A stretch of 64,000 nt of DNA from Anaerolineae bacterium. Lineage in GTDB: Bacteria; Chloroflexota; Anaerolineae; Anaerolineales; Anaerolineaceae. A model generated the notes under the pieces. The model was not told the origin of the DNA, made no database searches, and saw only the letters and a program-made list of their open reading frames with translations. This document shows positions 1 through 64,000 of this stretch, in pieces. The DNA lies in contig JABUFD010000001.1 in assembly GCA_013314735.1 (NCBI GenBank), forward strand, positions 124,001-188,000, in the 5' to 3' direction. Position 1 is the first letter of the stretch, and the number at the start of each line of letters is the position of its first letter. Both the position numbers and the translations under genes were made by a program.

Positions 1-315
1 GTACGGGTAACGCTTATCATCCTTGAGGCGGATATTGAAATGCGGCCGGTACTTCTTGATCAGGTTCATTTCCAGGATCAGCGCTTCAAGCTCCGATCCC
101 ACCACGATCCATTCAATTCGGTCGATGTGCCGCACTAGCTGGGCGGTTTTCGCATCGTCCTGGGCGCTTTCGTGGAAGTACGAACGCACACGGTTCTTGA
201 GCACCTTGGCTTTGCCGACGTAAATTACCTTGCCCTTGCTGTCCTTCATGATGTAACAGCCTGGCTTGTCAGGCAGGGTGTCGATGGTGGCTTGCAGGTG
301 GTCAGGAATCGTCAT
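1..315 (-). CDS. uvrC: UvrABC excinuclease subunit C, N-terminal part (cut by window edge)
   Basis: The first 105 codons of UvrC, the nuclease subunit that makes the dual incisions in nucleotide excision repair. The visible part is the GIY-YIG nuclease domain: [11 protein letters not shown], then [18 protein letters not shown], then the [21 protein letters not shown] segment typical of UvrC. The ATG is at 313-315. The gene runs off the left edge, so its middle and C-terminal (HhH) domains are not seen. It starts 7 nt after the stop of the gamma-glutamyltransferase gene on the same strand, so the two are probably co-transcribed. Assignment is firm from the domain; the intactness of the rest is unknown. 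Confidence 0.95.
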
Positions 316-322
316 GGCTGGC

Positions 323-1957
323 TTAAATCTGGGGAATGGCGCATCCGTCAGCGCGTGGATCACTCCCGCCACACAGCACACCTGAATCAGGATCGCGCAG
401 GATGATCTGTCCGCGGCCAAAAGCAGCGCGCTGCATACCGCCCACCGGTTGCACCGTGTGGCCCATTTCGGCCAGCCGGGAAAGGGTCAGGATCGGCATT
501 TCTTCTTCCAATGATACCTGGCTGTTGGAAACGTCGGGGTCAATCTGGAAGCGCGGTTGGTCGAGGGCGGCCTGGGGGTTGAGCGCATCATCCACGAGCG
601 CGACGATCACCTGCATATGACCCTGGGGCTGCATGAACCCGCCCATCACGCCAAAGCAGGCATAGAGCGATTCATCCGCAGCACGGGTAGCCAAGGCGGG
701 GATAATGGTATGGTAGGGGCGCTTGCCGGGCGCGAGTGCATTGGGGTGGTTGGGATCGAGTGAGAAGTTATGCCCGCGGTTTTGCAGGGTGAAGCCGCAG
801 CCTTTGGGGATGATGCCGGTGCCAAGGCCCATATAGTTGGAATTGATGAAGGAACAGGCATTACCTTCCGCGTCAACCACGCTGAAGTAGACCGTATCGC
901 TGCGTCCGAAGGGGACGCCGTAGCGCAATTCCGGGTTGGCGCGGTGGGGGTCAATCAGGCGGCGGCGGTGGTCGGCGTAAGCGCTGGAGAGCAGTTCCTT
1001 GAGCGGCGCGGGTGAGAAGGCCGGGTCGGCGACATAACGGCGCGCATCGGCAAACGCCAGGCGCATGGCTTCGATCATCAGGTGCAGCCGTTCGGGAGAG
1101 AGTGGTTCCATTTCCGCAAGGGGATAAGCCTCCAGCAAGTTCAACGCCAGTAAGGCGGCCAGTCCCTGCCCGTTGGGCGGGCACTCCCACACGCGGATGC
1201 CGCGGTAAACGGTGGAGATGGGCTCGACCAGTTCCGAGTCATGCGCGGCGAGGTCCTCCAGAGTCATCACGCTTCCGCATTCACGCAGGACGGTGATGAT
1301 CGCTTCGGCAATGCGCCCCTGGTAGAAGGTGGCCTTGCCGCCCTCCGCCACCGCGCGGAAGGTGGCGGCGAGGGTGGGGTTGCGGAATAGTTCACCTGCG
1401 CGCGGCGCGCGGCCTTCGATGGTCAATTCCCATCCATTGGGGGCTTGCGCCAGCTGCCGTTCCGCCCCGCGCTGCCAGAAGTAGGCGGTCAGTGGTGATA
1501 CCGGGAACCCTTGCTCCGCCAGATCGATTGCCGGCTGGAGCACCTCCGCCATCGAAAGCCGACCCCAACGGGCGGAGGTATCGCACCAGGCGGCACAGGC
1601 GCCGGGAACCGTGACGGTGTGCGGATGCAGCGGGGGCAAGCTCTCTCCCAGTCCCTGCTGGCGCAGCAGGCTGAGGGTCAGTTGACCCGGCGCACGGCCG
1701 GAACCGTTGAGCGCCCGCACACTGCGGCTGGCGGCGTCATAATAAAGGGCAAAGGCATCCCCGCCGATGCCGGTGGAGGTGGGTTCGGTCACGTTCAGGG
1801 CGGCTGCCACCGCCACCGCGGCGTCAGCGGCATTGCCGCCCCGGTTCAGGACGGAAATCCCGGCAGCGCTGGCCAGCGGTTGGGAGGAGGCCACCATACC
1901 TTTGCGGCTGAAGACAGGGGAACGATACGATTGGAAGGTGTGTTCTGGTGGATTCAT
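323..1957 (-). CDS. ggt: Gamma-glutamyltransferase family protein
   Basis: A 544-residue Ntn-hydrolase of the gamma-glutamyltranspeptidase family, which cleaves gamma-glutamyl bonds of glutathione-like compounds and transfers or hydrolyses the glutamyl group. Conserved landmarks are the N-terminal [10 protein letters not shown] and [12 protein letters not shown], and the autoprocessing site around Thr355 ([15 protein letters not shown]), where the threonine aligns with the nucleophile that becomes the N-terminus of the small subunit. The length fits a complete enzyme. There is no signal peptide, so it appears cytoplasmic, unlike the periplasmic E. coli enzyme; the native substrate is not evident. 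A TATAAT lies only 7 bases before the ATG and no Shine-Dalgarno sequence is visible, which fits a leaderless mRNA. uvrC follows directly. Confidence 0.9.
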
Positions 1958-2133
1958 GCTGGTATTATAAATGAAATTGGCAGTGGCTCGGTAAATATTT
2001 TCTGCCCGCGGTGGAAGACTGGGTTGCGGGTTTGTGCAGCCAATCTCAACTCGGTGGTACCATGGTTGTCTCGTCCGATGTTATGGAACGAAGCTGGCAT
2101 TATAATACCTGTATTGAGACTGGAGGCAAATCG

Positions 2134-3039
2134 ATGGAGACAGATGCTGCTCTGGAATTGCGAATGCGGATCGACCGTGGTGAAACCGTGGCACAGGAAG
2201 AAGCCCTGGCGCGGCTGATGGCATCACCGTTGATGGCACGCCTGCTGACACCACCCAAAGCGCGGCTGGACCTGTTCACCGGTGTGCGCGCACTGGAGTG
2301 GCGTTTGCTGGAACTGTGCGAGATTCCCTTTGCTGAATCCCTGCCGCAGGTACAGGCATGGCTCGACCTGTTGTTGGAAAAGACAGTGATCCCCCAGGGT
2401 TTTTCGCTGGAGGGCAGTGTGGATGGGGTGGTGGCTTGCCACAGCGCTTTGCTGACCAGGATCGTGCTGAGACTGCGCCCGCAGGCGCGCGAATTAATCA
2501 ACCAGGGTGTTCAATGGATATTGGACTACCAGAACCTGGAACGCGGAGAAACCTGCACGTGGCCAGGGACAGACCTATACACCCGCTGGGGCGGCTGCAT
2601 GAAAACAACCCCGTGCTATTATGGCATCGTCAAGGCAATGGTGACATTGGCGGCCTACCAGGCCCAATACGGGGCGGATGCGGCGGTGCAGGCAAAACTG
2701 GTGAGGGGCCTGGAGGCAATGCTTCTCCGTGGACTGTACCGGCGGCGGGGTACCGGCGAACCGTTGGAGCCTTCGATTGTGCAGAATTTTTACCCGTACA
2801 CCTATAAAACCAACCTGCTTGAGCAGTTGGACCTGATGCGGCGGGTTGGATGCATTGAAGACCCACGCTGTGCCGATGCACTGGCGCTGCTGGGTGCAAA
2901 ACAGGGGCGAGACGGCATGTGGCGGGCGGAGGTGTCATTTATGAAATCTGCTTGGGTGGAATTTGACCCGCTGAAACAACCCGGGCCGTGGATCTCCTAT
3001 ATCGCGCGGGGAATTACTGGCGAAGATTCCCGCCTATAA
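2134..3039 (+). CDS. Hypothetical protein, predicted alpha/alpha-toroid (prenyltransferase/squalene-cyclase-like) fold
   Basis: A 301-residue protein with no signal peptide. Helical segments and phrases such as LINQGVQWILDYQ and WGGCMKTTPCYYGIVKAM resemble repeats of the prenyltransferase/squalene oxidase alpha/alpha-toroid fold, also seen in polysaccharide-processing enzymes. No catalytic motif was recognised, so the function is unknown. The open frame extends upstream to 2011, but the ATG at 2134 is preferred because GGAGG (2122-2126) lies 7 nt before it. A TATAAT at 2101-2106 could be a -10 element, without a convincing -35. It ends 13 nt before a strong palindromic hairpin and converges on the SPFH gene. 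Confidence 0.65.
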   Translation: METDAALELRMRIDRGETVAQEEALARLMASPLMARLLTPPKARLDLFTGVRALEWRLLELCEIPFAESLPQVQAWLDLLLEKTVIPQGFSLEGSVDGVVACHSALLTRIVLRLRPQARELINQGVQWILDYQNLERGETCTWPGTDLYTRWGGCMKTTPCYYGIVKAMVTLAAYQAQYGADAAVQAKLVRGLEAMLLRGLYRRRGTGEPLEPSIVQNFYPYTYKTNLLEQLDLMRRVGCIEDPRCADALALLGAKQGRDGMWRAEVSFMKSAWVEFDPLKQPGPWISYIARGITGEDSRL

Positions 3040-3052
3040 ATTACGAAAACCA

Positions 3053-3083
3053 GACTTCGGAGGTCTTCAAGACCTCCGAAGTC
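3053..3083. terminator. Perfect palindromic hairpin between convergent genes
   Basis: Two perfect 15-base arms with a single central base (3068) read GACTTCGGAGGTCTT and its reverse complement. The element sits between the convergent ends of the toroid-like gene (3039) and the SPFH gene (3095), so it probably serves as a bidirectional terminator. Its core CGGAGGTCTTC recurs in the hairpin at 49510-49553. Confidence 0.6.
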
Positions 3084-3094
3084 TTAATTGATGA

Positions 3095-4165
3095 TTAATT
3101 GCCGTCGCTGCCGGTGGAGGGCAAGGTCAGCGCGGGCAGGTCGCCGTTCTCATCGGTGGCCAGGCCGCCCAGGTCAAACAGGTAGGGTGCTTCGGCGGGC
3201 AGGAAAATCACCTGCACATTGGGAGCGATCTTTTGCAGGTACATGTAATTGATCAGATCCGGGTTCTGGATGATGACATCATTGATCAGCTGCAGGGCTT
3301 TCGCTTCGGCATCAGCTTCCAGCAGGCGGGCTTCGGCAGCACCCTCAGCGGCGAGAATGGCGGCGTCGCGCTCACCTTCTGCCACGGCACGCGCCTGGTC
3401 AGCCTCAAATTCGCGCTGCTGGACTACGAACGCGGCCTGCTGTGCCAGCTGTTCCGCGATCTGTTTCTGCTCCACCGAAGCAGCGTATTCATCCGAGAAG
3501 GAAATATTGCGCAACACGAATTCATACATGATAATACCGTTATTTCCGAATGAATTTGTCAACTCCTGCGAGATAATTTCGACCAGTTCACCGCGCTTGG
3601 TGCTGTACACTTCTTCAATGCCGAACTGCGACACCGCGTCACGGATCACACCGCGTGTGACCGGGCGTACCAGGTCACTGTCGTAGCGATCCTGCCAGGC
3701 AACATGCACTTCGACGATATCGCCGGGGTTGATGGAATAGATTACGGAAGCATCGATCAATACTTTCTGACCGTCCGCAGTACGGGCTTCGATCGAGTCA
3801 TCACCCATGATTTGTCCTTCCGCAGGGGCGATTGACATGGTGTAGGTTTGCTTGGAAATCGGGTAAGGAATCACGTTTTCTGCAAAAGGTACAATCCATG
3901 CCAGGCCTGGCTCCAGGGCTTCCTTACGGTAGCCATCAGGGGTGATGGCGGAGATCACCACACCGCGCTCCTGCGGGTTGATGAATACCACACCCGCACT
4001 CACCAGCGTCAGGATCAATGCGCCGGCGAATATCAAGACCATGATCAGGTTGCCTTTTTTAATGGGCTGATTGCGCATTTTTTGGGTAAAGATTACCACC
4101 GCTACCAGTATCGCGGCAATCCAGGCGATCCAGGCGAGGGTATTGAAGACGGTTTCAATGTTCAT
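3095..4165 (-). CDS. SPFH/prohibitin-family membrane protein
   Basis: A 356-residue protein of the SPFH (stomatin, prohibitin, flotillin, HflK/C) family. Two N-terminal hydrophobic stretches (about residues 5-28 and 40-66) anchor it. The SPFH domain follows (about 65-250), including GVVISAITPDGYRKEALEPG and VTRGVIRDAVSQFGIEEVYS. An Ala/Glu/Gln-rich helix comes next (EQKQIAEQLAQQAAFVVQQ), typical of the oligomerising coiled coil of prohibitins. Family members form membrane rings that scaffold proteases or organise microdomains; the partner here is unknown. GAGGAG lies 11 nt before the ATG. On the minus strand a TATAAT (plus 4212-4217) is a likely -10 element. The gene appears monocistronic. 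Confidence 0.88.
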   Translation of the reverse strand: MNIETVFNTLAWIAWIAAILVAVVIFTQKMRNQPIKKGNLIMVLIFAGALILTLVSAGVVFINPQERGVVISAITPDGYRKEALEPGLAWIVPFAENVIPYPISKQTYTMSIAPAEGQIMGDDSIEARTADGQKVLIDASVIYSINPGDIVEVHVAWQDRYDSDLVRPVTRGVIRDAVSQFGIEEVYSTKRGELVEIISQELTNSFGNNGIIMYEFVLRNISFSDEYAASVEQKQIAEQLAQQAAFVVQQREFEADQARAVAEGERDAAILAAEGAAEARLLEADAEAKALQLINDVIIQNPDLINYMYLQKIAPNVQVIFLPAEAPYLFDLGGLATDENGDLPALTLPSTGSDGN

Positions 4166-4726
4166 TGCTTGTTTTTCTCCTCAAGACACACTACCAATGT
4201 TGTTCTTCTTTATTATAGCGGATGATTCTATGCGGTGTATTAACTCGGTATGACCGGGGCTTGTCTTGCCCCAGGAAAACGAGTCCGGTTCTGCGGAAAA
4301 TACCGTGCCGTTTTTTCTGTATTAATTGGCGAAACCATGATATATTTATGGATATTACATCTAAATTTCGTCACGCTGTCCGATGATTGGCGACGGCAAT
4401 GACTGATCAGATCAACGAATTGACATTTGAAATTCATACTACACCGCCGCGCGTGGTGTTGACGGGAGACATCCTGAATGCAGATGCATCCCTTGAAAAT
4501 GATGATGAACCCGGATACGGATTGACAGGAATGGCTAAGAATCAAACGATGAGTATATCCCACCGCAATTCTCCCAAAGGCCATCCTGCCTGCTGTTCCC
4601 ATCACAAGTAAAAATGTTCCACTTGCCGGACTGAATGGCCCGGGTCGTTGATGAATCTCTCCACTGCGTAAGATCGTTGCTGTCCATCGGCTTTGTGAAT
4701 GAAGTCCAAAGCACAAGAATGGTTTA
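4166..4726. other. 560-base stretch without a convincing gene
   Basis: This gap between the SPFH gene and recX holds the SPFH promoter region at its left. Its middle has an open frame, 4399-4611 on the plus strand (70 codons), with an acidic first half and a His/Cys/Ser-rich end. That frame has no Shine-Dalgarno sequence and no recognisable similarity. A longer minus-strand frame overlaps recX in a way typical of a shadow. The stretch may be a decayed gene or a long leader for recX; recA, the usual neighbour of recX, is not here. Confidence 0.4.
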
Positions 4727-5398
4727 ATGATGGCAACGATCACGGCACTCCGCGCACAGAAACGAAATCCGAACCGGATCAATGTGGATCTGGATGGGGA
4801 ATTCGCTTTCGGCCTTTCGCGCGTGGTGGCGGCCTGGTTGCAGGTGGGACAGGAACTGAATGATGAAAAAATCACCCGCCTGCAAGCAGAGGATGAACGC
4901 GAAGTCGCCCTACAGAAGGCGATCCATTTTCTCAGTTACCGTCCGCGAACTGAATCGGAAATCCGCCGTAAACTGGCGGAACAGGGCTTCGAAGAAGATG
5001 TGGTTAATGGCGCGCTTGAACGCCTGAGAAGCAACCAGATGGTGGGAGACGGCAAGTTCGCCCGCCTGTGGATTGACAGCCGGGTTACCTTCCGGCCGCG
5101 TTCGCATCGCCTGATGGCGATGGAACTGCGGCAAAAAGGGGTTGCCGATGAAACCATCGATGCCGCCCTGGCGGAGGCACCGGAGGATGAAATCCTGGCG
5201 TATCAGGCTGGCCAGGCGCGCTTTCGGCGGTATGCGGGAACTGATTTCAAAACTTTTCAACAGAAATTGGGCGCATACCTGGGACGGAAAGGATTTTCGT
5301 ATGGGGTGATCTCTCCCGTGGTGCAGCGCCTGTGGCGCGAACTCCAGGCTGCGGGAGAAGAAGTTGCCGCCAGCGGTCCTGAACCGTCCGAACATTAA
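4727..5398 (+). CDS. recX: RecX regulatory protein
   Basis: A 223-residue RecX-type protein, a small all-helical regulator that binds the RecA filament and modulates recombination. The tandem three-helix repeats are visible: AIHFLSYRPRTESEIRRKLAEQGF (about 65-88), then IDSRVTFRPRSHRLMAMELRQKG, and a third near QKLGAYLGRKGFSYGVI. The N-terminal 60 residues (ITALRAQKRNPNRINVDLDGEFAFGL) match the extension of longer RecX proteins. The gene begins with two consecutive ATGs (4727 and 4730) and has no clear ribosome site, so the start is uncertain by one codon. RNase Y follows after 21 nt, so the two probably form an operon. recA itself is absent from the window. Confidence 0.88.
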   Translation: MMATITALRAQKRNPNRINVDLDGEFAFGLSRVVAAWLQVGQELNDEKITRLQAEDEREVALQKAIHFLSYRPRTESEIRRKLAEQGFEEDVVNGALERLRSNQMVGDGKFARLWIDSRVTFRPRSHRLMAMELRQKGVADETIDAALAEAPEDEILAYQAGQARFRRYAGTDFKTFQQKLGAYLGRKGFSYGVISPVVQRLWRELQAAGEEVAASGPEPSEH

Positions 5399-5419
5399 AT
5401 TGATTAAAGGAATTGAAAT

Positions 5420-6958
5420 ATGGGAAATAATATACCGCTGGTTGTGGTAATCATGCTCCTGGTGGACGTGATTATCGTGGCGGGGTTGGTGTTTATCATC
5501 ACCCGCACATTGTACAAACGTTTTCAGGCCGAGCAGCAGGCCCGTGCCGATAACGTGATTCAGTTGGCCAAGGAACGCGCCAAAACGATTGAGGTTGAGG
5601 CCCGCGACGAAGCCCTGAAACTGATCCAGGAAGCCGATGAGGAAATCAAAGAACGCCGCAAGGAAGTCAACCGCGAGAATGACCGCCTGCAGAACCGCCA
5701 ATCGGAACTGGATAAGAAAACCGACCGGCTGGAGCAGCGCGAACAGGCGCTCAACCGCCGCCAGAGCTCGGTTGACCGCCGCGCCAATGAGATTGAAACC
5801 CTGCACGAGAAAACCATGGAAGAGCTCAATCGTGTGGCGCAGATGACGGTGGAGGAAGCCCGTGGTGAATTGCTGGCACAGGTGGAAAAAACCGCTCGCG
5901 ATGACATGGCGCGGATTGTGCGCCAGATTGAATCGGAAGCCAAGGAAGAGGGTGAGAAACGCGCCCGTGAGATCATCGCGGATTCAATCCAGCGTGTGGC
6001 ATCCGACCATGTGGCAGAGGTAACCACCTCCGTGGTGCAGCTGCCGAACGAAGAAATGAAGGGGCGCATCGTCGGCCGCAACGGCCGCAACATCCGCGCC
6101 TTTGAACAGGTAGCCGGGGTGGACGTGATCGTGGATGATACCCCGGAATCGGTGACAGTATCATGCTTCGATTCCGTGCGGCGTGAAATCGCACGGCGTT
6201 CACTGGAACGCTTGATCCTTGATGGACGCATTCATCCAGCTTACATTGAAAAAGTGTTCGCGGCAGAAACCCGTGAAATGGAGAAAACCCTCAAGGAAGC
6301 TGGAGAGCAGGCGATCTATGATGCCGGCATCCCCAGCCTGCACCCGGAAATTGTCAAAAAACTCGGCCGCCTCAAGTTCCGCACCTCCTACGGGCAGAAC
6401 CAGCTGGCACATGCTGTGGAAACCGCCAAGCTGGCGGCAGTGATCTCCAACGAATTGGGCGCCAACGAAGAGCTGGCGCGGTTGGGCGGCCTGCTGCATG
6501 ACATCGGCAAGGCGATGGACCACAATACCGAAGGCACGCATGCCAAGATTGGTGCTGAATTTGTGACGCGCTACGGGGTATCCAAGAAAGTAGCCAATAT
6601 TATTGCCTCGCACCATCACGAAGAAGACCAGGAAACGATCGAAGCGATCATCGTCGAAGCCGCTGACGCCATTTCCGGCGCCCGTCCTGGCGCCCGGCGT
6701 GAAGACCTGGAAAACTACATCAAACGCCTGCGAGCATTGGAAGATATCGCCAATGCCTATGAGGGAGTTGAACAGACTTACGCCATTCAGGCTGGCCGCG
6801 AAGTGCGCATCATCGTGCGCCCCGAGCAGATCGATGATTACGCCGCGATGAAAATGGCCAAGGATATTGCCCAGCAGATCGAAGATACCATGCAGTACCC
6901 GGGGCAGATCAAGGTGACCGTGATCCGGGAAACCCGGGCGGTGGGCACCGCGAGATAA
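5420..6958 (+). CDS. rny: Ribonuclease Y
   Basis: A 512-residue endoribonuclease that starts mRNA decay at the inner membrane. Domains in order are an N-terminal transmembrane helix (about 5-28, VVVIMLLVDVIIVAGLVFII) and a long charged coiled coil (about 30-190). A KH RNA-binding domain follows with the GRNGRNIRAFEQVAGVDVIV core (about 215-250). The HD phosphohydrolase domain carries LARLGGLLHDIGKAMDH. The C-terminal YAMKMAKDIA / PGQIKVTVIRETRA segment is conserved in the family. The length is normal and all key residues are present. It is preceded by AAAGGA and closely follows recX. A terminator follows at about 6979-7014. Confidence 0.97.
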   Translation: MGNNIPLVVVIMLLVDVIIVAGLVFIITRTLYKRFQAEQQARADNVIQLAKERAKTIEVEARDEALKLIQEADEEIKERRKEVNRENDRLQNRQSELDKKTDRLEQREQALNRRQSSVDRRANEIETLHEKTMEELNRVAQMTVEEARGELLAQVEKTARDDMARIVRQIESEAKEEGEKRAREIIADSIQRVASDHVAEVTTSVVQLPNEEMKGRIVGRNGRNIRAFEQVAGVDVIVDDTPESVTVSCFDSVRREIARRSLERLILDGRIHPAYIEKVFAAETREMEKTLKEAGEQAIYDAGIPSLHPEIVKKLGRLKFRTSYGQNQLAHAVETAKLAAVISNELGANEELARLGGLLHDIGKAMDHNTEGTHAKIGAEFVTRYGVSKKVANIIASHHHEEDQETIEAIIVEAADAISGARPGARREDLENYIKRLRALEDIANAYEGVEQTYAIQAGREVRIIVRPEQIDDYAAMKMAKDIAQQIEDTMQYPGQIKVTVIRETRAVGTAR

Positions 6959-6978
6959 GCATCCAATAGGGAACCATA

Positions 6979-7014
6979 AAGAGGACCGGCGCAAGATGCC
7001 GCCGGTCCTCTTTT
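6979..7014 (+). terminator. Rho-independent terminator after rny
   Basis: A stem of GAGGACCGGC (6981-6990) with GCCGGTCCTC (7001-7010) is followed by TTTT and preceded by A residues. It can also act on the minus strand. It ends the recX-rny transcript. Confidence 0.85.
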
Positions 7015-7200
7015 CATTTTCAAAGTTGTGTGAACTTTGAACCTTTAGGAGTTCTGCTGCCCTGGCGACGACGCCACAGGCTGAGGTTAACGCCTGTATC
7101 GTTGCTATCGATGGTGTTCGATGTTTGGCCTGGAATGGCACAAGCAATGCCGATCAATGGGTTGATTTGATCGGGAGGTATGGGGAAAGACGTTTTCTGA

Positions 7201-8064
7201 TTATCCCCTGGTAAGAAATTGAACCACAATGCGGTTAAATTCTTCGGGTGACTCAAAAGAAACCAGGTGGCCGGCATCACGAAAAATGACGATGTCCGCT
7301 TGCGGTAGAAATCGTTGAATGCGGTTAGAACCTGCAGATGCCGGTATGGCGGAATCATTCCCGCCAAAGATGGCAAGCAGGGGGGCTTTGATTTGCTTCC
7401 ACACCTTTCCTGGAATGATCAACGGTATGGGAACCTTGGGGCGACCTTCCAGCCCTCGATAAATCTGTTCATAATATTCTGCACGGGTTGCAGCAGATTG
7501 GCCTAACAACCATTCGGTTAACTGCCTGCGGTTGTTTTCAGAGGGTATTAGAAGGTAATGTATGATGCGTGGGAGGACTCTATTCAGTGTCAGCACTACC
7601 GCGGATGGGGAGATGAGGACAAGTTTATTGATTGTATGCGGCATCAGTGCGGCATGGTTGGCAGCGATGTAACCCCCATGGGATATACCCATCAGTGACA
7701 CAGCTTCTATCTTCAAGGATTGTAAAATTTCCGTCAGCCAGAAACTGTATTGCTTCGCGTTCTTTGGGTAATACCGAACCGAATCCAACTCACTCCTCCC
7801 AAAGTCGCCGATAATATCTACCGCATAACAGCGGAAAAATTGGCTGAGTACCGTGATATTCGGGAGCCACATCATGGATGTCATTCCAAGTCCAGGCAGT
7901 AACAACAAGGGTGGATTTTCTATCCTGCCGCTGATCAGGACATGAGTTTGTCCAAAACAGGTGGGTACATAGATGGAAGAATACGGTTCAACCCAGCGGG
8001 TGATCCTGTCATCGTAAATCTTCTCCATCTGTTTCTGGTTTGAAACACTGCCGTAGATATTCAT
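7201..8064 (-). CDS. Alpha/beta-fold hydrolase
   Basis: A 287-residue single-domain alpha/beta hydrolase, probably an esterase or lipase-like enzyme. The catalytic triad can be placed: the nucleophile elbow LMGISHGGYIAA (GxSxG), the acid in FGGNDSAIPA, and the histidine in RDAGHLVSFESPEEF near the C-terminus. The oxyanion segment LLLPGLGMTSMMW is also present. There is no signal peptide, so it should be cytoplasmic. The substrate cannot be read from sequence. It is transcribed divergently from the P-loop kinase gene at 8155. The stretch 7015-7200 beyond its 3' end shows nothing recognisable apart from a small AACTTTG dyad near 7021. Confidence 0.85.
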   Translation of the reverse strand: MNIYGSVSNQKQMEKIYDDRITRWVEPYSSIYVPTCFGQTHVLISGRIENPPLLLLPGLGMTSMMWLPNITVLSQFFRCYAVDIIGDFGRSELDSVRYYPKNAKQYSFWLTEILQSLKIEAVSLMGISHGGYIAANHAALMPHTINKLVLISPSAVVLTLNRVLPRIIHYLLIPSENNRRQLTEWLLGQSAATRAEYYEQIYRGLEGRPKVPIPLIIPGKVWKQIKAPLLAIFGGNDSAIPASAGSNRIQRFLPQADIVIFRDAGHLVSFESPEEFNRIVVQFLTRG

Positions 8065-8154
8065 GGAATTGTCCTGCTGGGTGCCATACTCTGATCATAC
8101 ATCGATTTCTAGTTATTTCCATGGCATTACCAGTGTTTCCGGTAGAATATTGGC

Positions 8155-8670
8155 ATGCAGCGCATTCTTGTCATCGGCACCTCCGGTTCCGGCAAGACCA
8201 CTCTTGCCAGGCAGCTTTCCGACCGGCTTGGAATACCCTTTATTCCTACAGACCCATTGTATTGGGGGAAAAATTGGGCAGTTATACCGCGCGCGATTGT
8301 CCGCCAACGGGTGGCGGAGGTGGTCTCCCAGCCGGCATGGGTGATGGATGGCAATTTTGACAACGAGCGCGAACTGGTGTGGGATAACGCTGACCATATC
8401 GTATGGCTGGATTACCCATTGGCGTTGACCCTGTGGCGGGTTGCCGCGCGCAACCTGGGATGGTGGATCAGCCAGACGCCGGTGTGGTCCGGTAACCGGA
8501 TGACCCTGGCGCGGCTGATCTCTGGTGTGCGCCACAGCATTCGCTCATACCCAATAAAACAGGCAAATTACCGTGAATGGTTGGCCGCTTACCCGGCTGG
8601 CAAAGTGGTCATTTTCCGCTGTCCGGCAGAAGTAACAAGCTGGTTGGCAAAACTTCCTCGGTCAGCCTGA
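8155..8670 (+). CDS. P-loop nucleoside kinase-like protein (adenylate kinase / FlaR-like)
   Basis: A 171-residue P-loop NTPase with the Walker A motif GTSGSGKTTLARQL at residues 8-21. The following IPFIPTDPLYWGKNW and PAWVMDGNFDNERELVWDNADHIVWLDYP patterns are typical of the adenylate-kinase-related 'DNA topology modulation FlaR' family. Those proteins are small-molecule kinases of uncertain substrate, and the name FlaR should not be taken as function. There is no Shine-Dalgarno sequence; a TAGAAT at 8143-8148 places a start site close to the ATG, suggesting a leaderless transcript. The gene converges on the MBL hydrolase gene with only 6 nt between stops. Confidence 0.8.
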   Translation: MQRILVIGTSGSGKTTLARQLSDRLGIPFIPTDPLYWGKNWAVIPRAIVRQRVAEVVSQPAWVMDGNFDNERELVWDNADHIVWLDYPLALTLWRVAARNLGWWISQTPVWSGNRMTLARLISGVRHSIRSYPIKQANYREWLAAYPAGKVVIFRCPAEVTSWLAKLPRSA

Positions 8671-8676
8671 GCATGA

Positions 8677-9330
8677 TCAACCAAACAGGAATGGGTTTTC
8701 CGCGGCTTCTTCAGCAACCGTGGTTTCTGCGCCGTGGCCGTTCAGCAGGCGGGTTTGCGGGGGGAGGGTCAGGATGTGTTCCCTGATGCTTTGCAGCAAT
8801 ACTGGCTGGCTGCCGCCTGGCAGGTCGGTGCGGCCAATGCTGCGGCGGAAGATGATGTCGCCAACAAAGGCGGCTTCCAATTCACGGCTGTAGAAGAAGA
8901 CATGTCCCGGGGTATGCCCCGGGCAGTGGTGCGCGGTCAGTGTGTATTGGCCAACCGGCAAGCTTTCGCCGTCTGTCAGCGGATGTTGAACTGCGGGAAA
9001 CGGATCACGGAACAGCCCCATCAACTCGCCCAGGCCGCCGCCGTTGTAGAGGCTCCCATCACGGGGGTGAAGCGCAATCGGCGGCAGCGGTTCCAGTACT
9101 TCCATCAGTTCGTAGATGCCGTAGGTGTGGTCGAAGTGGGCATGGGTCAACAGGATCATCTGAATCTGCCAGCCTTCCGATGTGATCCCAGGCAGCAGTT
9201 TGCCGATGCCCATGGCCGGATCGATCAGGACGGCGTGGTTGCTGGCGGGGTCTGCCACCAGGTAGGTATTGTTGGCCATCTGCCCGATGGCATACGAACG
9301 CAGAATGGGAGTGGATGTTGGCGGTGTCAT
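8677..9330 (-). CDS. Metallo-beta-lactamase-fold hydrolase (glyoxalase II-like)
   Basis: A 217-residue MBL-fold protein. The zinc ligands are all visible: LLTHAHFDHTYGI (HxHxDH), HHCPGHTPGHV (third histidine), AFVGDIIFRRSIGRTDLPGG (bridging aspartate) and LLNGHGAETT (last histidine). The GRTDLPGG segment is characteristic of glyoxalase II / YcbL-type thioester hydrolases, so hydrolysis of a glutathione- or other thiol-ester is a reasonable guess, not proven. It starts 7 nt after the stop of the M24 peptidase gene, with AAGGAAGGT just before the ATG. It is the last gene of the sulfatase-peptidase-hydrolase run. Confidence 0.88.
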   Translation of the reverse strand: MTPPTSTPILRSYAIGQMANNTYLVADPASNHAVLIDPAMGIGKLLPGITSEGWQIQMILLTHAHFDHTYGIYELMEVLEPLPPIALHPRDGSLYNGGGLGELMGLFRDPFPAVQHPLTDGESLPVGQYTLTAHHCPGHTPGHVFFYSRELEAAFVGDIIFRRSIGRTDLPGGSQPVLLQSIREHILTLPPQTRLLNGHGAETTVAEEAAENPFLFG

Positions 9331-9337
9331 ACCTTCC

Positions 9338-10444
9338 TTAATCGCAGATACGGACCATTTCGCGCGGCAGCGAGGTGAAGCTGTGGCAGCCGTCGGCGGT
9401 GATCACAACGTCATCTTCCACCCGCACACCGCCGTAGTCCGGCAGGTAAATGCCGGGTTCAATGGTGAAGGTGAAGCCGGGTTTGAGGATCAGGTCATTG
9501 GCGTTATGCATGTAAGGCGGTTCATGTCCTTCCATTCCCAGGCCGTGTCCCACGCGGTGGGTGAAGTACTGGCCGTAACCGGCCTCCTCGATCACCTTGC
9601 GGGCCGCCAGGTCTACATCACCAGCGCGCACGCCGGACCGCGCGAAAGCGCGTGCAGCGGCATTGGCAGCCTGGGTGACCTGGTGGATTTTTGCCAGTTC
9701 AGCGTCCACCTCGCCCACCGCGAAGGTGCGGGTGATGTCGGAGCAGTAGCCGTGGTAGAATGTGCCGTAATCGATCACCAGCAGGTCACCGCGCTGAATC
9801 GGCCGGTCGGTGGGGACGGCATGCGGGTTGGCGCTGTTGGGACCGCCGGAGACAATCGCCCCGAAGCTGAGTCCTTCCCCACCGGCGCGCATCATCTGCA
9901 TCCCAATCTCGGCAGAAATTTCGCGTTCGGTCATCCCCAGTTTCATCAGCGGCAGCGTGGCCAGCAAGGCGGCTTCAGCAATGTCAACCGCTTTTTGCAT
10001 ATTGGCGATTTCTCCCTCATCTTTTGCCATGCGCATTTCCGCGATCAGGCTTTCCGCTGAAACAAAAGTAGCTTGGGGCATGGCTTGCTGCAGGTAGCTT
10101 AATTCCAGGAAGCGCATGTGGGTGGGCTCCACCCCGATACGTGCTTTGCGCAATCCGGCAGCGGCTGCTGCCTGGTCAAACACAGCCTGCCACGCGGCGG
10201 ATACATCCCCAAAGAAAAAAGGCTGCAGCGGAATGGATGCCAGCGGTACCTGGTTGGCTTCCAGGTTGGGGAGGGTGATGACGGATGTTTTACCGGGGAC
10301 AAGGAACAGGCACATCGGGCGTTCCATCAGGCCCAGGTGCAGACCACTAAAATAAAACTGGCTGGGCGATGGGTTGAGGATGACGGCGTCCAGTTGTTGC
10401 TGTGCCATCAGGGTGTAAAGGGTTTCCAGTCGCGGTGAGGTCAT
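9338..10444 (-). CDS. M24-family aminopeptidase (Xaa-Pro peptidase)
   Basis: A 368-residue two-domain enzyme: an N-terminal creatinase-like domain (about 1-140) and a C-terminal pita-bread M24 domain. The five metal ligands are visible: the two aspartates in LLVIDYGTFYHGYCSDITRTF, the histidine in HRVGHGLGMEGHE, and the glutamates in FTIEPGIYLPDYGG and GVRVEDDVVI. Such enzymes remove N-terminal residues preceding proline, in the cytoplasm. AGGAG lies 8 nt before the ATG. It begins 15 nt after the sulfatase stop and is followed by the MBL hydrolase 7 nt on. With the peptide importer elsewhere in the window it fits peptide use. Confidence 0.92.
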   Translation of the reverse strand: MTSPRLETLYTLMAQQQLDAVILNPSPSQFYFSGLHLGLMERPMCLFLVPGKTSVITLPNLEANQVPLASIPLQPFFFGDVSAAWQAVFDQAAAAAGLRKARIGVEPTHMRFLELSYLQQAMPQATFVSAESLIAEMRMAKDEGEIANMQKAVDIAEAALLATLPLMKLGMTEREISAEIGMQMMRAGGEGLSFGAIVSGGPNSANPHAVPTDRPIQRGDLLVIDYGTFYHGYCSDITRTFAVGEVDAELAKIHQVTQAANAAARAFARSGVRAGDVDLAARKVIEEAGYGQYFTHRVGHGLGMEGHEPPYMHNANDLILKPGFTFTIEPGIYLPDYGGVRVEDDVVITADGCHSFTSLPREMVRICD

Positions 10445-10459
10445 GTTTGTTCTCCTAGG

Positions 10460-11992
10460 TCATGCGCCGGCAATACGCGGCATGCGGGTGGGTTCTTTTT
10501 GGATTTCAGCCTGGACAAATTTTAACAGCAAAGCTGCTTTTATGGCGTGGTAGTTCGGATCATCCCACCGATTGTGGATTTCAGCGGGATCTTTTTCCAG
10601 GTCGAACAACTCGCCATAGTCAGCGCCGCGGTACACCGTGATCTTATACCGGTCAGTAATAAAGGTACGCAGGTGGACGGTGGTGGGGTTATGGCGGTTC
10701 TCAACCATCACCCAATCTCTCCCTGGAGCTGTGCCGCGCCAACAGGGAAGCTGGCTGACGCTCTGCATCGCGCCGGGAACCTCAATCCCGGCGGCATCGA
10801 GGAAGGTGGCAGGCAGGTCAATGATGGATTGCAAGCCCTCTGTGACGGTTCCCGCCGGGATGACCCCGGGAAACCGGGCGATGAGCGGAACGCGCAACAG
10901 GTCTTCATAATGGAAGGCACCCTTGGCGATCAGGCCGTGTTGGCCGAGGAAATGCCCATGGTCGGTACTGAACACCACCAGGGTGTTTTCCGCGATTCCC
11001 AATGCCTCCAGTTTGTCGAGGATGCGCCCGATCTCCTGGTCAACCAGGCTGACCATGGCGTAATAGGCGGCCATACTGCGGCGCAGGACGGCTTCATCAT
11101 GCAGGTGGGAGTGGAAACCGTGGAGGGCATTGCCGCCATGCTCCTGGTAATCTGAAAAATCAGGGTGCGCCTGGCGGGTTCTGGCAAACTGGGGCGGCAT
11201 GGCATCGAATTCGCCGGGTGCAAAATGGCCAATTTCCATATCTTCCATGTCATACATCGAGAACCAGGGTTCCGGGACGACATAGGGCGGATGCGGGTCA
11301 AAGAACGAAGCCCACAGGAAGAAAGGCTGGTCCTGCTGGACGCACTGTTCGATATTGGCACAGGTGCGTTCGCCGACCCAGTGGGTGGGGTGGAATTCCT
11401 CCGGCAGGTTCCATTGCACCACGCCTTTCGTATAGACATCTTCATATTTGCGTTTGACGGTGGGGTAGTCTTCAAAGTAATCACGCCAGTTGGTGAGGCC
11501 TTTTTCTTCGCACCACAGGGCGTAATGCTGCCCGGCATGGCTTTCACTGGTGTGCATCCGGGCAGTTTCCACGTGGTTGAAGCCGTACCACGGGCCGTGG
11601 AAATTCCGCCAGAACTCGAGATCGCGTAAAATCGGCTGGCACTCGATCGATTCACTGCCAGGTACACTCGCCAGCGGTTGGAAATGGGCCTTTCCCACAA
11701 GCATCGATTGATACTCGTGGTTTTGAAAGAGGCCGCCAATGGTGGGGATATCTTCGGGCAATTTCACCCCGATCGCCCAGCAGCCGTGGGCTGATGGATA
11801 CAGCCCCGTGATCAGGCTGGCGCGGGTGGGGGAGCAGGTGGGGTTGGGACAATAGGCGCGGTCAAATCGTGTTCCTTCCTGTGCCAGACGGTCCAGGTTT
11901 GGTGTGTGGATTTTGGGATTGACTGAACCCAGGGTGGTGTAATGCTGCTGGTCTGAAGTGATAAACAGGATGTTGGGTTGTTTGGGCGGCAT
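10460..11992 (-). CDS. Type I sulfatase
   Basis: A 510-residue arylsulfatase-type hydrolase. The formylglycine signature CSPTRASLITG starts at Cys53, in the CxPxR context that is oxidised to formylglycine. Other family marks are NILFITSDQQ (metal-binding aspartates), STDHGHFLGQHGLIAKGAFHYEDLLRVPLI and VMVENRHNP. The open frame extends upstream to 12145, inside the ABC-F gene, but the ATG at 11990-11992 has GGGAG 6 nt before it and gives the proper N-terminus. There is no signal peptide, so it should act on imported sulfated substrates inside the cell. It lies 46 nt after the ABC-F gene and leads the peptidase and MBL genes. No sulfatase-maturing enzyme was recognised nearby. Confidence 0.92.
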   Translation of the reverse strand: MPPKQPNILFITSDQQHYTTLGSVNPKIHTPNLDRLAQEGTRFDRAYCPNPTCSPTRASLITGLYPSAHGCWAIGVKLPEDIPTIGGLFQNHEYQSMLVGKAHFQPLASVPGSESIECQPILRDLEFWRNFHGPWYGFNHVETARMHTSESHAGQHYALWCEEKGLTNWRDYFEDYPTVKRKYEDVYTKGVVQWNLPEEFHPTHWVGERTCANIEQCVQQDQPFFLWASFFDPHPPYVVPEPWFSMYDMEDMEIGHFAPGEFDAMPPQFARTRQAHPDFSDYQEHGGNALHGFHSHLHDEAVLRRSMAAYYAMVSLVDQEIGRILDKLEALGIAENTLVVFSTDHGHFLGQHGLIAKGAFHYEDLLRVPLIARFPGVIPAGTVTEGLQSIIDLPATFLDAAGIEVPGAMQSVSQLPCWRGTAPGRDWVMVENRHNPTTVHLRTFITDRYKITVYRGADYGELFDLEKDPAEIHNRWDDPNYHAIKAALLLKFVQAEIQKEPTRMPRIAGA

Positions 11993-12038
11993 GCTTGACT
12001 CCCGGGAGGATTTTGACAGCGGACACAGTGTTTCCGTA

Positions 12039-13694
12039 TCATTGTACCTGCTTTTTCTGCATTCCCTGGTAACTGCTGAAATTGCCCGGATACGAAACCA
12101 ACTGGCGGTTTTCGATGGCCACAATGCGGGTGCAGATTCGGTCAAGGAAGTAGCGGTCGTGGGAAACGATCAGCAGGCTGCCGACGAAATCCGCCAGGTT
12201 TTCCTCCAGCACTTCGGTGGAGGCGATATCGAGATGGTTGGTGGGTTCATCCATCAGCAGAAAATTTGCGCCGCTGAGCATCATCATGGCCAACTGCAGG
12301 CGGGAGCGTTCCCCGCCGGAAAGGTACCGGGCAGGATCGCGCATCTGCTTGTAACTGTAGCGAAATTTTGTCAGGAACGCCACCGCGCGTTGGTCCGACA
12401 TCGAGTGGGCATCCTGGATGTTGGCCACCAGGGTCTTCTCAAGGTCGAGGGTTTCATGCTGCTGCGAGTAGTAGGCGGTTGAAACGCTTGGACCCACGGT
12501 GATGCGGCCCTGGTCGTAAGGGGATTCTCCCAAAACAAACTTTAACAACATTGACTTTCCGCTGCCATTGGGCCCCACCAGGCCGACCCGCTCGCCGTGG
12601 AGGAGTTCCAGTTCCGCGCTGTCGAACAGGTTCAGTGCGGCTCTGTCATCTTCCGCCTGGAATGCATGGTTGAGATTCTCAATGCGCAGGACGAGGTTGC
12701 TGCCGCGCCAGCCGTTGAGGGTGAGGTCCATCTTTTTGGGTGGTTCCGGTGGCGCTTCCAGTTTCTCCATGTGTTCGATGCGTTTCAGGATGGCCTGGCC
12801 ACGGTACACCAGCTTTTCGTTGTTGTATTGCACACCCCATGTCAGCAGGCGTTTGGCGGCCTGTTCCAGGCGGGAAATTTCACGCTGCTGGTTTTCAAAA
12901 GCTTTGAGCGCGTTGGCGCGGCGGTGTTCCTTTTCATAGGCATATTCCGAATAACTGCCGGGGTAGAATGCCAGTTTGCCCATTTCCAGTTCGATGATCT
13001 CATCCACCACCAGGTCGAGCAGATAGCGGTCATGGGTAACAATCACAACTGCGCCCTGAAAACGGTTAATAAACCGCTGCAGGCGGTCTTTGCCTTCCAT
13101 GTCCAGGTGGTTGTCGGGTTCATCCAGCAGCAGCAGGTCTGGATCACTGAGGGTGAGGCGTGCCAGTGCCAGCAATTTCTTCTGTCCACCGCTTAATTTT
13201 TCCACCGGCAACGGCAGGTGAGCTTCCTCGAAGCCGAAATCGCACAGGGTGGAGCGCACGCGGCTTTCATAATTCAATCCGCCAGCATCTTCAAATTCCC
13301 GCAGGAACTGTTCCTGCTGGTTCAGCAGGCGTGAAAGTTTTTTTTCATTATAATAATTTTCCGGCTGTGCCAGGCTTTCCTCGATTTGCCGCAAATGGCT
13401 GTCAATCGACAGGATATCTGCGTTCGCCTGCAAAGCAGTGTGCCAGACGGTAGCCTGTTCCTGCAGGAAAGGCTCCTGTTCCAGGTAGGCGATCTTGGTG
13501 CCATTGTGGATCACAAGGCTGCCGCTGTCCGCTACCAGCTGGCCGGTAAGCAGCTTCAGCAGGGTGCTTTTACCGCAGCCGTTCACACCCAGCAAGCCCG
13601 TCACCCGGTTGGAATGGATCTCCCAATCGAGGTCATCCAGGATCAACTGGGTGGGGTAAGAAAATGTGATATGGTTCAATCGCGCGAGGATCAT
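12039..13694 (-). CDS. ABC-F family ATPase (translation factor type)
   Basis: A 551-residue protein with two ABC ATPase domains and no membrane segment, the architecture of ABC-F proteins that act on the ribosome. Domain 1 has Walker A GVNGCGKSTL, signature LSGGQKK and Walker B LLLLDEPDNHLD. Domain 2 has GPNGSGKSML, LSGGERSRLQLAMMML and FLLMDEPTNHLD. The charged linker between them (about 225-300) is the P-site tRNA interaction motif region. Whether it is a housekeeping EttA/Uup-like factor or an antibiotic-resistance type cannot be told. No good Shine-Dalgarno sequence precedes the ATG. It may lead the sulfatase operon. Confidence 0.93.
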   Translation of the reverse strand: MILARLNHITFSYPTQLILDDLDWEIHSNRVTGLLGVNGCGKSTLLKLLTGQLVADSGSLVIHNGTKIAYLEQEPFLQEQATVWHTALQANADILSIDSHLRQIEESLAQPENYYNEKKLSRLLNQQEQFLREFEDAGGLNYESRVRSTLCDFGFEEAHLPLPVEKLSGGQKKLLALARLTLSDPDLLLLDEPDNHLDMEGKDRLQRFINRFQGAVVIVTHDRYLLDLVVDEIIELEMGKLAFYPGSYSEYAYEKEHRRANALKAFENQQREISRLEQAAKRLLTWGVQYNNEKLVYRGQAILKRIEHMEKLEAPPEPPKKMDLTLNGWRGSNLVLRIENLNHAFQAEDDRAALNLFDSAELELLHGERVGLVGPNGSGKSMLLKFVLGESPYDQGRITVGPSVSTAYYSQQHETLDLEKTLVANIQDAHSMSDQRAVAFLTKFRYSYKQMRDPARYLSGGERSRLQLAMMMLSGANFLLMDEPTNHLDIASTEVLEENLADFVGSLLIVSHDRYFLDRICTRIVAIENRQLVSYPGNFSSYQGMQKKQVQ

Positions 13695-13786
13695 GGTTCA
13701 CCGTGTTCTTTCAGGCACGGGGTGCCGGATTAATACTGGCAGGGATGGATTGGGTACAACCTTTTCTATCCCGCAATAATGGGGTC

Positions 13787-13826
13787 GGCAGCCTTTGGTC
13801 TTCCATTCCGCCGGCTGCCTTTTTTC
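13787..13826 (+). terminator. Weak hairpin with T-run in the ABC-F / GNAT intergenic region
   Basis: GGCAGCC (13787-13793) and GGCTGCC (13813-13819) flank a 19-base loop and precede a run of seven Ts on the plus strand. Both neighbouring genes are on the minus strand, so its role is unclear. Confidence 0.3.
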
Positions 13827-13878
13827 TTTTCGCTATGTACATTTCCAAACAAGGATGCTGCCCGTGGTGTTTTCCATA

Positions 13879-14910
13879 TTAAAGCGATTTGTGCAGCATC
13901 ACACTTTTCTTGTCCTCTTCCACCTCGTAGCCCATACTCTCATAGAGCTTGAGGGCACCGTTGGGATTTTCAGAGTCTACGCCGAGGGCAGTTTCTTCCA
14001 TGCCCATATCGCGGAACATGCGAATACTTTCCGCGATGAGTGCTTTGGCGAGGCCTTTACCGCGCCAGGGACGGCGTACGCTGATCTCTTCAGTCCAACC
14101 ACGTTTGCGGTTGTATTCATCGTTTTCCAGCTCGTCAAAGAAATTACGCACCATGCCGCATACCTGGTCACCTTCCCAGGCGACATTCCAATACTGCGGG
14201 CGGAACAGGCGTTCCTTCTGCCAAGCTTCAAACATTTCTTCGGTGGGTTCGGCGTAGCCCCAGTGGTCATGGAAAGCTTCCTGATCGGCGTCCCAGATGG
14301 CACGGTAATGTTCAGGCTTCACTTCGCGGATCTCGAGACCTTCCGGCAGGCGACATTCGGGGATTGCCTTATCGATGGGGCGTACCATTTCAAAGAAGTA
14401 GCGCTCCGGCTGGTATCCGTGTTCCTGCAAGAATTGAACGATCTCCCTTGCTTTCAGCTTGCGCCAGGTGCGGAACAATTTCTGCTGGTCCGCCGGCATA
14501 CCATCGGCTGCCTTACGGCATTGTTCTTCGGCGTATTGCAGCATCAGGTCTTCAATGCCATTGCCCCAGGCAGAGGGCACCAGGTTGCCCCACGGCCAGA
14601 AGATCACGGCCCCGCTCAATTCCTCCTGCCAGTTCCAGCCAAAGTAGCCGACGGGTTCGCCGTCCAATTCCACGTAGAGCAATTGCTGGTTAATGTCGTA
14701 ATTGACAGACCAGAGTTCATCATTCTTGATCGAATCCAGGGTGATAATCCAATCAAGGCCGTTAACCTTTTTGCAGGCATTGGCGATGTCGAGGCGGACC
14801 AGGTGATCAGGTTCGCCGTTAAAATGGCGGAATGCCAGGCCCGGCACCTGTTGCAGGGGGGGCCAGGTGATGTATCGTTTTGCGGTTTCCATTCCTTTAT
14901 TTCCTTTCAC
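13879..14910 (-). CDS. GNAT-family N-acetyltransferase, double-domain type
   Basis: A 343-residue protein with two GNAT-like halves. The C-terminal half (about 180-343) carries the acetyl-CoA-binding motif A, SVRRPWRGKGLAKALI, and the later LGVDSENPNGALKLYESMGY. The N-terminal half has the fold pattern but a degenerate motif (VPSAWGNGIEDLMLQYAEE). This layout resembles mycothiol synthase-type tandem GNATs, with one active and one degenerate domain. The substrate is unknown. It is a paralogue of the next gene upstream (14987-16009), with matching segments throughout, and starts 76 nt after it. AAAGGA precedes the ATG. Confidence 0.85.
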   Translation of the reverse strand: MKGNKGMETAKRYITWPPLQQVPGLAFRHFNGEPDHLVRLDIANACKKVNGLDWIITLDSIKNDELWSVNYDINQQLLYVELDGEPVGYFGWNWQEELSGAVIFWPWGNLVPSAWGNGIEDLMLQYAEEQCRKAADGMPADQQKLFRTWRKLKAREIVQFLQEHGYQPERYFFEMVRPIDKAIPECRLPEGLEIREVKPEHYRAIWDADQEAFHDHWGYAEPTEEMFEAWQKERLFRPQYWNVAWEGDQVCGMVRNFFDELENDEYNRKRGWTEEISVRRPWRGKGLAKALIAESIRMFRDMGMEETALGVDSENPNGALKLYESMGYEVEEDKKSVMLHKSL

Positions 14911-14986
14911 TTCATCATCTATATCGTTATTAATTCGTTATGGGCTGATAATGGATTGGTGTGATCGTCATCGTTGGTCTCTCATT

Positions 14987-16009
14987 TCATTCCAGGATTT
15001 TGTCCATTACGACCACGGTCTGGTCAGGCAGTTCTTCGTAACCCATGGCACGGTACAGGTTCAGGGCACCGGTGGGGTTGGCTGCATCGACATTGAGGAA
15101 GGTCTCTTCCATTCCCATCTGTTGGAACATGAGAATACTTTCTGCGATCAGAGCTTTCGCTAAACCTTTCCCGCGCCACGGACGGCGGACGGAGATGTTT
15201 TCGGTGTAACCACGCTTGCGGTGAAACTCGGCATCTTCCTCCGGTTTATGGAACCCGCGCACCATCCCGGCCACCTCGCCGGATTGGGTATCCCAGGCGA
15301 CCTTCCAGTAGCGGGGTTGGAAATGGTTGTCCTCCTGCCACATCTCAAAGTGCTTTGGCAGCGGTGGCGTGTAACCCCAGTGATCCTGGAAGGCTTCCTG
15401 TTCGGCTTCCCACACGGCATGGTAATGTTCGGGCTGGGCTGGCCGGATTTCAATGCCTTCCGGCAGTAGATGCCTGCCCAGGGGCAGTTCGATCGGACGG
15501 CGCATCTTGAAGAAGTAACGCTCAATCTGGTAACCGTTCTGCTGGAAAAAGCCGCAGGCGGCCTGGTTGGCCAGGCGGTACCAGGTTCGGTACCGCTTCT
15601 GGCGGTCTTCCGGCAAACTCAACGCCATTTCCCGTAATTTTTCTTCCGCGTAGCGGAGCATGCAGCTGCCGATCGTTTCCTGGTAGTATTCAGGTAAGAG
15701 AGAGCCACCCAGGAATAGCAAGTATCGTCCACTTCCTTCGGGCTCCCAGTTGAAGTTGAAATATCCAATGGGTTTTCCATGGTATTCGGCAAAAATGTAT
15801 TGTTGTGTGATGTCAAAGTTTTCATACCATTTCACCTCGTCTTCGAAATCCTTCACGGTGAAGGTGAGGTCGATTTTGTTCAAAACGCGTTCTTCGTTGT
15901 AAATCTCCAGGGCAGTTAGAAAGTCACCCTGATCCCGCCATGGGCGGAACGTTAATCCTGGTATCTGTGCCAGGGGGGCATAGTCAATGGTGTCCAGTGT
16001 GTGTATCAT
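14987..16009 (-). CDS. GNAT-family N-acetyltransferase, double-domain paralogue
   Basis: A 340-residue tandem-GNAT protein closely related to its downstream neighbour. Both share a GLTFR/GLAFR opening, an EIRPAQPEHYHAVWEAEQEA segment, and SVRRPWRGKGLAKALIAES as motif A. As in the paralogue, the N-terminal domain lacks a proper acetyl-CoA motif. The frame is open up to 16405, but that part overlaps the methyltransferase gene. The ATG at 16007-16009 has GGGAGA in front and lies 19 nt after the methyltransferase stop. The order methyltransferase, GNAT, GNAT suggests one transcript and perhaps a common small-molecule or peptide substrate; that is inference. Confidence 0.85.
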   Translation of the reverse strand: MIHTLDTIDYAPLAQIPGLTFRPWRDQGDFLTALEIYNEERVLNKIDLTFTVKDFEDEVKWYENFDITQQYIFAEYHGKPIGYFNFNWEPEGSGRYLLFLGGSLLPEYYQETIGSCMLRYAEEKLREMALSLPEDRQKRYRTWYRLANQAACGFFQQNGYQIERYFFKMRRPIELPLGRHLLPEGIEIRPAQPEHYHAVWEAEQEAFQDHWGYTPPLPKHFEMWQEDNHFQPRYWKVAWDTQSGEVAGMVRGFHKPEEDAEFHRKRGYTENISVRRPWRGKGLAKALIAESILMFQQMGMEETFLNVDAANPTGALNLYRAMGYEELPDQTVVVMDKILE

Positions 16010-16028
16010 TTCGTTATTCTCCCAAAAC

Positions 16029-16817
16029 TTAGTCGATCGTTTTCCAATATTTACGGACGTGGTCTGCCGGTGGTTCGATGAAATCGGCATATTGGAATCC
16101 ATGGCCCAGCAGGTATTCATGCTGTTTGCCTTCTGCTCTGGCGCTGCCCGGACAAAAGATGATCTGCCCGCCGGGTTTGACCACACGCTGGCATTCAGCC
16201 AGTTCGGCATCCATCTCATCTCCGAACACGTGGCCACCGAGGACAATATCGGCGAACTGGTCATGGAATGGGATGTGGGTGATGGTGCCATCCACCGCGT
16301 AGACCGCCGGCAACTGGCGCAACTGTGCCTGTTGCCGCAGGTAATGGCGCAGGTTGCCAACCGGTTCCACCGCGTAGACTGCTCTCGCCCTGGCCTGGGC
16401 AGCAATGAATGTCAACCGCCCGGTGCCAGCCCCGATATCGAGTACAATCTTGCCGGTGAAGTCTGCCAGCTCCAGCAACTCACGGTCATCGTAGCTGAGA
16501 AATTCCTGGGCGGCGTAATTTTCCGGCGCGACGGCATACGTCAGCAGGTCATTGACGGAACGCATTACCGCTTCTTCCGCGCAACGTACCACGGCGGCGT
16601 CATCCACCGGCGGGATGCGGCTGCATAAGTCTGCGACCCAATCGTTGATCTCGGGGCATTTGTGCTCAAAAAACCAGCGCACAGCGGGATTGGCATGCAG
16701 GGCAATCGCCAGCTCAGCTTCTTTCAGCCAGCCGGGGAGCCAGCTGAGTTGGACACGCTCCAGCAGGAGCATGGCATTGAACGATAGCGGGGCGACATCA
16801 AGCCAATTCAGTGTCAT
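16029..16817 (-). CDS. Class I SAM-dependent methyltransferase
   Basis: A 262-residue Rossmann-fold methyltransferase. Motif I is VLDIGAGTGRLTFIAAQ (about 137-153), followed by AVYAVEPVGNLR (acidic loop) and later DIVLGGHVFGDEMDAELAECQRVVKPGGQIIFCPG, the usual motif II-III layout. About 110 residues precede the SAM domain, and this extension was not recognised. The substrate is unknown. GGAGAA precedes the ATG. It heads the run of two GNAT genes, and upstream on the same strand lie a terminator and a short ORF (17022-17120). Confidence 0.88.
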   Translation of the reverse strand: MTLNWLDVAPLSFNAMLLLERVQLSWLPGWLKEAELAIALHANPAVRWFFEHKCPEINDWVADLCSRIPPVDDAAVVRCAEEAVMRSVNDLLTYAVAPENYAAQEFLSYDDRELLELADFTGKIVLDIGAGTGRLTFIAAQARARAVYAVEPVGNLRHYLRQQAQLRQLPAVYAVDGTITHIPFHDQFADIVLGGHVFGDEMDAELAECQRVVKPGGQIIFCPGSARAEGKQHEYLLGHGFQYADFIEPPADHVRKYWKTID

Positions 16818-16959
16818 ATTCTTCTCCGATCCTTTTCTTTCTTTGTCTCAACTTGCTTCTTTTCTTCGTTTTCTCGGCTTCCGAGTGGTTTTGCTGTCTT
16901 CCATTCAGCAAAAATAGGGCTGTCATTCTTCCACAATGCAGCCTTTTTGGGGACTTAAC

Positions 16960-16998
16960 AAAAAAGCCGCGGGTCGTTGCTTGTCGCAGCCCGCGGCT
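16960..16998 (-). terminator. Rho-independent terminator or attenuator between the short ORF and the methyltransferase gene
   Basis: On the minus strand AGCCGCGGG (plus 16990-16998) pairs with CCCGCGGCT (plus 16965-16973) across a 16-base loop and is followed by six T residues. It lies downstream of the 32-codon ORF and 143 nt before the methyltransferase start, so it could end a short transcript or attenuate the operon. Confidence 0.75.
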
Positions 16999-17021
16999 CA
17001 ATGATTCAGCTTGATGAAGCT

Positions 17022-17120
17022 TTACCGATGAGTAGACGCACTACGACAAGGAAACATGCCAGAACCGCCTGTGAGGCTGGTGTGGGCGATAAATTTGATT
17101 GTGCTTGTGAACTCGCTCAT
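17022..17120 (-). CDS. Short ORF, 32 residues, with its own expression signals
   Basis: A 32-residue peptide rich in Ser and Thr (11 of 32) with one Cys; it ends in GGSGMFPCRSASTHR. It is not recognised. The case for expression is contextual: AAGGAG at plus 17130-17135 sits 9 nt before the ATG (17118-17120). A promoter with TTGACA (17176-17181), a 17-base spacer and TAAAAA (17153-17158) lies just upstream, and a strong terminator follows at 16960-16998. The whole unit is about 190 nt. It could be a small protein, a secreted or modified peptide (a Gly-Gly pair divides a 19-residue front part from a 13-residue tail), a leader peptide controlling the methyltransferase-GNAT genes, or a small RNA with a fortuitous ORF. 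Confidence 0.5.
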   Translation of the reverse strand: MSEFTSTIKFIAHTSLTGGSGMFPCRSASTHR

Positions 17121-17152
17121 TGTCGCGTGCTCCTTTCGTAAATTTCACATTG

Positions 17153-17181
17153 TTTTTATCATGAAGCTTTTGTGTTGTCAA
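17153..17181 (-). promoter_or_regulatory. Promoter of the short ORF
   Basis: On the minus strand a consensus -35 TTGACA (plus 17176-17181) is 17 bases from TAAAAA (plus 17153-17158), a four-of-six -10. The direct repeat ATGAAGCTTT occurs here (17161-17170) and again past the ORF stop (17014-17023), flanking the ORF. Confidence 0.6.
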
Positions 17182-17473
17182 TGGAATTGGTAAATTTTGG
17201 TTAATGATTGTGTTCCATATTTGGAATCTGCGGGGAATTCGTTCCACTCCCGGTCAAAGGAACGAATTGATAAGCCGGATTCCTTTTTCACGCCGCCCTG
17301 TGTTTACCGAGGTTCCGGGTATTCTATTTGGGTGAGTGCCATTGGTATATGCGCATTTCTCCCGATGGGAACTGGATTTTCATTCTTTTCATCCGGGGAA
17401 AACGATTGCGGTTGGTGAGTTCAGGGATGCGCATCTTTTGTATAATCTAATCATTGTAGAGATGAGGTGGACG

Positions 17474-19642
17474 ATGGATGATAGCATCCAGGTGACAGAA
17501 CGAGTTGAACGGCTGCGGAAGCACGCATTATCGCGGCTCGATGAGGTGGCGCAGCCACGCCGTGAGATCCAATTGCTGGCTGCCCGTGGCTGGAGGGCAT
17601 CAGCCGGTGAGCCCTGGACGATCCTGCGCCGTGCACAAGAAAATGCCGCCATTCTGTGCGGGATGACCCCTGTGATTGACACGGATGAATGGATTGTTGG
17701 CAAAACTTGTTACCGCGCGTTGACCGGCGCGGAAGAGGCGGAACTGGATGCCTATCAACACAATACAGGGGCGTACCTGCCGGTTGTCGGTGGGCAGACG
17801 GCCCACATGGCGATCGACTTTGATCATTTGCTGCAAGTGGGCGTTGTTGGAATTCGGGAAGAAATCGAACAGTTTCGCACCACACTGAACCTGACCGACC
17901 CGCGACAGCAGGAACAGGATGCTTTCTACCGTGCATGCCTGATCAGTCTGGAGGCCCTGGTAACTGCTTCCCATCATTATGCCGCCCTGGCGATGGCGCA
18001 GGCACAAACTGCCTCCACATCGCAACGCCAGCAGGAATTGGAGCAGATTGCCGCGGTGTGCCGGCGGGTGCCGGAGTATCCAGCGGCCACCTTTCATGAA
18101 GCGATCCAATGCGCGCACTTTGTCACCTTCGCCCTGTGCTGCGCGCACCAGACTTTCCTGTTCCAATATGGGCACCCGGATCGGTATTTGCTTCCCTATT
18201 ACCGCAATGACGTCGCGCAGGGGACGATTACACCGGCGCAGGCACAGGAATGGGTCGACTGCCTGGCGGTGATGTTAACGGAATACACCCCGCAGCATCT
18301 GGCAGTGGGCTGGATGCTGGGCGGACGCGATGCGCAAGGGCGGGATGTGTGCAATGAATTGACCGAGCTGTTCCTGCGCTCTCTGCGGCATGTCCCCCTG
18401 GCGTACCCTTGCACCGGCCTGGCATGGACCAGTGACACGCCGCTGCCAATCCGTGAACTGGCTGCCGACCTGCTGGCGGGTGGGCTTTCCCATCCGGCAA
18501 TTTTTAATGATGCGGTCATCACCAAAGGTTTGATGGATCTTGGGCTGCCGTGGGAGGAAGCCTGCCTCTACCAGCAAAGCACGTGCGTGGAGATCACCCC
18601 CTGTGCTGCTTCCAATGTATATGTGGCCAGCCCGTACATCAATCTGCCGCAGTTGCTGCAGGACGTGCTGGGTGTACCGGGGCTTGGGGCAGAAGCACCT
18701 GCCAATCGCTGGGAACACCTGGACACATTCGAGGACTTGCTGGCTGCTTACCGGCAGCGGCTGACCCAGGCGATTGAGGCCGGGGTAATGGAACAGAATG
18801 CACTGCAAATGACCCGCCGTTATAACGGCGGCAAACCATTGCTCTCGTGCTTTGTGAATGATTGCCTGGCGCGCGGCAGGGATATTGACCACGGCGGTGC
18901 CCGTTATAACTGGATCGAGCCCTCTTTTGTCGGGCTGGCAAACCTGGTGGATGCGCTGCATGCTGTCCGGCAACTGGCGTACCAGAAAAAGTCGATCGGA
19001 CTGGCACAATTCAGCGAGATGTTGAAAGCCAATTATGCTGAATGTGAACCGCTGCGCTGCCAGATTGAATACCGGTTGGAGAAATACGGGAACGACATTG
19101 ACGCCGTTGATGACCTAGCGCAGATGGTTACCCATTGGGTGGCAGAGATCATCGGGCGTTACCGTAATTACCTGGACGGGCGCTTTGTATCGGGATTTTT
19201 CTGCTGGGTGATGCACGAACGCCTGGGACGCGAAACCGCGGCAACCGCTGATGGCCGCAAGGCCGGTTTCCCGTTGGGCGATGGTTCCGGCCCGGCGCAG
19301 GGCCGCGAACGGCAGGGGCCGACTGCCGCGATCCTCTCCACCACCAAGTGGGACCATAGTGCCCACATCGGTGGGATTGCCCTCAATTTAAAATTCATCC
19401 CGCCCCAACAGCGCGATGTTTTCCGCGCCCGTCTGGTGGACCTGATCGATACCTATATTGACCGCGGGGGTTTCGAGGTGCAGGTGAATGTGGTGGATCG
19501 CCAGAAGCTGGAAGCAGCCCGGGCGCATCCGCAGGAATACCAGGACCTGGTGGTGCGGATTGGCGGTTATAGCGATTACTTTGTGCGCCTGTCACCGGAG
19601 ATGCAGGATGAAGTGATCCTGCGCACAGAGCATGCCGCCTGA
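17474..19642 (+). CDS. Glycyl radical enzyme (pyruvate formate-lyase superfamily)
   Basis: A 722-residue glycyl radical enzyme. The catalytic Cys371 sits in STCVEITP; a CVE context places it with the eliminases and lyases (diol dehydratase, choline lyase, hydroxyproline dehydratase types), where the glutamate is a general base, rather than true PFL, which has a Cys-Cys pair. The C-terminal radical loop is VVRIGGYSDYF with Gly698 as the radical site, as in RVxGY motifs. The TCVEITPCAASN context was not recognised as a described class, so the substrate is unknown. The frame opens at 17336, but GAGGTGG before the ATG at 17474 supports this start. A TATAAT at 17441-17446 is a likely -10. A URO-D-fold gene follows after 13 nt. 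No radical-SAM activase was seen in the window. Confidence 0.9.
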   Translation: MDDSIQVTERVERLRKHALSRLDEVAQPRREIQLLAARGWRASAGEPWTILRRAQENAAILCGMTPVIDTDEWIVGKTCYRALTGAEEAELDAYQHNTGAYLPVVGGQTAHMAIDFDHLLQVGVVGIREEIEQFRTTLNLTDPRQQEQDAFYRACLISLEALVTASHHYAALAMAQAQTASTSQRQQELEQIAAVCRRVPEYPAATFHEAIQCAHFVTFALCCAHQTFLFQYGHPDRYLLPYYRNDVAQGTITPAQAQEWVDCLAVMLTEYTPQHLAVGWMLGGRDAQGRDVCNELTELFLRSLRHVPLAYPCTGLAWTSDTPLPIRELAADLLAGGLSHPAIFNDAVITKGLMDLGLPWEEACLYQQSTCVEITPCAASNVYVASPYINLPQLLQDVLGVPGLGAEAPANRWEHLDTFEDLLAAYRQRLTQAIEAGVMEQNALQMTRRYNGGKPLLSCFVNDCLARGRDIDHGGARYNWIEPSFVGLANLVDALHAVRQLAYQKKSIGLAQFSEMLKANYAECEPLRCQIEYRLEKYGNDIDAVDDLAQMVTHWVAEIIGRYRNYLDGRFVSGFFCWVMHERLGRETAATADGRKAGFPLGDGSGPAQGRERQGPTAAILSTTKWDHSAHIGGIALNLKFIPPQQRDVFRARLVDLIDTYIDRGGFEVQVNVVDRQKLEAARAHPQEYQDLVVRIGGYSDYFVRLSPEMQDEVILRTEHAA

Positions 19643-19655
19643 CGGTGGCCCCACG

Positions 19656-20774
19656 ATGAATTATCGGGAGCGTTTCGCCGCAACCATCCAACACCACCCG
19701 GTTGACCGGGTACCATTTGACCTTGCCGGTACCTCGCTGACCGGGATTGAGCACACGGAAACCACGGAAAAATTGCAACAACTGCTGGAACTGGATGGGC
19801 AAACACCTGCGTGGTACACAAAATTTGATGACCGCATTCTGCAAATTTTTGATATTGATTTTCGGCGGGTGGGCGATATCCTCAGCCCGGCCAGTTCGCT
19901 GGCACGTCCGGTCAGGGATGGGCGCTACACTGATTGTTGGGGAATTACCTACCAATATACCGGGTTATACTGGGATATCGTCAATCCACCGCTAAAAAAT
20001 GCCACTTGTGAAGATTTGGATGCCTATCCCTGGCCCCAGGCGGCAGACATTGACCGGCGGCAGATTGCCCTGTACCGTGAACAGGCCAAACACCTGTATC
20101 ATGAAACAGATTATGTGGTGGTAGGGGAGCATCCGGTGTTTGGTGTGTTTGAGTTGGGGTGCTGGATGTGTGGGTTTGATGCCTTCCTGCTGCGGATGGC
20201 ACAGGATCCGGGCTTCGTGCATGCCTTTTTTCGCAAGGTGCTGGCCTACCAGGTAGAAGTGATAGAGCTGTATTACGGTGCGATCGGTCCGTATCTTCAT
20301 CTGACCACCAGCGGGGACGATTTCGGGATGCAGAACCGTCCGTTTGTTTCCCCGGCCATGTTCCGGGAGATGATCAAATCTTACTACACGGAGCGAATCC
20401 GCCGTACGCGGCAGTTCACAGACGCGGTCTATTTTCACCATACCTGTGGGGCGGTCTTCCCCCTGATCCCTGACCTGGTGGACGCGGGGGTACAGATTTT
20501 GAACCCGATTCAACCCGGTGCGCGAGAAATGGAACCGGAAACGTTAAAAGCCAATTTTGGCAGTCAGCTGACCTTTTGGGGTGGGATTGATACCCAACAC
20601 CTCCTGCCGGAAGGTTCACCCGCAGATGTGCACGCAGGTGTGCAGCACGTGCTGGATGTGATGGCACACAACGGCGGGTATGTGCTGGCACCCGCGCATA
20701 ACCTGCAGCCAGACGTGCCGGCGGAAAATATCGCGGCGCTGTATGCAGCCGGCCGTGACTATTTTGCCGGGTAA
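19656..20774 (+). CDS. Uroporphyrinogen decarboxylase-fold protein (corrinoid methyltransferase-like)
   Basis: A 372-residue URO-D superfamily protein. Members are either haem-pathway decarboxylases or zinc methyltransferases moving methyl groups between corrinoid proteins and thiols (MtaA, MtbA, CmuA types). The N-terminus YRERFAATIQHHPVDRVPFDL is typical of the methyltransferase-like branch. HHTCGAVFPLIPDLVDAGV gives a His-x-Cys pair expected for zinc, and LTFWGGIDTQHLLPEGSPADV with the C-terminal GGYVLAPAHNLQPDVP is the conserved barrel end. It is 13 nt after the glycyl radical enzyme gene, so the two are almost certainly co-expressed. A methyl-group or C1 step coupled to a radical lyase is plausible but unproven. 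It converges on the FAD oxidoreductase gene. Confidence 0.85.
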   Translation: MNYRERFAATIQHHPVDRVPFDLAGTSLTGIEHTETTEKLQQLLELDGQTPAWYTKFDDRILQIFDIDFRRVGDILSPASSLARPVRDGRYTDCWGITYQYTGLYWDIVNPPLKNATCEDLDAYPWPQAADIDRRQIALYREQAKHLYHETDYVVVGEHPVFGVFELGCWMCGFDAFLLRMAQDPGFVHAFFRKVLAYQVEVIELYYGAIGPYLHLTTSGDDFGMQNRPFVSPAMFREMIKSYYTERIRRTRQFTDAVYFHHTCGAVFPLIPDLVDAGVQILNPIQPGAREMEPETLKANFGSQLTFWGGIDTQHLLPEGSPADVHAGVQHVLDVMAHNGGYVLAPAHNLQPDVPAENIAALYAAGRDYFAG

Positions 20775-20801
20775 TTGGTCGGTTGATCGATTGTAGTTTG
20801 A

Positions 20802-22376
20802 TCAGTCTTTCAGACTGTCGAGTGCCTCCTGCGGCCATTCGGTGGCTACCCCGCTGCGGTGCAGTTCCGCCTGGAAGGCTTTGAATTGTACCAGATCGGA
20901 ATGCACCCGGGCAGGTGTTAAACCGTTGGCGCAGCACCAGGCAGCCAACCGCCCGGCGGCTTCGCCGATGGACCATTCCACCGGCTGCAGGCGGTAAGCA
21001 CCATTGCTGAGGTGGGTGGTGTTGATGTTCTTGCAGGCGGCGACCAGGTTATCACATGCCGCGGGAATCATTGCACCGAGTGGGATCTGGAAGGGGAGCG
21101 TGGGGGCGTACATACTGGTATCATCGCCCACGGCGGGGTGCAGGTCCATTGCGTACCAGCCAATCCCGACCGAATCCGGGAAGGCGGCCTGGTCTTTGCC
21201 GGGGTTGGTTTCCCGCAGGATGTCCTGGGCGGTGATACGGCGCAATCCTTTGATGCGGCGCGATTCCCGCCAGTAGGGCGCCATCGAGAGCCCGTCGGAT
21301 GTTCCCAATGCTTCCGGCAGCAGGCGCAGTTCTGGGTATCCGAAGCCGCCTTCATCGCGCGGGGCTTCAGTTTGCAGCCAGTACAGGAAACCCAATGAGA
21401 GGCGTTTTGCTTCTTCGAGAATTTGCTGCTGGCGTGCAGGGGGCTGGTCGATCGGGCTGGCCCAATGATAGTCATTGCCATGCCAGTTGATCAGGGCAAT
21501 ATCATTCCGTCCGCTGTTGGGCGCCAATAATTCGGCATCGAACACGCGCCGGTAGGTCCAGAATGGCAGCGGGCTTTGTGGGGTGGCTTTGAAAAAATGG
21601 AAGGGCCGCGGGTTGCCTTCCCGATCGAACAAGGTCAGGCTGTAGGGCTGGCGCTCACGAAATTCTTCATATTCGCGCGGTTTTTCGATGGTATGGTTCT
21701 CACCCGGGCAGAATTCAACCAGGAAACAATAGGTGAAGCTCTGAATCCGTTCCGGATGCGGGCCATCCGGGCTGGCATCGACCTCTCCGGTGTCATCCCG
21801 GGCTTCAGCGCCGGTGGTATAAGGCAGCCCTGCCAGCGGAAGCAGGTCGCCGGTATCGGTTGCATCGAGGAAATAGCGTGCCCGTATTTCGATAGGCGCG
21901 CCGGCTTGATCCAGGCGGACAGCTTCCAGGTGATCGGGGCTGCCAGTACAGGAAACCGGTTGGGCATTCAGCAGAATCTCGATCTGTCCGCTGTTGATAT
22001 AGGGTTGCAACATGCCCTGCAGCACTTCCAGCCCGACTTTTGGTTCAAAACACAGGCTGCTGACCCAGCCATTCCCCGGGTTCAACGGGGCACCATCCGG
22101 CATGACATCTGGCGCCTGGTAACGGTCCTGGTAATAGCGGCGGATTTGTGCGCGGAAATCGGCATAATTGCGGGTGGGTGCCACCTGTTCGATCAGGCGG
22201 TTCTCATCCAACGGGGCGACTGCCTGGCTTGTCACCTGTCCGCCAATCCAGGCACAGGCTTCGGTCAGGATCACACGGGCATCGGATTGGGCCGCGGCCA
22301 GTGCTGCGGCCACACCGCCCAGGCTTCCGCCGATCACAGCCACATCACATTTGAGAGTTCTGTTGATTTGGGTCAT
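20802..22376 (-). CDS. FAD-dependent oxidoreductase
   Basis: A 524-residue flavoprotein. The N-terminus CDVAVIGGSLGGVAAALAAAQ is a dinucleotide-binding GxGxxG fold, followed by ILTEACAWIGGQVTSQAVAP, and further on YFLDATDTGDLLPLAG, typical of the 'FAD-dependent oxidoreductase' family that includes many glycan- and carboxylate-acting proteins. The C-terminus DNLVAACKNINTTHLSNGAYRLQPVEWSIGEAAG is the conserved second FAD contact region. The substrate is unknown. The open frame extends to 22616, but the ATG at 22374-22376 has AGGAG 5 nt before it. It faces the glycyl radical enzyme pair and could share its pathway, though the opposite strand means separate regulation. Confidence 0.87.
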   Translation of the reverse strand: MTQINRTLKCDVAVIGGSLGGVAAALAAAQSDARVILTEACAWIGGQVTSQAVAPLDENRLIEQVAPTRNYADFRAQIRRYYQDRYQAPDVMPDGAPLNPGNGWVSSLCFEPKVGLEVLQGMLQPYINSGQIEILLNAQPVSCTGSPDHLEAVRLDQAGAPIEIRARYFLDATDTGDLLPLAGLPYTTGAEARDDTGEVDASPDGPHPERIQSFTYCFLVEFCPGENHTIEKPREYEEFRERQPYSLTLFDREGNPRPFHFFKATPQSPLPFWTYRRVFDAELLAPNSGRNDIALINWHGNDYHWASPIDQPPARQQQILEEAKRLSLGFLYWLQTEAPRDEGGFGYPELRLLPEALGTSDGLSMAPYWRESRRIKGLRRITAQDILRETNPGKDQAAFPDSVGIGWYAMDLHPAVGDDTSMYAPTLPFQIPLGAMIPAACDNLVAACKNINTTHLSNGAYRLQPVEWSIGEAAGRLAAWCCANGLTPARVHSDLVQFKAFQAELHRSGVATEWPQEALDSLKD

Positions 22377-22548
22377 CGCTGCTCCTGTTGCTTGTTCCAT
22401 CATTACGCTACCCTGATTATAAATGGATTTTCCCGCCCCGCGAGGAAGCCCTGGCCCGGACAGGATTTCCTTTCTGTTGCTTGTTTCAGTATAATTGGGG
22501 CTGAACCAATTGGCATGGCAATAACGAAATTGCCCTAAGGAGTTTTCG

Positions 22549-24060
22549 ATGAAGCATTTGAAACAATGGGGTCCAAAAATTCTCACCGTGGCAGCAGTGC
22601 TGGCGCTGGTGTTCATGCTGGGGCGTGCGGCCTGGATGTTCCTGAATTACAACCGGATCATGATCGGGTTCCCATACAATGTCGATTATGGCGAAGGGCC
22701 GATCCTGGATCAGGTGATGCGGCTGTCCCGTTTCGAGACCATTTATCCTGAGATTATCTCCCGGATGCCCTATATCATCGGCAACTACCCGCCCATGTAT
22801 CAGCTGGTGCAGGTGCCATTTGCCTGGCTGTTTGGTCCGGCTTTCTGGTATGGTCGGGTGATCAACCTGGTCAGCCTGCTGGCGACAGCATATTTTATCG
22901 GTGCCAGCCTGCACAGTATCACCAAAGATACGGTGGCTGCCGTTGCTGGCGGCGCCATGCTGCTGGTGATGCCGTACATACTCAAATGGAGCGGGTTTGT
23001 GCGGGTTGATTCCTTGGCGTTGGGTTTCAGTTGGGCTGCCCTGTATTGCATCATCCGCAAACCGGATGACCGCAAAGCCTTGATCCTGACCGCGGCATTT
23101 CTCACCGCGGCGATCTTCACCCGCCAGTCGTACGGGCTTGCCGCGCCATTCGCGGCGTTCATCTGGCTGCTGAGCCACAAACCGCGCAAGCGCGCCTTTG
23201 AATTGGCGATGTGGACCGTCATTTTTTCGATCGCCTTCTTTACATTGATTTACTTGCTGAGCGGCGGGGGGTTCTTCTTTAACATCGTGACCGCCAATGT
23301 CAACCCATTCTTCTGGGGAACGGTAATGAACTACTGGCGGGAGATCCGTGAGCACATGGGTTACCTGGTGGCCTCCAGTATCCTGTTCGCGTTGGGCGGG
23401 GTGTGGTTGAAACAGAAAGCATGGTGGGTGGCAGCGCCGTACCTGCTGGCGGCAACCCTTTCAGGGATCACGATCGGGAAAGACGGCTCCAATGTCAATT
23501 ACCTGTATGAACTGGCGGCGGCCCTGGCATTCATGGCCGGGGCGGTACTGGCCCTCCCCGGTCCCGCCTGGAAGGGGACGAAATGGGTTGGCCAACGCTG
23601 GTGGCTGAAAGCTGTGTTGGTAATTCTGCTGGCACTGCAAGTGAATGCGATCTATCCCTGGGCACGGGACCATCATTCGCGCTGGGAACTGGAACGGGTG
23701 GCGAACGAAAAAGAGGATATTGCCCGTATGGTGGAATTGGCGCGTTCCGCACAAAACCCTGTATTGGCGGATGAATTCATGGGGCTGGTGGTGTTGGGCG
23801 GTAAACCGCTGGTGTTTCAACCATTTGAATACAAGCAGCTGGCTATCGCGAGTGTATGGGATCAACGCAATTTCATCGACGATATTTTCGACAAAAAATT
23901 TGATTACATCTTCCTGTTTGATCCCCCCACCTGGGATTCCGAGGGCGCGCGCTGGACGCAGCTCCAGCTGGATGCGATCCAGGGAAATTACCGCGAAATT
24001 GAACGCCTGGCGAACACGCGCATCCTGGTGCCAAGGGACCCAATTGATTTTGGTTCCTGA
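22549..24060 (+). CDS. Polytopic membrane protein, GT-C glycosyltransferase-like
   Basis: A 503-residue protein with about ten hydrophobic segments through residue 380 and a soluble C-terminal tail. After the first helix comes NVDYGEGPILDQVMRLS, an acidic first-loop motif seen in GT-C lipid-linked-sugar glycosyltransferases of the dolichol-phosphate-mannose/ArnT kind. Then YPPMYQLVQVPFAWLFG is like the usual second extracytoplasmic loop. It is therefore probably a transferase moving a sugar from a polyprenyl carrier at the membrane, but no donor or acceptor is evident. AAGGAG lies before the ATG. A TATAAT at 22490-22495 is a likely -10. It is not clearly linked to the following transporter genes. 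Confidence 0.7.
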   Translation: MKHLKQWGPKILTVAAVLALVFMLGRAAWMFLNYNRIMIGFPYNVDYGEGPILDQVMRLSRFETIYPEIISRMPYIIGNYPPMYQLVQVPFAWLFGPAFWYGRVINLVSLLATAYFIGASLHSITKDTVAAVAGGAMLLVMPYILKWSGFVRVDSLALGFSWAALYCIIRKPDDRKALILTAAFLTAAIFTRQSYGLAAPFAAFIWLLSHKPRKRAFELAMWTVIFSIAFFTLIYLLSGGGFFFNIVTANVNPFFWGTVMNYWREIREHMGYLVASSILFALGGVWLKQKAWWVAAPYLLAATLSGITIGKDGSNVNYLYELAAALAFMAGAVLALPGPAWKGTKWVGQRWWLKAVLVILLALQVNAIYPWARDHHSRWELERVANEKEDIARMVELARSAQNPVLADEFMGLVVLGGKPLVFQPFEYKQLAIASVWDQRNFIDDIFDKKFDYIFLFDPPTWDSEGARWTQLQLDAIQGNYREIERLANTRILVPRDPIDFGS

Positions 24061-24190
24061 ATGGGGATGGCTGGATTGCTTTGGAAAGGTGAAAGGAGAA
24101 CGTTCGCCTAGAAGTGTGGTTTGCGTATCAATATAGTAGAAAACCTTTAAATAAATGCGAGCATTCTCACAGAAATCAATCGGTTGGCGC

Positions 24191-24219
24191 TTGACAAGAA
24201 GTTTCATAGGGGATACTAT
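24191..24219 (+). promoter_or_regulatory. Promoter of the peptide-type ABC transporter operon
   Basis: TTGACA at 24191-24196 and TACTAT at 24214-24219 are separated by 17 bases. A TTGGGCA/TGCCCAA dyad follows at 24240-24255 in the leader, and AGGAGG precedes the ATG at 24296. Confidence 0.65.
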
Positions 24220-24239
24220 TAGTACAACACCATAGTTCT

Positions 24240-24255
24240 TTGGGCATCTGCCCAA
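24240..24255 (+). promoter_or_regulatory. Palindrome in the leader of the ABC transporter operon
   Basis: TTGGGCATCTGCCCAA has 7-base arms around two bases. It lies about 15 bases after the predicted transcription start, so it could be an operator or a stabilising 5' hairpin. Confidence 0.4.
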
Positions 24256-24295
24256 TTGTCAATCTCTATTTTCACCATTTAGGAGGAATATTTAG

Positions 24296-26413
24296 ATGTC
24301 TAGTTCAAAGAAGATCGATCGCCGAAGCTTCTTGCGCCTCTCCGCGTTGACGGTGGGCGGAATGGCTTTGGCCAGCTGCGCCAAGCCGGCCGAAGAGACT
24401 GAAGTCCCAGTCGAAGAGGAAGTGGTAGAAGAAGCAGCTGAAGCAACCGCGACGCCGCGTGTTGTGGCTGATCCGACCGCCACCACCGTTGCCCAGGTAG
24501 CCGCTGCGAATGAAGCGCCTGCCCTGGCAGAGATGGTTGCCGCCGGCACCCTGCCCCCCCTCGCGGAACGCCTTCCCGAGGTTCCCCTGACCCTCAGCCC
24601 CGTGAATGCCATTGGTAAATACGGTGGCCGCTTCAAGATGGCCCACTGGTGGCATCAGGGTGGTGCCGCTGCCGGTATGTATGGTCACTCCCCGCTGCGT
24701 TGGGTGGATGACGGTCTCGGTGTCGCTGCCGGCCATTGCGAATCATGGTCTGCCAACGCGGATAACACCGTGTGGACCCTGAACTTCCGCAAAGGCATGA
24801 AATGGTCTGATGGCTCTCCTGTCACCACCGCTGACGTGCTCTATTGGTGGAACGATATGTGCCTGGATCCCGATCATTCGGCCCAGGTTCCCTCAGAATT
24901 CCCCGCCATCGGCGGCGTTCTGCCCGTTTTCACTGCTGTGGATGACTATACCCTGACCATCACTTTCCCGAAACCTGCCCCGTTAACCGCCAAACGCCTG
25001 GCAATGTGGGCCAATGGTATGACCGGCTACAACTGGATTCACCCGGCCGAATATGCCAAGAAATTTAACCCGAAGTACAATTCCGAATATACGGATTACA
25101 CCGAGCATGACCGGATGATCGACTATCGCATCAATCCCGAATGCCCGACCATCGATGCCTGGATGCTCAAGGAGTACAAGGAAGGCGAGTTCTCTACCTG
25201 GGAACGCAACCCGTACTACTATGCCGTGGACACCGAAGGCAACCAGCTTCCGTATGTGGATGGGATGGATATCAAAGCCTCCCCCGATGCCCAGTTCTTC
25301 CTCCTGCAGGTCATGCAGGGCTCCGTTTCCTGGGAAGTTTACACCTACCAACTCACCCTGGGTGATGTGGCGACCCTCAAGGAATCGGAAGCAGCCGGCA
25401 ATTACGAGATCCGCTTCTGGGATACCGGCTCTGGTACTGGCATGATGTATTTCTGGAACCATGACATTCAGGATCCGAAACTGCGCGAGCTGTATCGCAA
25501 TCCGAAGTTCAAGGGTGCCATGTCACATGCCATTGACCGCGAATCGATCAAGCGCATTGTGTACTATGATACCGGTACCCCCACCACCGGCACGATGAGC
25601 CCGAAGGCCTTCGAATTCAACTTCAACGCTGAAGCCCAGGAACATTATGAGAAATTCCGCACCATGTATGTGGCTTATGATCCTGAAAAAGCCAAGGCTA
25701 TGCTGGATGAAATTGGCATGACCGTTGGCGCAGACGGATTCCGCACCTTCCCTGATGGCTCCGAATTCATTCTGCGTGTCGATATCGGCGCGGATGCTGC
25801 TGGCGAATCCATCAAAGTGTTGGAGATTACCCAGAAGAACTGGCAGGACATTGGCCTGAATGTGATCATCAACCAGATCCCGCCCGCTGAATTTGGTCCT
25901 GCCTGGCGTGCCGGTCAGCTCCAGTTCCGCACCGCGTGGGAAGTGGGCGATGGCCCCGACCACCTGCTGTACCCGTCCTGGGTTGTGCCGGATGAATCAG
26001 AACGCTGGGCACCGCTGGTTGGTGCATTGCGCCTGAATGCCGGTACCGACAAGGAAGGCACCGAGCTGGACAAGAGCCCGTGGGATCGTACTCCCGCCCG
26101 CTATGACGTCAGTGATCCGGAATATGCCGAGACCAATATGCCCACCCTGCATGCTCTCTACGATGAAGCCATCTTCGAACCGGATGAGATGAAGCGTATG
26201 GAACTGGTGTGGCAGATGAATGATATCCACATGACCGACGGCCCATTCTTCCTGGGTACCGTGGGTAACACCCCCCGCATCATTGTCGTGAGCAAGGACC
26301 TCGAAAACGTCCCGACCCGCGATCAGTTGAAGATGGGCGGCTTCTGCAACCCGTGGATCATCCCGTACCCCGCCATTGTAAATCCCGAGACATTCTCCTT
26401 CAAGAACGTCTAA
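24296..26413 (+). CDS. ABC transporter substrate-binding protein, peptide/nickel type (SBP family 5), Tat lipoprotein
   Basis: A 705-residue solute-binding lipoprotein. The N-terminus DRRSFLRLSALTVGGMALASC combines a twin-arginine motif (RRSFLRL) with a lipobox (LASC), so it should be exported folded by Tat and lipid-anchored. An acidic, Ala-rich linker follows (about 35-75). The mature part shows the SBP_bac_5 pattern: WTLNFRKGMKWSDGSPVTTADVLYWWND, YTLTITFPKPAPL, and FKGAMSHAIDRESIKRIVYY. It captures peptides, oligosaccharides or similar solutes for the permease-ATPase set that follows. AGGAGG precedes the ATG. A hairpin with T-run separates it from the permease genes. Confidence 0.95.
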   Translation: MSSSKKIDRRSFLRLSALTVGGMALASCAKPAEETEVPVEEEVVEEAAEATATPRVVADPTATTVAQVAAANEAPALAEMVAAGTLPPLAERLPEVPLTLSPVNAIGKYGGRFKMAHWWHQGGAAAGMYGHSPLRWVDDGLGVAAGHCESWSANADNTVWTLNFRKGMKWSDGSPVTTADVLYWWNDMCLDPDHSAQVPSEFPAIGGVLPVFTAVDDYTLTITFPKPAPLTAKRLAMWANGMTGYNWIHPAEYAKKFNPKYNSEYTDYTEHDRMIDYRINPECPTIDAWMLKEYKEGEFSTWERNPYYYAVDTEGNQLPYVDGMDIKASPDAQFFLLQVMQGSVSWEVYTYQLTLGDVATLKESEAAGNYEIRFWDTGSGTGMMYFWNHDIQDPKLRELYRNPKFKGAMSHAIDRESIKRIVYYDTGTPTTGTMSPKAFEFNFNAEAQEHYEKFRTMYVAYDPEKAKAMLDEIGMTVGADGFRTFPDGSEFILRVDIGADAAGESIKVLEITQKNWQDIGLNVIINQIPPAEFGPAWRAGQLQFRTAWEVGDGPDHLLYPSWVVPDESERWAPLVGALRLNAGTDKEGTELDKSPWDRTPARYDVSDPEYAETNMPTLHALYDEAIFEPDEMKRMELVWQMNDIHMTDGPFFLGTVGNTPRIIVVSKDLENVPTRDQLKMGGFCNPWIIPYPAIVNPETFSFKNV

Positions 26414-26429
26414 CCCCGGGACGATGAAA

Positions 26430-26463
26430 AAAGAGGAGGAGAGGAAAACCCTCTCCTCCTTTT
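26430..26463 (+). terminator. Intra-operon hairpin between binding-protein and permease genes
   Basis: AGGAGGAGAGG (26434-26444) pairs with CCTCTCCTCCT (26450-26460) over a five-base loop and is followed by TTTT. As in other binding-protein transport operons, it probably lets some transcripts end, or protects the 3' end, so that binding protein is made in excess. Confidence 0.75.
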
Positions 26464-26500
26464 CAAATTTGGCGCAGGTGTTTAGGAGAAAGGAACAGCC

Positions 26501-27484
26501 ATGATCAATTACATTTTTCGCCGTATTGGTTACATGATGGTGACCCTGGCGATCATTGCGGTGTTAGGCTACCTGATTGTTGAACTACCGCCAGGATCGT
26601 ATCTGGAATTCGAGATCGCCCGCCTGCGTCAGCAGGGCGGCAATGTTTCCCAGGATCAGATCAAAGCCCTTGAAATTCGCTACGGTTTGAATGATCCAAC
26701 TTATGTACGCTTTTTCAAATGGATTACTGGTTTTGTCCGTGGGGATTTTGGTGAGTCTTTCCAATATCGTCAGGAAGTGAAGGACCTCATCGGTCAACGT
26801 CTTGCGTTTACAATCAGTATTTCTGTTTTTTCATTATTGTTGGCATGGGGGATCGCAGTCCCGGTCGGGGTGTACAGCGCGACGCATCGGAATACCATTC
26901 CGGATTACATCATCACGGTCATCCAGTTCCTGGGGCTTTCCATTCCCAGTTTCCTGGTGGCGCTGGTGCTGATGGTCGTCGCGCAGCGTGTGTTTGGGCA
27001 GCAAGTGGGTGGTTTGTTCTCGGATGAATTCCAGAATGCGCCCTGGAGTTTCGCCCGTTTTATTGACCTGCTGAAGCACCTGTGGATTCCGATCGTGGTG
27101 ATCGCTTTCGGCAGCACTGCCGGTCTGAGCCGCATCATGCGCGCCAACCTGCTGGATGTGCTCGGGATGCAATATGTGCAGACCGCCCGTTCTAAGGGGT
27201 TAAAGGAAAACAAGGTGATCTGGAAGCACGCTGTGAAAAATGCGATGCATCCCCTGATCATGATCCTGGGCGGTTCGCTGCCTGGCATCATATCCGGCGA
27301 AACCGTGGTGGCGATCGTGATGAATATCCCGACGGTAGGCCCGATGTATTTCAACGCCCAGTTGAACCAGGACCTGTACCTGGCAGCCACATTCCTGATG
27401 TTCCTGTCCATCCTGGGTGTTCTCGGCAACCTGCTGGCGGATATCGCCCTGGCGTGGGTTGACCCGCGCATCCGCTTCGAGTAA
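26501..27484 (+). CDS. ABC transporter permease, DppB/OppB type
   Basis: A 327-residue inner-membrane permease with about six helices. The N-terminal YIFRRIGYMMVTLAIIAVLGYLIV is the usual first helix. The EAA loop that docks the ATPase is visible as QTARSKGLKENKVIWKHAVKNAMHPLI. The WVDPRIRFE end is typical of DppB-like subunits. It forms the channel with the DppC-type subunit encoded 17 nt downstream. Confidence 0.95.
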   Translation: MINYIFRRIGYMMVTLAIIAVLGYLIVELPPGSYLEFEIARLRQQGGNVSQDQIKALEIRYGLNDPTYVRFFKWITGFVRGDFGESFQYRQEVKDLIGQRLAFTISISVFSLLLAWGIAVPVGVYSATHRNTIPDYIITVIQFLGLSIPSFLVALVLMVVAQRVFGQQVGGLFSDEFQNAPWSFARFIDLLKHLWIPIVVIAFGSTAGLSRIMRANLLDVLGMQYVQTARSKGLKENKVIWKHAVKNAMHPLIMILGGSLPGIISGETVVAIVMNIPTVGPMYFNAQLNQDLYLAATFLMFLSILGVLGNLLADIALAWVDPRIRFE

Positions 27485-27500
27485 AGGAGAGAGGTGAACC

Positions 27501-28673
27501 ATGACTGAATCAGTAAATCCTGAAGCTCAGATGAATGAAGTCAATCCCGAACCACAATATGAGGTATTTGATGATCCCGTCAGCGATGTCGGCGACCTTT
27601 CGCAATGGCAGTTGATGCGGATTCGTTTCAGCAAAAACAAACTCGCCATGCTTGGTTTGTGGGGCATGATTGTGATCTACATCATCGTGTTCCTGGGAGA
27701 GTTCATCGCTCCCAACTGGTACCAGTACCAGAATGGCGACTACATTTTCGGGCCTCCGTCCAAGATAACCTTTATCGGCCCGGACGGCCGGTTCAGCCTG
27801 CGGCCTTACGTGTTTGCCACAACCACCCAGCTGAACCAGGAAACCTTTAAATTTGAATTTACCGAAGACCGCACAAAGAAAATTCCTGTGAAATTCTTTG
27901 TGCAGGGGGATCCGGTATCCGTGTTGGGATTCAAAACCAACCTGCACCTGTTTGGCCTGGAAGGCGGACAGCGCTTTTATGTGATGGGCGCCGATGGCCT
28001 CGGCCGTGATATGTTCGCCCGCATCCTGGTGGGTGGGCAGATTTCCACCACCGTTGGGTTGATAGGTGTCGCCATGAGCATCATGCTCGGCGCGGTGTTG
28101 GGGACAGCCTCCGGTTATTTTGGCGGTATCGTCGATGATATGATGCAGCGTGCCATTGAAGTGCTGGGTGCCTTCCCGCAGATTCCGTTGTGGGCAGCCC
28201 TGGCATCTGCGTTGCCACCAATTTCGAAAGATTTTACGGTGGTGCACCGTTACTTCCTGATCACCCTGGTTCTGTCCGTGGTGAGTTGGACCGGCCTGGC
28301 ACGTCAGTTGCGCGCCAAAGTGATGTCATACCGCAATGCGGATTTCACCCAGGCAGCCCTGGCAGCGGGCTCCACGGATTGGCGCATCGTTCTGACACAC
28401 ATGATCCCCAACGGGGCCAGCCATATCATCGTGATTGGTGCCTTGAGCATTCCGGGCATGATCCTTGGTGAAACCTCACTCAGCTTCCTGGGCCTGGGAA
28501 TTTTACCGCCAGCTGTCAGCTGGGGCGCACTGCTCCGGGATGCCCAGCAGGTGAGTGTGGTCGTTCAACATCCCTGGCTGTTGATTCCTGCAGCTGCGGT
28601 ATTGATTACCGTGCTGCTCTTCAGCCTCCTTGGTGATGGATTGCGGGATGCCGTCGATCCATATTCGATCTAG
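27501..28673 (+). CDS. ABC transporter permease, DppC/OppC type
   Basis: A 390-residue permease. The N-terminus has a cytoplasmic tail, one helix (about 52-70), and an extracytoplasmic insert of about 100 residues before GADGLGRDMFARILVGGQISTTVG, the conserved start of the transport domain. The EAA loop reads AALAAGSTDWRIVLTHMIPNGASHIIV and the C-terminus is LLGDGLRDAVDPYS. The insert makes it longer than the usual DppC of about 300 residues. GGAGAGAGGTG precedes the ATG. Confidence 0.95.
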   Translation: MTESVNPEAQMNEVNPEPQYEVFDDPVSDVGDLSQWQLMRIRFSKNKLAMLGLWGMIVIYIIVFLGEFIAPNWYQYQNGDYIFGPPSKITFIGPDGRFSLRPYVFATTTQLNQETFKFEFTEDRTKKIPVKFFVQGDPVSVLGFKTNLHLFGLEGGQRFYVMGADGLGRDMFARILVGGQISTTVGLIGVAMSIMLGAVLGTASGYFGGIVDDMMQRAIEVLGAFPQIPLWAALASALPPISKDFTVVHRYFLITLVLSVVSWTGLARQLRAKVMSYRNADFTQAALAAGSTDWRIVLTHMIPNGASHIIVIGALSIPGMILGETSLSFLGLGILPPAVSWGALLRDAQQVSVVVQHPWLLIPAAAVLITVLLFSLLGDGLRDAVDPYSI

Positions 28674-28696
28674 ACAGAAAGGCAGGCTGGAATATT

Positions 28697-29779
28697 ATGA
28701 ACCAAAGCTCTGAGTCTACGACCAAGTCGGTATTTGAGGGAGAAGACACCATCATCAAGGTGCGTGATCTGCACACTTACTTCTATACGGATCTTGGTAT
28801 CTCGCGCGCCTTAAACGGCGTGAACCTTGAAATTCCCCGTGGGAAAGTCATGGGTGTTGTGGGAGAAAGCGGTTGCGGGAAAAGTGTAACAGCTCTCTCC
28901 ATCATGCGAATGGTTGCCAAACCCGGCAAGATCGTGCAGGGTGACATCACTTTCTTCCGCAAGGATAAAAAGAAAAATGACGCCATTGAGGAGATCAATT
29001 TAACCAAGCTGGAAGGCATGGGTCCTGAAATGCGCAGCATCCGCGGTGCCCAGATGTCGATGATCTTCCAGGAACCAATGACTTCGCTCAATCCTTCCTA
29101 TACAATTGGTGACCAGATCATGGAAGCCATCATCCTCCACCAAAACGTTGATAAAGTTGAAGCTGAACGGCGCGCGGTGGAAATCCTTGATGGGGTTGGT
29201 ATGGCGAATCCATCCCTCATCGTAAAACGGTATCCGCACGAATTGAGTGGTGGGATGCGGCAGCGTGCCATGATCTCCCTGGCGTTGTCCTGCACACCAG
29301 CAGTATTGTTTGCCGATGAGCCCACCACAGCCCTCGATGTGACCACGGAAGCGCAAATTCTGGATTTGATGCGCGATTTGCAGAAGCGGATTGACATGAG
29401 TATTGTCTTCATTACCCATAACCTGGGAGTGGTCGCGCAAATGTGTGATTACGTAACCGTGATGTACCTGGGGCGTGTGGTGGAACAAGCCACAATTGAC
29501 GATACTTTCTATAATCCGATGCACCCGTATACCAGTTCGCTTCTCCGATCCATCCCGCATGTGGGGAGTCACCAAAAAGATCGCTTGAAGCCCATTCGCG
29601 GCGTGGTGCCTGATCCCTATTCGAAAGTAAAGGGCTGTCCATTCCATCCCCGTTGTGATAAGGCGATGCGTGGACTGTGCGACGTAAAGGTGCCAGGTCT
29701 GACGGTAGTTGGGAAAAGCCACACCGTTCGCTGCTTCCTGCATTCTGATGTCGAGGAGGAATCGACCTATGTCCAATGA
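28697..29779 (+). CDS. ABC transporter ATP-binding protein, DppD/OppD type
   Basis: A 360-residue ATPase of the peptide-transporter family. It has Walker A GESGCGKSV, Q-loop MIFQEPMTSLNPS, signature ELSGGMRQRAMI, and Walker B LFADEPTTALDV followed by the switch histidine in VFITHNLGVV. The C-terminal oligopeptide-transporter domain has the cysteine pattern GCPFHPRCDKAMRGLC, which in relatives may bind an iron-sulfur cluster. It overlaps the next gene by 11 nt. Confidence 0.95.
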   Translation: MNQSSESTTKSVFEGEDTIIKVRDLHTYFYTDLGISRALNGVNLEIPRGKVMGVVGESGCGKSVTALSIMRMVAKPGKIVQGDITFFRKDKKKNDAIEEINLTKLEGMGPEMRSIRGAQMSMIFQEPMTSLNPSYTIGDQIMEAIILHQNVDKVEAERRAVEILDGVGMANPSLIVKRYPHELSGGMRQRAMISLALSCTPAVLFADEPTTALDVTTEAQILDLMRDLQKRIDMSIVFITHNLGVVAQMCDYVTVMYLGRVVEQATIDDTFYNPMHPYTSSLLRSIPHVGSHQKDRLKPIRGVVPDPYSKVKGCPFHPRCDKAMRGLCDVKVPGLTVVGKSHTVRCFLHSDVEEESTYVQ

Positions 29780-30806
29780 ATTAGCTTCAATTAATCGAGA
29801 TGAATTGCTGTTGGAAGTGAAAGACCTGAAGAAGCACTTTCCAATTCGCAAAGGCGTTATCCGTCGTTCAACCGGGCTTGTGAAAGCCGTTGACGGGGTT
29901 AACCTGTATGTGAAGAAAGGTGAGACGCTTGGCCTGGTCGGTGAAAGCGGTTGCGGTAAAACAACCACCGGTCGAACCATCATACGCCTGCTGGACCCGA
30001 CTGACGGGGAAATCCATTTCAACGATCCCAAAATTGGATGGGTTGATTTGGCGAAAATGGAGCGTAAGGATTTGATGCAGGTGCGTCCGCACATGCAGAT
30101 CATTTTCCAGGATCCATTCTCCTCACTCGATCCGCGTATGACGGTGCAGCGCATTGTCTCGGAACCGTTGATGATCAACAAACTGGCGACCGGATCAGAA
30201 TTGCAGGATCGTGTGGCGGAACTGTTGCGAACCGTGGGAATGCGGCCTGAATATATGAGCCGTTACCCGCATGCCTTCTCCGGCGGCCAGCGCCAGCGTA
30301 TTGGCATTGCCCGCGCCCTGGCGCTCAACCCCAAACTGATCATCTGCGATGAACCGGTTTCCGCGCTGGATGTGTCGATTCAGGCCCAGGTTTTGAACCT
30401 GCTGGAAGACCTGCAGCAGGACCTTGACTTGACCTACATTTTCGTCGCGCACGACCTGAGTGTGGTGGAGCATATATCCGACCGGGTGGCGGTGATGTAT
30501 GTCGGCCGCCTGGTGGAACTGGCTTCGACCGAGAACCTATATTACTCCCCGAAGCACCCCTACACCGAGGCGTTGATGGCTGCCGTACCGAAACCTGACC
30601 CGCGCAAACGTGATCGCCCGATCAAACTGCCGGGGGAAGTGGCCAGCCCGGCCAATCCGCCATCAGGTTGCTACTTCCATCCGCGCTGCCGCTATGCCAA
30701 AGACATCTGCTCAAAAGAAACCCCGCCCCTGAAAGAAGTGGCTCCAGAGCATTTCGCTGCCTGCCATTTTGCGGGTGAATTGAAACTGCGCGGTGTTTTG
30801 GCTTGA
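29769..30806 (+). CDS. ABC transporter ATP-binding protein, DppF/OppF type
   Basis: A 345-residue partner ATPase of the transporter. Walker A is GESGCGKTTTGRT, the signature FSGGQRQRIGIARAL, Walker B LIICDEPVSALDVS, and the C-terminal pattern GCYFHPRCRYAKDIC. An upstream start at 29709 is possible but lies inside the previous gene; GAGGAGG 8-14 nt before 29769 decides the start. The gene ends the operon and is followed by a perfect 14-bp hairpin. Confidence 0.95.
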   Translation: MSNELASINRDELLLEVKDLKKHFPIRKGVIRRSTGLVKAVDGVNLYVKKGETLGLVGESGCGKTTTGRTIIRLLDPTDGEIHFNDPKIGWVDLAKMERKDLMQVRPHMQIIFQDPFSSLDPRMTVQRIVSEPLMINKLATGSELQDRVAELLRTVGMRPEYMSRYPHAFSGGQRQRIGIARALALNPKLIICDEPVSALDVSIQAQVLNLLEDLQQDLDLTYIFVAHDLSVVEHISDRVAVMYVGRLVELASTENLYYSPKHPYTEALMAAVPKPDPRKRDRPIKLPGEVASPANPPSGCYFHPRCRYAKDICSKETPPLKEVAPEHFAACHFAGELKLRGVLA

Positions 30807-30839
30807 TGACAGCCTATTTTACCCGGTAACTGCCAGATT

Positions 30840-30870
30840 ATCGCTCCCAGGCAATCTGCCTGGGAGCGAT
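30840..30870 (+). terminator. Hairpin terminating the ABC transporter operon
   Basis: Perfect 14-base arms ATCGCTCCCAGGCA and the complement flank a three-base loop. The following GTTAATTCTTT is only weakly T-rich. Confidence 0.6.
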
Positions 30871-30901
30871 GTTAATTCTTTATAAATACCGCTTCAGCGT
30901 G

Positions 30902-30930
30902 TTGATATACATGTCTGGTAACGGTATAAT
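30902..30930 (+). promoter_or_regulatory. Promoter of the PsbP-like / zinc-ribbon gene pair
   Basis: TTGATA (30902-30907) and a perfect TATAAT (30925-30930) are separated by 17 bases, about 55 nt before the ATG at 30985. This is one of the best promoter matches in the window. Confidence 0.75.
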
Positions 30931-30984
30931 AAACCCTGTCTTGCGTCAAAGCGCGTGAGAAACACCAACAACACAGAGGTAAGA

Positions 30985-31485
30985 ATGACTGAAAATGCAA
31001 AAAAGAACGGTCCTGTGTACACAGGCGTACAACTTCACCCCGACAAAGAAGGTGGATACGGTGTCTGGGTGCCCAGTGATTGGCGGAAAATTGACCTGAT
31101 TGATGGCCGCCGTGGTTGGGTGTTTACCCCCAACAAAGACAACTACGACACCTGTTTTATCGCCGAGAAAATCACACTCGAAGTTAAAACCACACCGGAG
31201 GATAAAGATATCCTGGTTGAGGGTTTTGAGGCCGGGATTCAACAAATGCCCGAGGTGGAAATTGAAGAGACCCGTTACGAAGCAGGCAAACGCGCAATTC
31301 TGTTGGAGGCCAAGTTTACTTTCACCGATGAAGGCGGCCAGCGACGCAAGCGCTGGGTGAAAAGCATTTATTGGGGAGAGGGGAACCTGGTGCTGATTGC
31401 GCAGGGCGCATCGCTTGAGGAATATGAATACTGGCTGCCCATGCTGTATAACGCAATGAATACCTATGAGCTGGGCGTCGGTTAA
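30985..31485 (+). CDS. Hypothetical protein, possible PsbP/Mog1-like fold
   Basis: A 166-residue soluble protein with no signal peptide. The opening pattern YGVWVPSDWRKIDL...WVFTPNKDNYDTCFIAEKITL, followed by a long helix and DEGGQRRKRWVKSIYW, is like the small alpha/beta PsbP/Mog1/DcrB superfamily (amphipathic strand, 'P-x-DW' and a late aromatic strand). This is a fold guess from pattern only. The ATG at 30985 is preferred over 30955 because AGAGGT sits 4 nt before it. The downstream zinc-ribbon gene overlaps by 20 nt, indicating translational coupling. Confidence 0.65.
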   Translation: MTENAKKNGPVYTGVQLHPDKEGGYGVWVPSDWRKIDLIDGRRGWVFTPNKDNYDTCFIAEKITLEVKTTPEDKDILVEGFEAGIQQMPEVEIEETRYEAGKRAILLEAKFTFTDEGGQRRKRWVKSIYWGEGNLVLIAQGASLEEYEYWLPMLYNAMNTYELGVG

Positions 31486-32146
31486 TTCGATTCCAGACAG
31501 CATAGATGGCGACGGCAGGGATTTTGAACCCGAACTGGAACCTCTCATGTGCGCCACCTGTGGAACCGAAATTGAAGTCGGGCCCGAAGGACCTTACCCG
31601 ACCGTCTGTCCAGCCTGCCTTCAGCCGCTTGATCTGGAGACACAATTCGCATACAGCCGCGGGCGGGATGCATTCGCGGTCGGGCAGGAAATCCTGATCC
31701 GGATATCGCCGCGACTGAGAAAACGTAACCTGTTTACCACCGAAGAATTGGAAGGTCTGGAATATTACAAACAGGCCTACAGTTCACTTCAACTGGCTTT
31801 TCAGGGTGTCCTGGCGGAACAACAACGCTGGTTGGGGGTTGAGATGATGGCTGCGATTGTCAATATTTTACTGCAGCATCAATTAATCTCAGAACTGGAG
31901 TTTGGCTTTTGGGGATCGCTCAATAAGGAGCAGAATATCCAGCAGGAATGTGTTGAGGTACAGCACAAAATGACCGGCCTGCCGCATGGCCTATTCACCT
32001 TCCTGGTGCGTTTGCGCTGGCATTTGCGCCTGCGACAACTGCAAAAAGCGTTACGCGAGCTGGATGCCAATATCCACAAGTTTCAGCGTTTGATCCGTTT
32101 TACCGAACCCGTCAACGCTCGCAGAATACCTGATCGCGGCAAGTGA
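31466..32146 (+). CDS. Hypothetical zinc-ribbon protein
   Basis: A 226-residue protein with a zinc ribbon near the N-terminus: MCATCGTE and, about 20 residues later, VCPACLQP (two CxxC pairs, about residues 29-50). The rest is helical and basic toward the end, without a membrane segment. No family was recognised. The start codon lies within the upstream PsbP-like gene (20-nt overlap), so the pair is probably translated together and may act together. A terminator follows. Confidence 0.7.
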   Translation: MSWASVNSIPDSIDGDGRDFEPELEPLMCATCGTEIEVGPEGPYPTVCPACLQPLDLETQFAYSRGRDAFAVGQEILIRISPRLRKRNLFTTEELEGLEYYKQAYSSLQLAFQGVLAEQQRWLGVEMMAAIVNILLQHQLISELEFGFWGSLNKEQNIQQECVEVQHKMTGLPHGLFTFLVRLRWHLRLRQLQKALRELDANIHKFQRLIRFTEPVNARRIPDRGK

Positions 32147-32160
32147 ACGGAATCGTGATA

Positions 32161-32198
32161 AAAAAAGGCCGATGGTTCAAATCATCGGCCTTTTAATT
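32161..32198. terminator. Bidirectional Rho-independent terminator
   Basis: GGCCGATG (32167-32174) pairs with CATCGGCC (32183-32190) over an eight-base loop, flanked by six As on the left and TTTTAATTTT on the right. It separates the convergent zinc-ribbon and small membrane-protein genes. Confidence 0.85.
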
Positions 32199-32251
32199 TT
32201 CAATTAATCGATTCAGGGCTGCCCCATATGTTTCGGCATCATTAACCGGTA

Positions 32252-32635
32252 TTACACCACAGTCTGAATGATAATGCTGACCACCATGATCCCGACCAAT
32301 ATACCCACTGATTTGACGACCCGTTTTGCCAACAGGCCTGCCTCACGCCCTTTGCGGAAATAATTTTCCAGGTAGATCGACAGCACCACCGCGGCAATCC
32401 CGCCGGCGATCAGAATACCGCGATCCACGGTCTCTTTGATGAAACCCCACTTAATACGGGTGAGGGATTGCACACCCTCTTCGGTTTTTTCGGTCTGGTT
32501 TTGTTGGACAACGGTCAATACGTCCCTGGTGGCTTCACGTACAAACAATACGTCACCCACCAGTAAGATCGTACAAATCACCCATGCCAGAATATAAATG
32601 ACACCACTTGGAATTCCTGCCTTTTTTTGTTCCAT
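32252..32635 (-). CDS. Small membrane protein of unknown function
   Basis: A 127-residue protein with three hydrophobic stretches (about 12-33, 70-90 and 106-126) and a hydrophilic loop between the first and second. The loop EATRDVLTVVQQNQTEKTEEGVQ is probably a short helix. No motif was recognised. It is a single gene with its own neighbourhood, diverging from the GH130-like gene. The start shows only a weak ribosome site (GGGAGAAACGAA). Confidence 0.6.
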   Translation of the reverse strand: MEQKKAGIPSGVIYILAWVICTILLVGDVLFVREATRDVLTVVQQNQTEKTEEGVQSLTRIKWGFIKETVDRGILIAGGIAAVVLSIYLENYFRKGREAGLLAKRVVKSVGILVGIMVVSIIIQTVV

Positions 32636-32852
32636 TTCGTTTCTCCCAGAAATTTATCATCGTCAAGCGTGGCTTGATCATCTAGATTATAGCACGCTGT
32701 CGTGTTTTCGCTCAAAACAGGATGGAAATGACCAATTTGTTAGCGGAGGAAACTTATTTTCCGTTTTGCTCCGCCTGTTCTTCCCAGAGGTTCGAATTGG
32801 GTGGTAGACTCATGGTATGCATGCAAACCAATTCCATCATTTAAGGTAACCC

Positions 32853-33773
32853 ATGAAACTGGAACGAATATCCCATACACCCATCTTTTTACCCGATCCA
32901 ACAACCTGGTGGATGACCTACAATGTTTTCAACCCGGCTGTGGTAGTTCACAACGGCCTGTTCCACATGTGGTTCCGAGCCCAGGGGCTGGATTGGATCA
33001 GCCGGATTGGGTATGCCGTCAGCGATGACGGCATACATTGGAACCGCCTGCAGGAGCCGGTGCTGGATATCACCGATGCCCTGGATTCACGTGGACTCGA
33101 AGACCCGCGCGTGGCCGTGATTGAGGATGAGTTTTATTTGACATACACAGCTTATGGCAGCGATGTCCTTCCGGGCGCGAAACCCACCCATAGCGGTGGG
33201 GGAATCCTTCCAATGGTGGCACGCAGCACAAATGGCATCCAATGGGAGAAAATCGGGCCAATTGTGACTGGAGAAGATAATAAAGATCACCTGCTCTTCC
33301 CGCGCAAGATAAACGGCAAATTTGTGGCATTTCATCGGCGTTGGCCGCATGTCTGCCTGGCGGAGTCCGACGACCTGCGTACCTGGGAACCGTCCCGGAT
33401 GAAGCCGATCTATGGCCCTCGGCCGGAGAACGATTGGGATAGCAAGTCGGTTGGCAGTAACGGCTTGCCCATTGAAACCCGGTACGGCTGGCTGCAGATC
33501 AATCATGGATATGGTCCTGACCATATTTATCGGTTTGGCGTGGTGCTGTTGGACCTGGAAGATCCATCGATTGTCCTCCGCCGGCCTCGTGGTTTCATCT
33601 TTGAGCCGATGGAATTATGGGAGATCCGGGGTGATGTACCGAATGTGGTGTTCAGCTGTGCCAACCCGGTGGTGGGTGATCGCGTGTATGTGTATTATGC
33701 CGGCGGTGACCATGCCATTGGGCTGGCAACCTGCAGCCTGGCGCAACTGGTGGATTTCGCAGTCAACGGCTGA
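32853..33773 (+). CDS. GH130-like glycoside phosphorylase/hydrolase (five-bladed beta-propeller)
   Basis: A 306-residue cytoplasmic protein with the beta-propeller pattern of GH130 and related families, which include mannoside phosphorylases. Key segments are [54 protein letters not shown] (the aspartate in EDPR is the proposed acid), [20 protein letters not shown], and [19 protein letters not shown]. Phosphorylase versus hydrolase cannot be decided without alignment of the phosphate-binding residues. The ATG follows AAGGTAACCC. It ends just before the convergent FAD enzyme gene. Exact sugar is unknown. Confidence 0.82.
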
Positions 33774-33781
33774 TATCAGTT

Positions 33782-35002
33782 TCAGCACGTCAGCGCTGCC
33801 ATCGCTTTTCCAGCTACCATACCGCTCGAAAAAGCCCACTGCAAATTGAAACCCCCACAAGGACCATGCACATTCAATATTTCACCGGCAAAGTAGAGCC
33901 CACGGACTTTACGTGACATCATTGAATGGGAATCAACCTCTGAAACAGCGACCCCACCGGTGGAAAGCTGGGCATATTCGAACCCGCGAACACCGGTGAC
34001 AGGCAATCTGAAGGAGGTCATCAGTTCAAAACACTTTTCGATCTCCACGCGTGAAATCGACCGGACCGGCGCAGCAGCTGGAATATCGCACTTGTCCACC
34101 ATCAAGCGTGCCACCTTGGGCGGCAGGATCGATTTTAGCAGTACCAGCAGGGGAATCTCGCTCTCCTGGTATTCCCGCAGCAGGTCCCGCAATTGCTTGC
34201 TTTGCCCGGGCAGGAAATCGATCGATAACCAGTAATCATGGCTGCCGCTGGTTTGTACCAGGTGGCTCAGGTTCATCGCGGCAGGACCGTTAAGGCCCCA
34301 TTGGGTGAAGATGGCGTTGCCTGTCGTCCGTCCAAGGCGTGCCTTGCTGTCAAACAGGGACAACGTCAGGTCCATCCGTACCCCCTGTAGTTTTTGGATC
34401 GGTTTGGGGGCGGTGGTGATGGGGGCCAGGGCGGGAAGCACCGGTTCAAGGGTGTGCCCCAGCCGGGCTATCGATTGGAGGATATCCATGTCAGCCCCGA
34501 GCTGCGGGGCGGCTTTACCGCCGCTGGCCAGCAACACCGCATCGGCTGCCAAAGGTTCCTGACTGCCTTCGATATGGATGGTAAACCGATTGGCAGTGCG
34601 CACCAGGTTAATCACCCTGGCGGAGAGCAATATCCGTACACCGCTGCTGCGCAGGTGGGCATCCAACAATTCGCTGACATTACTGGCACTGTTGGAAACC
34701 GGGTATATCCAGCCATCGTCGGTGGCGTACGTATATATACCTAACCGTTCAAGTTGTTCCAGCGTTTCCTGCGGCGTGGCATTTGCCAACACATCCTGGA
34801 CAAATTTCTGGGCCTTGGTGGGGTTGTACATATCTGCATTGAGATTTCGGTTGCTGAGGTTGCCGCGCCCCGCGCCGGTGGCGGCCAGTTTGCGGCCAAC
34901 GGTGTCATTCAGATCAATCAGGGTGACAGCGTGTACACCAACGGCCTGGAGGGCAGCGATGATACCGGCCGGACCGGCGCCGATGATTACGATCTGTCCC
35001 AT
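33782..35002 (-). CDS. NAD(P)/FAD-dependent oxidoreductase, HI0933-like (aminoacetone oxidase family)
   Basis: A 406-residue flavoprotein. The N-terminus QIVIIGAGPAGIIAALQAVG is an FAD Rossmann motif, then DTVGRKLAATGAGRGNLSNRN, the signature of the HI0933/YhiN family. LLASGGKAAPQLG and the C-terminal EVDSHSMMSRKVRGLYFAGEILNVHGPCGGFNLQWAFSSG are also conserved. The physiological role is not established; some relatives are called aminoacetone oxidases. The frame is open to 35164, but the ATG at 35000-35002 gives the normal start. The PadR gene lies 46 nt upstream on the same strand and may regulate it. Confidence 0.87.
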   Translation of the reverse strand: MGQIVIIGAGPAGIIAALQAVGVHAVTLIDLNDTVGRKLAATGAGRGNLSNRNLNADMYNPTKAQKFVQDVLANATPQETLEQLERLGIYTYATDDGWIYPVSNSASNVSELLDAHLRSSGVRILLSARVINLVRTANRFTIHIEGSQEPLAADAVLLASGGKAAPQLGADMDILQSIARLGHTLEPVLPALAPITTAPKPIQKLQGVRMDLTLSLFDSKARLGRTTGNAIFTQWGLNGPAAMNLSHLVQTSGSHDYWLSIDFLPGQSKQLRDLLREYQESEIPLLVLLKSILPPKVARLMVDKCDIPAAAPVRSISRVEIEKCFELMTSFRLPVTGVRGFEYAQLSTGGVAVSEVDSHSMMSRKVRGLYFAGEILNVHGPCGGFNLQWAFSSGMVAGKAMAALTC

Positions 35003-35048
35003 GGGATTGAGTCCTTTCGTGTGATTGGGCGATTCTGGCCTGATTGTA

Positions 35049-35639
35049 TCACAACGCCTGGTTGCCATTCGGGCCGCGATCATCATGCGATACCGGCAGC
35101 GCTTTGATCTTTTGCAGCGCGCGTTCATGCCAGGCGATCTGAAATTGCAGGTAGGCAGTTCCATAATCGACTGTCATCTGCCACAACTCTCTGGCTCGTT
35201 CGTTCTCCATCTGCAGCAAATCAATGTCAGCCGGGCGGGGTGTGTTTCGGCGGTATCGATCCAACTGGGCTTTCATCTTCTGGATGCGTTCCTCAAATAG
35301 TGTTGCGATTTGTTCATTATCGAGCGGATGGGCAAAGTAGACCTGCATCAGCCAGGCTTCCCGCACCGGATCGCATTCCATTGGGGTTTTCAACCATTCC
35401 TCAAGCTCCTGGCGGCCGGTGCCTGTAACACTGTACACCTTGCGGTTGGGGCGGTTTGCCTGCTGGATTTCTTCCACACTCACCAACCCATCTTCTTCCA
35501 ACTGGCGCAGCGATTTGTAGATGTGACTCTGCGTCGTCGACCAGAAATGCCCGATGTGCTGGTCGATTTCTTTTTTCAGGTCATACCCGGACATCGGTTG
35601 TTGATTCAGGACAGATAGAATGGCGTGTTCCAACGGCAT
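35049..35639 (-). CDS. PadR-family transcriptional regulator
   Basis: A 196-residue regulator. The N-terminal winged helix is classic PadR: LEHAILSVLNQQPMSGYDLKKEIDQHIGHFW and the recognition part TTQSHIYKSLRQLEEDGLVSVEE, then NRKVYSVTGTGRQELEEWLK. A long helical dimerisation domain follows, as in the larger PadR subfamily. PadR proteins usually repress stress or detoxification genes, including their own. The target here is not shown; the flavoprotein gene downstream is the obvious candidate. Confidence 0.9.
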   Translation of the reverse strand: MPLEHAILSVLNQQPMSGYDLKKEIDQHIGHFWSTTQSHIYKSLRQLEEDGLVSVEEIQQANRPNRKVYSVTGTGRQELEEWLKTPMECDPVREAWLMQVYFAHPLDNEQIATLFEERIQKMKAQLDRYRRNTPRPADIDLLQMENERARELWQMTVDYGTAYLQFQIAWHERALQKIKALPVSHDDRGPNGNQAL

Positions 35640-35749
35640 GGGTGCACTCCTTGCCTGCGGCAGTAGTAAAGTGGGAAAGACGGCACAACCTTTAGTTGGC
35701 CGCTTTCACTGTTTCAGTGAAAATCACATAATGAGGTGCTGAGTACTGT

Positions 35750-36028
35750 TCAAGCGTTCAGTAATTTTGCAAGTACATCGGCGCATTCCATGATCAGGTA
35801 TTCCTGGCCGTCGAGTTTAAACTCGGTGCCGGTGTATTTGGCGTAAAGGACTTTGTCATCCACCTTTAGTTTGATGTCTTCGTCATCACCAATGGCGACC
35901 ACCAGGCCAGTTTGCGGCTTTTCTTTGGCAGTGTCAGGCAGGTACAGGCCGGAAGCCGTTTTCGATTCCTGTTCGAGGGGTTTGATCACAACGCGGGAAC
36001 CAAGGGGTTGAATGTTGAATGGGCTCAT
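35750..36028 (-). CDS. groES: GroES-like co-chaperonin
   Basis: A 92-residue GroES-fold protein: NIQPLGSRVVIKPLEQESKTASGLYLPDTAKEKPQTGLVVAIGD, then VLYAKYTGTEFKLDGQEYLIMECADVLAKL. The mobile loop and the GTEFKLDGQEYLI tail are conserved. GroES caps the GroEL chamber. The ATG at 36028 has AAGGAG 6 nt before it. No groEL gene follows, unlike the usual groESL order, so this may be a second, stand-alone copy or its GroEL is elsewhere. It starts 30 nt after the glutaredoxin gene and the two likely form an operon. Confidence 0.9.
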   Translation of the reverse strand: MSPFNIQPLGSRVVIKPLEQESKTASGLYLPDTAKEKPQTGLVVAIGDDEDIKLKVDDKVLYAKYTGTEFKLDGQEYLIMECADVLAKLLNA

Positions 36029-36058
36029 ATCGATCTCCTTCATTGAGTTACGTTGGGT

Positions 36059-36313
36059 TTAGAGGTTCAATAATTTATCTATTTTTGGGCGGTCAAAGCC
36101 GACGATGACCTTGCCGCCGATATCGATCACCGGCACACCCATCTGCCCGGATCGGCGCTGCATATCGCGCGCGGCGGCGGTATCACGGCTGACATCGACA
36201 TCTTTGAAGCGGACCCCTTTTTCGCGGAAATATTTTTTTGCCAGGTTGCAATAGGTGCAGGTTGGGGTGCTAAACACGATCACACGGGGTTGGGATTTTT
36301 TTTCTTCTGCCAT
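36059..36313 (-). CDS. Glutaredoxin-like protein
   Basis: An 84-residue thioredoxin-fold protein with the redox motif STPTCTYCNLAKKYF (CxxC) near residue 17 and MGVPVIDIGGKVIVGFDRPKIDKLL, the cis-proline and glutathione/substrate loop. It resembles the small glutaredoxin/NrdH-type family (Uxx-star type) that reduces disulfides. The ATG at 36313 is chosen because a TTG further up would lie too close to AAGGAT. A groES gene follows at once. Upstream lies an AT-rich promoter region shared, in divergent orientation, with the sugar-acid operon. Confidence 0.88.
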   Translation of the reverse strand: MAEEKKSQPRVIVFSTPTCTYCNLAKKYFREKGVRFKDVDVSRDTAAARDMQRRSGQMGVPVIDIGGKVIVGFDRPKIDKLLNL

Positions 36314-36419
36314 ACGCAATCATCCTTGTTTTATAACCTGAGTATACTATAATAGTTATATTACTACGTAGTCATAATCATTACCATAAGAAAAAGATTA
36401 ACATTATGGAAAACGCTGC

Positions 36420-36468
36420 TTGACGAGAGCCATTCGCTATGATTTAATCAGATACGTGAGCGCTCACG
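36420..36468 (+). promoter_or_regulatory. Promoter with a LacI-type operator before the LarA-like operon
   Basis: TTGACG (36420-36425) and TTTAAT (36443-36448) are separated by 17 bases. Seven bases on lies CGTGAGCGCTCACG (36455-36468), a perfect 14-base palindrome containing GTGAGCGCTCAC, the form bound by many LacI/GalR family repressors, at the expected start of transcription. A bound repressor there would block initiation. No LacI-family gene is in the window. Confidence 0.7.
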
Positions 36469-36530
36469 GGAGCAAGTAGGGGTACTACCCCAAAACGATC
36501 TGGTCAACAGGAAAGAGGAGAATAACAACC

Positions 36531-37433
36531 ATGACCCCCAACCAAGAAATCATCCGTCCCCTGGTGGAGTTAAAACCCGAGTGCGATTTCTTCGTCGGTA
36601 TCGACAGCGACGGCTGTGCCTTTGATACCATGGAGGTGAAACATAAGGAATGCTTCATCCCTAATATCGTGAAATTTTGGGGGTTGGCAGCCGTGTCCAA
36701 GTATGCCCGTGATGCGGCAGAGTTTGTGAACCTGTATTCCAAATGGCGCGGGGTCAACCGCTGGCCGGCATTGACGATGAGCCTGGATTTACTGGAAGAA
36801 TGGGATGAGGTGAAACGCCGCGGTGTACATCTGCCGGCGATGCCGAATGTGCGCGCGTTTGTTGCACAGAAGGAAGTCCCATTGAGCAACGAGGGGTTGA
36901 AGACTTTCATGGAGATTCACCCAGATGCTGCGGATCTGTTAATTGCATGGGAATGGACGAATGCTGTGAATGCTGCCGTAGCTGAAATGGTGCATGATGT
37001 TCCGCCTTTCCCGTACCTGCGGGAAAGCTTACACAAGCTAAAGGGTCAGGCTGATATGATGGTGGTATCCGCTACACCGGTGGAAGCGCTGACCCGCGAA
37101 TGGGAAGAGCACGCGATTGATTCGTTTGTGCGGGTCATTGCCGGGCAGGAAATGGGGAGTAAAGCAGAACATCTGCGCCTGGCTGCCAAAGGCAAGTATG
37201 CCGATGACCATATCCTGATGATTGGCGACGCGCCGGGAGATATGCGTGCGGCCCATGCCAACGGGGCCTTGTTCTACCCTATCAATCCAGGCCATGAGGA
37301 ACAAAGCTGGCAGCGTTTTTATCAAGAAGCCGCCGACCGGTTCCTTGCCGGAACCTACAAAGGTGCATATGAGGCGGCATTGATCGCCGAGTTTGAGCAA
37401 TATCTGCCGGAGACACCGCCATGGAAGAACTGA
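36531..37433 (+). CDS. HAD-family hydrolase, first gene of a sugar-acid operon
   Basis: A 300-residue haloacid-dehalogenase-fold protein. Motif I is VGIDSDGCAFD with Asp25 (nucleophile) and Asp27. Motif II is VVSATP. The conserved lysine may be that in QEMGSKAEHL, and motif IV is ILMIGDAPGDMRAAHANGA. A helical cap of about 110 residues (about 40-160) contains WRGVNRWPALTMSLDLLEEW. It is probably a phosphatase of a phosphorylated metabolite, with substrate unknown. It is transcribed from the promoter at 36420-36448. The next gene overlaps by 13 nt, so coupling is tight. Confidence 0.85.
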   Translation: MTPNQEIIRPLVELKPECDFFVGIDSDGCAFDTMEVKHKECFIPNIVKFWGLAAVSKYARDAAEFVNLYSKWRGVNRWPALTMSLDLLEEWDEVKRRGVHLPAMPNVRAFVAQKEVPLSNEGLKTFMEIHPDAADLLIAWEWTNAVNAAVAEMVHDVPPFPYLRESLHKLKGQADMMVVSATPVEALTREWEEHAIDSFVRVIAGQEMGSKAEHLRLAAKGKYADDHILMIGDAPGDMRAAHANGALFYPINPGHEEQSWQRFYQEAADRFLAGTYKGAYEAALIAEFEQYLPETPPWKN

Positions 37434-38719
37434 AACCCGGTCAGGAATTTGGGTTTGTCGGAATCGGAGACAGAGCCCATTTTCTAGGGGAAACGGAAAT
37501 TCGGGCGGTAGTATCGCGTGCGCTTAAATCGATGCAGCTGGCTGGCAAACGCCTGCTGGTGTTGATTCCTGATGGTACGCGCACAATGCCGATGCCGTTG
37601 ATGTTTCGCCTGCTGCAGGAGATGGCAGCGCCCCAGGCCGCACAGATGGATTTCCTGGTTGCCCTGGGAACCCACATGCCGATGGATGATCGGCAGCTCA
37701 GCAAGCTGCTGGGCACGGCTGTGGTTGATGGATGGGTTGGAAAGAGCAGGATCATCAACCATCAATGGGACAACCCCGCAACGTTTACCCAGCTGGGGGT
37801 GATCCCGGCTGCAGAGATCGAAACCCTCAGCCGGGGCATGCTCTCCATGGACGTACCGGTTCGCCTGAACAGGCTGGTGCTGGAATATGACCAGATCCTG
37901 ATCTGCGGTCCGGTTTTCCCGCATGAGGTGGTAGGATTTTCCGGTGGGAACAAGTACTTCTTCCCCGGGATTGCCGGTGACGAGATCATTCATTTCACCC
38001 ATTGGTTGGGCGCGTTAATCACCAGTTATGAGATCATCGGCAGCGGGTATACCCCGGTACGGGCGGTGATTGATCGTGCTGCTGCAATGATTCCCACCCC
38101 AACTGCCTGCCTGGCGCTGGTGGGGGTGCATGAGGGTGTACACGGCGTTTACTTTGGCAGTGCCGGGGAAGCCTGGCAGGCTGCCGCAACGCTTTCGGCG
38201 CAGGTGCATATCACCTATCTCGACCAGCCTGTGCAACGCGTACTGGCGATCATGCCTGAATTGTATGATGATTTCTGGACTGGGGCCAAGGGGATGTACA
38301 AAATGGAACCGGTAATCGCTGACGGTGGAGAAGTGGTGATCTACGCCCCGAATATCACTGAAATCTCCTATGTTCATGGCAAAGTGATTGAATCCATCGG
38401 CTACCATTGCCGGGATTATTTTGTGAAGCAATGGGATACCTACAAACACCTGCCCTGGGGTGTGCTGGCCCATTCAACCCATGCACGTGGGATGGGATCA
38501 TATGATGCCGAAACCGGCCTGGAGCAACCGCGGGTGCGGGTTACCCTGGCAACCGGCATCCCGAAACACATCTGTGATCAGGTCAATTTGGGATACCTGG
38601 ACCCGGCATCCATTCACCTGGATGAATGGGAAGGCCGTGAGGAGGATGGCATCCTGGTGGTTCATCGCGCAGGTGAGATGCTTTATCGTCTGCGGTCAGA
38701 GAAAAAGGAGATTCTATGA
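37421..38719 (+). CDS. LarA-family nickel-pincer racemase/epimerase homologue
   Basis: A 432-residue member of the LarA (lactate racemase) family. LarA enzymes hold a nickel pincer nucleotide on a lysine. Here the key residues fall at the same spacing as in LarA. ALGTHMPM gives His85 and GPVFPHEV gives His168. FSGGNKYFFPGIAG gives Lys178, and HFTHW gives His194; 168 to 178 and 178 to 194 match the 10 and 16 residue steps of His174, Lys184 and His200. PDGTRTMP is another family mark. Some LarA homologues act on sugar acids such as gluconate; the genes downstream fit that. The pincer-making larB, larC and larE genes are not in the window. It overlaps the PFK gene by 4 nt. Confidence 0.87.
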   Translation: MEELKPGQEFGFVGIGDRAHFLGETEIRAVVSRALKSMQLAGKRLLVLIPDGTRTMPMPLMFRLLQEMAAPQAAQMDFLVALGTHMPMDDRQLSKLLGTAVVDGWVGKSRIINHQWDNPATFTQLGVIPAAEIETLSRGMLSMDVPVRLNRLVLEYDQILICGPVFPHEVVGFSGGNKYFFPGIAGDEIIHFTHWLGALITSYEIIGSGYTPVRAVIDRAAAMIPTPTACLALVGVHEGVHGVYFGSAGEAWQAAATLSAQVHITYLDQPVQRVLAIMPELYDDFWTGAKGMYKMEPVIADGGEVVIYAPNITEISYVHGKVIESIGYHCRDYFVKQWDTYKHLPWGVLAHSTHARGMGSYDAETGLEQPRVRVTLATGIPKHICDQVNLGYLDPASIHLDEWEGREEDGILVVHRAGEMLYRLRSEKKEIL

Positions 38720-40002
38720 ACAAGAATGTACTGGTGGCACAATCCGGCGGTCCTTCGCCGGTGATCAATGGTACATTGCGCGGCATTGTTGAAATGTGCA
38801 AAGCAAAACCAGGTAATTTTGGCACCGTGTACGGCGCCTGGCATGGGATTGAGGGTGTGTTGACCGAGGAGTTGCTCGATCTCTCCGCCCAGGTGGATGA
38901 AGAAATTGCCCTGTTAAGCGTTACCCCGGCGGCTGGCGCGATCGGAACTTGCCGATACAAATTGAAAAGCAGCCAGCATCAGGATTTCCAGCGGGTGATC
39001 GATGTACTCAAAGCACATCATATCGGTTACTTCTTCTACATCGGCGGCAACGATTCGATGGACACTGCCCATAAAGTGGCGCAGCTGGCACAGGAGAACG
39101 GCATGGAACTGGTGGCGGTTGGCGGGCCGAAAACCATTGACAACGATGTGGGTGACCAGGAATTCAAGCTGATCGACCATACCCCGGGATATGGTTCGGT
39201 GGCACGCTACTGGGCATTGAATGTGCAAAATGCCAACCAGGAGAACCTGGGTTCCTATCCGCCAGATCCGGTGTTGGTGATGCAGGCGATGGGACGCAAG
39301 ATCGGCTTCATCCCGGCGGCGGCACGCCTGGCAGACCCGAACCGCGAATTGCCGCTGCAAATCTATATGCCCGAAGCCGGGTTGACCCTGCCCGAGATGG
39401 CTGACCGCGTCAATGATGAATTGAAACGCAGCAAGCGCGTGATGGTGGTGGTCAGTGAAGGATTCGACGTGGGCGATTTGGGCGCGCGCAAGGATAGTTT
39501 TGGCCACATCCAATTCTCTGCCAGTGAAACCACAGTGGAGCAGGTGGTGGTCAATTACCTGAATTCCGTTGGCCTGGCTGCACGTGGTTCCGCCCGTGGC
39601 AATGTGCCCGGAACAGACCAACGCAACAGCATGGTGTATGCTTCCACGGTCGATATGGAAGAGGCTTACCAGCTGGGCATCAAGGCAGTCGAAGTGGCAC
39701 TGCAGGATGGCAGCGGTTATATGAGCACCATTCACCGACTCCCGGGCAGCCAGTATGCTGTATACTACGATAAAGTGCCGCTGGAACTGGTTGCCAATTC
39801 CGAACGGACATTCCCGCAGGCTTGGATTGCGGAGAATAAGGTGGATGTAACGGATGATTTCATTCGCTACGCCATGCCGTTGATCGGCAGGGATTGGCCC
39901 AGTATTCCGTTGGTGAACGGTTTGCAGCGTTTCAGCCGCATGCAACCACTTTTTGCGCCGCAGCAATTGCCGGCTTATGTGCCGGAAGCGTACCGCGCAT
40001 AA
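38716..40002 (+). CDS. 6-Phosphofructokinase, PPi-dependent type
   Basis: A 428-residue phosphofructokinase. It phosphorylates fructose 6-phosphate. The motif VGGPKTIDNDVGDQEF (Asp142 as the base, Lys139) is of the PPi-dependent kind; ATP enzymes have GTIDND. The phosphate loop is IGGNDSMDTAHK (110-117), where Asn112 replaces the usual first aspartate and Asp113 the glycine of ATP enzymes. The first residues NVLVAQSGGPSPVINGTLRG are typical. The start is an ATGA overlap with the LarA-like gene, with AAGGAG 7 nt ahead. It may give the operon an exit toward glycolysis from a sugar acid. Confidence 0.93.
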   Translation: MNKNVLVAQSGGPSPVINGTLRGIVEMCKAKPGNFGTVYGAWHGIEGVLTEELLDLSAQVDEEIALLSVTPAAGAIGTCRYKLKSSQHQDFQRVIDVLKAHHIGYFFYIGGNDSMDTAHKVAQLAQENGMELVAVGGPKTIDNDVGDQEFKLIDHTPGYGSVARYWALNVQNANQENLGSYPPDPVLVMQAMGRKIGFIPAAARLADPNRELPLQIYMPEAGLTLPEMADRVNDELKRSKRVMVVVSEGFDVGDLGARKDSFGHIQFSASETTVEQVVVNYLNSVGLAARGSARGNVPGTDQRNSMVYASTVDMEEAYQLGIKAVEVALQDGSGYMSTIHRLPGSQYAVYYDKVPLELVANSERTFPQAWIAENKVDVTDDFIRYAMPLIGRDWPSIPLVNGLQRFSRMQPLFAPQQLPAYVPEAYRA

Positions 40003-40043
40003 CGGGGATAACCCCATTGACCCATAGAGATTGGAGATCGCAG

Positions 40044-41501
40044 ATGACAACAGCAATATGTGATATCGGTTTGATCGGCCTGGCGGTGATGGGACAGAAC
40101 CTTGTCCTCAATATGAATGACCACGGCTACAAAGTTTGTGTCTATAACCGCACCACCAGTAAGGTGGATGACTTCATGGCGAATGAAGCCAGGGGAACAG
40201 CGGTGGAAGGTGCCCATTCATTGGAAGAATTGGTGGGCAAGCTCAAACGCCCGCGCCGCGTGATGATGATGATCAAGGCCGGTGATGCCGTTGACCAGCA
40301 AATAGAAGCTCTCCTGCCGTTGTTGGAGCCGGGTGATATTCTCATTGATGGCGGGAATTCAAATTACAATGATACCGCCCGCCGGGTGGCGTATGTGGAA
40401 AGCAAGGGATTGCTCTACATTGGCACCGGGGTTTCCGGCGGTGAAGAGGGCGCACGTACCGGCCCTTCGATCATGCCGGGTGGTTCTGCCGCGGCGTGGC
40501 CAGCAGTGAAACCAATCCTGCAATCGATTGCCGCCAAAGTGGCAGACGGCAGCCCCTGCTGCGATTGGGTGGGGGAAGGCGGCGCCGGGCATTTTGTCAA
40601 GATGGTGCATAATGGCATTGAGTACGGCGATATGCAATTAATCGCAGAAAGTTATGACCTGCTGAAGAATGTGCTGGGCATGAGCAACGCGGAAATGCAC
40701 CAGGTGTTCAGTGAGTGGAATACCGGCAAGCTGGATTCCTACCTGGTGGAAATTACCCGTGATATTCTTGGCTATGCAGATGAGAACGGTACTGCCGTGC
40801 TGGATTTGATCCTCGATACAGCCGGGCAGAAAGGAACCGGACGCTGGACAGCAATTTCCGCGCTGGAATTTGGCATCCCGCTCAACCTGATCACCGAAGC
40901 CGTGCTCGCTCGTTCGCTCAGTGCCCTCAAAGCTGAGCGGGTGGAAGCCTCAAAACAATTGACTTACCAGCCGCCGCAGTTTGCCGGTGACAGGGCTGCT
41001 TTTGTCCGTGATACCCATGATGCCCTGTATGCCTCCAAGATCATGAGTTACACCCAGGGCTATATGCTGATGATGGAAGCGGCCAAAGAATATGGTTGGA
41101 ACCTGAATTACGGCGGGATCGCGCTGATGTGGCGCGGCGGTTGTATCATTCGCTCGGTATTCCTTGGCAACATCAAGGATGCATTTGATAACAATCCCGA
41201 TCTCAGCAACCTGTTGTTTGATCGTTATTTCCAGCAGGAAGTGGCCGATGCCCAGGAGGCATGGCGGCGGGTGATCGCGAAAGCAGTGGAATTTGGCGTG
41301 CCGGTTCCGGCAATGTCGAGTGCCCTGGCATTTTATGATGGTTTCCGCCATGAGCGATTGCCGGCAAACCTGATCCAGGCCCAGCGTGATTACTTCGGCG
41401 CCCATACCTATGAGCGGGTTGACCGACCGCGCGGCGAATTTTACCATACCAACTGGACCGGTGAAGGCGGTAGCATGACCGCCACCACGTATAACGCCTG
41501 A
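40044..41501 (+). CDS. gnd: 6-Phosphogluconate dehydrogenase (decarboxylating)
   Basis: A 485-residue oxidoreductase converting 6-phosphogluconate to ribulose 5-phosphate and CO2 with NAD(P)+. It has the coenzyme motif IGLIGLAVMGQNLVLNM at the N-terminus, the loop GVSGGEEGARTGPSIMPGG, and the catalytic GHFVKMVHNGIEYGDMQ. The C-terminal ERVDRPRGEFYHTNW binds substrate in the partner subunit. The length suits the long homodimeric form. It starts 41 nt after the PFK stop with TTGGAGATCG ahead. It is the last gene of the operon, and its substrate is the clearest hint that the HAD, LarA-like and PFK genes handle gluconate-type sugar acids. Confidence 0.95.
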   Translation: MTTAICDIGLIGLAVMGQNLVLNMNDHGYKVCVYNRTTSKVDDFMANEARGTAVEGAHSLEELVGKLKRPRRVMMMIKAGDAVDQQIEALLPLLEPGDILIDGGNSNYNDTARRVAYVESKGLLYIGTGVSGGEEGARTGPSIMPGGSAAAWPAVKPILQSIAAKVADGSPCCDWVGEGGAGHFVKMVHNGIEYGDMQLIAESYDLLKNVLGMSNAEMHQVFSEWNTGKLDSYLVEITRDILGYADENGTAVLDLILDTAGQKGTGRWTAISALEFGIPLNLITEAVLARSLSALKAERVEASKQLTYQPPQFAGDRAAFVRDTHDALYASKIMSYTQGYMLMMEAAKEYGWNLNYGGIALMWRGGCIIRSVFLGNIKDAFDNNPDLSNLLFDRYFQQEVADAQEAWRRVIAKAVEFGVPVPAMSSALAFYDGFRHERLPANLIQAQRDYFGAHTYERVDRPRGEFYHTNWTGEGGSMTATTYNA

Positions 41502-41523
41502 CAACAAAATTGTGATGCCATCC

Positions 41524-41564
41524 GTGCCCGAAGCGAACAATAACGCTTCGGGCACTCGTGCTTT
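41524..41564 (+). terminator. Terminator of the sugar-acid operon
   Basis: GTGCCCGAAGCG (41524-41535) pairs perfectly with CGCTTCGGGCAC (41544-41555) around an eight-base loop, followed by TCGTGCTTTT. Confidence 0.75.
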
Positions 41565-41651
41565 TGGATTTGCAACCTTTTCAAAATGACTGCGTAATAC
41601 CATATGAGAAAACAATACGAACACACCCGCCAACGGAAGGCAGAGAAACGA

Positions 41652-42218
41652 ATGGAAAGGAAAACGAGACATGTTGTCTTATTGGATGGACACCCCGGCG
41701 ATGCGGACGAAAGATACATCCGCTACCTGGAAACATTGGAAATTTCCCTGGGAGAAAGGGGAATCACCGTCAATCGGTTTCAACTCAAGGACCTTAATCT
41801 CCAATATTGCACTGGATGCTGGATGTGCTGGTGGGGGACACCGGGACGCTGCATTCTGAAAGATGATATGGAGATTCTTTATCCGGAAATCCTGCGGTGC
41901 GACCAATTGTTATATGTGAGCCCAATGATCGCAGGTTATGTCAGCGCACTGACGAAAAAAGTGATGGACCGTCTGATTCCTTTGATTCATCCCTACATCG
42001 AAGTCGTAGAAGGAGAATGCCATCACCGCAAGCGTTATGATGCATACCCGAACCTGGCGCTGTTGGTTCAGCCCGAAGCCGGGAGTGACAAAGAAGATAT
42101 GGCCATCCTGCAGGAATGGATGCCCCGGTTGGCTTTGAACTTCCGCAGTGCCTGCGATTTCGTGCGGAGCATGGATGAACCTGTTGAGGAGGTGCTGCGT
42201 GAAATTGCTTATGCTTAA
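41652..42218 (+). CDS. Flavodoxin-fold NAD(P)H-dependent oxidoreductase with a Cys cluster
   Basis: A 188-residue flavodoxin-like protein. The N-terminal strand and phosphate loop read VVLLDGHPGDADERYIRYL. It is followed by DLNLQYCTGCWMCWWGTPGRC, a CxxC...C cluster seen in FMN reductases and in the iron-sulfur flavoprotein family. The later strand DQLLYVSPMIAGYVSALTKKVMDRL is the conserved FMN contact. The frame starts at 41604, but the ATG at 41652 looks better because it follows a purine-rich stretch and lies next to the fold start. It overlaps the next gene by 20 nt, indicating coupling. Substrate unknown. Confidence 0.78.
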   Translation: MERKTRHVVLLDGHPGDADERYIRYLETLEISLGERGITVNRFQLKDLNLQYCTGCWMCWWGTPGRCILKDDMEILYPEILRCDQLLYVSPMIAGYVSALTKKVMDRLIPLIHPYIEVVEGECHHRKRYDAYPNLALLVQPEAGSDKEDMAILQEWMPRLALNFRSACDFVRSMDEPVEEVLREIAYA

Positions 42219-42876
42219 CGGCTCACCGCGCGGCACCGGCAGCAATACGCGCATTCTGTTCGAACAGCTCCTGGCCGGGATGCGTTCGGTTGATGCCGAT
42301 CTCGAGGCAGAAGTGATGTACCTGCGCAACATCCGTGATACCGGGAATCATGTACAGTCGGTGGTGGATGCGGATATGGTATTGTTGGGATTTCCGCTCT
42401 ACACCGACGGTATGCCGGGGATTGTCAAGTACTTTATTGATGCCCTCCACCCGAATGACCTGGGCGGGAAGCCGTTGGGCTTCCTGGTGCAATCCGGTTT
42501 TCCAGAAGCCCGGCATTCGAGGCCGGTGGCCCGTTACCTTGCCAGGCTCAGTATGCGCCTGAATGCCCGGCATGTTGGCACCCTTATCCGCGGTGGGGTG
42601 GAAGGTATTCAATTGCAACCGGCAGGGATGACCAAACGATTGTTTCAACGCTTTTTTGCGCTTGGTGCTTCGCTGGCGCGTGACGGTCAGTTTGATGAAA
42701 AGCTGGTACGAAAGTTGGCAAAGCCTGAAACACTCAACCCCGCAGCCAGGCTGTTTTTGCAGACAGATGCCAGTCACTTTTATTGGGACATGAAGTTGAA
42801 AGAAAACAACGCTTTTGACCAGCGTTTTGATCAACCATACGCCCCGGGAACGGGCGAAAGAAAGGAAGAAACATAA
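42199..42876 (+). CDS. Flavodoxin-fold NAD(P)H-dependent oxidoreductase, GTG start
   Basis: A 225-residue flavodoxin-fold reductase beginning with KLLMLNGSPRGTGSNTRILFEQL (FMN phosphate loop). Later ADMVLLGFPLYTDGMPGIVKYFID is the conserved FMN loop. The GTG at 42199 is the likely start because GGAGGT lies 4 to 10 nt ahead and only this start keeps the loop complete; an ATG at 42148 would add 17 unrelated residues. It overlaps the previous gene by 20 nt and the next by one base. Together they look like an electron-transfer or quinone/azo-reductase-type pair, with substrate unknown. Confidence 0.78.
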   Translation: MKLLMLNGSPRGTGSNTRILFEQLLAGMRSVDADLEAEVMYLRNIRDTGNHVQSVVDADMVLLGFPLYTDGMPGIVKYFIDALHPNDLGGKPLGFLVQSGFPEARHSRPVARYLARLSMRLNARHVGTLIRGGVEGIQLQPAGMTKRLFQRFFALGASLARDGQFDEKLVRKLAKPETLNPAARLFLQTDASHFYWDMKLKENNAFDQRFDQPYAPGTGERKEET

Positions 42877-43103
42877 TGAGCGAACAACATCCTAAACAAG
42901 TACCGTGGTTTGTGTGGCCGTTTTATGCCATCTGGCGGCTGGTGCTGTGGATCCTTAACCTGGTGGGACGCACGGTTGCCCTGATCCTGGGCCTGGTATT
43001 TGTCTTCGTTGGCGTACTGGTCTCCCTGACCGTGATCGGCGCGATTGTTGGTATCCCGCTGGCAATTGTGGGGCTGCTATTATTTATTGCGGCGCTGCGG
43101 TAA
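42876..43103 (+). CDS. Small membrane protein (75 aa)
   Basis: A 75-residue protein that is mostly two hydrophobic helices (about 18-40 and 44-73) with GRTVALILGLVFVFVGVLVSLTVIGAIVGIPLAI. The family was not identified. It overlaps the end of the flavodoxin-fold gene in TAATG, so it is translated with it. A possible role is a membrane partner of the two reductases. A hairpin follows at 43131-43155. Confidence 0.6.
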   Translation: MSEQHPKQVPWFVWPFYAIWRLVLWILNLVGRTVALILGLVFVFVGVLVSLTVIGAIVGIPLAIVGLLLFIAALR

Positions 43104-43130
43104 GACACGGAAAACGGATCTGTGATGAAG

Positions 43131-43160
43131 GGGCTGGTAACTCAACCCAGCCCCATATTT
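43131..43160 (+). terminator. Terminator after the reductase/membrane-protein operon
   Basis: GGGGCTGG (43131-43138) pairs with CCAGCCCC (43148-43155) around nine bases and is followed by ATATTTT. Confidence 0.65.
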
Positions 43161-43192
43161 TGCTGCCAATGAATTGATAATGGTACTTGCGC

Positions 43193-43801
43193 TTACAGGG
43201 CACGTAGGGTCAGGTGCTCGAACTCGGCGCGGTAACCGGCGGTAATCGGGCTGCAGGCATACAATCCGGCATACACAACAGCGCCATCGACGGCTTCTTC
43301 CAGGTGGGCAATGCGCATCTGTGACCAGTGACCGTCCGGTGCCATGAAACCAACGGTGAAATCAGCGCCTTCCCGCAGCACCCGCAGAGTAAGGGTATTG
43401 TCATTGCCGGAAAATTCCTGGGTCGCCCAATCAGAATAACCACGGTTGGTGACCACCGAACCCAGCATGGCCGGTCCATGCGGTTCATATTCTGCCGATG
43501 TTTTCAGCCAGCAATCCGGTGAACAGCGGACGATCAGGCCTGCCTGGTCGTACTGGTTGGCAGGGAAAAAGCGCAGGCTGGTGGTCATTTCGAAATTCTC
43601 TGTCAACGGCAGCCACAAACAGTGGCCGTTGTCATTGATAAAGCCGTAATGGGTGCGCGCCCAAAAGTCTGTTTTTTCATCGGTAAACAGCACCAGCTTG
43701 CCATCAGCCAGTTCCCAATGGGCAGGTTCGTTGAACCAATCCAGGCGGGGCTGGAGGGCGCTGCCGGTAAAGTTGTCACGGAACAGGATGTTATCGGTCA
43801 T
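43193..43801 (-). CDS. DUF1349-like protein (concanavalin-like beta-sandwich)
   Basis: A 202-residue protein with the patterns NFTGSALQPRLDWFNEPAHWEL, DFWARTHYGF, FPANQYDQAGLIVR and PDCWLKTSAEYE. These match DUF1349 domains, beta-sandwich proteins related to laminin-G/concanavalin folds with sugar-binding ability. Many act as accessory parts of glycosidases or stand alone. There is no signal peptide. The ATG at 43799-43801 is set by AAGGAG 6 nt ahead. The open frame reaches to 43987 but overlaps the cobU gene. It follows cobU with 26 nt between, so the cobalamin operon may read into it, perhaps by chance. Confidence 0.75.
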   Translation of the reverse strand: MTDNILFRDNFTGSALQPRLDWFNEPAHWELADGKLVLFTDEKTDFWARTHYGFINDNGHCLWLPLTENFEMTTSLRFFPANQYDQAGLIVRCSPDCWLKTSAEYEPHGPAMLGSVVTNRGYSDWATQEFSGNDNTLTLRVLREGADFTVGFMAPDGHWSQMRIAHLEEAVDGAVVYAGLYACSPITAGYRAEFEHLTLRAL

Positions 43802-43827
43802 GCGAGACTCCTTGTTGGTGTTTTCTT

Positions 43828-44373
43828 TTATTTTACCTGCATTGGCAGCCCGGCGACCATTAACAGTACATGGTCGGCAATCGATGCGATGTGTTGGTTG
43901 GCACGGCCCAGGCCGTCGCGGTACAACCTTCCCAATTTGAATGCCGGTACCACTCCCAATCCGACCTCGTTGGAGATGATGAACCAATCTGCATGGTTGT
44001 GTCGAATGGCGGTTTCCAGGCTGTTGATCTCGGCATCAATCACAGCTTGAAAATCATCGATGGTGGCTTTTTCAGGGTCCGGCAGGCGCATCAGCAGGTT
44101 GCTGATCAGCATGGTCAGACAATCCAGGATGACCACCGGGTGCCGGATCGGTTCCTGTTGGAAGCATTGCGCCAGATCCCAGGGGGCTTCGATCGTCTGC
44201 CAGTCTGCCGGGCGTTCCGCCTGGTGGCGCTGGATGCGTTGGCGCATATCATCATCACCGGCTGTGGCAGTGGCGATGAAAGTGACCGGCTGCCCGTAAG
44301 CCTGGGCGAGGCGGAGGGCGTGGGTGCTTTTCCCACTGCGCGCGCCACCGAGGATGAATGTTAGGATTGCCAT
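43828..44373 (-). CDS. cobU: Adenosylcobinamide kinase / adenosylcobinamide-phosphate guanylyltransferase
   Basis: A 181-residue bifunctional enzyme of the cobamide pathway, adding phosphate and then GMP to adenosylcobinamide. It has LGGARSGKSTHALRLAQ (P-loop), TATAGDDDMRQRIQRHQAERP (the guanylylated-histidine region), WQTIEAPWDL and VVILDCLTMLISNLLM, and ISNEVGLGVVP. The start at 44373 overlaps the stop of the CbiR-like gene by 13 nt, with AAAGGA ahead. Open frame upstream is only overlap. Its position at the end of cobT-cobS-CbiR-like-cobU fits late-step assembly. Confidence 0.95.
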   Translation of the reverse strand: MAILTFILGGARSGKSTHALRLAQAYGQPVTFIATATAGDDDMRQRIQRHQAERPADWQTIEAPWDLAQCFQQEPIRHPVVILDCLTMLISNLLMRLPDPEKATIDDFQAVIDAEINSLETAIRHNHADWFIISNEVGLGVVPAFKLGRLYRDGLGRANQHIASIADHVLLMVAGLPMQVK

Positions 44374-45173
44374 GCTGTTGAAGTCCTTTCCAGTGAAGAT
44401 CGAAGTGCTGCCAGGCTGCTGGTGAAATCCTCGTTGCCAAACACTTCCATGGTGAGGATACCATGAAAGCCTGTTTCCTGCAGGAGGGTCATCAGGGAAT
44501 CCATTGCTGCCTGGGGGATTTGAAACAATGTTTGGTGATCTGTCCCGTGCAGGCAGGCATGCAGATGGATCACCTGTGCCTGTGGCAGGTGCTGCTGCAG
44601 GAAGTTCATCGGCCGGGGATGGCGGTATTTCCACAGGTGGCCGACATCAATGCACAACGGCAGGCCGGCTGTTTTTGCCAGGCTTGCAATGCTCTCCGGC
44701 GGGTAACTTTCGAGATTCTCAACGCATAACGGAACGCTGTCCGGGAGCAAGCGCTGTACGGTTTCCAACGCTTCCAGTGCCTGGGATTCCCATTGGGCAA
44801 GCAGGAAGGGATCCCATCCGTAGCGGCGCTGCCTGCGCCAAACCCAATCATCCACATGGGCTATCACGGCGGAGATTGGCAGACCCTCGACCGATTCCAG
44901 TACTCTGGCAGCCATGGTGAGTGAGTGCCGGTTGGGTTGCAGACTCAGATCAAGCGGCAGGTGGACCGAATAGGTCAAATGATACGCCTTGCCGATCTCC
45001 GCCAGGGCGCAGCGTTCTGCGGGTGAGGGCAGGTTGCTGGTGCCCTCTGGCAGGTCGAACAGCACCAGTTCCATATCATCCACTTTCCCGGCCAGGAAAC
45101 TGGCATTATCGCACAGCCCGGATTCGACAACATACGACGTAGCGCCGAGGGAGAATGGGGGTTCAGGAACCAT
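44361..45173 (-). CDS. TIM-barrel protein in the cobamide cluster, CbiR-like
   Basis: A 270-residue protein of the xylose-isomerase-like TIM-barrel (AP endonuclease 2) family. Likely metal ligands are in LCVENLES (Glu), LCIDVGHLWKY (Asp, His), QVIHLHACLHG (His) and GILTMEVFGNED (Glu). It lies between cobS and cobU, overlapping cobU by 13 nt. A TIM-barrel protein of this fold, CbiR, removes the lower ligand of cobamides and so permits remodelling. Gene context makes CbiR the best guess; a sugar isomerase is the alternative. Confidence 0.65.
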   Translation of the reverse strand: MVPEPPFSLGATSYVVESGLCDNASFLAGKVDDMELVLFDLPEGTSNLPSPAERCALAEIGKAYHLTYSVHLPLDLSLQPNRHSLTMAARVLESVEGLPISAVIAHVDDWVWRRQRRYGWDPFLLAQWESQALEALETVQRLLPDSVPLCVENLESYPPESIASLAKTAGLPLCIDVGHLWKYRHPRPMNFLQQHLPQAQVIHLHACLHGTDHQTLFQIPQAAMDSLMTLLQETGFHGILTMEVFGNEDFTSSLAALRSSLERTSTAWQS

Positions 45174-45188
45174 CAGCCGCCATCAATG

Positions 45189-45938
45189 TTATCGGATTGT
45201 GAAAAGCACAAGGGCGAACAGTTCGCAAACCTCAACCGTCATCCCGATCACATCGCCGGTGATGCCGCCCAGGCGGCGCCTGGCGGTACGGGCAATCAAC
45301 ATGGTGAGGACGGCAAGCAGCAGGATGACAACCACTGCTGGCAGCCCGATCAGGGCAATTCCGGTGATGCACAACAGCACAGGCAGCAGTGAGGAAAGGA
45401 TGATGGTTTTCCTGGTCAAGCCCAGTTTGAAATCATCCGCCATACCGCCGGGACGAGCGGATGCCTGGGTGGCGGTTAGCAGGATCATCATCCAGCGTGA
45501 CAAGACGATTGTGTTTGCCAGGATCCATGCCAGTTGCCAGAACGGCAGTGTCTGCAATGTGTACAGGGCAGCTGTTTTGGCGTACAGGAAAAGGATCAGG
45601 CTCACCAGGGCAAAACTGCCCACCCGGGAATCTTTCAGAATTTCCAGGCGGCGCTCGATCGGTACCGGCAGCGGGAGGGCATCAGCACAATCAGCAAGAC
45701 CGTCCAGGTGCAGGAAACCGGTCAGGCCTGCCCACAATGCCAGGGTGAGTACGGCAGTCAGCGGCAGGGGCAGGAACCACCGCAGGAGGCTGTTGGCCGC
45801 GATCACCAGTACCGCCAGCAGGAGACCGACCCAGGGGAAATACACTGCTGCCCGGCCGTTATCACCGGGTTGGTAATCTGCTGCCTGGCGGGTGGGAAGA
45901 ACAGTTAAAAAACTGACAGCAAGGCGCAGGTATTTCAT
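45189..45938 (-). CDS. cobS: Adenosylcobinamide-GDP ribazoletransferase (cobalamin synthase)
   Basis: A 249-residue polytopic membrane protein that joins adenosylcobinamide-GDP to the alpha-ribazole unit in the last assembly step. The family signature GFLHLDGLADCADAL and the following RRLEILKDSRVGSFALVSL are present. About six membrane segments are seen. Its start overlaps the stop of cobT by 4 nt, so translation is coupled. The CbiR-like gene starts 15 nt after its end. Confidence 0.95.
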   Translation of the reverse strand: MKYLRLAVSFLTVLPTRQAADYQPGDNGRAAVYFPWVGLLLAVLVIAANSLLRWFLPLPLTAVLTLALWAGLTGFLHLDGLADCADALPLPVPIERRLEILKDSRVGSFALVSLILFLYAKTAALYTLQTLPFWQLAWILANTIVLSRWMMILLTATQASARPGGMADDFKLGLTRKTIILSSLLPVLLCITGIALIGLPAVVVILLLAVLTMLIARTARRRLGGITGDVIGMTVEVCELFALVLFTIR

Positions 45939-46981
45939 GCAGATGTGGCAATGCCGGCTTCAGTGAAGGTTGCCATCTCGTTCAGCACGCGGCAGGCGGC
46001 ATCGATGATATTAAAAGCCAATGCGGCTCCGGTGCCCTCACCCAGGCGCAAGTTAAGGTCCAGGATAGGCTTTATGCCGATGCGCTCCAGCACCGCCTGT
46101 TGGCCGATCTCGACTGACTGGTGGCCGGCAAGGAGGAACAGGCGGACTTCGGGGTATAACTCATACGCAACCAGGGCGGCAGCAGAGGAGATCAGTCCAT
46201 CCACCACCACCGGAATGCGGTTACGTGCGGCACCGAGGATCACACCCACCAACCCGGCAATTTCCAGGCCGCCAACCTTGGTGAGAACATCCAGCGGATC
46301 ACACGGGTCGGGCTGGTTGACTGTAATTGCCTTATTGATGGCGGCAACTTTGCGGTTCAGACCATCGTTGTCCACGCCGGTACCGCGTCCGGTAACAGAA
46401 GCTGCCGGCAGCCCGGTGATGCAGGAAATGATGGCGGAGGAAGCTGTGGTGTTGCCGATACCCATTTCACCGGTGGCAATCAGGCGGACGCCGTCCCGGG
46501 CTTCTTCCTCCGCGATCTGCATCCCGATCCGTATGGCTTTCAGGCATTGCTCGGGTGTCATGGCTGGCCCTTCGGTCATGTTGGCTGTGCCGTAAGCCAC
46601 CTTGCAATGATCCAGGCCGTGATCATCAGGAAAATGGTAATTGACGCCAATATCCACAACGCGGACACTGGCTTCGGCATACCGTGAAATGGCGTTGATG
46701 GCTGCCTTACCCTGTAAGAATCCCTTGACCATCATCGGGGTGACCTCTGCCGGGTAGGCACTCACACCTTCGGCACACACACCGTGGTCTGCGGCCATGA
46801 TAATGACTGATTTTTTATCAACAACGGGACGGGGATTCCCCTGGATGCCGGCGATCTGGATGGAAATTTCTTCCAGTCGGCCCAGGCTGCCTGCAGGTTT
46901 TGTCAGGGCATTCTGACGGTTCCGCGCATCGTTTGCGGCATGATGATCAAACGGCGGGATGGTTGGTGCTTCAAACTGCAT
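45935..46981 (-). CDS. cobT: Nicotinate-nucleotide-dimethylbenzimidazole phosphoribosyltransferase
   Basis: A 348-residue enzyme that activates the lower-ligand base to alpha-ribazole phosphate. It has KPAGSLGRLEEISIQIAGIQG at the N-terminus, AADHGVCAEGVSAYPAEVTPMMV, GEMGIGNTTASSAI, and LRLGEGTGAALAF with the catalytic glutamate. It leads the operon cobT-cobS-CbiR-like-cobU. The upstream region (to 47213) holds no recognisable cobalamin riboswitch; an inverted repeat at 47069-47102 could be an operator. Confidence 0.96.
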   Translation of the reverse strand: MQFEAPTIPPFDHHAANDARNRQNALTKPAGSLGRLEEISIQIAGIQGNPRPVVDKKSVIIMAADHGVCAEGVSAYPAEVTPMMVKGFLQGKAAINAISRYAEASVRVVDIGVNYHFPDDHGLDHCKVAYGTANMTEGPAMTPEQCLKAIRIGMQIAEEEARDGVRLIATGEMGIGNTTASSAIISCITGLPAASVTGRGTGVDNDGLNRKVAAINKAITVNQPDPCDPLDVLTKVGGLEIAGLVGVILGAARNRIPVVVDGLISSAAALVAYELYPEVRLFLLAGHQSVEIGQQAVLERIGIKPILDLNLRLGEGTGAALAFNIIDAACRVLNEMATFTEAGIATSA

Positions 46982-47068
46982 ACATCGACCTCAATACCAC
47001 TATTCCTATTACAACCGATAAATGATGTTGCGGCGCCCACCTGCCCGGTCATGTTGCTGATTGGTAAG

Positions 47069-47102
47069 TGATTCTTAATTTTGCACGTATTAATAAGAAT
47101 CA
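47069..47102. repeat. Inverted repeat upstream of cobT
   Basis: TGATTCTTA (47069-47077) and TAAGAATCA (47094-47102) are perfect 9-base arms around an AT-rich 16-base centre. They lie about 90 nt before the cobT start in an AT-rich region, a place where a regulator could bind. Confidence 0.45.
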
Positions 47103-47213
47103 TAATGGGAAAGTGTGTGCCATCTTGAATAGTGTACCATAAGCCATAAAAAGGCAAGCTCTACAAAAGTTCGGTTTCCCCCAGTTTTTAAGGATGGGAG
47201 CGTTGCAACGTAT

Positions 47214-47255
47214 GTTGAAACAAAGCTTCCGGCGGAACCTGGTTCCGCCGGAAGC
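47214..47255 (-). terminator. Terminator after the MerR-family gene
   Basis: GCTTCCGGCGGAACC (47225-47239) and its perfect complement (47241-47255) surround one base (47240). On the minus strand TTTGTTTCAA follows. It also separates the gene from the cobT leader. Confidence 0.7.
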
Positions 47256-47280
47256 CTGGGCAACTGGGTTGGCTGTGGGG

Positions 47281-48057
47281 TCATGCCTTCGTGCGCTGTT
47301 GATTCGCATAGTATTGCATCGCGTCGCGCATGAATTCCGGGAAATCCGGGTGTTTGGCTTCATACAACACGCGGAAGCGCGGATCGTCGCAATACATGCG
47401 GCCTAATCCTTCGAAAATCTCGAGGGTGCAGTCATAAAAATATTGCATGAACTGGTGGTATCGTGCCAGATGGGCCTGGGTTTCGGGATGGTCATGCCCT
47501 TTGGACATGCTCTCGAAAATTGCCAGGGTTACCTGGTTGCCTTCCGCCATGATCTCTTTTCGCTTCTGTTCCGAGTAGGAGTCCCAGCGTTGGCGGGATT
47601 GCCTCCATTGCTTTTCTCCGTATTTCTGGCGGATTTCCTCTTCATAGATTTCCTGTTGGGCGGGGTCATACTGGGAGCTGAAAAATTCTTCTTTTGCCAT
47701 GGTTCTTTCTCCTTTGATAAATTCGATGGTATGGTCGATGATTGACAGTTGCTTTTCGAGCTGCTCGATCCTGCGCAGCAGGCGATCCTGATGCTTCTCC
47801 AATGCTTGCAGGAGGTCAAAATTCGGATCGTCAAGGATTTGCAAAATTTCTGATAGCGAGAATCCGAATTCTTTGTAAAGCAATATTTGTTGCAGGCGCA
47901 GCAGGGCCTGCTCATCGTAAAAACGGTAACCATTTTCCGCCACCCCTGTGGGGGTGAGCAGCCCAATTTCATCATAGTAATGCAACGTCCGGGGCGATAC
48001 ACCTGCACAGGCGGCGACCTCGCTGACCTGGTATTGGTTTGTGCCTGTTTTATTCAT
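47281..48057 (-). CDS. MerR-family regulator with TipAS-like effector domain
   Basis: A 258-residue regulator. The N-terminal winged helix is QYQVSEVAACAGVSPRTLHYYDEIGLLTP, then NGYRFYDEQALLRLQQILLYKEFGFSLSEI. A coiled coil follows (about 75-115). The C-terminal region (about 120-258), with YDPAQQEIYEEEIRQKYGEKQWRQ and FYDCTLEIFEGLGRMYCDDPRFR, has the TipAS pattern that senses thiopeptides and other ligands in TipA. A MerR-type promoter sits upstream (48117-48147), so autoregulation by ligand is probable. Confidence 0.9.
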   Translation of the reverse strand: MNKTGTNQYQVSEVAACAGVSPRTLHYYDEIGLLTPTGVAENGYRFYDEQALLRLQQILLYKEFGFSLSEILQILDDPNFDLLQALEKHQDRLLRRIEQLEKQLSIIDHTIEFIKGERTMAKEEFFSSQYDPAQQEIYEEEIRQKYGEKQWRQSRQRWDSYSEQKRKEIMAEGNQVTLAIFESMSKGHDHPETQAHLARYHQFMQYFYDCTLEIFEGLGRMYCDDPRFRVLYEAKHPDFPEFMRDAMQYYANQQRTKA

Positions 48058-48116
48058 TCATTCACCTGCTTCCTGCACGCCCGGTTCGTCAGGCGTCCTG
48101 CTGTCAAACTGATTGC

Positions 48117-48147
48117 ATTGTAAACTATAACGTTACGTTAATGTCAA
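48117..48147 (-). promoter_or_regulatory. MerR-type promoter/operator of the tipA-like gene
   Basis: On the minus strand TTGACA (plus 48142-48147) and TACAAT (plus 48117-48122) are 19 bases apart, the long spacer typical of MerR-controlled promoters. Within the spacer TAACGT-A-ACGTTA forms a perfect dyad at 48128-48140. The regulator's own gene begins 60 nt downstream. Confidence 0.8.
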
Positions 48148-48238
48148 GGGGGTTTCCATCTTTCACTCGCCAATGGGGTGAAAGAAAATCCGGCTATAAT
48201 GGAATCTGACCAACCACAAATAAAAGAGGAGCGTGAAA

Positions 48239-49471
48239 ATGGCTAAACCGGTTTCAGAACAAGGGTTGAAATGGTTTCAGGATGCCCGCTTTGGCATGTT
48301 CATCCATTGGGGTTTGTATTCGCTGCTGGCAAAAGGAGAATGGGTGATGCATACCGACCGTATCCCGGTTGCGGAGTATGAAAAGCTGGTGGGGCGTTTT
48401 AACCCGGTTGACTTTAACGCAGAAGAATGGGTCAGCCTGGCGGCAGATGCCGGGCAGAAATACATGGTGATCACCAGCCGCCATCATGATGGCTTCAGCA
48501 TGTATGATACGAAGCTGAGTGACTACAAGATCACCAATACCGCTTTCAAGCGTGACCCGATCATGGAACTGGCGAATGTGTGCGCGCGCCGTGGCGATGT
48601 GAAACTGGGTATCTATAATTCCCTGCTGGATTGGCACCACCCGGCTTACCGATTTCGCGCTGAAAGCGGGCTGGCATGGACGGATTATATTGCCTTTTTA
48701 CACGGCCAGGTGGAGGAATTGTGTACCCATTACGGCGAACTGGCCTGCCTGTGGTTTGACGGTGATTGGCCGACGGCAGCAATGACGGCAGAAAACGCCT
48801 ATTTCCAGGCAGGCGGCAGTTTTGAATATGACAGCCTCTATTCGGTGATCCATACCCTGCAGCCGCATGCGGTGATCCACAACAACCGCCATGATCAACC
48901 ACTGCCAGGTGAAGACATCCAGGGATTTGAGCAGGATTTGCCGGGAGATAATACAGCAGGTTTCAATACCACGGAAATCTACGATATGCCGATCGAAGTA
49001 TGTATGACCATCAACCGTTCGTGGGGGGTGAACAACAGCGACCATGACCACAAATCGACCAAACGCCTGGTGCATAACCTGGTACGCAGTGCTGCGATGG
49101 GCGGAAACTACCTGCTGAACGTGGGCCCGACCGCTGCGGGGAAAATCCTGGGTGTGCATGCCCAGCGCTTGCGGGAGGTAGGCTCCTGGTTGGATGTTTA
49201 CGGTGAGGCGGTGTATGGCACACGCAAGGGAGCTATTCCAGCAATGCCGAACAAAGTCAGCACCTGTAAGGGTGTGACCCATTACATCCATCTGCTGGAT
49301 TACCTGTCCGATTGCGAGATATTGGATGGTGTACCCGAAACGGTGACTTTAGCCCACCTGCTGCGTGATGGCAGCGAGGTGCGGATGAACTGGGTCAACG
49401 GCAACCAGTTAATGCTGACGATTCCAGCGGATATGCGCGATGTCATTGATACGGTAGTCGTGTTGGAATAG
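48239..49471 (+). CDS. Alpha-L-fucosidase, GH29
   Basis: A 410-residue family 29 fucosidase that releases alpha-L-fucose. The N-terminus [25 protein letters not shown] is typical. Then [25 protein letters not shown], and the nucleophile Asp174 in [14 protein letters not shown]. The [12 protein letters not shown] motif at the barrel end is also conserved. There is no signal peptide, so it cuts imported oligosaccharides. The ATG at 48239 follows AGGAG by 7 nt; a GTG 6 nt before is too close. A TATAAT is at 48195-48200. Confidence 0.93.
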
Positions 49472-49509
49472 AACCCACGGTTCATTTGATTTTCGGTTGT
49501 GAATCAAAA

Positions 49510-49553
49510 ACCTCCGATTTCGGCCAATACCCCGGGTGTCCGAAATCGGAGGT
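49510..49553. terminator. Long inverted repeat between convergent genes
   Basis: ACCTCCGATTTCGG (49510-49523) and its complement (49540-49553) surround 16 bases. It separates the fucosidase and the amidohydrolase, so is a likely bidirectional terminator. CGGAGGTCTTC at its right edge is the same 11-base core seen in the hairpin at 3053-3083. Confidence 0.6.
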
Positions 49554-49578
49554 CTTCTTGTAATTGATGTTTCGGCTG

Positions 49579-50787
49579 TCAGCTTTGATAAACGATTTCG
49601 CCGTTGATATACACCTGCCGTACCTGCGAGCGGTAATCAAAAGGATGGCCGGTGAGTACCACCAGGTCGGCATCTTTGCCGGCTTCGAGAGAGCCGACCC
49701 GGTCCGCCACGCCAATGATTTCTGCGGCGTTGATCGTGATCGCTTTTATCGCGTCGTCTTCATCCATCCCGTAATGCACCGCGGCAGCGGCATGGATTGG
49801 CAGGAATTTGACACCGGACATGTCATCGGTCTGGATGGCAACCTTGACCCCGGCGCGCGCGAGGATCCCCGGATTGGCGAGGGTACGGTTGCGGGTTTCG
49901 TACTTGGAACGGGAACGCAGGTGCGGTCCGACTGTAACCGCAATGCCTTTTTCTGCCAGGATATTAGCAATTGCATATCCTTCGGTGGCATGTTCGATGG
50001 TGAAGCGCACCCCGAATTCCTCACAAATGCGGATGGCGGTCAGGATATCATCCGCGCGGTGGGCATGGATGCGCGCGACCATGTCGCCTTTCAGCACCGG
50101 TGCCAATGAATCCCATTTCAGGCTGCGGTCTGGTTCTGTGGGGCATTTCGCTTTGGAGTCCCCTGCGGCGGCTTTTTGTTCGTATTCGCTCCGTTCTTTC
50201 TCATATGCCTGCCATTTTTGCAGGTAGTTCTGTGTACTGACAAATGCCTCCCGTAACACAGCAGCATTGCCCATGCGAGTGGAGGGCATGCGGTTGGCGC
50301 GTCCGTACACAGCTCGCGGGTTCTCACCCAATGCCATTTTCATCCCGGCGGGTTCCAGCAGAACCATATCCTCCACAGTTGCTTTCGGCTGGGTTTTAAC
50401 ACAGATCCATTGCCCGCCGATGATATTGGCAGAGCCGGGACCGGTGAGAATGGTGGTCACGCCGGATTCCACCAGTTCCGGCCAGGCAATATCCTCCGGG
50501 TGGAGGGCATCCAACGCCCGCAGGTGAGGGGTGATGGGGTCGGTGGCCTCATTGCCGTCTGAATGCACCCCGCCGATACCGTCCCCGAAAAGGCCAGTAT
50601 GGCAGTGGGCATCAATGAATCCAGGGGTGATGGTGCATCCAGCCGCATCGATTACCTCTGCTTCGGCGGGGATGGCAACCGCTGCACTCACTGCCAGGAT
50701 TTTTCCATTATCGATCACGATTGTGCCGTTTTCAATCGTGCCTGCATCCGATACGGTGATAAGACGTGCGTTTTTGATGGCAAGCAT
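49579..50787 (-). CDS. Amidohydrolase family protein, copy 2 of a tandem pair
   Basis: A 402-residue amidohydrolase (imidazolonepropionase-like). Metal sites appear as DAHCHTGLFG (HxH), ARIHAHRADDI (His), FTIEHATEGYAIA (His) and VAIQTDDMSG (Asp). The C-terminal KDADLVVLTGHPFDYRSQVRQVYINGEIVY is the usual beta-strand domain. It is nearly co-linear with its upstream paralogue (same length, extended shared segments such as TDPITPHLRALDALHP). The two genes are 9 nt apart. Substrate unknown: a cyclic amide or an exopolymer-derived peptide is possible. Confidence 0.87.
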   Translation of the reverse strand: MLAIKNARLITVSDAGTIENGTIVIDNGKILAVSAAVAIPAEAEVIDAAGCTITPGFIDAHCHTGLFGDGIGGVHSDGNEATDPITPHLRALDALHPEDIAWPELVESGVTTILTGPGSANIIGGQWICVKTQPKATVEDMVLLEPAGMKMALGENPRAVYGRANRMPSTRMGNAAVLREAFVSTQNYLQKWQAYEKERSEYEQKAAAGDSKAKCPTEPDRSLKWDSLAPVLKGDMVARIHAHRADDILTAIRICEEFGVRFTIEHATEGYAIANILAEKGIAVTVGPHLRSRSKYETRNRTLANPGILARAGVKVAIQTDDMSGVKFLPIHAAAAVHYGMDEDDAIKAITINAAEIIGVADRVGSLEAGKDADLVVLTGHPFDYRSQVRQVYINGEIVYQS

Positions 50788-50796
50788 CGGTTTCTC

Positions 50797-52005
50797 CTAT
50801 GCGCGGGAATATACTACAGCCCCGTCAATGATGACGGTTTCTGCCACAGATTTGTAATCAAAAGGGTGACCGCTGAAAATGACAATATCCGCATCCTTGC
50901 CTACTTCCAGCGATCCGATGCGGTCTGCAACGCCGATAATCTCTGCGGCGTTGACCGTGATCGCTTTCAGCGCTTCATCTTCCGGCATGCCTTCCCGCAC
51001 TGCCAGGGCGGCATTGATGGCAAGAAACTTCACTGCTGACATCTCATCAGTCTGGATGGCAACTTTCACACCTGCGTTGGCCAGGATGCCGGGATTTTTG
51101 GGGTGCATCCCGCGCATTTCGTATTTGGGGCGGGACATCAGTGCCGGACCCACCGTGACCGGAACATTCTTTTCCGCCAATATGTGGGCGATCTTGTAGC
51201 CTTCAGTGGCATGCTCGATGGTGAAATCGAGGTTGAATTCTTCGGCGATACGGATGGCGGTCATGATATCGTCTGCGCGGTGGCAGTGGATACGGGCTTT
51301 CATTTCACGCCTCAGCACTTTCACCAGCGCTTCCATTTTGAGGTTGCGCTCCGGCGGGGTGGGTTCTTTGGCGTCTTCATCCCCTGCAGAGGTTTTCTTC
51401 TCGTAATCTGCCATGTCGGCTGCATACTTCTCCAGTTTTTTCTGGTAGTTCTGTCCCTCGATCAGGGCGCTGCGCAGCACGGCAGCATTGCCCATGCGGG
51501 TGGAAGGCATTTTCTTCTGGCTGCCGTAGACTCGTTTGGGGTTTTCACCCAACGCCATTTTCATCCCGGCGGGGTCCAGCAGCACCATGTCGGCCACATT
51601 GGGTTTGGGCTGCGTTTTGACGCAAATCCACTGCCCGCCGATCAGGTTGGCTGAACCGGGACCAGTGAGTACCGTGGTGACACCGGCTTCCACCAATTCG
51701 GGCCAGGCCATGTCATCAGGATGAAGGGCGTCGAGGGCACGCAGGTGAGGGGTGATTGGATCGGTGGCTTCATTGCCATCCTCGTGGTCCCAGCCGATGC
51801 CATCGGCAAAAATGCCGGTGTGGCAGTGGGCGTCAATCAGGCCCGGGGTGACGGTTTTTCCGGCAGCATCCAGTACTTCAGCGTCTGCCGGTACCAGGAT
51901 GGAAGAGCCGATGGCGGCGATTTTCCCGTTTTCAATCAGGATGGTGCCGTTTTCGAGGATGCCCTGTGTGATGGTCAGGATGCGGGCATTGGTGATTGCT
52001 ATCAT
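50797..52005 (-). CDS. Amidohydrolase family protein, copy 1 of a tandem pair
   Basis: A 402-residue amidohydrolase. The marks are DAHCHTGIFADG (HxH), ARIHCHRADDIMTAI (His), FTIEHATEGYKIA (His) and VAIQTDEMSA (Asp). The two copies differ mainly at the middle loop (LEKYAADMADYEKKTSAGDEDAK here) and near the metal sites. The start at 52005 has AAGGAG 10 nt ahead; the frame continues to 52032 without a ribosome site. It leads the pair and may be autonomously transcribed. A duplication with possible substrate division is likely. Confidence 0.87.
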   Translation of the reverse strand: MIAITNARILTITQGILENGTILIENGKIAAIGSSILVPADAEVLDAAGKTVTPGLIDAHCHTGIFADGIGWDHEDGNEATDPITPHLRALDALHPDDMAWPELVEAGVTTVLTGPGSANLIGGQWICVKTQPKPNVADMVLLDPAGMKMALGENPKRVYGSQKKMPSTRMGNAAVLRSALIEGQNYQKKLEKYAADMADYEKKTSAGDEDAKEPTPPERNLKMEALVKVLRREMKARIHCHRADDIMTAIRIAEEFNLDFTIEHATEGYKIAHILAEKNVPVTVGPALMSRPKYEMRGMHPKNPGILANAGVKVAIQTDEMSAVKFLAINAALAVREGMPEDEALKAITVNAAEIIGVADRIGSLEVGKDADIVIFSGHPFDYKSVAETVIIDGAVVYSRA

Positions 52006-52073
52006 ATTTTTTCTACTCCTTCGTTGATTCATCGATAAGGAATGCAGGTTTCTGTTGCTGCCGCATTCCTGCT

Positions 52074-53087
52074 TTAACGTTTCCAGGTTAAAAAGGCATT
52101 CAGAATGCGCAGGTTGATCTCAAAATCGGTGTCTGAATGGTTGGTCAGTTCAATATCCACCGCGGCGATGTCCTGGGCGGTAGCCCAATGAGCCGACATA
52201 CCGGTGGCGGAGCAGCCGTAACTGAGGCCGGGATAACTATATGGGCTGACTGCGGCAACCGCCTCAGCCAGGCTTACAGACGGAGGATGGGGATCCGGCT
52301 GTCCACCGTGGAAGATACCCAAGGCGGCGCTGTGGTAGCTGATCACTGCCTCAATTTGTTCTTCCACCATGAATTGCGACAATGCCAGGGTTTCCGGCTC
52401 TGAAAACGGGGCTGTACCACCGTGGATCGGAACGTAATTCCAACAGCCACTCTTGTCCCAATCGGCAACCCAGTTGAGGTCCCAGTTGCGGTTCAGATCC
52501 ACCCCCCTGGCATTCGCCCGCCCATTGTATTGCCCGCGTCCATTCACGAATCCATCCACGTTCAGCACCGGTACAATGAAGAGGGTGATGTCCTCTGGAA
52601 TGAGTTCAAGATTGAGCCGTAGATAATCGATCAACTGGTAAGCAAGGTCAACCGTGTTGTACTCGTATCCGCCGTGGATGCCGGCATAGATGAGGCGGTG
52701 AACCGGACCGGAACCAAAGCGATATACCTCAATCGGCCGATCCTGTACGCTGTAACCGATCACAACAGCTTCCTGACCATCTGCATTAGGGGTGGCGGTA
52801 GGGGTGAAGGTCTGTGTGGCAGTGGGTTCAGGTGTTTTTGAGGCAGTCGGTGCAGCGGTGGATGTGCGTGTAAGGTCGGGCCGGGTTTCGGTCGCTGTTG
52901 GCATTGTCGGAGTTGAGGTCGCTGCTGTGCGGCTTGGTGCGACCGCATGTGAAACGATCAGCGCGTCCAGTGTGCCGTTGGCATCCATTATCCGCACCAC
53001 CACGACCGCTGCCAGCAGCAAGGCGCACACCATGGCCAAAGTGGTTGTGATCAATACCAATTTTTGCCGGTCATTCATACGGTTCAA
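52074..53087 (-). CDS. M14-family carboxypeptidase, membrane-anchored
   Basis: A 337-residue zinc carboxypeptidase of the M14 family. One N-terminal helix (about 9-32) anchors it, followed by a Thr/Pro/Ala-rich linker (about 45-100) rich in TPTATKTP-like repeats, so the catalytic part lies outside the cell. Zinc ligands and active-site residues: YAGIHGGYEYNTVDL (His and Glu with an extra residue, as in some bacterial members), GVDLNRNWDLNW (Arg), VISYHSAALGIF (His) and AVDIELTNHSD (the catalytic Glu). It likely trims peptides at the surface. Diverges from the Ser/Thr kinase gene, with 108 nt between. Confidence 0.87.
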   Translation of the reverse strand: MNRMNDRQKLVLITTTLAMVCALLLAAVVVVRIMDANGTLDALIVSHAVAPSRTAATSTPTMPTATETRPDLTRTSTAAPTASKTPEPTATQTFTPTATPNADGQEAVVIGYSVQDRPIEVYRFGSGPVHRLIYAGIHGGYEYNTVDLAYQLIDYLRLNLELIPEDITLFIVPVLNVDGFVNGRGQYNGRANARGVDLNRNWDLNWVADWDKSGCWNYVPIHGGTAPFSEPETLALSQFMVEEQIEAVISYHSAALGIFHGGQPDPHPPSVSLAEAVAAVSPYSYPGLSYGCSATGMSAHWATAQDIAAVDIELTNHSDTDFEINLRILNAFLTWKR

Positions 53088-53195
53088 TCATAACATCAAT
53101 CGGATGTTTGGAAAATCCGCCGAAAATGCGAAATCGAATTCTCCTTATTTCCAGTATAATCGAGAAGAGAGAATTCATTTGAGGAGGGCACTGCG

Positions 53196-55391
53196 ATGGC
53201 GGCAGTTCAAGTTGGGCAGGTAATCCACGAGCGGTATAAAATTCTGCGCAGCCTGGGTGTTGGCGGAATGGCAGAGGTGTTCCTGGCGGAAGATATCCGC
53301 CTGAACCGGAAGGTTGCCCTGAAAGTCATCCGCATGGATGACATACCGCCTTCAATGTACGCCGAGGTACATAAGCGTTTTGAGCGCGAACCAATCGCCC
53401 TGGCGCAGTTGCAGCACCCCTATATTGTCACAATCCATGATTATGGCTTCCACCGCGATGAACCCTTTTTCGTGATGGATTATGTTTCCGGCGGTACGCT
53501 GGAATACCTGGTGGGCAGTGGCCTGGATTACCGTACCGTAGCACGCCTGCTGGCCCCGATTGCGGATGCACTCGCCTATGCCCATGACCGCAACATCCTT
53601 CACCGCGATGTGAAACCCTCCAACATCCTGCTTACACCGGAAGGCCAACCGGTGTTGACCGATTTTGGTATATCCAAGGCGCTTTCGCAGGGAGACAAAA
53701 CCTCCCTCACCCAGGCCGGGATGAGCGTGGGAACGCCGGCGTATATGGCGCCGGAGCAATGGAAGGGCAATGTATACCCGCAGACTGATGGGTATGCGTT
53801 GGGGATTGTCTTTTACCAGATGCTGGCAGGTGAGGTGCCGTTCACGGATGAAATCACCTGGAACATTGCTCTCAAGCACATGAACCACCCGGTACCGCAA
53901 ATCTGCCCATTAAAACCGGGACTGCCCCAGGACGTGGATATCTTCCTGGCGAAAGCGCTTGCCAAAGAACCGCATAACCGCTTTCGCTCGATGCATGAAT
54001 TTTGTGATGCGTTGAGAGCCCTGGCTGAAAACCGGCCGCTGACTTCTGTGATGGGGGAGGAAGCGACGTGGATTGCACAAACGCTGGTGGATGATGCTTC
54101 CACTCAACTGCGGCACAAAGCCCCCACGCCGGCCGCCCAGCCTGTTCCACAGTCATTTGCCCAGGCCAGGAAGGCACAGCCAGGAGTCTATCCGCAGGGA
54201 TATGACGGGCCGGCCCGGGTGAATGGAAACCAGCCCGGGGTTGCCCAACAGCCTGGTTACGCGCCGCAGGCTGAAAAGCGCGGAATGCCCGCCTGGGTGT
54301 GGTTGGTGTTAGGCGGTGGGGTGATTGCTATGCTGGTGATCGGGATAGGTATTCTGGCACTTTTGGGTGTATTTAACCCGCCGGCTAACCCGCCTACTGA
54401 AGAAGCCGCCATCTGGCAGCAGCTGACTGATTCTGCGGCTGACTCCGGGGAGGAAGAATCGGAACCGGATCGACCGACCGCCACCACTGCCCAGCATGCA
54501 GATGAAGCCACACCGCAGCCAGACCAACCTACCTGGACACCGGAACCGACGCCAACCACAGCTCCCATGCCTTCGCCTACCACTGCTTTAGGCCCCAAAG
54601 CAGGTGATACCATGGTGTGGAATAAGGATGGCATGACGATGGTATACATTAACGCCGGAGATTTTGAGATGGGTGCAGAAACCTGGAAAGATCCGGATAC
54701 CTACACCATCAATGAAGGGCCGATCCATATTGTGTACGTTGATGCCTTCTGGATTGACCAGACCGAAGTGACCAATGCCCAATTTGCCATGTTTGTCAAC
54801 CAGACCGGGTATGTTACCTCCGCTGAACAGCTGGGGTATTCAAAAATCTATAACTCCGATTCCACCTGGAGTGATGTCAGCGGCGCGGACTGGCGCCACC
54901 CGGACGGTGGGAGTGGTAGTTACCACGATGATTACCCGGTGGTACATGTGAGTTGGATGGACGCGCAAGCGTATTGTAAATGGGCAGGAAAGCGTTTGCC
55001 CACCGAAGCAGAATGGGAAAAAGCCGCGCGCGGTACAGATGGCCTGAAATACCCGTGGGGCAACAATGCCCCGACCAGTCAATTGGCCAACTTTAACAAT
55101 CCCGGCGGGTCCGCCAGGCAGGTGCGGAATTACCCGCAAGGGGTCAGCCCATATGGGGTGTATGAAATGGCGGGGAATGTTTGGGAAGTGGTCAGCGATT
55201 GGTATGACAAGGATTATTACCAGTACACCCCACTGGAAAATCCACAAGGGCCGGATGACGGAGAACACCATGTAGCCAAGGGAGGCAGTTATGGCTTTGA
55301 AGCGTCTGTGATCCGCGCGGCGGTACGTGTCAAGCGCGGTGCAAGCCAGACCTTCAGCGACATGGGTTTTCGCTGCGTGGCCGAGCCGTAG
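53196..55391 (+). CDS. Ser/Thr protein kinase fused to an FGE-sulfatase-like domain
   Basis: A 731-residue transmembrane kinase. The PknB-type kinase occupies about residues 13-280: glycine loop LGVGGMAEVFLAEDI, Lys43 in VALKVIR, catalytic HRDVKPSNILL with Asp138, DFG at 156-158, and GTPAYMAPEQ. A Pro/Gln-rich linker, one membrane helix (about 367-392), and a Thr/Pro-rich outer linker follow. The outer domain (about 475-731) is FGE/SUMF1-like (MVYINAGDFEMG, VDAFWIDQTEVTNAQFAMFV, RLPTEAEWEKAARG, MGFRC). Where active FGE has the cysteine pair after GGSY, this protein reads GGSYGFEASVIRAAV, so it lacks the copper-binding catalytic cysteines. The outer domain probably binds a ligand and signals to the kinase. 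GAGGAGGG precedes the ATG. Confidence 0.93.
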   Translation: MAAVQVGQVIHERYKILRSLGVGGMAEVFLAEDIRLNRKVALKVIRMDDIPPSMYAEVHKRFEREPIALAQLQHPYIVTIHDYGFHRDEPFFVMDYVSGGTLEYLVGSGLDYRTVARLLAPIADALAYAHDRNILHRDVKPSNILLTPEGQPVLTDFGISKALSQGDKTSLTQAGMSVGTPAYMAPEQWKGNVYPQTDGYALGIVFYQMLAGEVPFTDEITWNIALKHMNHPVPQICPLKPGLPQDVDIFLAKALAKEPHNRFRSMHEFCDALRALAENRPLTSVMGEEATWIAQTLVDDASTQLRHKAPTPAAQPVPQSFAQARKAQPGVYPQGYDGPARVNGNQPGVAQQPGYAPQAEKRGMPAWVWLVLGGGVIAMLVIGIGILALLGVFNPPANPPTEEAAIWQQLTDSAADSGEEESEPDRPTATTAQHADEATPQPDQPTWTPEPTPTTAPMPSPTTALGPKAGDTMVWNKDGMTMVYINAGDFEMGAETWKDPDTYTINEGPIHIVYVDAFWIDQTEVTNAQFAMFVNQTGYVTSAEQLGYSKIYNSDSTWSDVSGADWRHPDGGSGSYHDDYPVVHVSWMDAQAYCKWAGKRLPTEAEWEKAARGTDGLKYPWGNNAPTSQLANFNNPGGSARQVRNYPQGVSPYGVYEMAGNVWEVVSDWYDKDYYQYTPLENPQGPDDGEHHVAKGGSYGFEASVIRAAVRVKRGASQTFSDMGFRCVAEP

Positions 55392-55400
55392 AAGTTGACA

Positions 55401-55799
55401 TTAAGGCAGCAAGTGGTTACTCCACAATCCACTCGCTTCAGGATACAAACCGGGCAGTGAAGGCGCATCGCTGATTCTGACCCACTCCAGGATATGCTGG
55501 TTATCAGGTGTTTGTTCTGCCAGCTCGGGACCACCCAGGCGGGGTTCGCCGGATTCCAATTCGCACAAATAAAAAAGGCAATGCGGCTGCTCCCCGGCTT
55601 CATACAGGAAGGTGTGGCGGAGCAGGCGAAGACTGGTCTCTTCAAGCATCTCACGATGGAGCGCCTGTTCGATGGTTTCACCTTCTTCCACACCGCCGCC
55701 CGGGAATACCCAGTATTCATGCCCCTGGCGGAAGCGATGGATCAGCAACATCTTCCCATCACGGATAACGATTCCGGTAACGCGGTGGTTGGTTCGCAC
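55401..55799 (-). CDS. Nudix hydrolase
   Basis: A 132-residue Nudix protein. The signature region GGGVEEGETIEQALHREMLEETSL fits GX5EX7REUXEEXGU except the final glycine, replaced by Ser; the catalytic REMLEE is intact. It hydrolyses a nucleoside diphosphate linked to some group X, so it may be a housekeeping or damage-sanitising enzyme. It converges on the kinase-FGE gene with 9 nt between stops. It begins 15 nt after the stop of the MFS gene on the same strand, so could be in the MFS operon. Confidence 0.9.
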   Translation of the reverse strand: MRTNHRVTGIVIRDGKMLLIHRFRQGHEYWVFPGGGVEEGETIEQALHREMLEETSLRLLRHTFLYEAGEQPHCLFYLCELESGEPRLGGPELAEQTPDNQHILEWVRISDAPSLPGLYPEASGLWSNHLLP

Positions 55800-55814
55800 T
55801 GGTTTTCTACACTC

Positions 55815-57008
55815 TTATCCCTGTAAATGGGTCTTGCTGCGCGGGATTAATAGAAACAAAATGCCAAACAGGACGGCATCTATCAAGATGGTGGCCAGCA
55901 AGGCAACCATGATACTGTCAGGGCTGATCCATTCAAACAGCTGTCCCAACAGCCAGGGCAGAAGCAAGCCGCCAAGGCCGGAACTGATGGAGAGGATGCT
56001 GGTAATCCTACCGGTTACATTCATTAATTGTTCTGCCAGGGTCATCGTCAGGGGGAAGATGGATGCCATGGAAACTCCCAGCAGCAGTGTACCCGCCCAT
56101 AGTGTCCCCAACGATGCACCGCCAAAGACAATCAACCCGATGCTGACAACAGAACCAGCCAGGTCGAGGAAGAGCAAAAGGCGGGTTGGCAGCCTGGAAG
56201 AAAGGGGAATCCCGGCAAGCCGTCCGGCGGTCATGGCAATCCAGAAAGCGGATGCGATCCAATATGCCTGTACAGTCAGTTCTGCGGGAAGGCGGGTTTC
56301 GGCGTAAGTGAAAATCCAGCCGCTGAAAGCAATTTCGGAACCGACATAGAATAACAGGAACAGGGAGATCACCACCAACAACTGAATATTGGTATTTTTA
56401 CCGGCAGCCGCCAGGCTGTTAGGGTTATGCTGCTCCGGTTTACGGACTTCCGGGGAAGGCACCAGCCGCGCGAACCAGGCCACCGGTACCATCAACAAGG
56501 CAACGAACCAGTAGGCCCAGTTGAAACTGCCAAGTTGTGTCACGGCAGTGGAGACGATCAGCGGCGCCAGGAAGGCACCGATGCCAAAGCAGAAATGCAG
56601 GGCGTTCATAAACGGCCCAGAAGCCGCGCCATGCACCCACAAGGTGAGGGTGTTGGCACCCAGGTCCATCGATCCGTGCGCAATGCCGACCACAAAGAAC
56701 AACGGCAGCAGCTGCCACAGGGCATTGACAAATGGGACGAGGGCAAAGAGTACGGCTGCCAGCAGGAGCGATCCCATCAGCACCCGGTGACCCTGCACGC
56801 GGTCGTACAGCCGTCCGCCTAGGTAATTTCCCAGCAGTGTGCCCAACGAGCCCACAGTCAGGATGTAAGTGATCTGGCTGATGGAAGAACCGGTTCGTTC
56901 TGCCAGGTCTGGCAGCGTGGCACTTTTGGTCAGACCAACCAGCCCGAGGATGAGAATAATGGCAAAGTAAACAAGGCTCTGGATGCGTTTTTGCTGTGTT
57001 GTTTTCAA
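55815..57008 (-). CDS. MFS transporter, second of a tandem pair
   Basis: A 397-residue 12-helix MFS protein of the sugar-transporter kind. Marks: YLGGRLYDRVQGHRVL (motif A loop), and DLGANTLTLWVHGAASGPFMNALHFCFGIGAFLAPLI (a membrane helix 5 pattern seen in fucose-type MFS proteins). Its start overlaps by 4 nt the stop of the upstream paralogue. It may transport a hexose or oligosaccharide. The direction cannot be decided. Confidence 0.87.
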   Translation of the reverse strand: MKTTQQKRIQSLVYFAIILILGLVGLTKSATLPDLAERTGSSISQITYILTVGSLGTLLGNYLGGRLYDRVQGHRVLMGSLLLAAVLFALVPFVNALWQLLPLFFVVGIAHGSMDLGANTLTLWVHGAASGPFMNALHFCFGIGAFLAPLIVSTAVTQLGSFNWAYWFVALLMVPVAWFARLVPSPEVRKPEQHNPNSLAAAGKNTNIQLLVVISLFLLFYVGSEIAFSGWIFTYAETRLPAELTVQAYWIASAFWIAMTAGRLAGIPLSSRLPTRLLLFLDLAGSVVSIGLIVFGGASLGTLWAGTLLLGVSMASIFPLTMTLAEQLMNVTGRITSILSISSGLGGLLLPWLLGQLFEWISPDSIMVALLATILIDAVLFGILFLLIPRSKTHLQG

Positions 57009-58201
57009 TGGGTTTCCTCCGGATGGGTTGGTTGTTGCCTGGTTGCCAGCCGGATCAATACCCAGACCACCAGTTCGGCTGCCACCAGCATGGACAGGAT
57101 TACGATCAGTGAAAATGGGCCACTGCGTTCAAAAAACTGTCCGATTACCCAGGCGGTGAGCATGTTGCTGAGACTGATTCCCAGGTAAAAGTAGCTGGTG
57201 ATGCGCCCTGTGAGGTGCAGGTGTTTTTCCGCAAAATTCAAACCGGTCGGGAACATGGATGCCAGTGAGAGGCCCAACAGGAGTGTACCGATCCAGATGG
57301 CGGTGAGTGAATTGCGAAAAAGCAAAATGATCAGGAAACTGAGCACCACGCCTGCCATGTCAATAGTAATGATGGTTCGCGGCTTGAGTCGGCTGGAAAT
57401 CGGAATGGCGAGAAACCGCCCTACAGTCAGCATGCCGAAAAAGATGGAATTGATCTGGTAACCGGTTGCACTCTGTCCGGTCAAGGCTGTGGTTTGAATA
57501 TAGGTGAAGATGAACTTGCCGAAGTTCGCTTCCACCGCCACGTACAACAAAAAGAAGAACACCATCAACCATACCAGGTGTGAATGGGTATTCCGGGCAG
57601 CGGCGTTTTCTTCACTTTTCCTGTGCCGGATGGCAGGGCTGGGCGTGAACAATGCAAACAGCGCTGCCGGCAACATTAACATTGCCAGCAGCCAGTACGC
57701 CCAATATATTTCACCGCTGAGGTTCACCATTGTTCCGATCAACAGTGGAGAAACAGCAGCGCCGATGCCGAAAAAAAAGTGAAGCGCGTTCATGTAAGTA
57801 GCGCCTTCCGCCCCATGCACCCAGGTCATCAGGGTATTGGTACCCATGTCGACCTGGCTGATTGCCAGGAAGAGCAGGAACATTACCGCTGCCATCAGCC
57901 ACAGCTGGCGGATAATCGGGATCACGAACAGGCAGGCAGCCATTAAAAACAGGCTGGTTGCGATAATCACATTGCCTTTGATGCGATCAAACAGCCATCC
58001 GCCCAGGTAGGCACCCAATAGTGACCCGATGGAGGATATGGTGAAAACGATCGCGAAAGTATCGATCGTGGAATGGGTGTGTTCAATCAGGTTCGGCAGC
58101 GCCGGACCGGTGGAAACCATTGCCAGCCCCAACGCGATGAATCCGATATAGTACGATATGCTCTGCAGTACCTTTTCCCTTGGCAGTGCTTTCCAATTCA
58201 T
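57005..58201 (-). CDS. MFS transporter, first of a tandem pair
   Basis: A 398-residue MFS protein related to its downstream neighbour. It carries YLGGWLFDRIKGNVIIA and DMGTNTLMTWVHGAEGATYMNALHFFFGIGAAVSPLLIG. The frame extends to 58339, but GAGGAG and the ATG at 58199-58201 mark the start. It overlaps its paralogue by 4 nt. The two may form a heteromeric or substrate-separated pair. Near glycosidase genes, so sugar uptake is likely. Confidence 0.87.
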   Translation of the reverse strand: MNWKALPREKVLQSISYYIGFIALGLAMVSTGPALPNLIEHTHSTIDTFAIVFTISSIGSLLGAYLGGWLFDRIKGNVIIATSLFLMAACLFVIPIIRQLWLMAAVMFLLFLAISQVDMGTNTLMTWVHGAEGATYMNALHFFFGIGAAVSPLLIGTMVNLSGEIYWAYWLLAMLMLPAALFALFTPSPAIRHRKSEENAAARNTHSHLVWLMVFFFLLYVAVEANFGKFIFTYIQTTALTGQSATGYQINSIFFGMLTVGRFLAIPISSRLKPRTIITIDMAGVVLSFLIILLFRNSLTAIWIGTLLLGLSLASMFPTGLNFAEKHLHLTGRITSYFYLGISLSNMLTAWVIGQFFERSGPFSLIVILSMLVAAELVVWVLIRLATRQQPTHPEETH

Positions 58202-58332
58202 GCACAACTCCTCATTCCGACGATGGTCGAAAACCCCGTTCCGCCGTTGATTATAGCCCTCTTTTACCGATACCGCTAATGCCAGTGGGGGTGGCCTTGC
58301 AAATGATAAAAGTGACCAATGGCTGGATACTG

Positions 58333-58363
58333 AAAACACCTGGCGTTCTCAGCCAGGTGTTTT
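58333..58363. terminator. Bidirectional terminator
   Basis: AAAACACCTGGC (58333-58344) pairs with GCCAGGTGTTTT (58352-58363) over seven bases. It lies after the ThuA/oxidoreductase genes on the minus strand (they end at 58385) and upstream of the MFS pair, so it isolates the two units. Confidence 0.8.
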
Positions 58364-58384
58364 AATATTGGTGGTTGACAAGTG

Positions 58385-59110
58385 TTACGCTTCAAGCGAT
58401 CCGGGGAAATGCCCGTACAGCGGGGGGGCCTGGAATTTAGGCGCTGCCCATTTGATGGCGTTGTAGATCACTTTGCGCACATTTTCGTTGTAGAAGTTGG
58501 GGTAGGTTTCATGGCCGGGTTGGAAGTAGAAGATGCGCCCGTTGCCGCGGTGGAAGCAACAGCCGCTGCGGAATACATAACCGCTCTGGAACCAACCCAG
58601 AAACACCAGTTCATCCGGGGCGGGGATGCCAAAATGTTCGCCGTACATTTCTTCATGTTCCAGCTCGAAATAATCCGGCAGGCCTTCCGCAATCGGGTGT
58701 GATTTCTCAACCACCCAGATGCGCTCTTTTTCGGCAATTTCGTGCCATTTCAGGTTGCAGGTGGTGCCCATCAGTGATTTGAAAATTTTTGAAAAATGGC
58801 CGGAATGGAGCACAACCAGGCCCAACTTGCCATCGAGCACGCGGTCTTTCACGCGCTGCACAATCGCATCAGACACATCGCCGTGGGCCATGTGTCCCCA
58901 CCAGGTGAGGACATCAGTATTGTCCAACACTTCTTCGGTCAGGCCGTGTTCGGGTTCATCCAGGGTGGCGGTTTGTACGCTCAAGCCCTGTTGCTTCAGG
59001 TATTCTGCGATTGCATTGTGGATGCCATTTGGGTAAACATTGGCCACTTCTTCGTGTGTTTTTTCATGGCGGTATTCGTTCCAGACAGTTACACGGGGGG
59101 TATTCGACAT
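58385..59110 (-). CDS. ThuA-like (trehalose utilisation) protein
   Basis: A 241-residue ThuA-domain protein. ThuA belongs to the class I glutamine amidotransferase-like fold and is tied to sugar use. Marks: [24 protein letters not shown] at the N-terminus, [46 protein letters not shown], and [31 protein letters not shown]. It is 68 nt after the Gfo/Idh/MocA gene, the usual partner of ThuA. Biochemical role unknown; the pair is often linked to sugar oxidation/isomerisation. Confidence 0.87.
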
Positions 59111-59178
59111 GATATTGATTCTCCTTTTGGTTGTTCATCCCATGCGGGATGTGGTGGATGGGGTTAAGCGGGTAATCC

Positions 59179-60183
59179 TCAGCCGCATTTGACTGGTTTG
59201 CCATTTTGTGCAGCAGAGGCTTTGATGGCATCGTACAGTTTGGCCATGCGCAGACCAACTTCCGGCGGGCAGGGGTTGGGGATATTTCCACGGCGCACGG
59301 CCAGGAACTGCTCCCATACGCCCATCGAAGCGGGTACGTCAACCGGTTTGACTTCTTTTTCACCCTCCAGCTGCAATTCCAGCCGTTCGCCCCAGATACC
59401 GGTGTGCAGCATGGATTTTTCAGTGAAAACACGGATCATTGAATGGCAGGTGCCTTCCAGCGCATCCCCGTTGGCATGCATGGTGACAAATGCCCCCGAT
59501 TTGAGTTTGCCGCTGATGACTGCCAGGATTTCCACCGGTGTGCCGGCGTTGTCGAAGTAGGCCGAAACCTCGTCAAACTCTTCGCCTGCCAGGTCGACCA
59601 CGGTATTGAGCATGTGAGCGCCGGTATCAAATAAGAAACCGCCACCCGAAATGGCGGGGTCCTGGCGCCATTTGCCGGTTGTACCGCGCTTCCAGTTCTG
59701 CCAGGCAACCGCGCTGATGGTGCGTACCTTGCCCAATCCGCCGGAGCGCAGTTTGCTGACCGCTGTGCGGATTTGCGGACTGAGGCTGCCGGGAAAAGCT
59801 ACCACCAGCAGGCGGCCCGTGGCTTCCATGACCGAAATCAGTGAACGGGCTTCTGCCGCGTTCATCACCATTGGCTTTTCCAGCAGCACGTCCAGGCCGT
59901 GTTCCATGCACATTTTTGTTTGATCATGATGATAGACATGCGGTGTGATGATGAAGGCCGCATCCAATGGGTATATGTCCAGGGCTTTTGCCAGGTTGGG
60001 TTCCACAGGCGGCAGGGGAAGACCGGCTTCTTTGAACAATTCAGCGGTCAACCGCACTTGTTCTTCCGATGGCTCACACAGCACGCTGATTTCGGTAGTG
60101 TCTTTCATTTTTAACATCTGGCGGATATGATGGCGTGCCATCCCGCCGCAGCCGATCATGATGGTTTTGACAACTGTACTCAT
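59179..60183 (-). CDS. Gfo/Idh/MocA-family oxidoreductase
   Basis: A 334-residue NAD(P)-dependent sugar dehydrogenase-like protein. The Rossmann motif is TIMIGCGGMARHHIRQML, the EKP motif is VLLEKPMVMNAAEARSLI, and the C-terminal domain contains GGGFLFDTGAHMLNTVVDLAGEEFDEVSAYF with the conserved DTGAH. The pair with ThuA suggests oxidation of a sugar or sugar alcohol. TAAAAGGAGA precedes the ATG. It is followed by ThuA. Confidence 0.9.
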   Translation of the reverse strand: MSTVVKTIMIGCGGMARHHIRQMLKMKDTTEISVLCEPSEEQVRLTAELFKEAGLPLPPVEPNLAKALDIYPLDAAFIITPHVYHHDQTKMCMEHGLDVLLEKPMVMNAAEARSLISVMEATGRLLVVAFPGSLSPQIRTAVSKLRSGGLGKVRTISAVAWQNWKRGTTGKWRQDPAISGGGFLFDTGAHMLNTVVDLAGEEFDEVSAYFDNAGTPVEILAVISGKLKSGAFVTMHANGDALEGTCHSMIRVFTEKSMLHTGIWGERLELQLEGEKEVKPVDVPASMGVWEQFLAVRRGNIPNPCPPEVGLRMAKLYDAIKASAAQNGKPVKCG

Positions 60184-60317
60184 ACTTCAGGTCTCCTTTT
60201 AGGGGGCGGTTGCTATTGACACCATTGCCCTCACCCTTCGATTATAGCGGGGTGATGGGCCTTTGCCAATAACGGATGTCGTTGATTCGGGGTGATTTTT
60301 TTCATTCCCGCATCATG

Positions 60318-60345
60318 AAAAAACGGGTTCCAGGCAGGAACCCGT
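60318..60345 (-). terminator. Terminator of the GH13 / cyclic-nucleotide-binding operon
   Basis: On the minus strand ACGGGTTCC (plus 60337-60345) pairs with GGAACCCGT (plus 60323-60331) around five bases and is followed by a T run. It ends the operon from the right. Confidence 0.8.
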
Positions 60346-60387
60346 CATCGGTGGAGAAAGTCAGTGCGCCATCCGCACAAAAGGGGG

Positions 60388-60822
60388 CTAGAGGGTGGAC
60401 AGCACTTTGCGGAAACGGTCGGCCATTTCTTCGAGAACGACGATGGCGATCTCAGGTTCTTCTTCCAGCACAGCGCGGAATTCCCAGCGGGTAAGTACCA
60501 GGCATTCGCAGTCTTCCACAGCAACCACTGTGGCTGTACGCATCCCTTCGCTGAGCAATGCCAGCTCACCGAAGAAATCAGTTGGTTTAAAGACATTGAC
60601 GACTGTTTTTTCGCCGTCAGAGCGTTCATGAATTGCCTCGGCTTTTCCTGTAGTGACGATAAAGAAGCCTTCACCACCGGTGCCCTGTTTGACAATCACT
60701 TCACCCGCCTTATAGCTTCGTTCCACGACACGATGGGCAAGGCGTTCCAATTGCTTATCTGTCAGGCCTTTCAGCAAGGGAACAATCTTCAGGGATTTTG
60801 CAATACTGGAAATCGTTGGCAT
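60388..60822 (-). CDS. Cyclic nucleotide-binding domain protein
   Basis: A 144-residue cNMP-binding-fold protein without DNA-binding domain. It has VPLLKGLTDKQLERLAHRV, YKAGEVIVKQGTGGEGFFIVTTGKAEA, and KPTDFFGELALLSEGMRTATVVAVEDCECLVL. The phosphate-binding cassette FGELALLSEGMRTATV lacks one residue of typical RxA. No effector domain is linked. It may regulate the partner alpha-glucosidase gene that ends 12 nt before it. AAGGAGA precedes the ATG. Confidence 0.87.
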   Translation of the reverse strand: MPTISSIAKSLKIVPLLKGLTDKQLERLAHRVVERSYKAGEVIVKQGTGGEGFFIVTTGKAEAIHERSDGEKTVVNVFKPTDFFGELALLSEGMRTATVVAVEDCECLVLTRWEFRAVLEEEPEIAIVVLEEMADRFRKVLSTL

Positions 60823-60834
60823 TATTCTCTCCTT

Positions 60835-62568
60835 TTACTTGATGATTTCAGTGATTAAAATTTCATACGGTTGAAGCAGAATGGTTCCTGCCCCAGTTTC
60901 GGTAAATTGGTTTCCTTCTTTTGAACTATACAAGGTTTTCAGGCCTTTGGCAAGTACAGGGCAGGAAATTTCCCGTGTTTCTGCGCTCATGTTCAGGCAT
61001 ACCAGGCAGGCGGAAGCAGGCGACGGTAATTCGCGGATAAAAGCATATATGTCAGGGTCGTCTTCCAGCAGGGGGCGGTAATCGCCGGACACCAGTGCGG
61101 GAGTCCGCTTTCGTAAGTGGATCAATTTCCGGTACAGGTTGAGGTGAGAATCCGGGTTATCCAACTGTTCTGCGACATTGATACCGGCCGCATAGTTGGA
61201 GTTGATCGGCAGCCAGGTTTTTACGCCTGCCGGGCTGAAACCGGCGTTGGGCGCATTACGCCATTGCATCGGTGTGCGGCAGACATCGCGGGAAAAACGG
61301 GCTGCCATTACCTCTGCTTCCTCTTTAGGGAGGTTCAATTCGGAGCGCATCAGGTTGTAATAATAAAGCCCCACCAGGTCCCGGAAATCTTCAACATGTG
61401 TCAACACAAGGTTATCCATGCCGATTTCTTCGCCGTTATACAGGAAAGGGGTGCCTTTGAGGGTCACCAACAGCGCAAGAGCAAAACGGGCGTATTCCCA
61501 TTCGTGGCCAGTATTGGCATAGCGGCTGCGCAGGCGGGTGCCATCGTGGTTGTTAAAAGTGTTGGCATCCCATCCGCCAGCCGGGATGGCGGCATGACGC
61601 ATCGCCTGGTTTTTTCGGAGAATCTCGGGTGTCAGGCCGTCGGCTTCGATCAGTGGGAAGTTAAAGGTCATATGCAGTTCATCGCGGCCATTGCCGTAGT
61701 ATTCCACCTCGGAAGTTTCGCCGATCAGCATGCGCTCGGGGTATTGGTCAACGAGCGCGCGCAGTTCCTTGAATACATCATGAATACCAGGCTGGTTGAC
61801 CTGGTACTCAAACAGGATGTCGAAGTTGGAAAAAATTTCCTGCGCTTGTTCCATCATCTCAGGGGTTGCGGTTCCCATATAGATCGGCGCGACCTGGTTG
61901 AGGAGCTCCTTGCCGCTCATCGGGCAGCGGTGGTTGGGCAGGTCCGGGTGTTCCAACAAGGTCGCAAGCGCATCCAGCCGGAAGCCATCCACACCCAATT
62001 CAAGCCAGAAACGGCAGGCATCGAACATGGCTGCTTTTACTTCAGGATTGCGCCAGTTGAGATCCGGCTGCCATTTGGCAAAGTGGTGGTAGTAATATTG
62101 CCCGGTGCGTTCATCGTATTCCCAGGCGGACCCGCCGAAAACGGATTCCCAGTTGTTGGGTGGTGCATCACCAATGCCGTCACGCCAGATATACCAATCA
62201 CGTTTGGGATTGTCGCGGCTGCTGCTGGAGTCGATGAACCATTGGTGTTCATGCGAAGTATGGTTAAGCACCATATCGAGGATAACACGGATGCCGCGCT
62301 GATGGGCCTGATCGAGGAACATTTTAAAATCGTCCAATGTACCGTATTCAGGATTGACAGCGGTGTAGTCGGCAATATCATACCCCACATCCATCTGGGG
62401 GGATGGGTAGTGTGGAGAGAGCCAGATCGCATCGATTCCGAGTGATTGCAGGTAGTCCAGTTTGCTGATGATACCGGGGATATCCCCGATTCCATCGCCG
62501 TTGGCATCCGCAAAACTACGCGGATAGATCTGATAAAAAACAGCGGTCTCCCACCAGGGTTTGTTCAT
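60835..62568 (-). CDS. GH13 alpha-glucosidase (oligo-1,6-glucosidase type)
   Basis: A 577-residue cytoplasmic glycosidase. It begins WWETAVFYQIYPRSFADANGDG, typical of the oligosaccharide branch of GH13. Catalytic residues are in GVDGFRLDALATLL (the nucleophile Asp), MLIGETSEV (acid Glu) and NNHDGTRLRSR (transition-state Asp). DMVLNHTSHEHQWF is conserved region I. It splits alpha-glucosidic oligosaccharides. The ATG at 62566-62568 follows AAGGACATCACCA; a few codons upstream also fit. The cyclic-nucleotide-binding gene follows 12 nt on. Confidence 0.94.
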   Translation of the reverse strand: MNKPWWETAVFYQIYPRSFADANGDGIGDIPGIISKLDYLQSLGIDAIWLSPHYPSPQMDVGYDIADYTAVNPEYGTLDDFKMFLDQAHQRGIRVILDMVLNHTSHEHQWFIDSSSSRDNPKRDWYIWRDGIGDAPPNNWESVFGGSAWEYDERTGQYYYHHFAKWQPDLNWRNPEVKAAMFDACRFWLELGVDGFRLDALATLLEHPDLPNHRCPMSGKELLNQVAPIYMGTATPEMMEQAQEIFSNFDILFEYQVNQPGIHDVFKELRALVDQYPERMLIGETSEVEYYGNGRDELHMTFNFPLIEADGLTPEILRKNQAMRHAAIPAGGWDANTFNNHDGTRLRSRYANTGHEWEYARFALALLVTLKGTPFLYNGEEIGMDNLVLTHVEDFRDLVGLYYYNLMRSELNLPKEEAEVMAARFSRDVCRTPMQWRNAPNAGFSPAGVKTWLPINSNYAAGINVAEQLDNPDSHLNLYRKLIHLRKRTPALVSGDYRPLLEDDPDIYAFIRELPSPASACLVCLNMSAETREISCPVLAKGLKTLYSSKEGNQFTETGAGTILLQPYEILITEIIK

Positions 62569-62721
62569 TGGTGATGTCCTTATCAATTTTGGTTCCAGCC
62601 AGAATTATTTGGGGTCTGAAAATAATTATATCAGAATTCATTCCTGTAAAAGCGGTAAATTTGATTCAAGTGCGGGTTTCAGGTAGAATCATATAGCTGA
62701 TTCCACACGGGTACTTTTGTA

Positions 62722-62733
62722 GTACAATTGTTC
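62722..62733 (+). promoter_or_regulatory. Possible LexA box upstream of uvrA
   Basis: GTACAATTGTTC differs by one base from the Gram-positive-type LexA box core GAAC-N4-GTTC and lies 48 nt before the uvrA start, where such boxes commonly occur. It is a suggestion from pattern only. uvrC at the other end of the window does not show such a box. Confidence 0.35.
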
Positions 62734-62780
62734 TGGAATGTGGTAAATCAAAAATTGATTGGTAACGGCAGGTGACGGGC

Positions 62781-64000
62781 ATGTCTGATAACGCGATTCG
62801 TGTGGTGGGCGCACGCCAGCACAATTTGAAAAACATCACGGTTGAGATTCCACGGGATCAACTGGTGGTGATCACTGGCTTATCGGGTTCAGGGAAATCT
62901 TCTCTGGCATTTGATACGATCTTTGCTGAAGGTCAACGGCGCTATGTGGAGTCGCTTTCCGCGTATGCCCGGCAGTTTCTGGGGCAGATGGAGAAGCCGG
63001 ATGTGGATGCCATCGAGGGCCTTTCTCCGGCCGTATCGATTGACCAGAAATCCACCTCCCGCAATCCGCGTTCCACCGTCGGCACCGTGACGGAAGTTTA
63101 TGATTACCTGCGCTTGCTGTACGCGCGCATCGGCACACCGCATTGTCCGCATTGTGGCCGCGAGGTAGGCAGCCAGAGTGACCAGGAGATGGTGGATGCG
63201 ATTAAAGCCCTCCCTGAAGGCAGTCGTCTGATGTTGCTCGCACCGGTAGTGCGTGGCCGTAAAGGCACCTACCAGGCGGTTTTCGATGAAATCCGTAAAG
63301 CCGGTTTTTTGCGTGTGCGTGTGGACGGCTACATTTACAACATTGAAGATGATATCGAATTGGATCGCTACAAGGCGCACGACATTGAGGTGGTGATTGA
63401 CCGCTTGGTACTGCGCTCCGGCATGACTGAGGAGGAGGAGCAGGCCTTCAATACTCGCCTGACCGATTCTGTCGAAACTTCGCTGCGGGTGGGAGAAGGC
63501 TATATGGTGGTGGTGGATGTCACCAGCGAGCCGCAGCAGGAATTCCGTTTTTCTGAGAACTTTGCCTGCCCGGAACATGGTCCGGTGCTGCAGGAAATTG
63601 AACCGCGCACCTTTTCATTTAATACCCCCCACGGCGCCTGTCCTGAATGCCAGGGACTGGGTGAAAAAATGGAACTGGACCCTGAATTGATCATCCCCAA
63701 TGATGAACTTTCGATCAATGAGGGTGGGATAGCAGCGATGGAATTTGCGGCGATGAATGAGAAATCTGCGCGCCGGACAGATACATACTACACCCAGGTA
63801 TTGAAAGCGTTCTGCGACCGCCACCACATTCACATGGATGTTCCCATCCGCGAACTGCCTGATGAACAGCGCCGTATTCTGCTGTATGGCGGCGGCGATG
63901 ATGTGTTTTCGATCGACCTGATCAATAAGGACACCACGTATAAGAATTACAAAGTGCGTTTTGGCGGAATCATCACCAACTTGCAGCGGCGTTTCCAGGA
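62781..64000 (+). CDS. uvrA: UvrABC excinuclease subunit A, N-terminal part (cut by window edge)
   Basis: The first 406 residues of UvrA, the ABC-type damage-recognition ATPase of nucleotide excision repair. The N-terminus NAIRVVGARQHNLKNITVEIPR is followed by Walker A GLSGSGKSSLAFDTIFAEGQRRYVESLSAYARQFLGQM, the hallmark of UvrA. Zinc cysteines are seen in CPHCGREVG and CPECQGLG. AGGTG lies 7 nt before the ATG. The gene runs off the right edge. Confidence 0.97.
   Translation, partial: MSDNAIRVVGARQHNLKNITVEIPRDQLVVITGLSGSGKSSLAFDTIFAEGQRRYVESLSAYARQFLGQMEKPDVDAIEGLSPAVSIDQKSTSRNPRSTVGTVTEVYDYLRLLYARIGTPHCPHCGREVGSQSDQEMVDAIKALPEGSRLMLLAPVVRGRKGTYQAVFDEIRKAGFLRVRVDGYIYNIEDDIELDRYKAHDIEVVIDRLVLRSGMTEEEEQAFNTRLTDSVETSLRVGEGYMVVVDVTSEPQQEFRFSENFACPEHGPVLQEIEPRTFSFNTPHGACPECQGLGEKMELDPELIIPNDELSINEGGIAAMEFAAMNEKSARRTDTYYTQVLKAFCDRHHIHMDVPIRELPDEQRRILLYGGGDDVFSIDLINKDTTYKNYKVRFGGIITNLQRRFQ

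Follow-up and report, generated by a model that had tools for sequence, protein, structure and literature searches.

A glycyl radical enzyme of an uncharacterised clade in an Anaerolineae genome, putatively a dehydratase-type 1,2-eliminase

The 64,000-nucleotide stretch of Anaerolineae DNA analysed here (the window, throughout its length) encodes a 722-aa protein which, by its sequence and predicted fold, is an intact glycyl radical enzyme (GRE). With moderate confidence, I read it as a radical 1,2-eliminase of the dehydratase type, member of an uncharacterised clade (STCVE), activated in trans, with a polyol, a sugar or a sugar-phosphate derivative as its likely substrate, and with a URO-D neighbour that is not a conserved partner; the enzyme probably removes water from sugar-like molecules. 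Among the radical eliminases of anaerobes that are sensitive to oxygen, GREs are the main group; the newly solved classes have each explained a missing metabolic step, as for TMA, hydroxyproline and isethionate. Along the same line, assigning the reaction of this clade could uncover a radical pathway widely used when anaerobes ferment glycans, and could also reveal how many GREs are served by a single activase.

Gene, catalytic residues and clade

In a Pfam search both PF02901 and PF01228 score over their cut-offs in the window protein, the only Gly_radical protein of its genome. The reading frame is fully open, with a clean GC3 pattern and every catalytic residue intact (Table 1); alternative starts lie further upstream, at 17462, 17438, 17342 and 17336. 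The cysteine in TCVE and the glycine in RIGGY, which an earlier note had picked out from the DNA letters, are both found in this frame.

Table 1. Features of the window discussed in the text
Feature	Position	Strand	Evidence or remark
GRE of the STCVE clade, 722 aa	17474..19642	+	Pfam PFL-like 356 bits, Gly_radical 89 bits
His111, putative general acid	17804..17806	+	aligned with glycerol dehydratase His164 (1r8w); 60/60 of clade
Cys371 (thiyl radical site) and Glu373, within QSTCVEI	18584..18592	+	motif, alignments; 60/60 of clade
Gly698, glycyl radical site, VRIGGYSDYF	19565..19567	+	motif, Pfam, alignments
URO-D superfamily protein (PF01208, 76.5 bits), 372 aa	19656..20774	+	starts 13 nt past the GRE stop
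FAD-dependent oxidoreductase (PF12831, 311 bits)	20802..22379	-	convergent with the GRE and URO-D genes
Cobamide genes CbiR, CobS, CobT	44361-46981		within the window

The AlphaFold2 model of the GRE has a mean pLDDT of 91.4, and among PDB structures it comes closest to glycerol and propanediol dehydratase (GD and PD), with a TM of 0.92, values which together place the observation beyond chance. Since every GRE eliminase scores alike in the VIA fold comparison (Z about 37-43), the fold cannot discriminate the class, and the choice of a class by this means was dropped.

In the GRE tree, whose deep branches are weakly supported, the STCVE clade has a support of 1.0, and the reference PD, PflD, YbiW, HypD, CutC and IslA-like sequences fall outside it; the similarity comparison of GREs covered a sample. 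Among NCBIfam models, PFL2-3 gives 423/678 bits, and every GRE equivalog lies far under its cut-off, which agrees with the earlier note in leaving the enzyme unclassified. The Cys/Glu/His trio of dehydratases is kept in all 60 full-length clade members aligned, bearing out the eliminase-like character proposed before; at the position of the diol-dehydratase Ser there is Leu in 55/60, and at that of the Asp there is Ala or Thr in 59/60.

Of 197 genomes of one class, 36 carry the clade, as do 37 of 291 in one phylum, its hosts being mostly sugar-polymer-degrading bacteria; Oligosphaera ethanolica DSM 24202 is among the carriers (L019). In the window's order, a match at clade level (about 39% identity or more) is confined to 2 of 400 genomes, its own included, and in the phylum 3 of 400 genomes have one at E<=1e-100. 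The curated models searched assign no reaction to the clade, and no paper on it turned up in a literature search for which most subscription papers were out of reach; it is apparently a large, unstudied family.

Radical formation, reaction and substrate I infer as follows. The activase on contig C6 (see below) would install a radical on Gly698, to be passed on as a thiyl radical to Cys371, which would then take a hydrogen from a hydroxyl-bearing carbon; Glu373 would accept the proton of that hydroxyl, and His111 would protonate the hydroxyl leaving from the adjoining carbon, to give a deoxy-carbonyl product. Most likely the substrate would be a polyol, sugar or sugar-phosphate derivative from glycan degradation, and the product might be handed to an aldolase and/or an alcohol dehydrogenase. 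The earlier note had left the choice between radical C-N and C-O cleavage; because a His stands where CutC has an Asp, C-O elimination of the dehydratase type is favoured over C-N cleavage.

Activation and operon contexts in relatives

A radical-SAM activase was located elsewhere in the genome, as a single TIGR02494 match over cut-off (G000:C6:244447-245304), on another contig and unlinked to the GRE, which it would switch on in trans. Its operon contains DeoC, GH3, GH94, GH106, GH130 and apiosidase-like genes. Among activases it stands apart from those of HypD, PD, PflC and YbiW, and groups (0.985) with those of the multi-GRE operons carrying a clade member (GRE-B). Unlinked activases are common among genomes with the clade; in G731, the nearest relative covered by the search (58%), the activase gene is directly upstream of the GRE. 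Overall, 12 activases were observed beside clade members, as against 0.2 expected.

In Lentisphaeria and Armatimonadota the clade gene is often in an operon with one or two more GREs, an activase, an IclR regulator and an Fe-alcohol dehydrogenase (Fe-ADH), and other GREs beside clade members number 13 versus 0.6 expected; the operon of L178 has three GREs together with an activase, Fe-ADH and IclR. Genomes with such operons hold many further orphan GREs, with as many as 17 GREs set against 1-6 activases. A tentative extension of the eliminase reading, somewhat unlikely as a whole, is a multi-GRE catabolic system with the STCVE clade as one component: two or three paralogues of one operon (types A, GGCTE; B, STCVE; C, VGCYE) would each in turn carry out a radical elimination on the same sugar, polyol or related molecule, the orphan GREs would be served in trans by the same shared activase(s), and the window's species would be a stripped-down case keeping one GRE and one remote activase.

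Some neighbours are of sugar type, namely DeoC, ketose-bisphosphate aldolase, an XylB-like FGGY kinase, PHP, Fe-ADH and IclR (L179, L016, L178, L175), and RhaA and RhaB (L165, L166); G106 has a GH locus. All of these suit the main reading, although sugar genes are in any case plentiful where glycans are degraded, which limits the weight of such neighbours. Many clade members are without an informative neighbour, and the flanks of the GRE within the window hold no sugar-specific operon.

RhaA and RhaB adjoin the clade GRE at L165 and L166. Together with the Fe-ADH of several clade operons, and with GD and PD being nearest in fold and sequence, they would also suit a diverged enzyme that dehydrates glycerol or 1,2-propanediol in the fermentation of the deoxysugars rhamnose or fucose; indeed, GRE propanediol dehydratases are known to occur alongside fucose/rhamnose microcompartments (PMC6620236). 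This reading is nonetheless unlikely: the Ser and Asp of the diol site are replaced in nearly all members, as given above, and His281 is lost; the window GRE lies outside the PD clade of the tree; and for such a reaction an operon would hardly need several paralogues. A search for class II aldolases in the rhaA/rhaB-linked genomes gave no sign of a missing rhamnulose-phosphate aldolase.

Flanking genes and the methyl-transfer proposal

The earlier note had paired the GRE with the URO-D protein as a methyl-transfer unit: the GRE would free a methyl-bearing group by breaking a C-N or C-O bond through radical chemistry, and the methyl would then pass, by way of the URO-D protein, to a corrinoid. 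Several of its observations hold. The two genes are co-directional with a 13-nt gap; the neighbour carries the His-Thr-Cys motif (in HHTCG, at about 20439-20447); and the cobamide cluster of the window is real. The URO-D protein has MtaA as its top Foldseek match. Aligned with MtaA (4ay7), it shows His-x-Cys ... His, the third zinc position being His instead of Cys; O-methyltransferases may vary at Cys zinc ligands (PMC10418091). The genome also has five corrinoid-protein matches (PF02607), one adjoining another URO-D gene on C4, all of them away from the GRE/URO-D pair.

The functional pair itself is not supported, since in other genomes the URO-D gene is largely not conserved beside the GRE. 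URO-D genes form a very large paralogous family, with 30 PF01208 genes in this genome and often >44 in relatives; beside clade GREs, 9 were seen versus 2.6-4.9 expected (57 loci, 451 kb of flank). Tight same-strand pairing was found at only 2 of the 57 loci (0.26-0.49 expected), and the idea of a conserved unit was rejected; the second such pair, from another genome of the order (G106), speaks for the proposal, but its URO-D protein shares only about 31% identity with that of the window. With an MtaA/CmuA score of 45/235 bits, and given that the GRE lacks the CutC-type Asp, methyl release is quite improbable, and the URO-D neighbour is probably not a fixed partner of the eliminase.

The opposed FAD oxidoreductase gene is likewise present as described before, but it was rejected as a GRE partner, being convergent and having no GRE-flanking relative at the other loci of the first survey (L001-L041); among later loci there is one weak, distant match near a GRE (L259, 24% identity). 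It probably lies outside the GRE unit.

It is very unlikely that the GRE is an acquired gene, inactive for want of a cognate activase recognising it. Its sporadic spread in order and phylum would fit, as would the unlinked activase, inherited with another GRE in the genus mate G396; against this stand the intact residues, open frame and clean GC3 pattern, an activase of the clade serving GRE-B operons, and the frequency of unlinked activases in genomes with the STCVE clade. Lastly, a known class in other guise (HypD, CutC, IslA, sulfopropanediol dehydratase, PFL or arylacetate decarboxylase) shares the fold and partial scores, but is scarcely credible given scores far under every curated cut-off, a position outside the reference clades, and neither the adjacent Cys pair of PFL nor the Asp of CutC.

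Comparison with known systems

The URO-D neighbour shares with MtaA/CmuA-type methyltransferases the URO-D fold and the HxC motif, and differs from them in its score, in its third zinc position and in an operon without a corrinoid protein. As for the GRE, it lies outside the branch of the single IslA-like reference, itself assigned only by its neighbours (TauE/SafE, Fe-ADH), and differs from CutC by its score (284/1050 bits) and by His, not Asp, at the His164 position. With HypD, whose like are common in the window's order, it has His/Cys/Glu and, by prediction, dehydratase chemistry in common, but it scores 321/1100 bits and falls in a separate clade, whereas HypD has a linked activase and the motif GCVETGAFG.

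His281, Ser282 and Asp447 of GD/PD, which I take to be diol-binding residues, have Phe, Leu and Ala as their equivalents in the window GRE; the latter is about 30% identical to GD/PD, roughly 60-120 residues shorter, and no microcompartment genes were noticed nearby. The likeness to GD/PD (1r8w, 5i2g) lies in the fold (TM as above; VIA Z 42.5-43.0, rmsd 2.0-2.2, 709 aligned) and in the Cys-x-Glu and His equivalents (His164, Cys433, Glu435).

YbiW/PflD differ in identity (25-31%), clade and neighbours, and the window GRE scores 335/1109 bits with the PRK09983 model; yet they share with it the GRE fold, the His/Cys/Glu residues and a context and, by prediction, a ligand of sugar-phosphate type, and PDB titles (8id7, 8id0) provide a precedent in bound anhydrohexitol-6-phosphates.

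Classification of the window's glycyl radical enzyme

On sequence grounds, the glycyl radical enzyme (GRE) of the window is a member of an unclassified clade. All its scores against NCBIfam GRE equivalogs lie far under cut-off (bits/cut-off: PRK09983, PflD type, 335/1109; sulfopropanediol dehydratase, 335/1000 and 323/1000; HypD, 321/1100; CutC, 284/1050; indoleacetate decarboxylase, 247/1100), and the NCBIfam subfamily model PFL2-3 gives 423/678. Its closest solved relatives are the propanediol, glycerol and choline enzymes. In a sampled tree of 157 sequences, the deep branches of which are weak, it falls inside a clade (support 1.0) with the common motif STCVE[I], outside of which lie the propanediol dehydratase (PD; GrpM), PflD, YbiW and HypD references, as well as CutC-like and IslA-like ones identified from motif and neighbours only. 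The earlier note described the GRE, the URO-D gene and the FAD neighbour correctly at base level (ORF and Pfam), and its claim of novelty stands given the cut-offs and the separate clade. Among the GREs listed from other genomes of the window's order, most are HypD-like and activase-linked.

Features of the window and of related loci
Feature	Location	Strand	Remarks
Window GRE	17474-19642	+	ORF, 722 aa; Pfam PFL-like 356 bits, Gly_radical 89 bits; Cys371 in QSTCVEI, Gly698 in VRIGGYSDYF
URO-D gene	start 19656		next gene, 13 nt after GRE stop; Pfam 76.5 bits
FAD_oxidored gene			convergent to GRE/URO-D; Pfam 311 bits
CbiR, CobS, CobT, cobamide remodelling genes	44361-46981
LarA-like gene	37421-40002		nearest model nickel-dependent hexonate epimerase, 187/500 bits; 4-nt overlap with diphosphate-dependent phosphofructokinase gene
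Sulfatase-family gene	10460-12145		upstream; arylsulfatase model 248/481 bits
Activase of the window's genome	C6:244447-245304		TIGR02494, above cut-off
Tandem three-GRE operons, common activase	L178:2808-9993; L175:5413-14199		motifs GGCTE, STCVE, VGCYE
GRE paralog	L180:5469-7553	-	catalytic motif TACNRV, without Cys-x-Glu; radical motif RKFGFSEYF
Family of about 420 aa, close to GRE	L247:7082-8344; L251:2310-3587; L033:6203-7501		L247 member: no Pfam match, yet matches URO-D HMM built here

Operons and probable activation of the STCVE clade

At a threshold of E<=1e-100, the clade is present in 36/197 Lentisphaeria-class, 37/291 Armatimonadota-phylum and 3/400 genomes of the window's phylum. 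Across 57 loci (451 kb of flank), 12 loci have an activase beside the clade member and 10 have other GREs, where only 0.2 activases and 0.6 extra GREs would be expected by chance, so that the operon is real in the lineages concerned; IclR (8 loci), Fe-ADH (5) and DeoC (2) also occur. The fullest operon (L178, L175) comprises Fe-ADH, IclR, GRE-A (GGCTE), GRE-B (STCVE clade), GRE-C (VGCYE) and activase; a further locus (G1004) holds GRE-B, a second GRE, activase and zinc ADH. Other neighbours are ketose-bisphosphate aldolase, PHP, DeoC and XylB-like kinase (L179, L016), or RhaB, Ldh_2 and L-rhamnose isomerase (L165, L166). None of GRE-A, GRE-C and the other GRE types tested attains any curated cut-off.

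In many clade-bearing genomes GREs far outnumber activases (e.g. 9, 10 and 16 against 1, 1 and 2). Five genomes (G401, G407, G408, G410, G415) carry 9-17 GREs but 1-6 activases, and many activases in GRE-rich genomes stand alone, which suggests that a single activase serves many GREs.

The window's genome (4.09 Mb, 95.5% complete) encodes exactly one Gly_radical protein, the window GRE, and the search for a radical-SAM activase proposed in the earlier note yielded a single match above cut-off, on contig C6, co-directional with GH94, DeoC, GH130, GH106-like, GH3 and apiosidase-like genes. Its orthologue in a genus mate (G396; 67% over 98 aa) closes the order DeoC, 732-aa GRE, activase (C261, L072), the DeoC being 73% identical to that of the window's genome; the GRE there (PYGCGEY; GCGEY type) is another type without class assignment. 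In the activase tree, the C6 enzyme is sister (0.985) to activases from Lentisphaeria GRE operons and apart from those of HypD, PD, PflC and YbiW; in G731 (58%), the closest relative in the Chloroflexota search, the activase lies directly upstream of the GRE. Tree placement, this linkage and the single activase above cut-off make activation of the window GRE in trans by the C6 enzyme likely.

The URO-D neighbour

The neighbouring protein has the URO-D fold, its best NCBIfam model being MtaA/CmuA (45/235 bits), and differs from MtaA in having, by alignment, His at the position of the third Cys ligand; S-methyltransferases of the superfamily carry His-Cys-Cys, while O-methyltransferases vary (PMC10418091). 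The window's genome has 30 URO-D genes scattered over many loci, a corrinoid-protein gene adjoining 1 of the 20 surveyed, and the number per genome reaches at least 44 in many relatives. In this strongly expanded superfamily, several genes adjoin sulfatase-like ones (L194, L197, L203). Flanks of the 57 GRE loci contain nine URO-D genes (2.6-4.9 expected), of which just two, one in the window and one in G106, form a tight same-strand pair with the GRE (0.26-0.49 expected; P 0.03-0.09). In the window's order the two proteins may work as a pair; the methyl-transfer idea is not supported. The cobamide cluster invoked with it is present.

Active site, proposed reaction and known eliminases

Alignment to glycerol dehydratase (GD; 1r8w) places His111, Cys371 and Glu373 at His164, Cys433 and Glu435, a trio kept in 60/60 full-length clade members, which bears out the eliminase type first proposed; the His164 position is presumably catalytic. 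Phe228, Leu229 and Ala replace His281, Ser282 and Asp447 of GD; across the clade, 55/60 members have Leu in place of Ser282, and 59/60 have Ala or Thr in place of Asp447. These residues point to dehydratase-type 1,2-elimination in a pocket that would be unlike that of diol dehydratases. In related eliminases, the conserved Glu takes a proton from the substrate hydroxyl (PMC6453916).

In the proposed reaction, the Gly698 radical would generate a Cys371 thiyl radical, which would take H from the position adjoining a substrate OH; the Glu373/His111 acid-base pair would drive water loss, and, H being given back to the product, a deoxy-aldehyde or ketone would leave. If a polyol were dehydrated at its terminal diol, the product would be a 2-deoxy-aldose, which could be cleaved by way of a kinase and DeoC, the resulting aldehyde passing to ADH; this hypothetical route would match the DeoC, kinase and ADH neighbours.

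The AF2 model (pLDDT 91.4) is nearest to GD/PD (TM 0.92; VIA Z 43.0, rmsd 2.0, 709 aligned), yet Z values are similar for all GRE eliminases and hence the fold cannot pick the substrate. Where the clade has His at the position of His164, the CutC-like reference carries Asp. PDB titles describe YbiW and PflD with anhydrohexitol-6-phosphates bound, which sets a precedent for sugar-type ligands.
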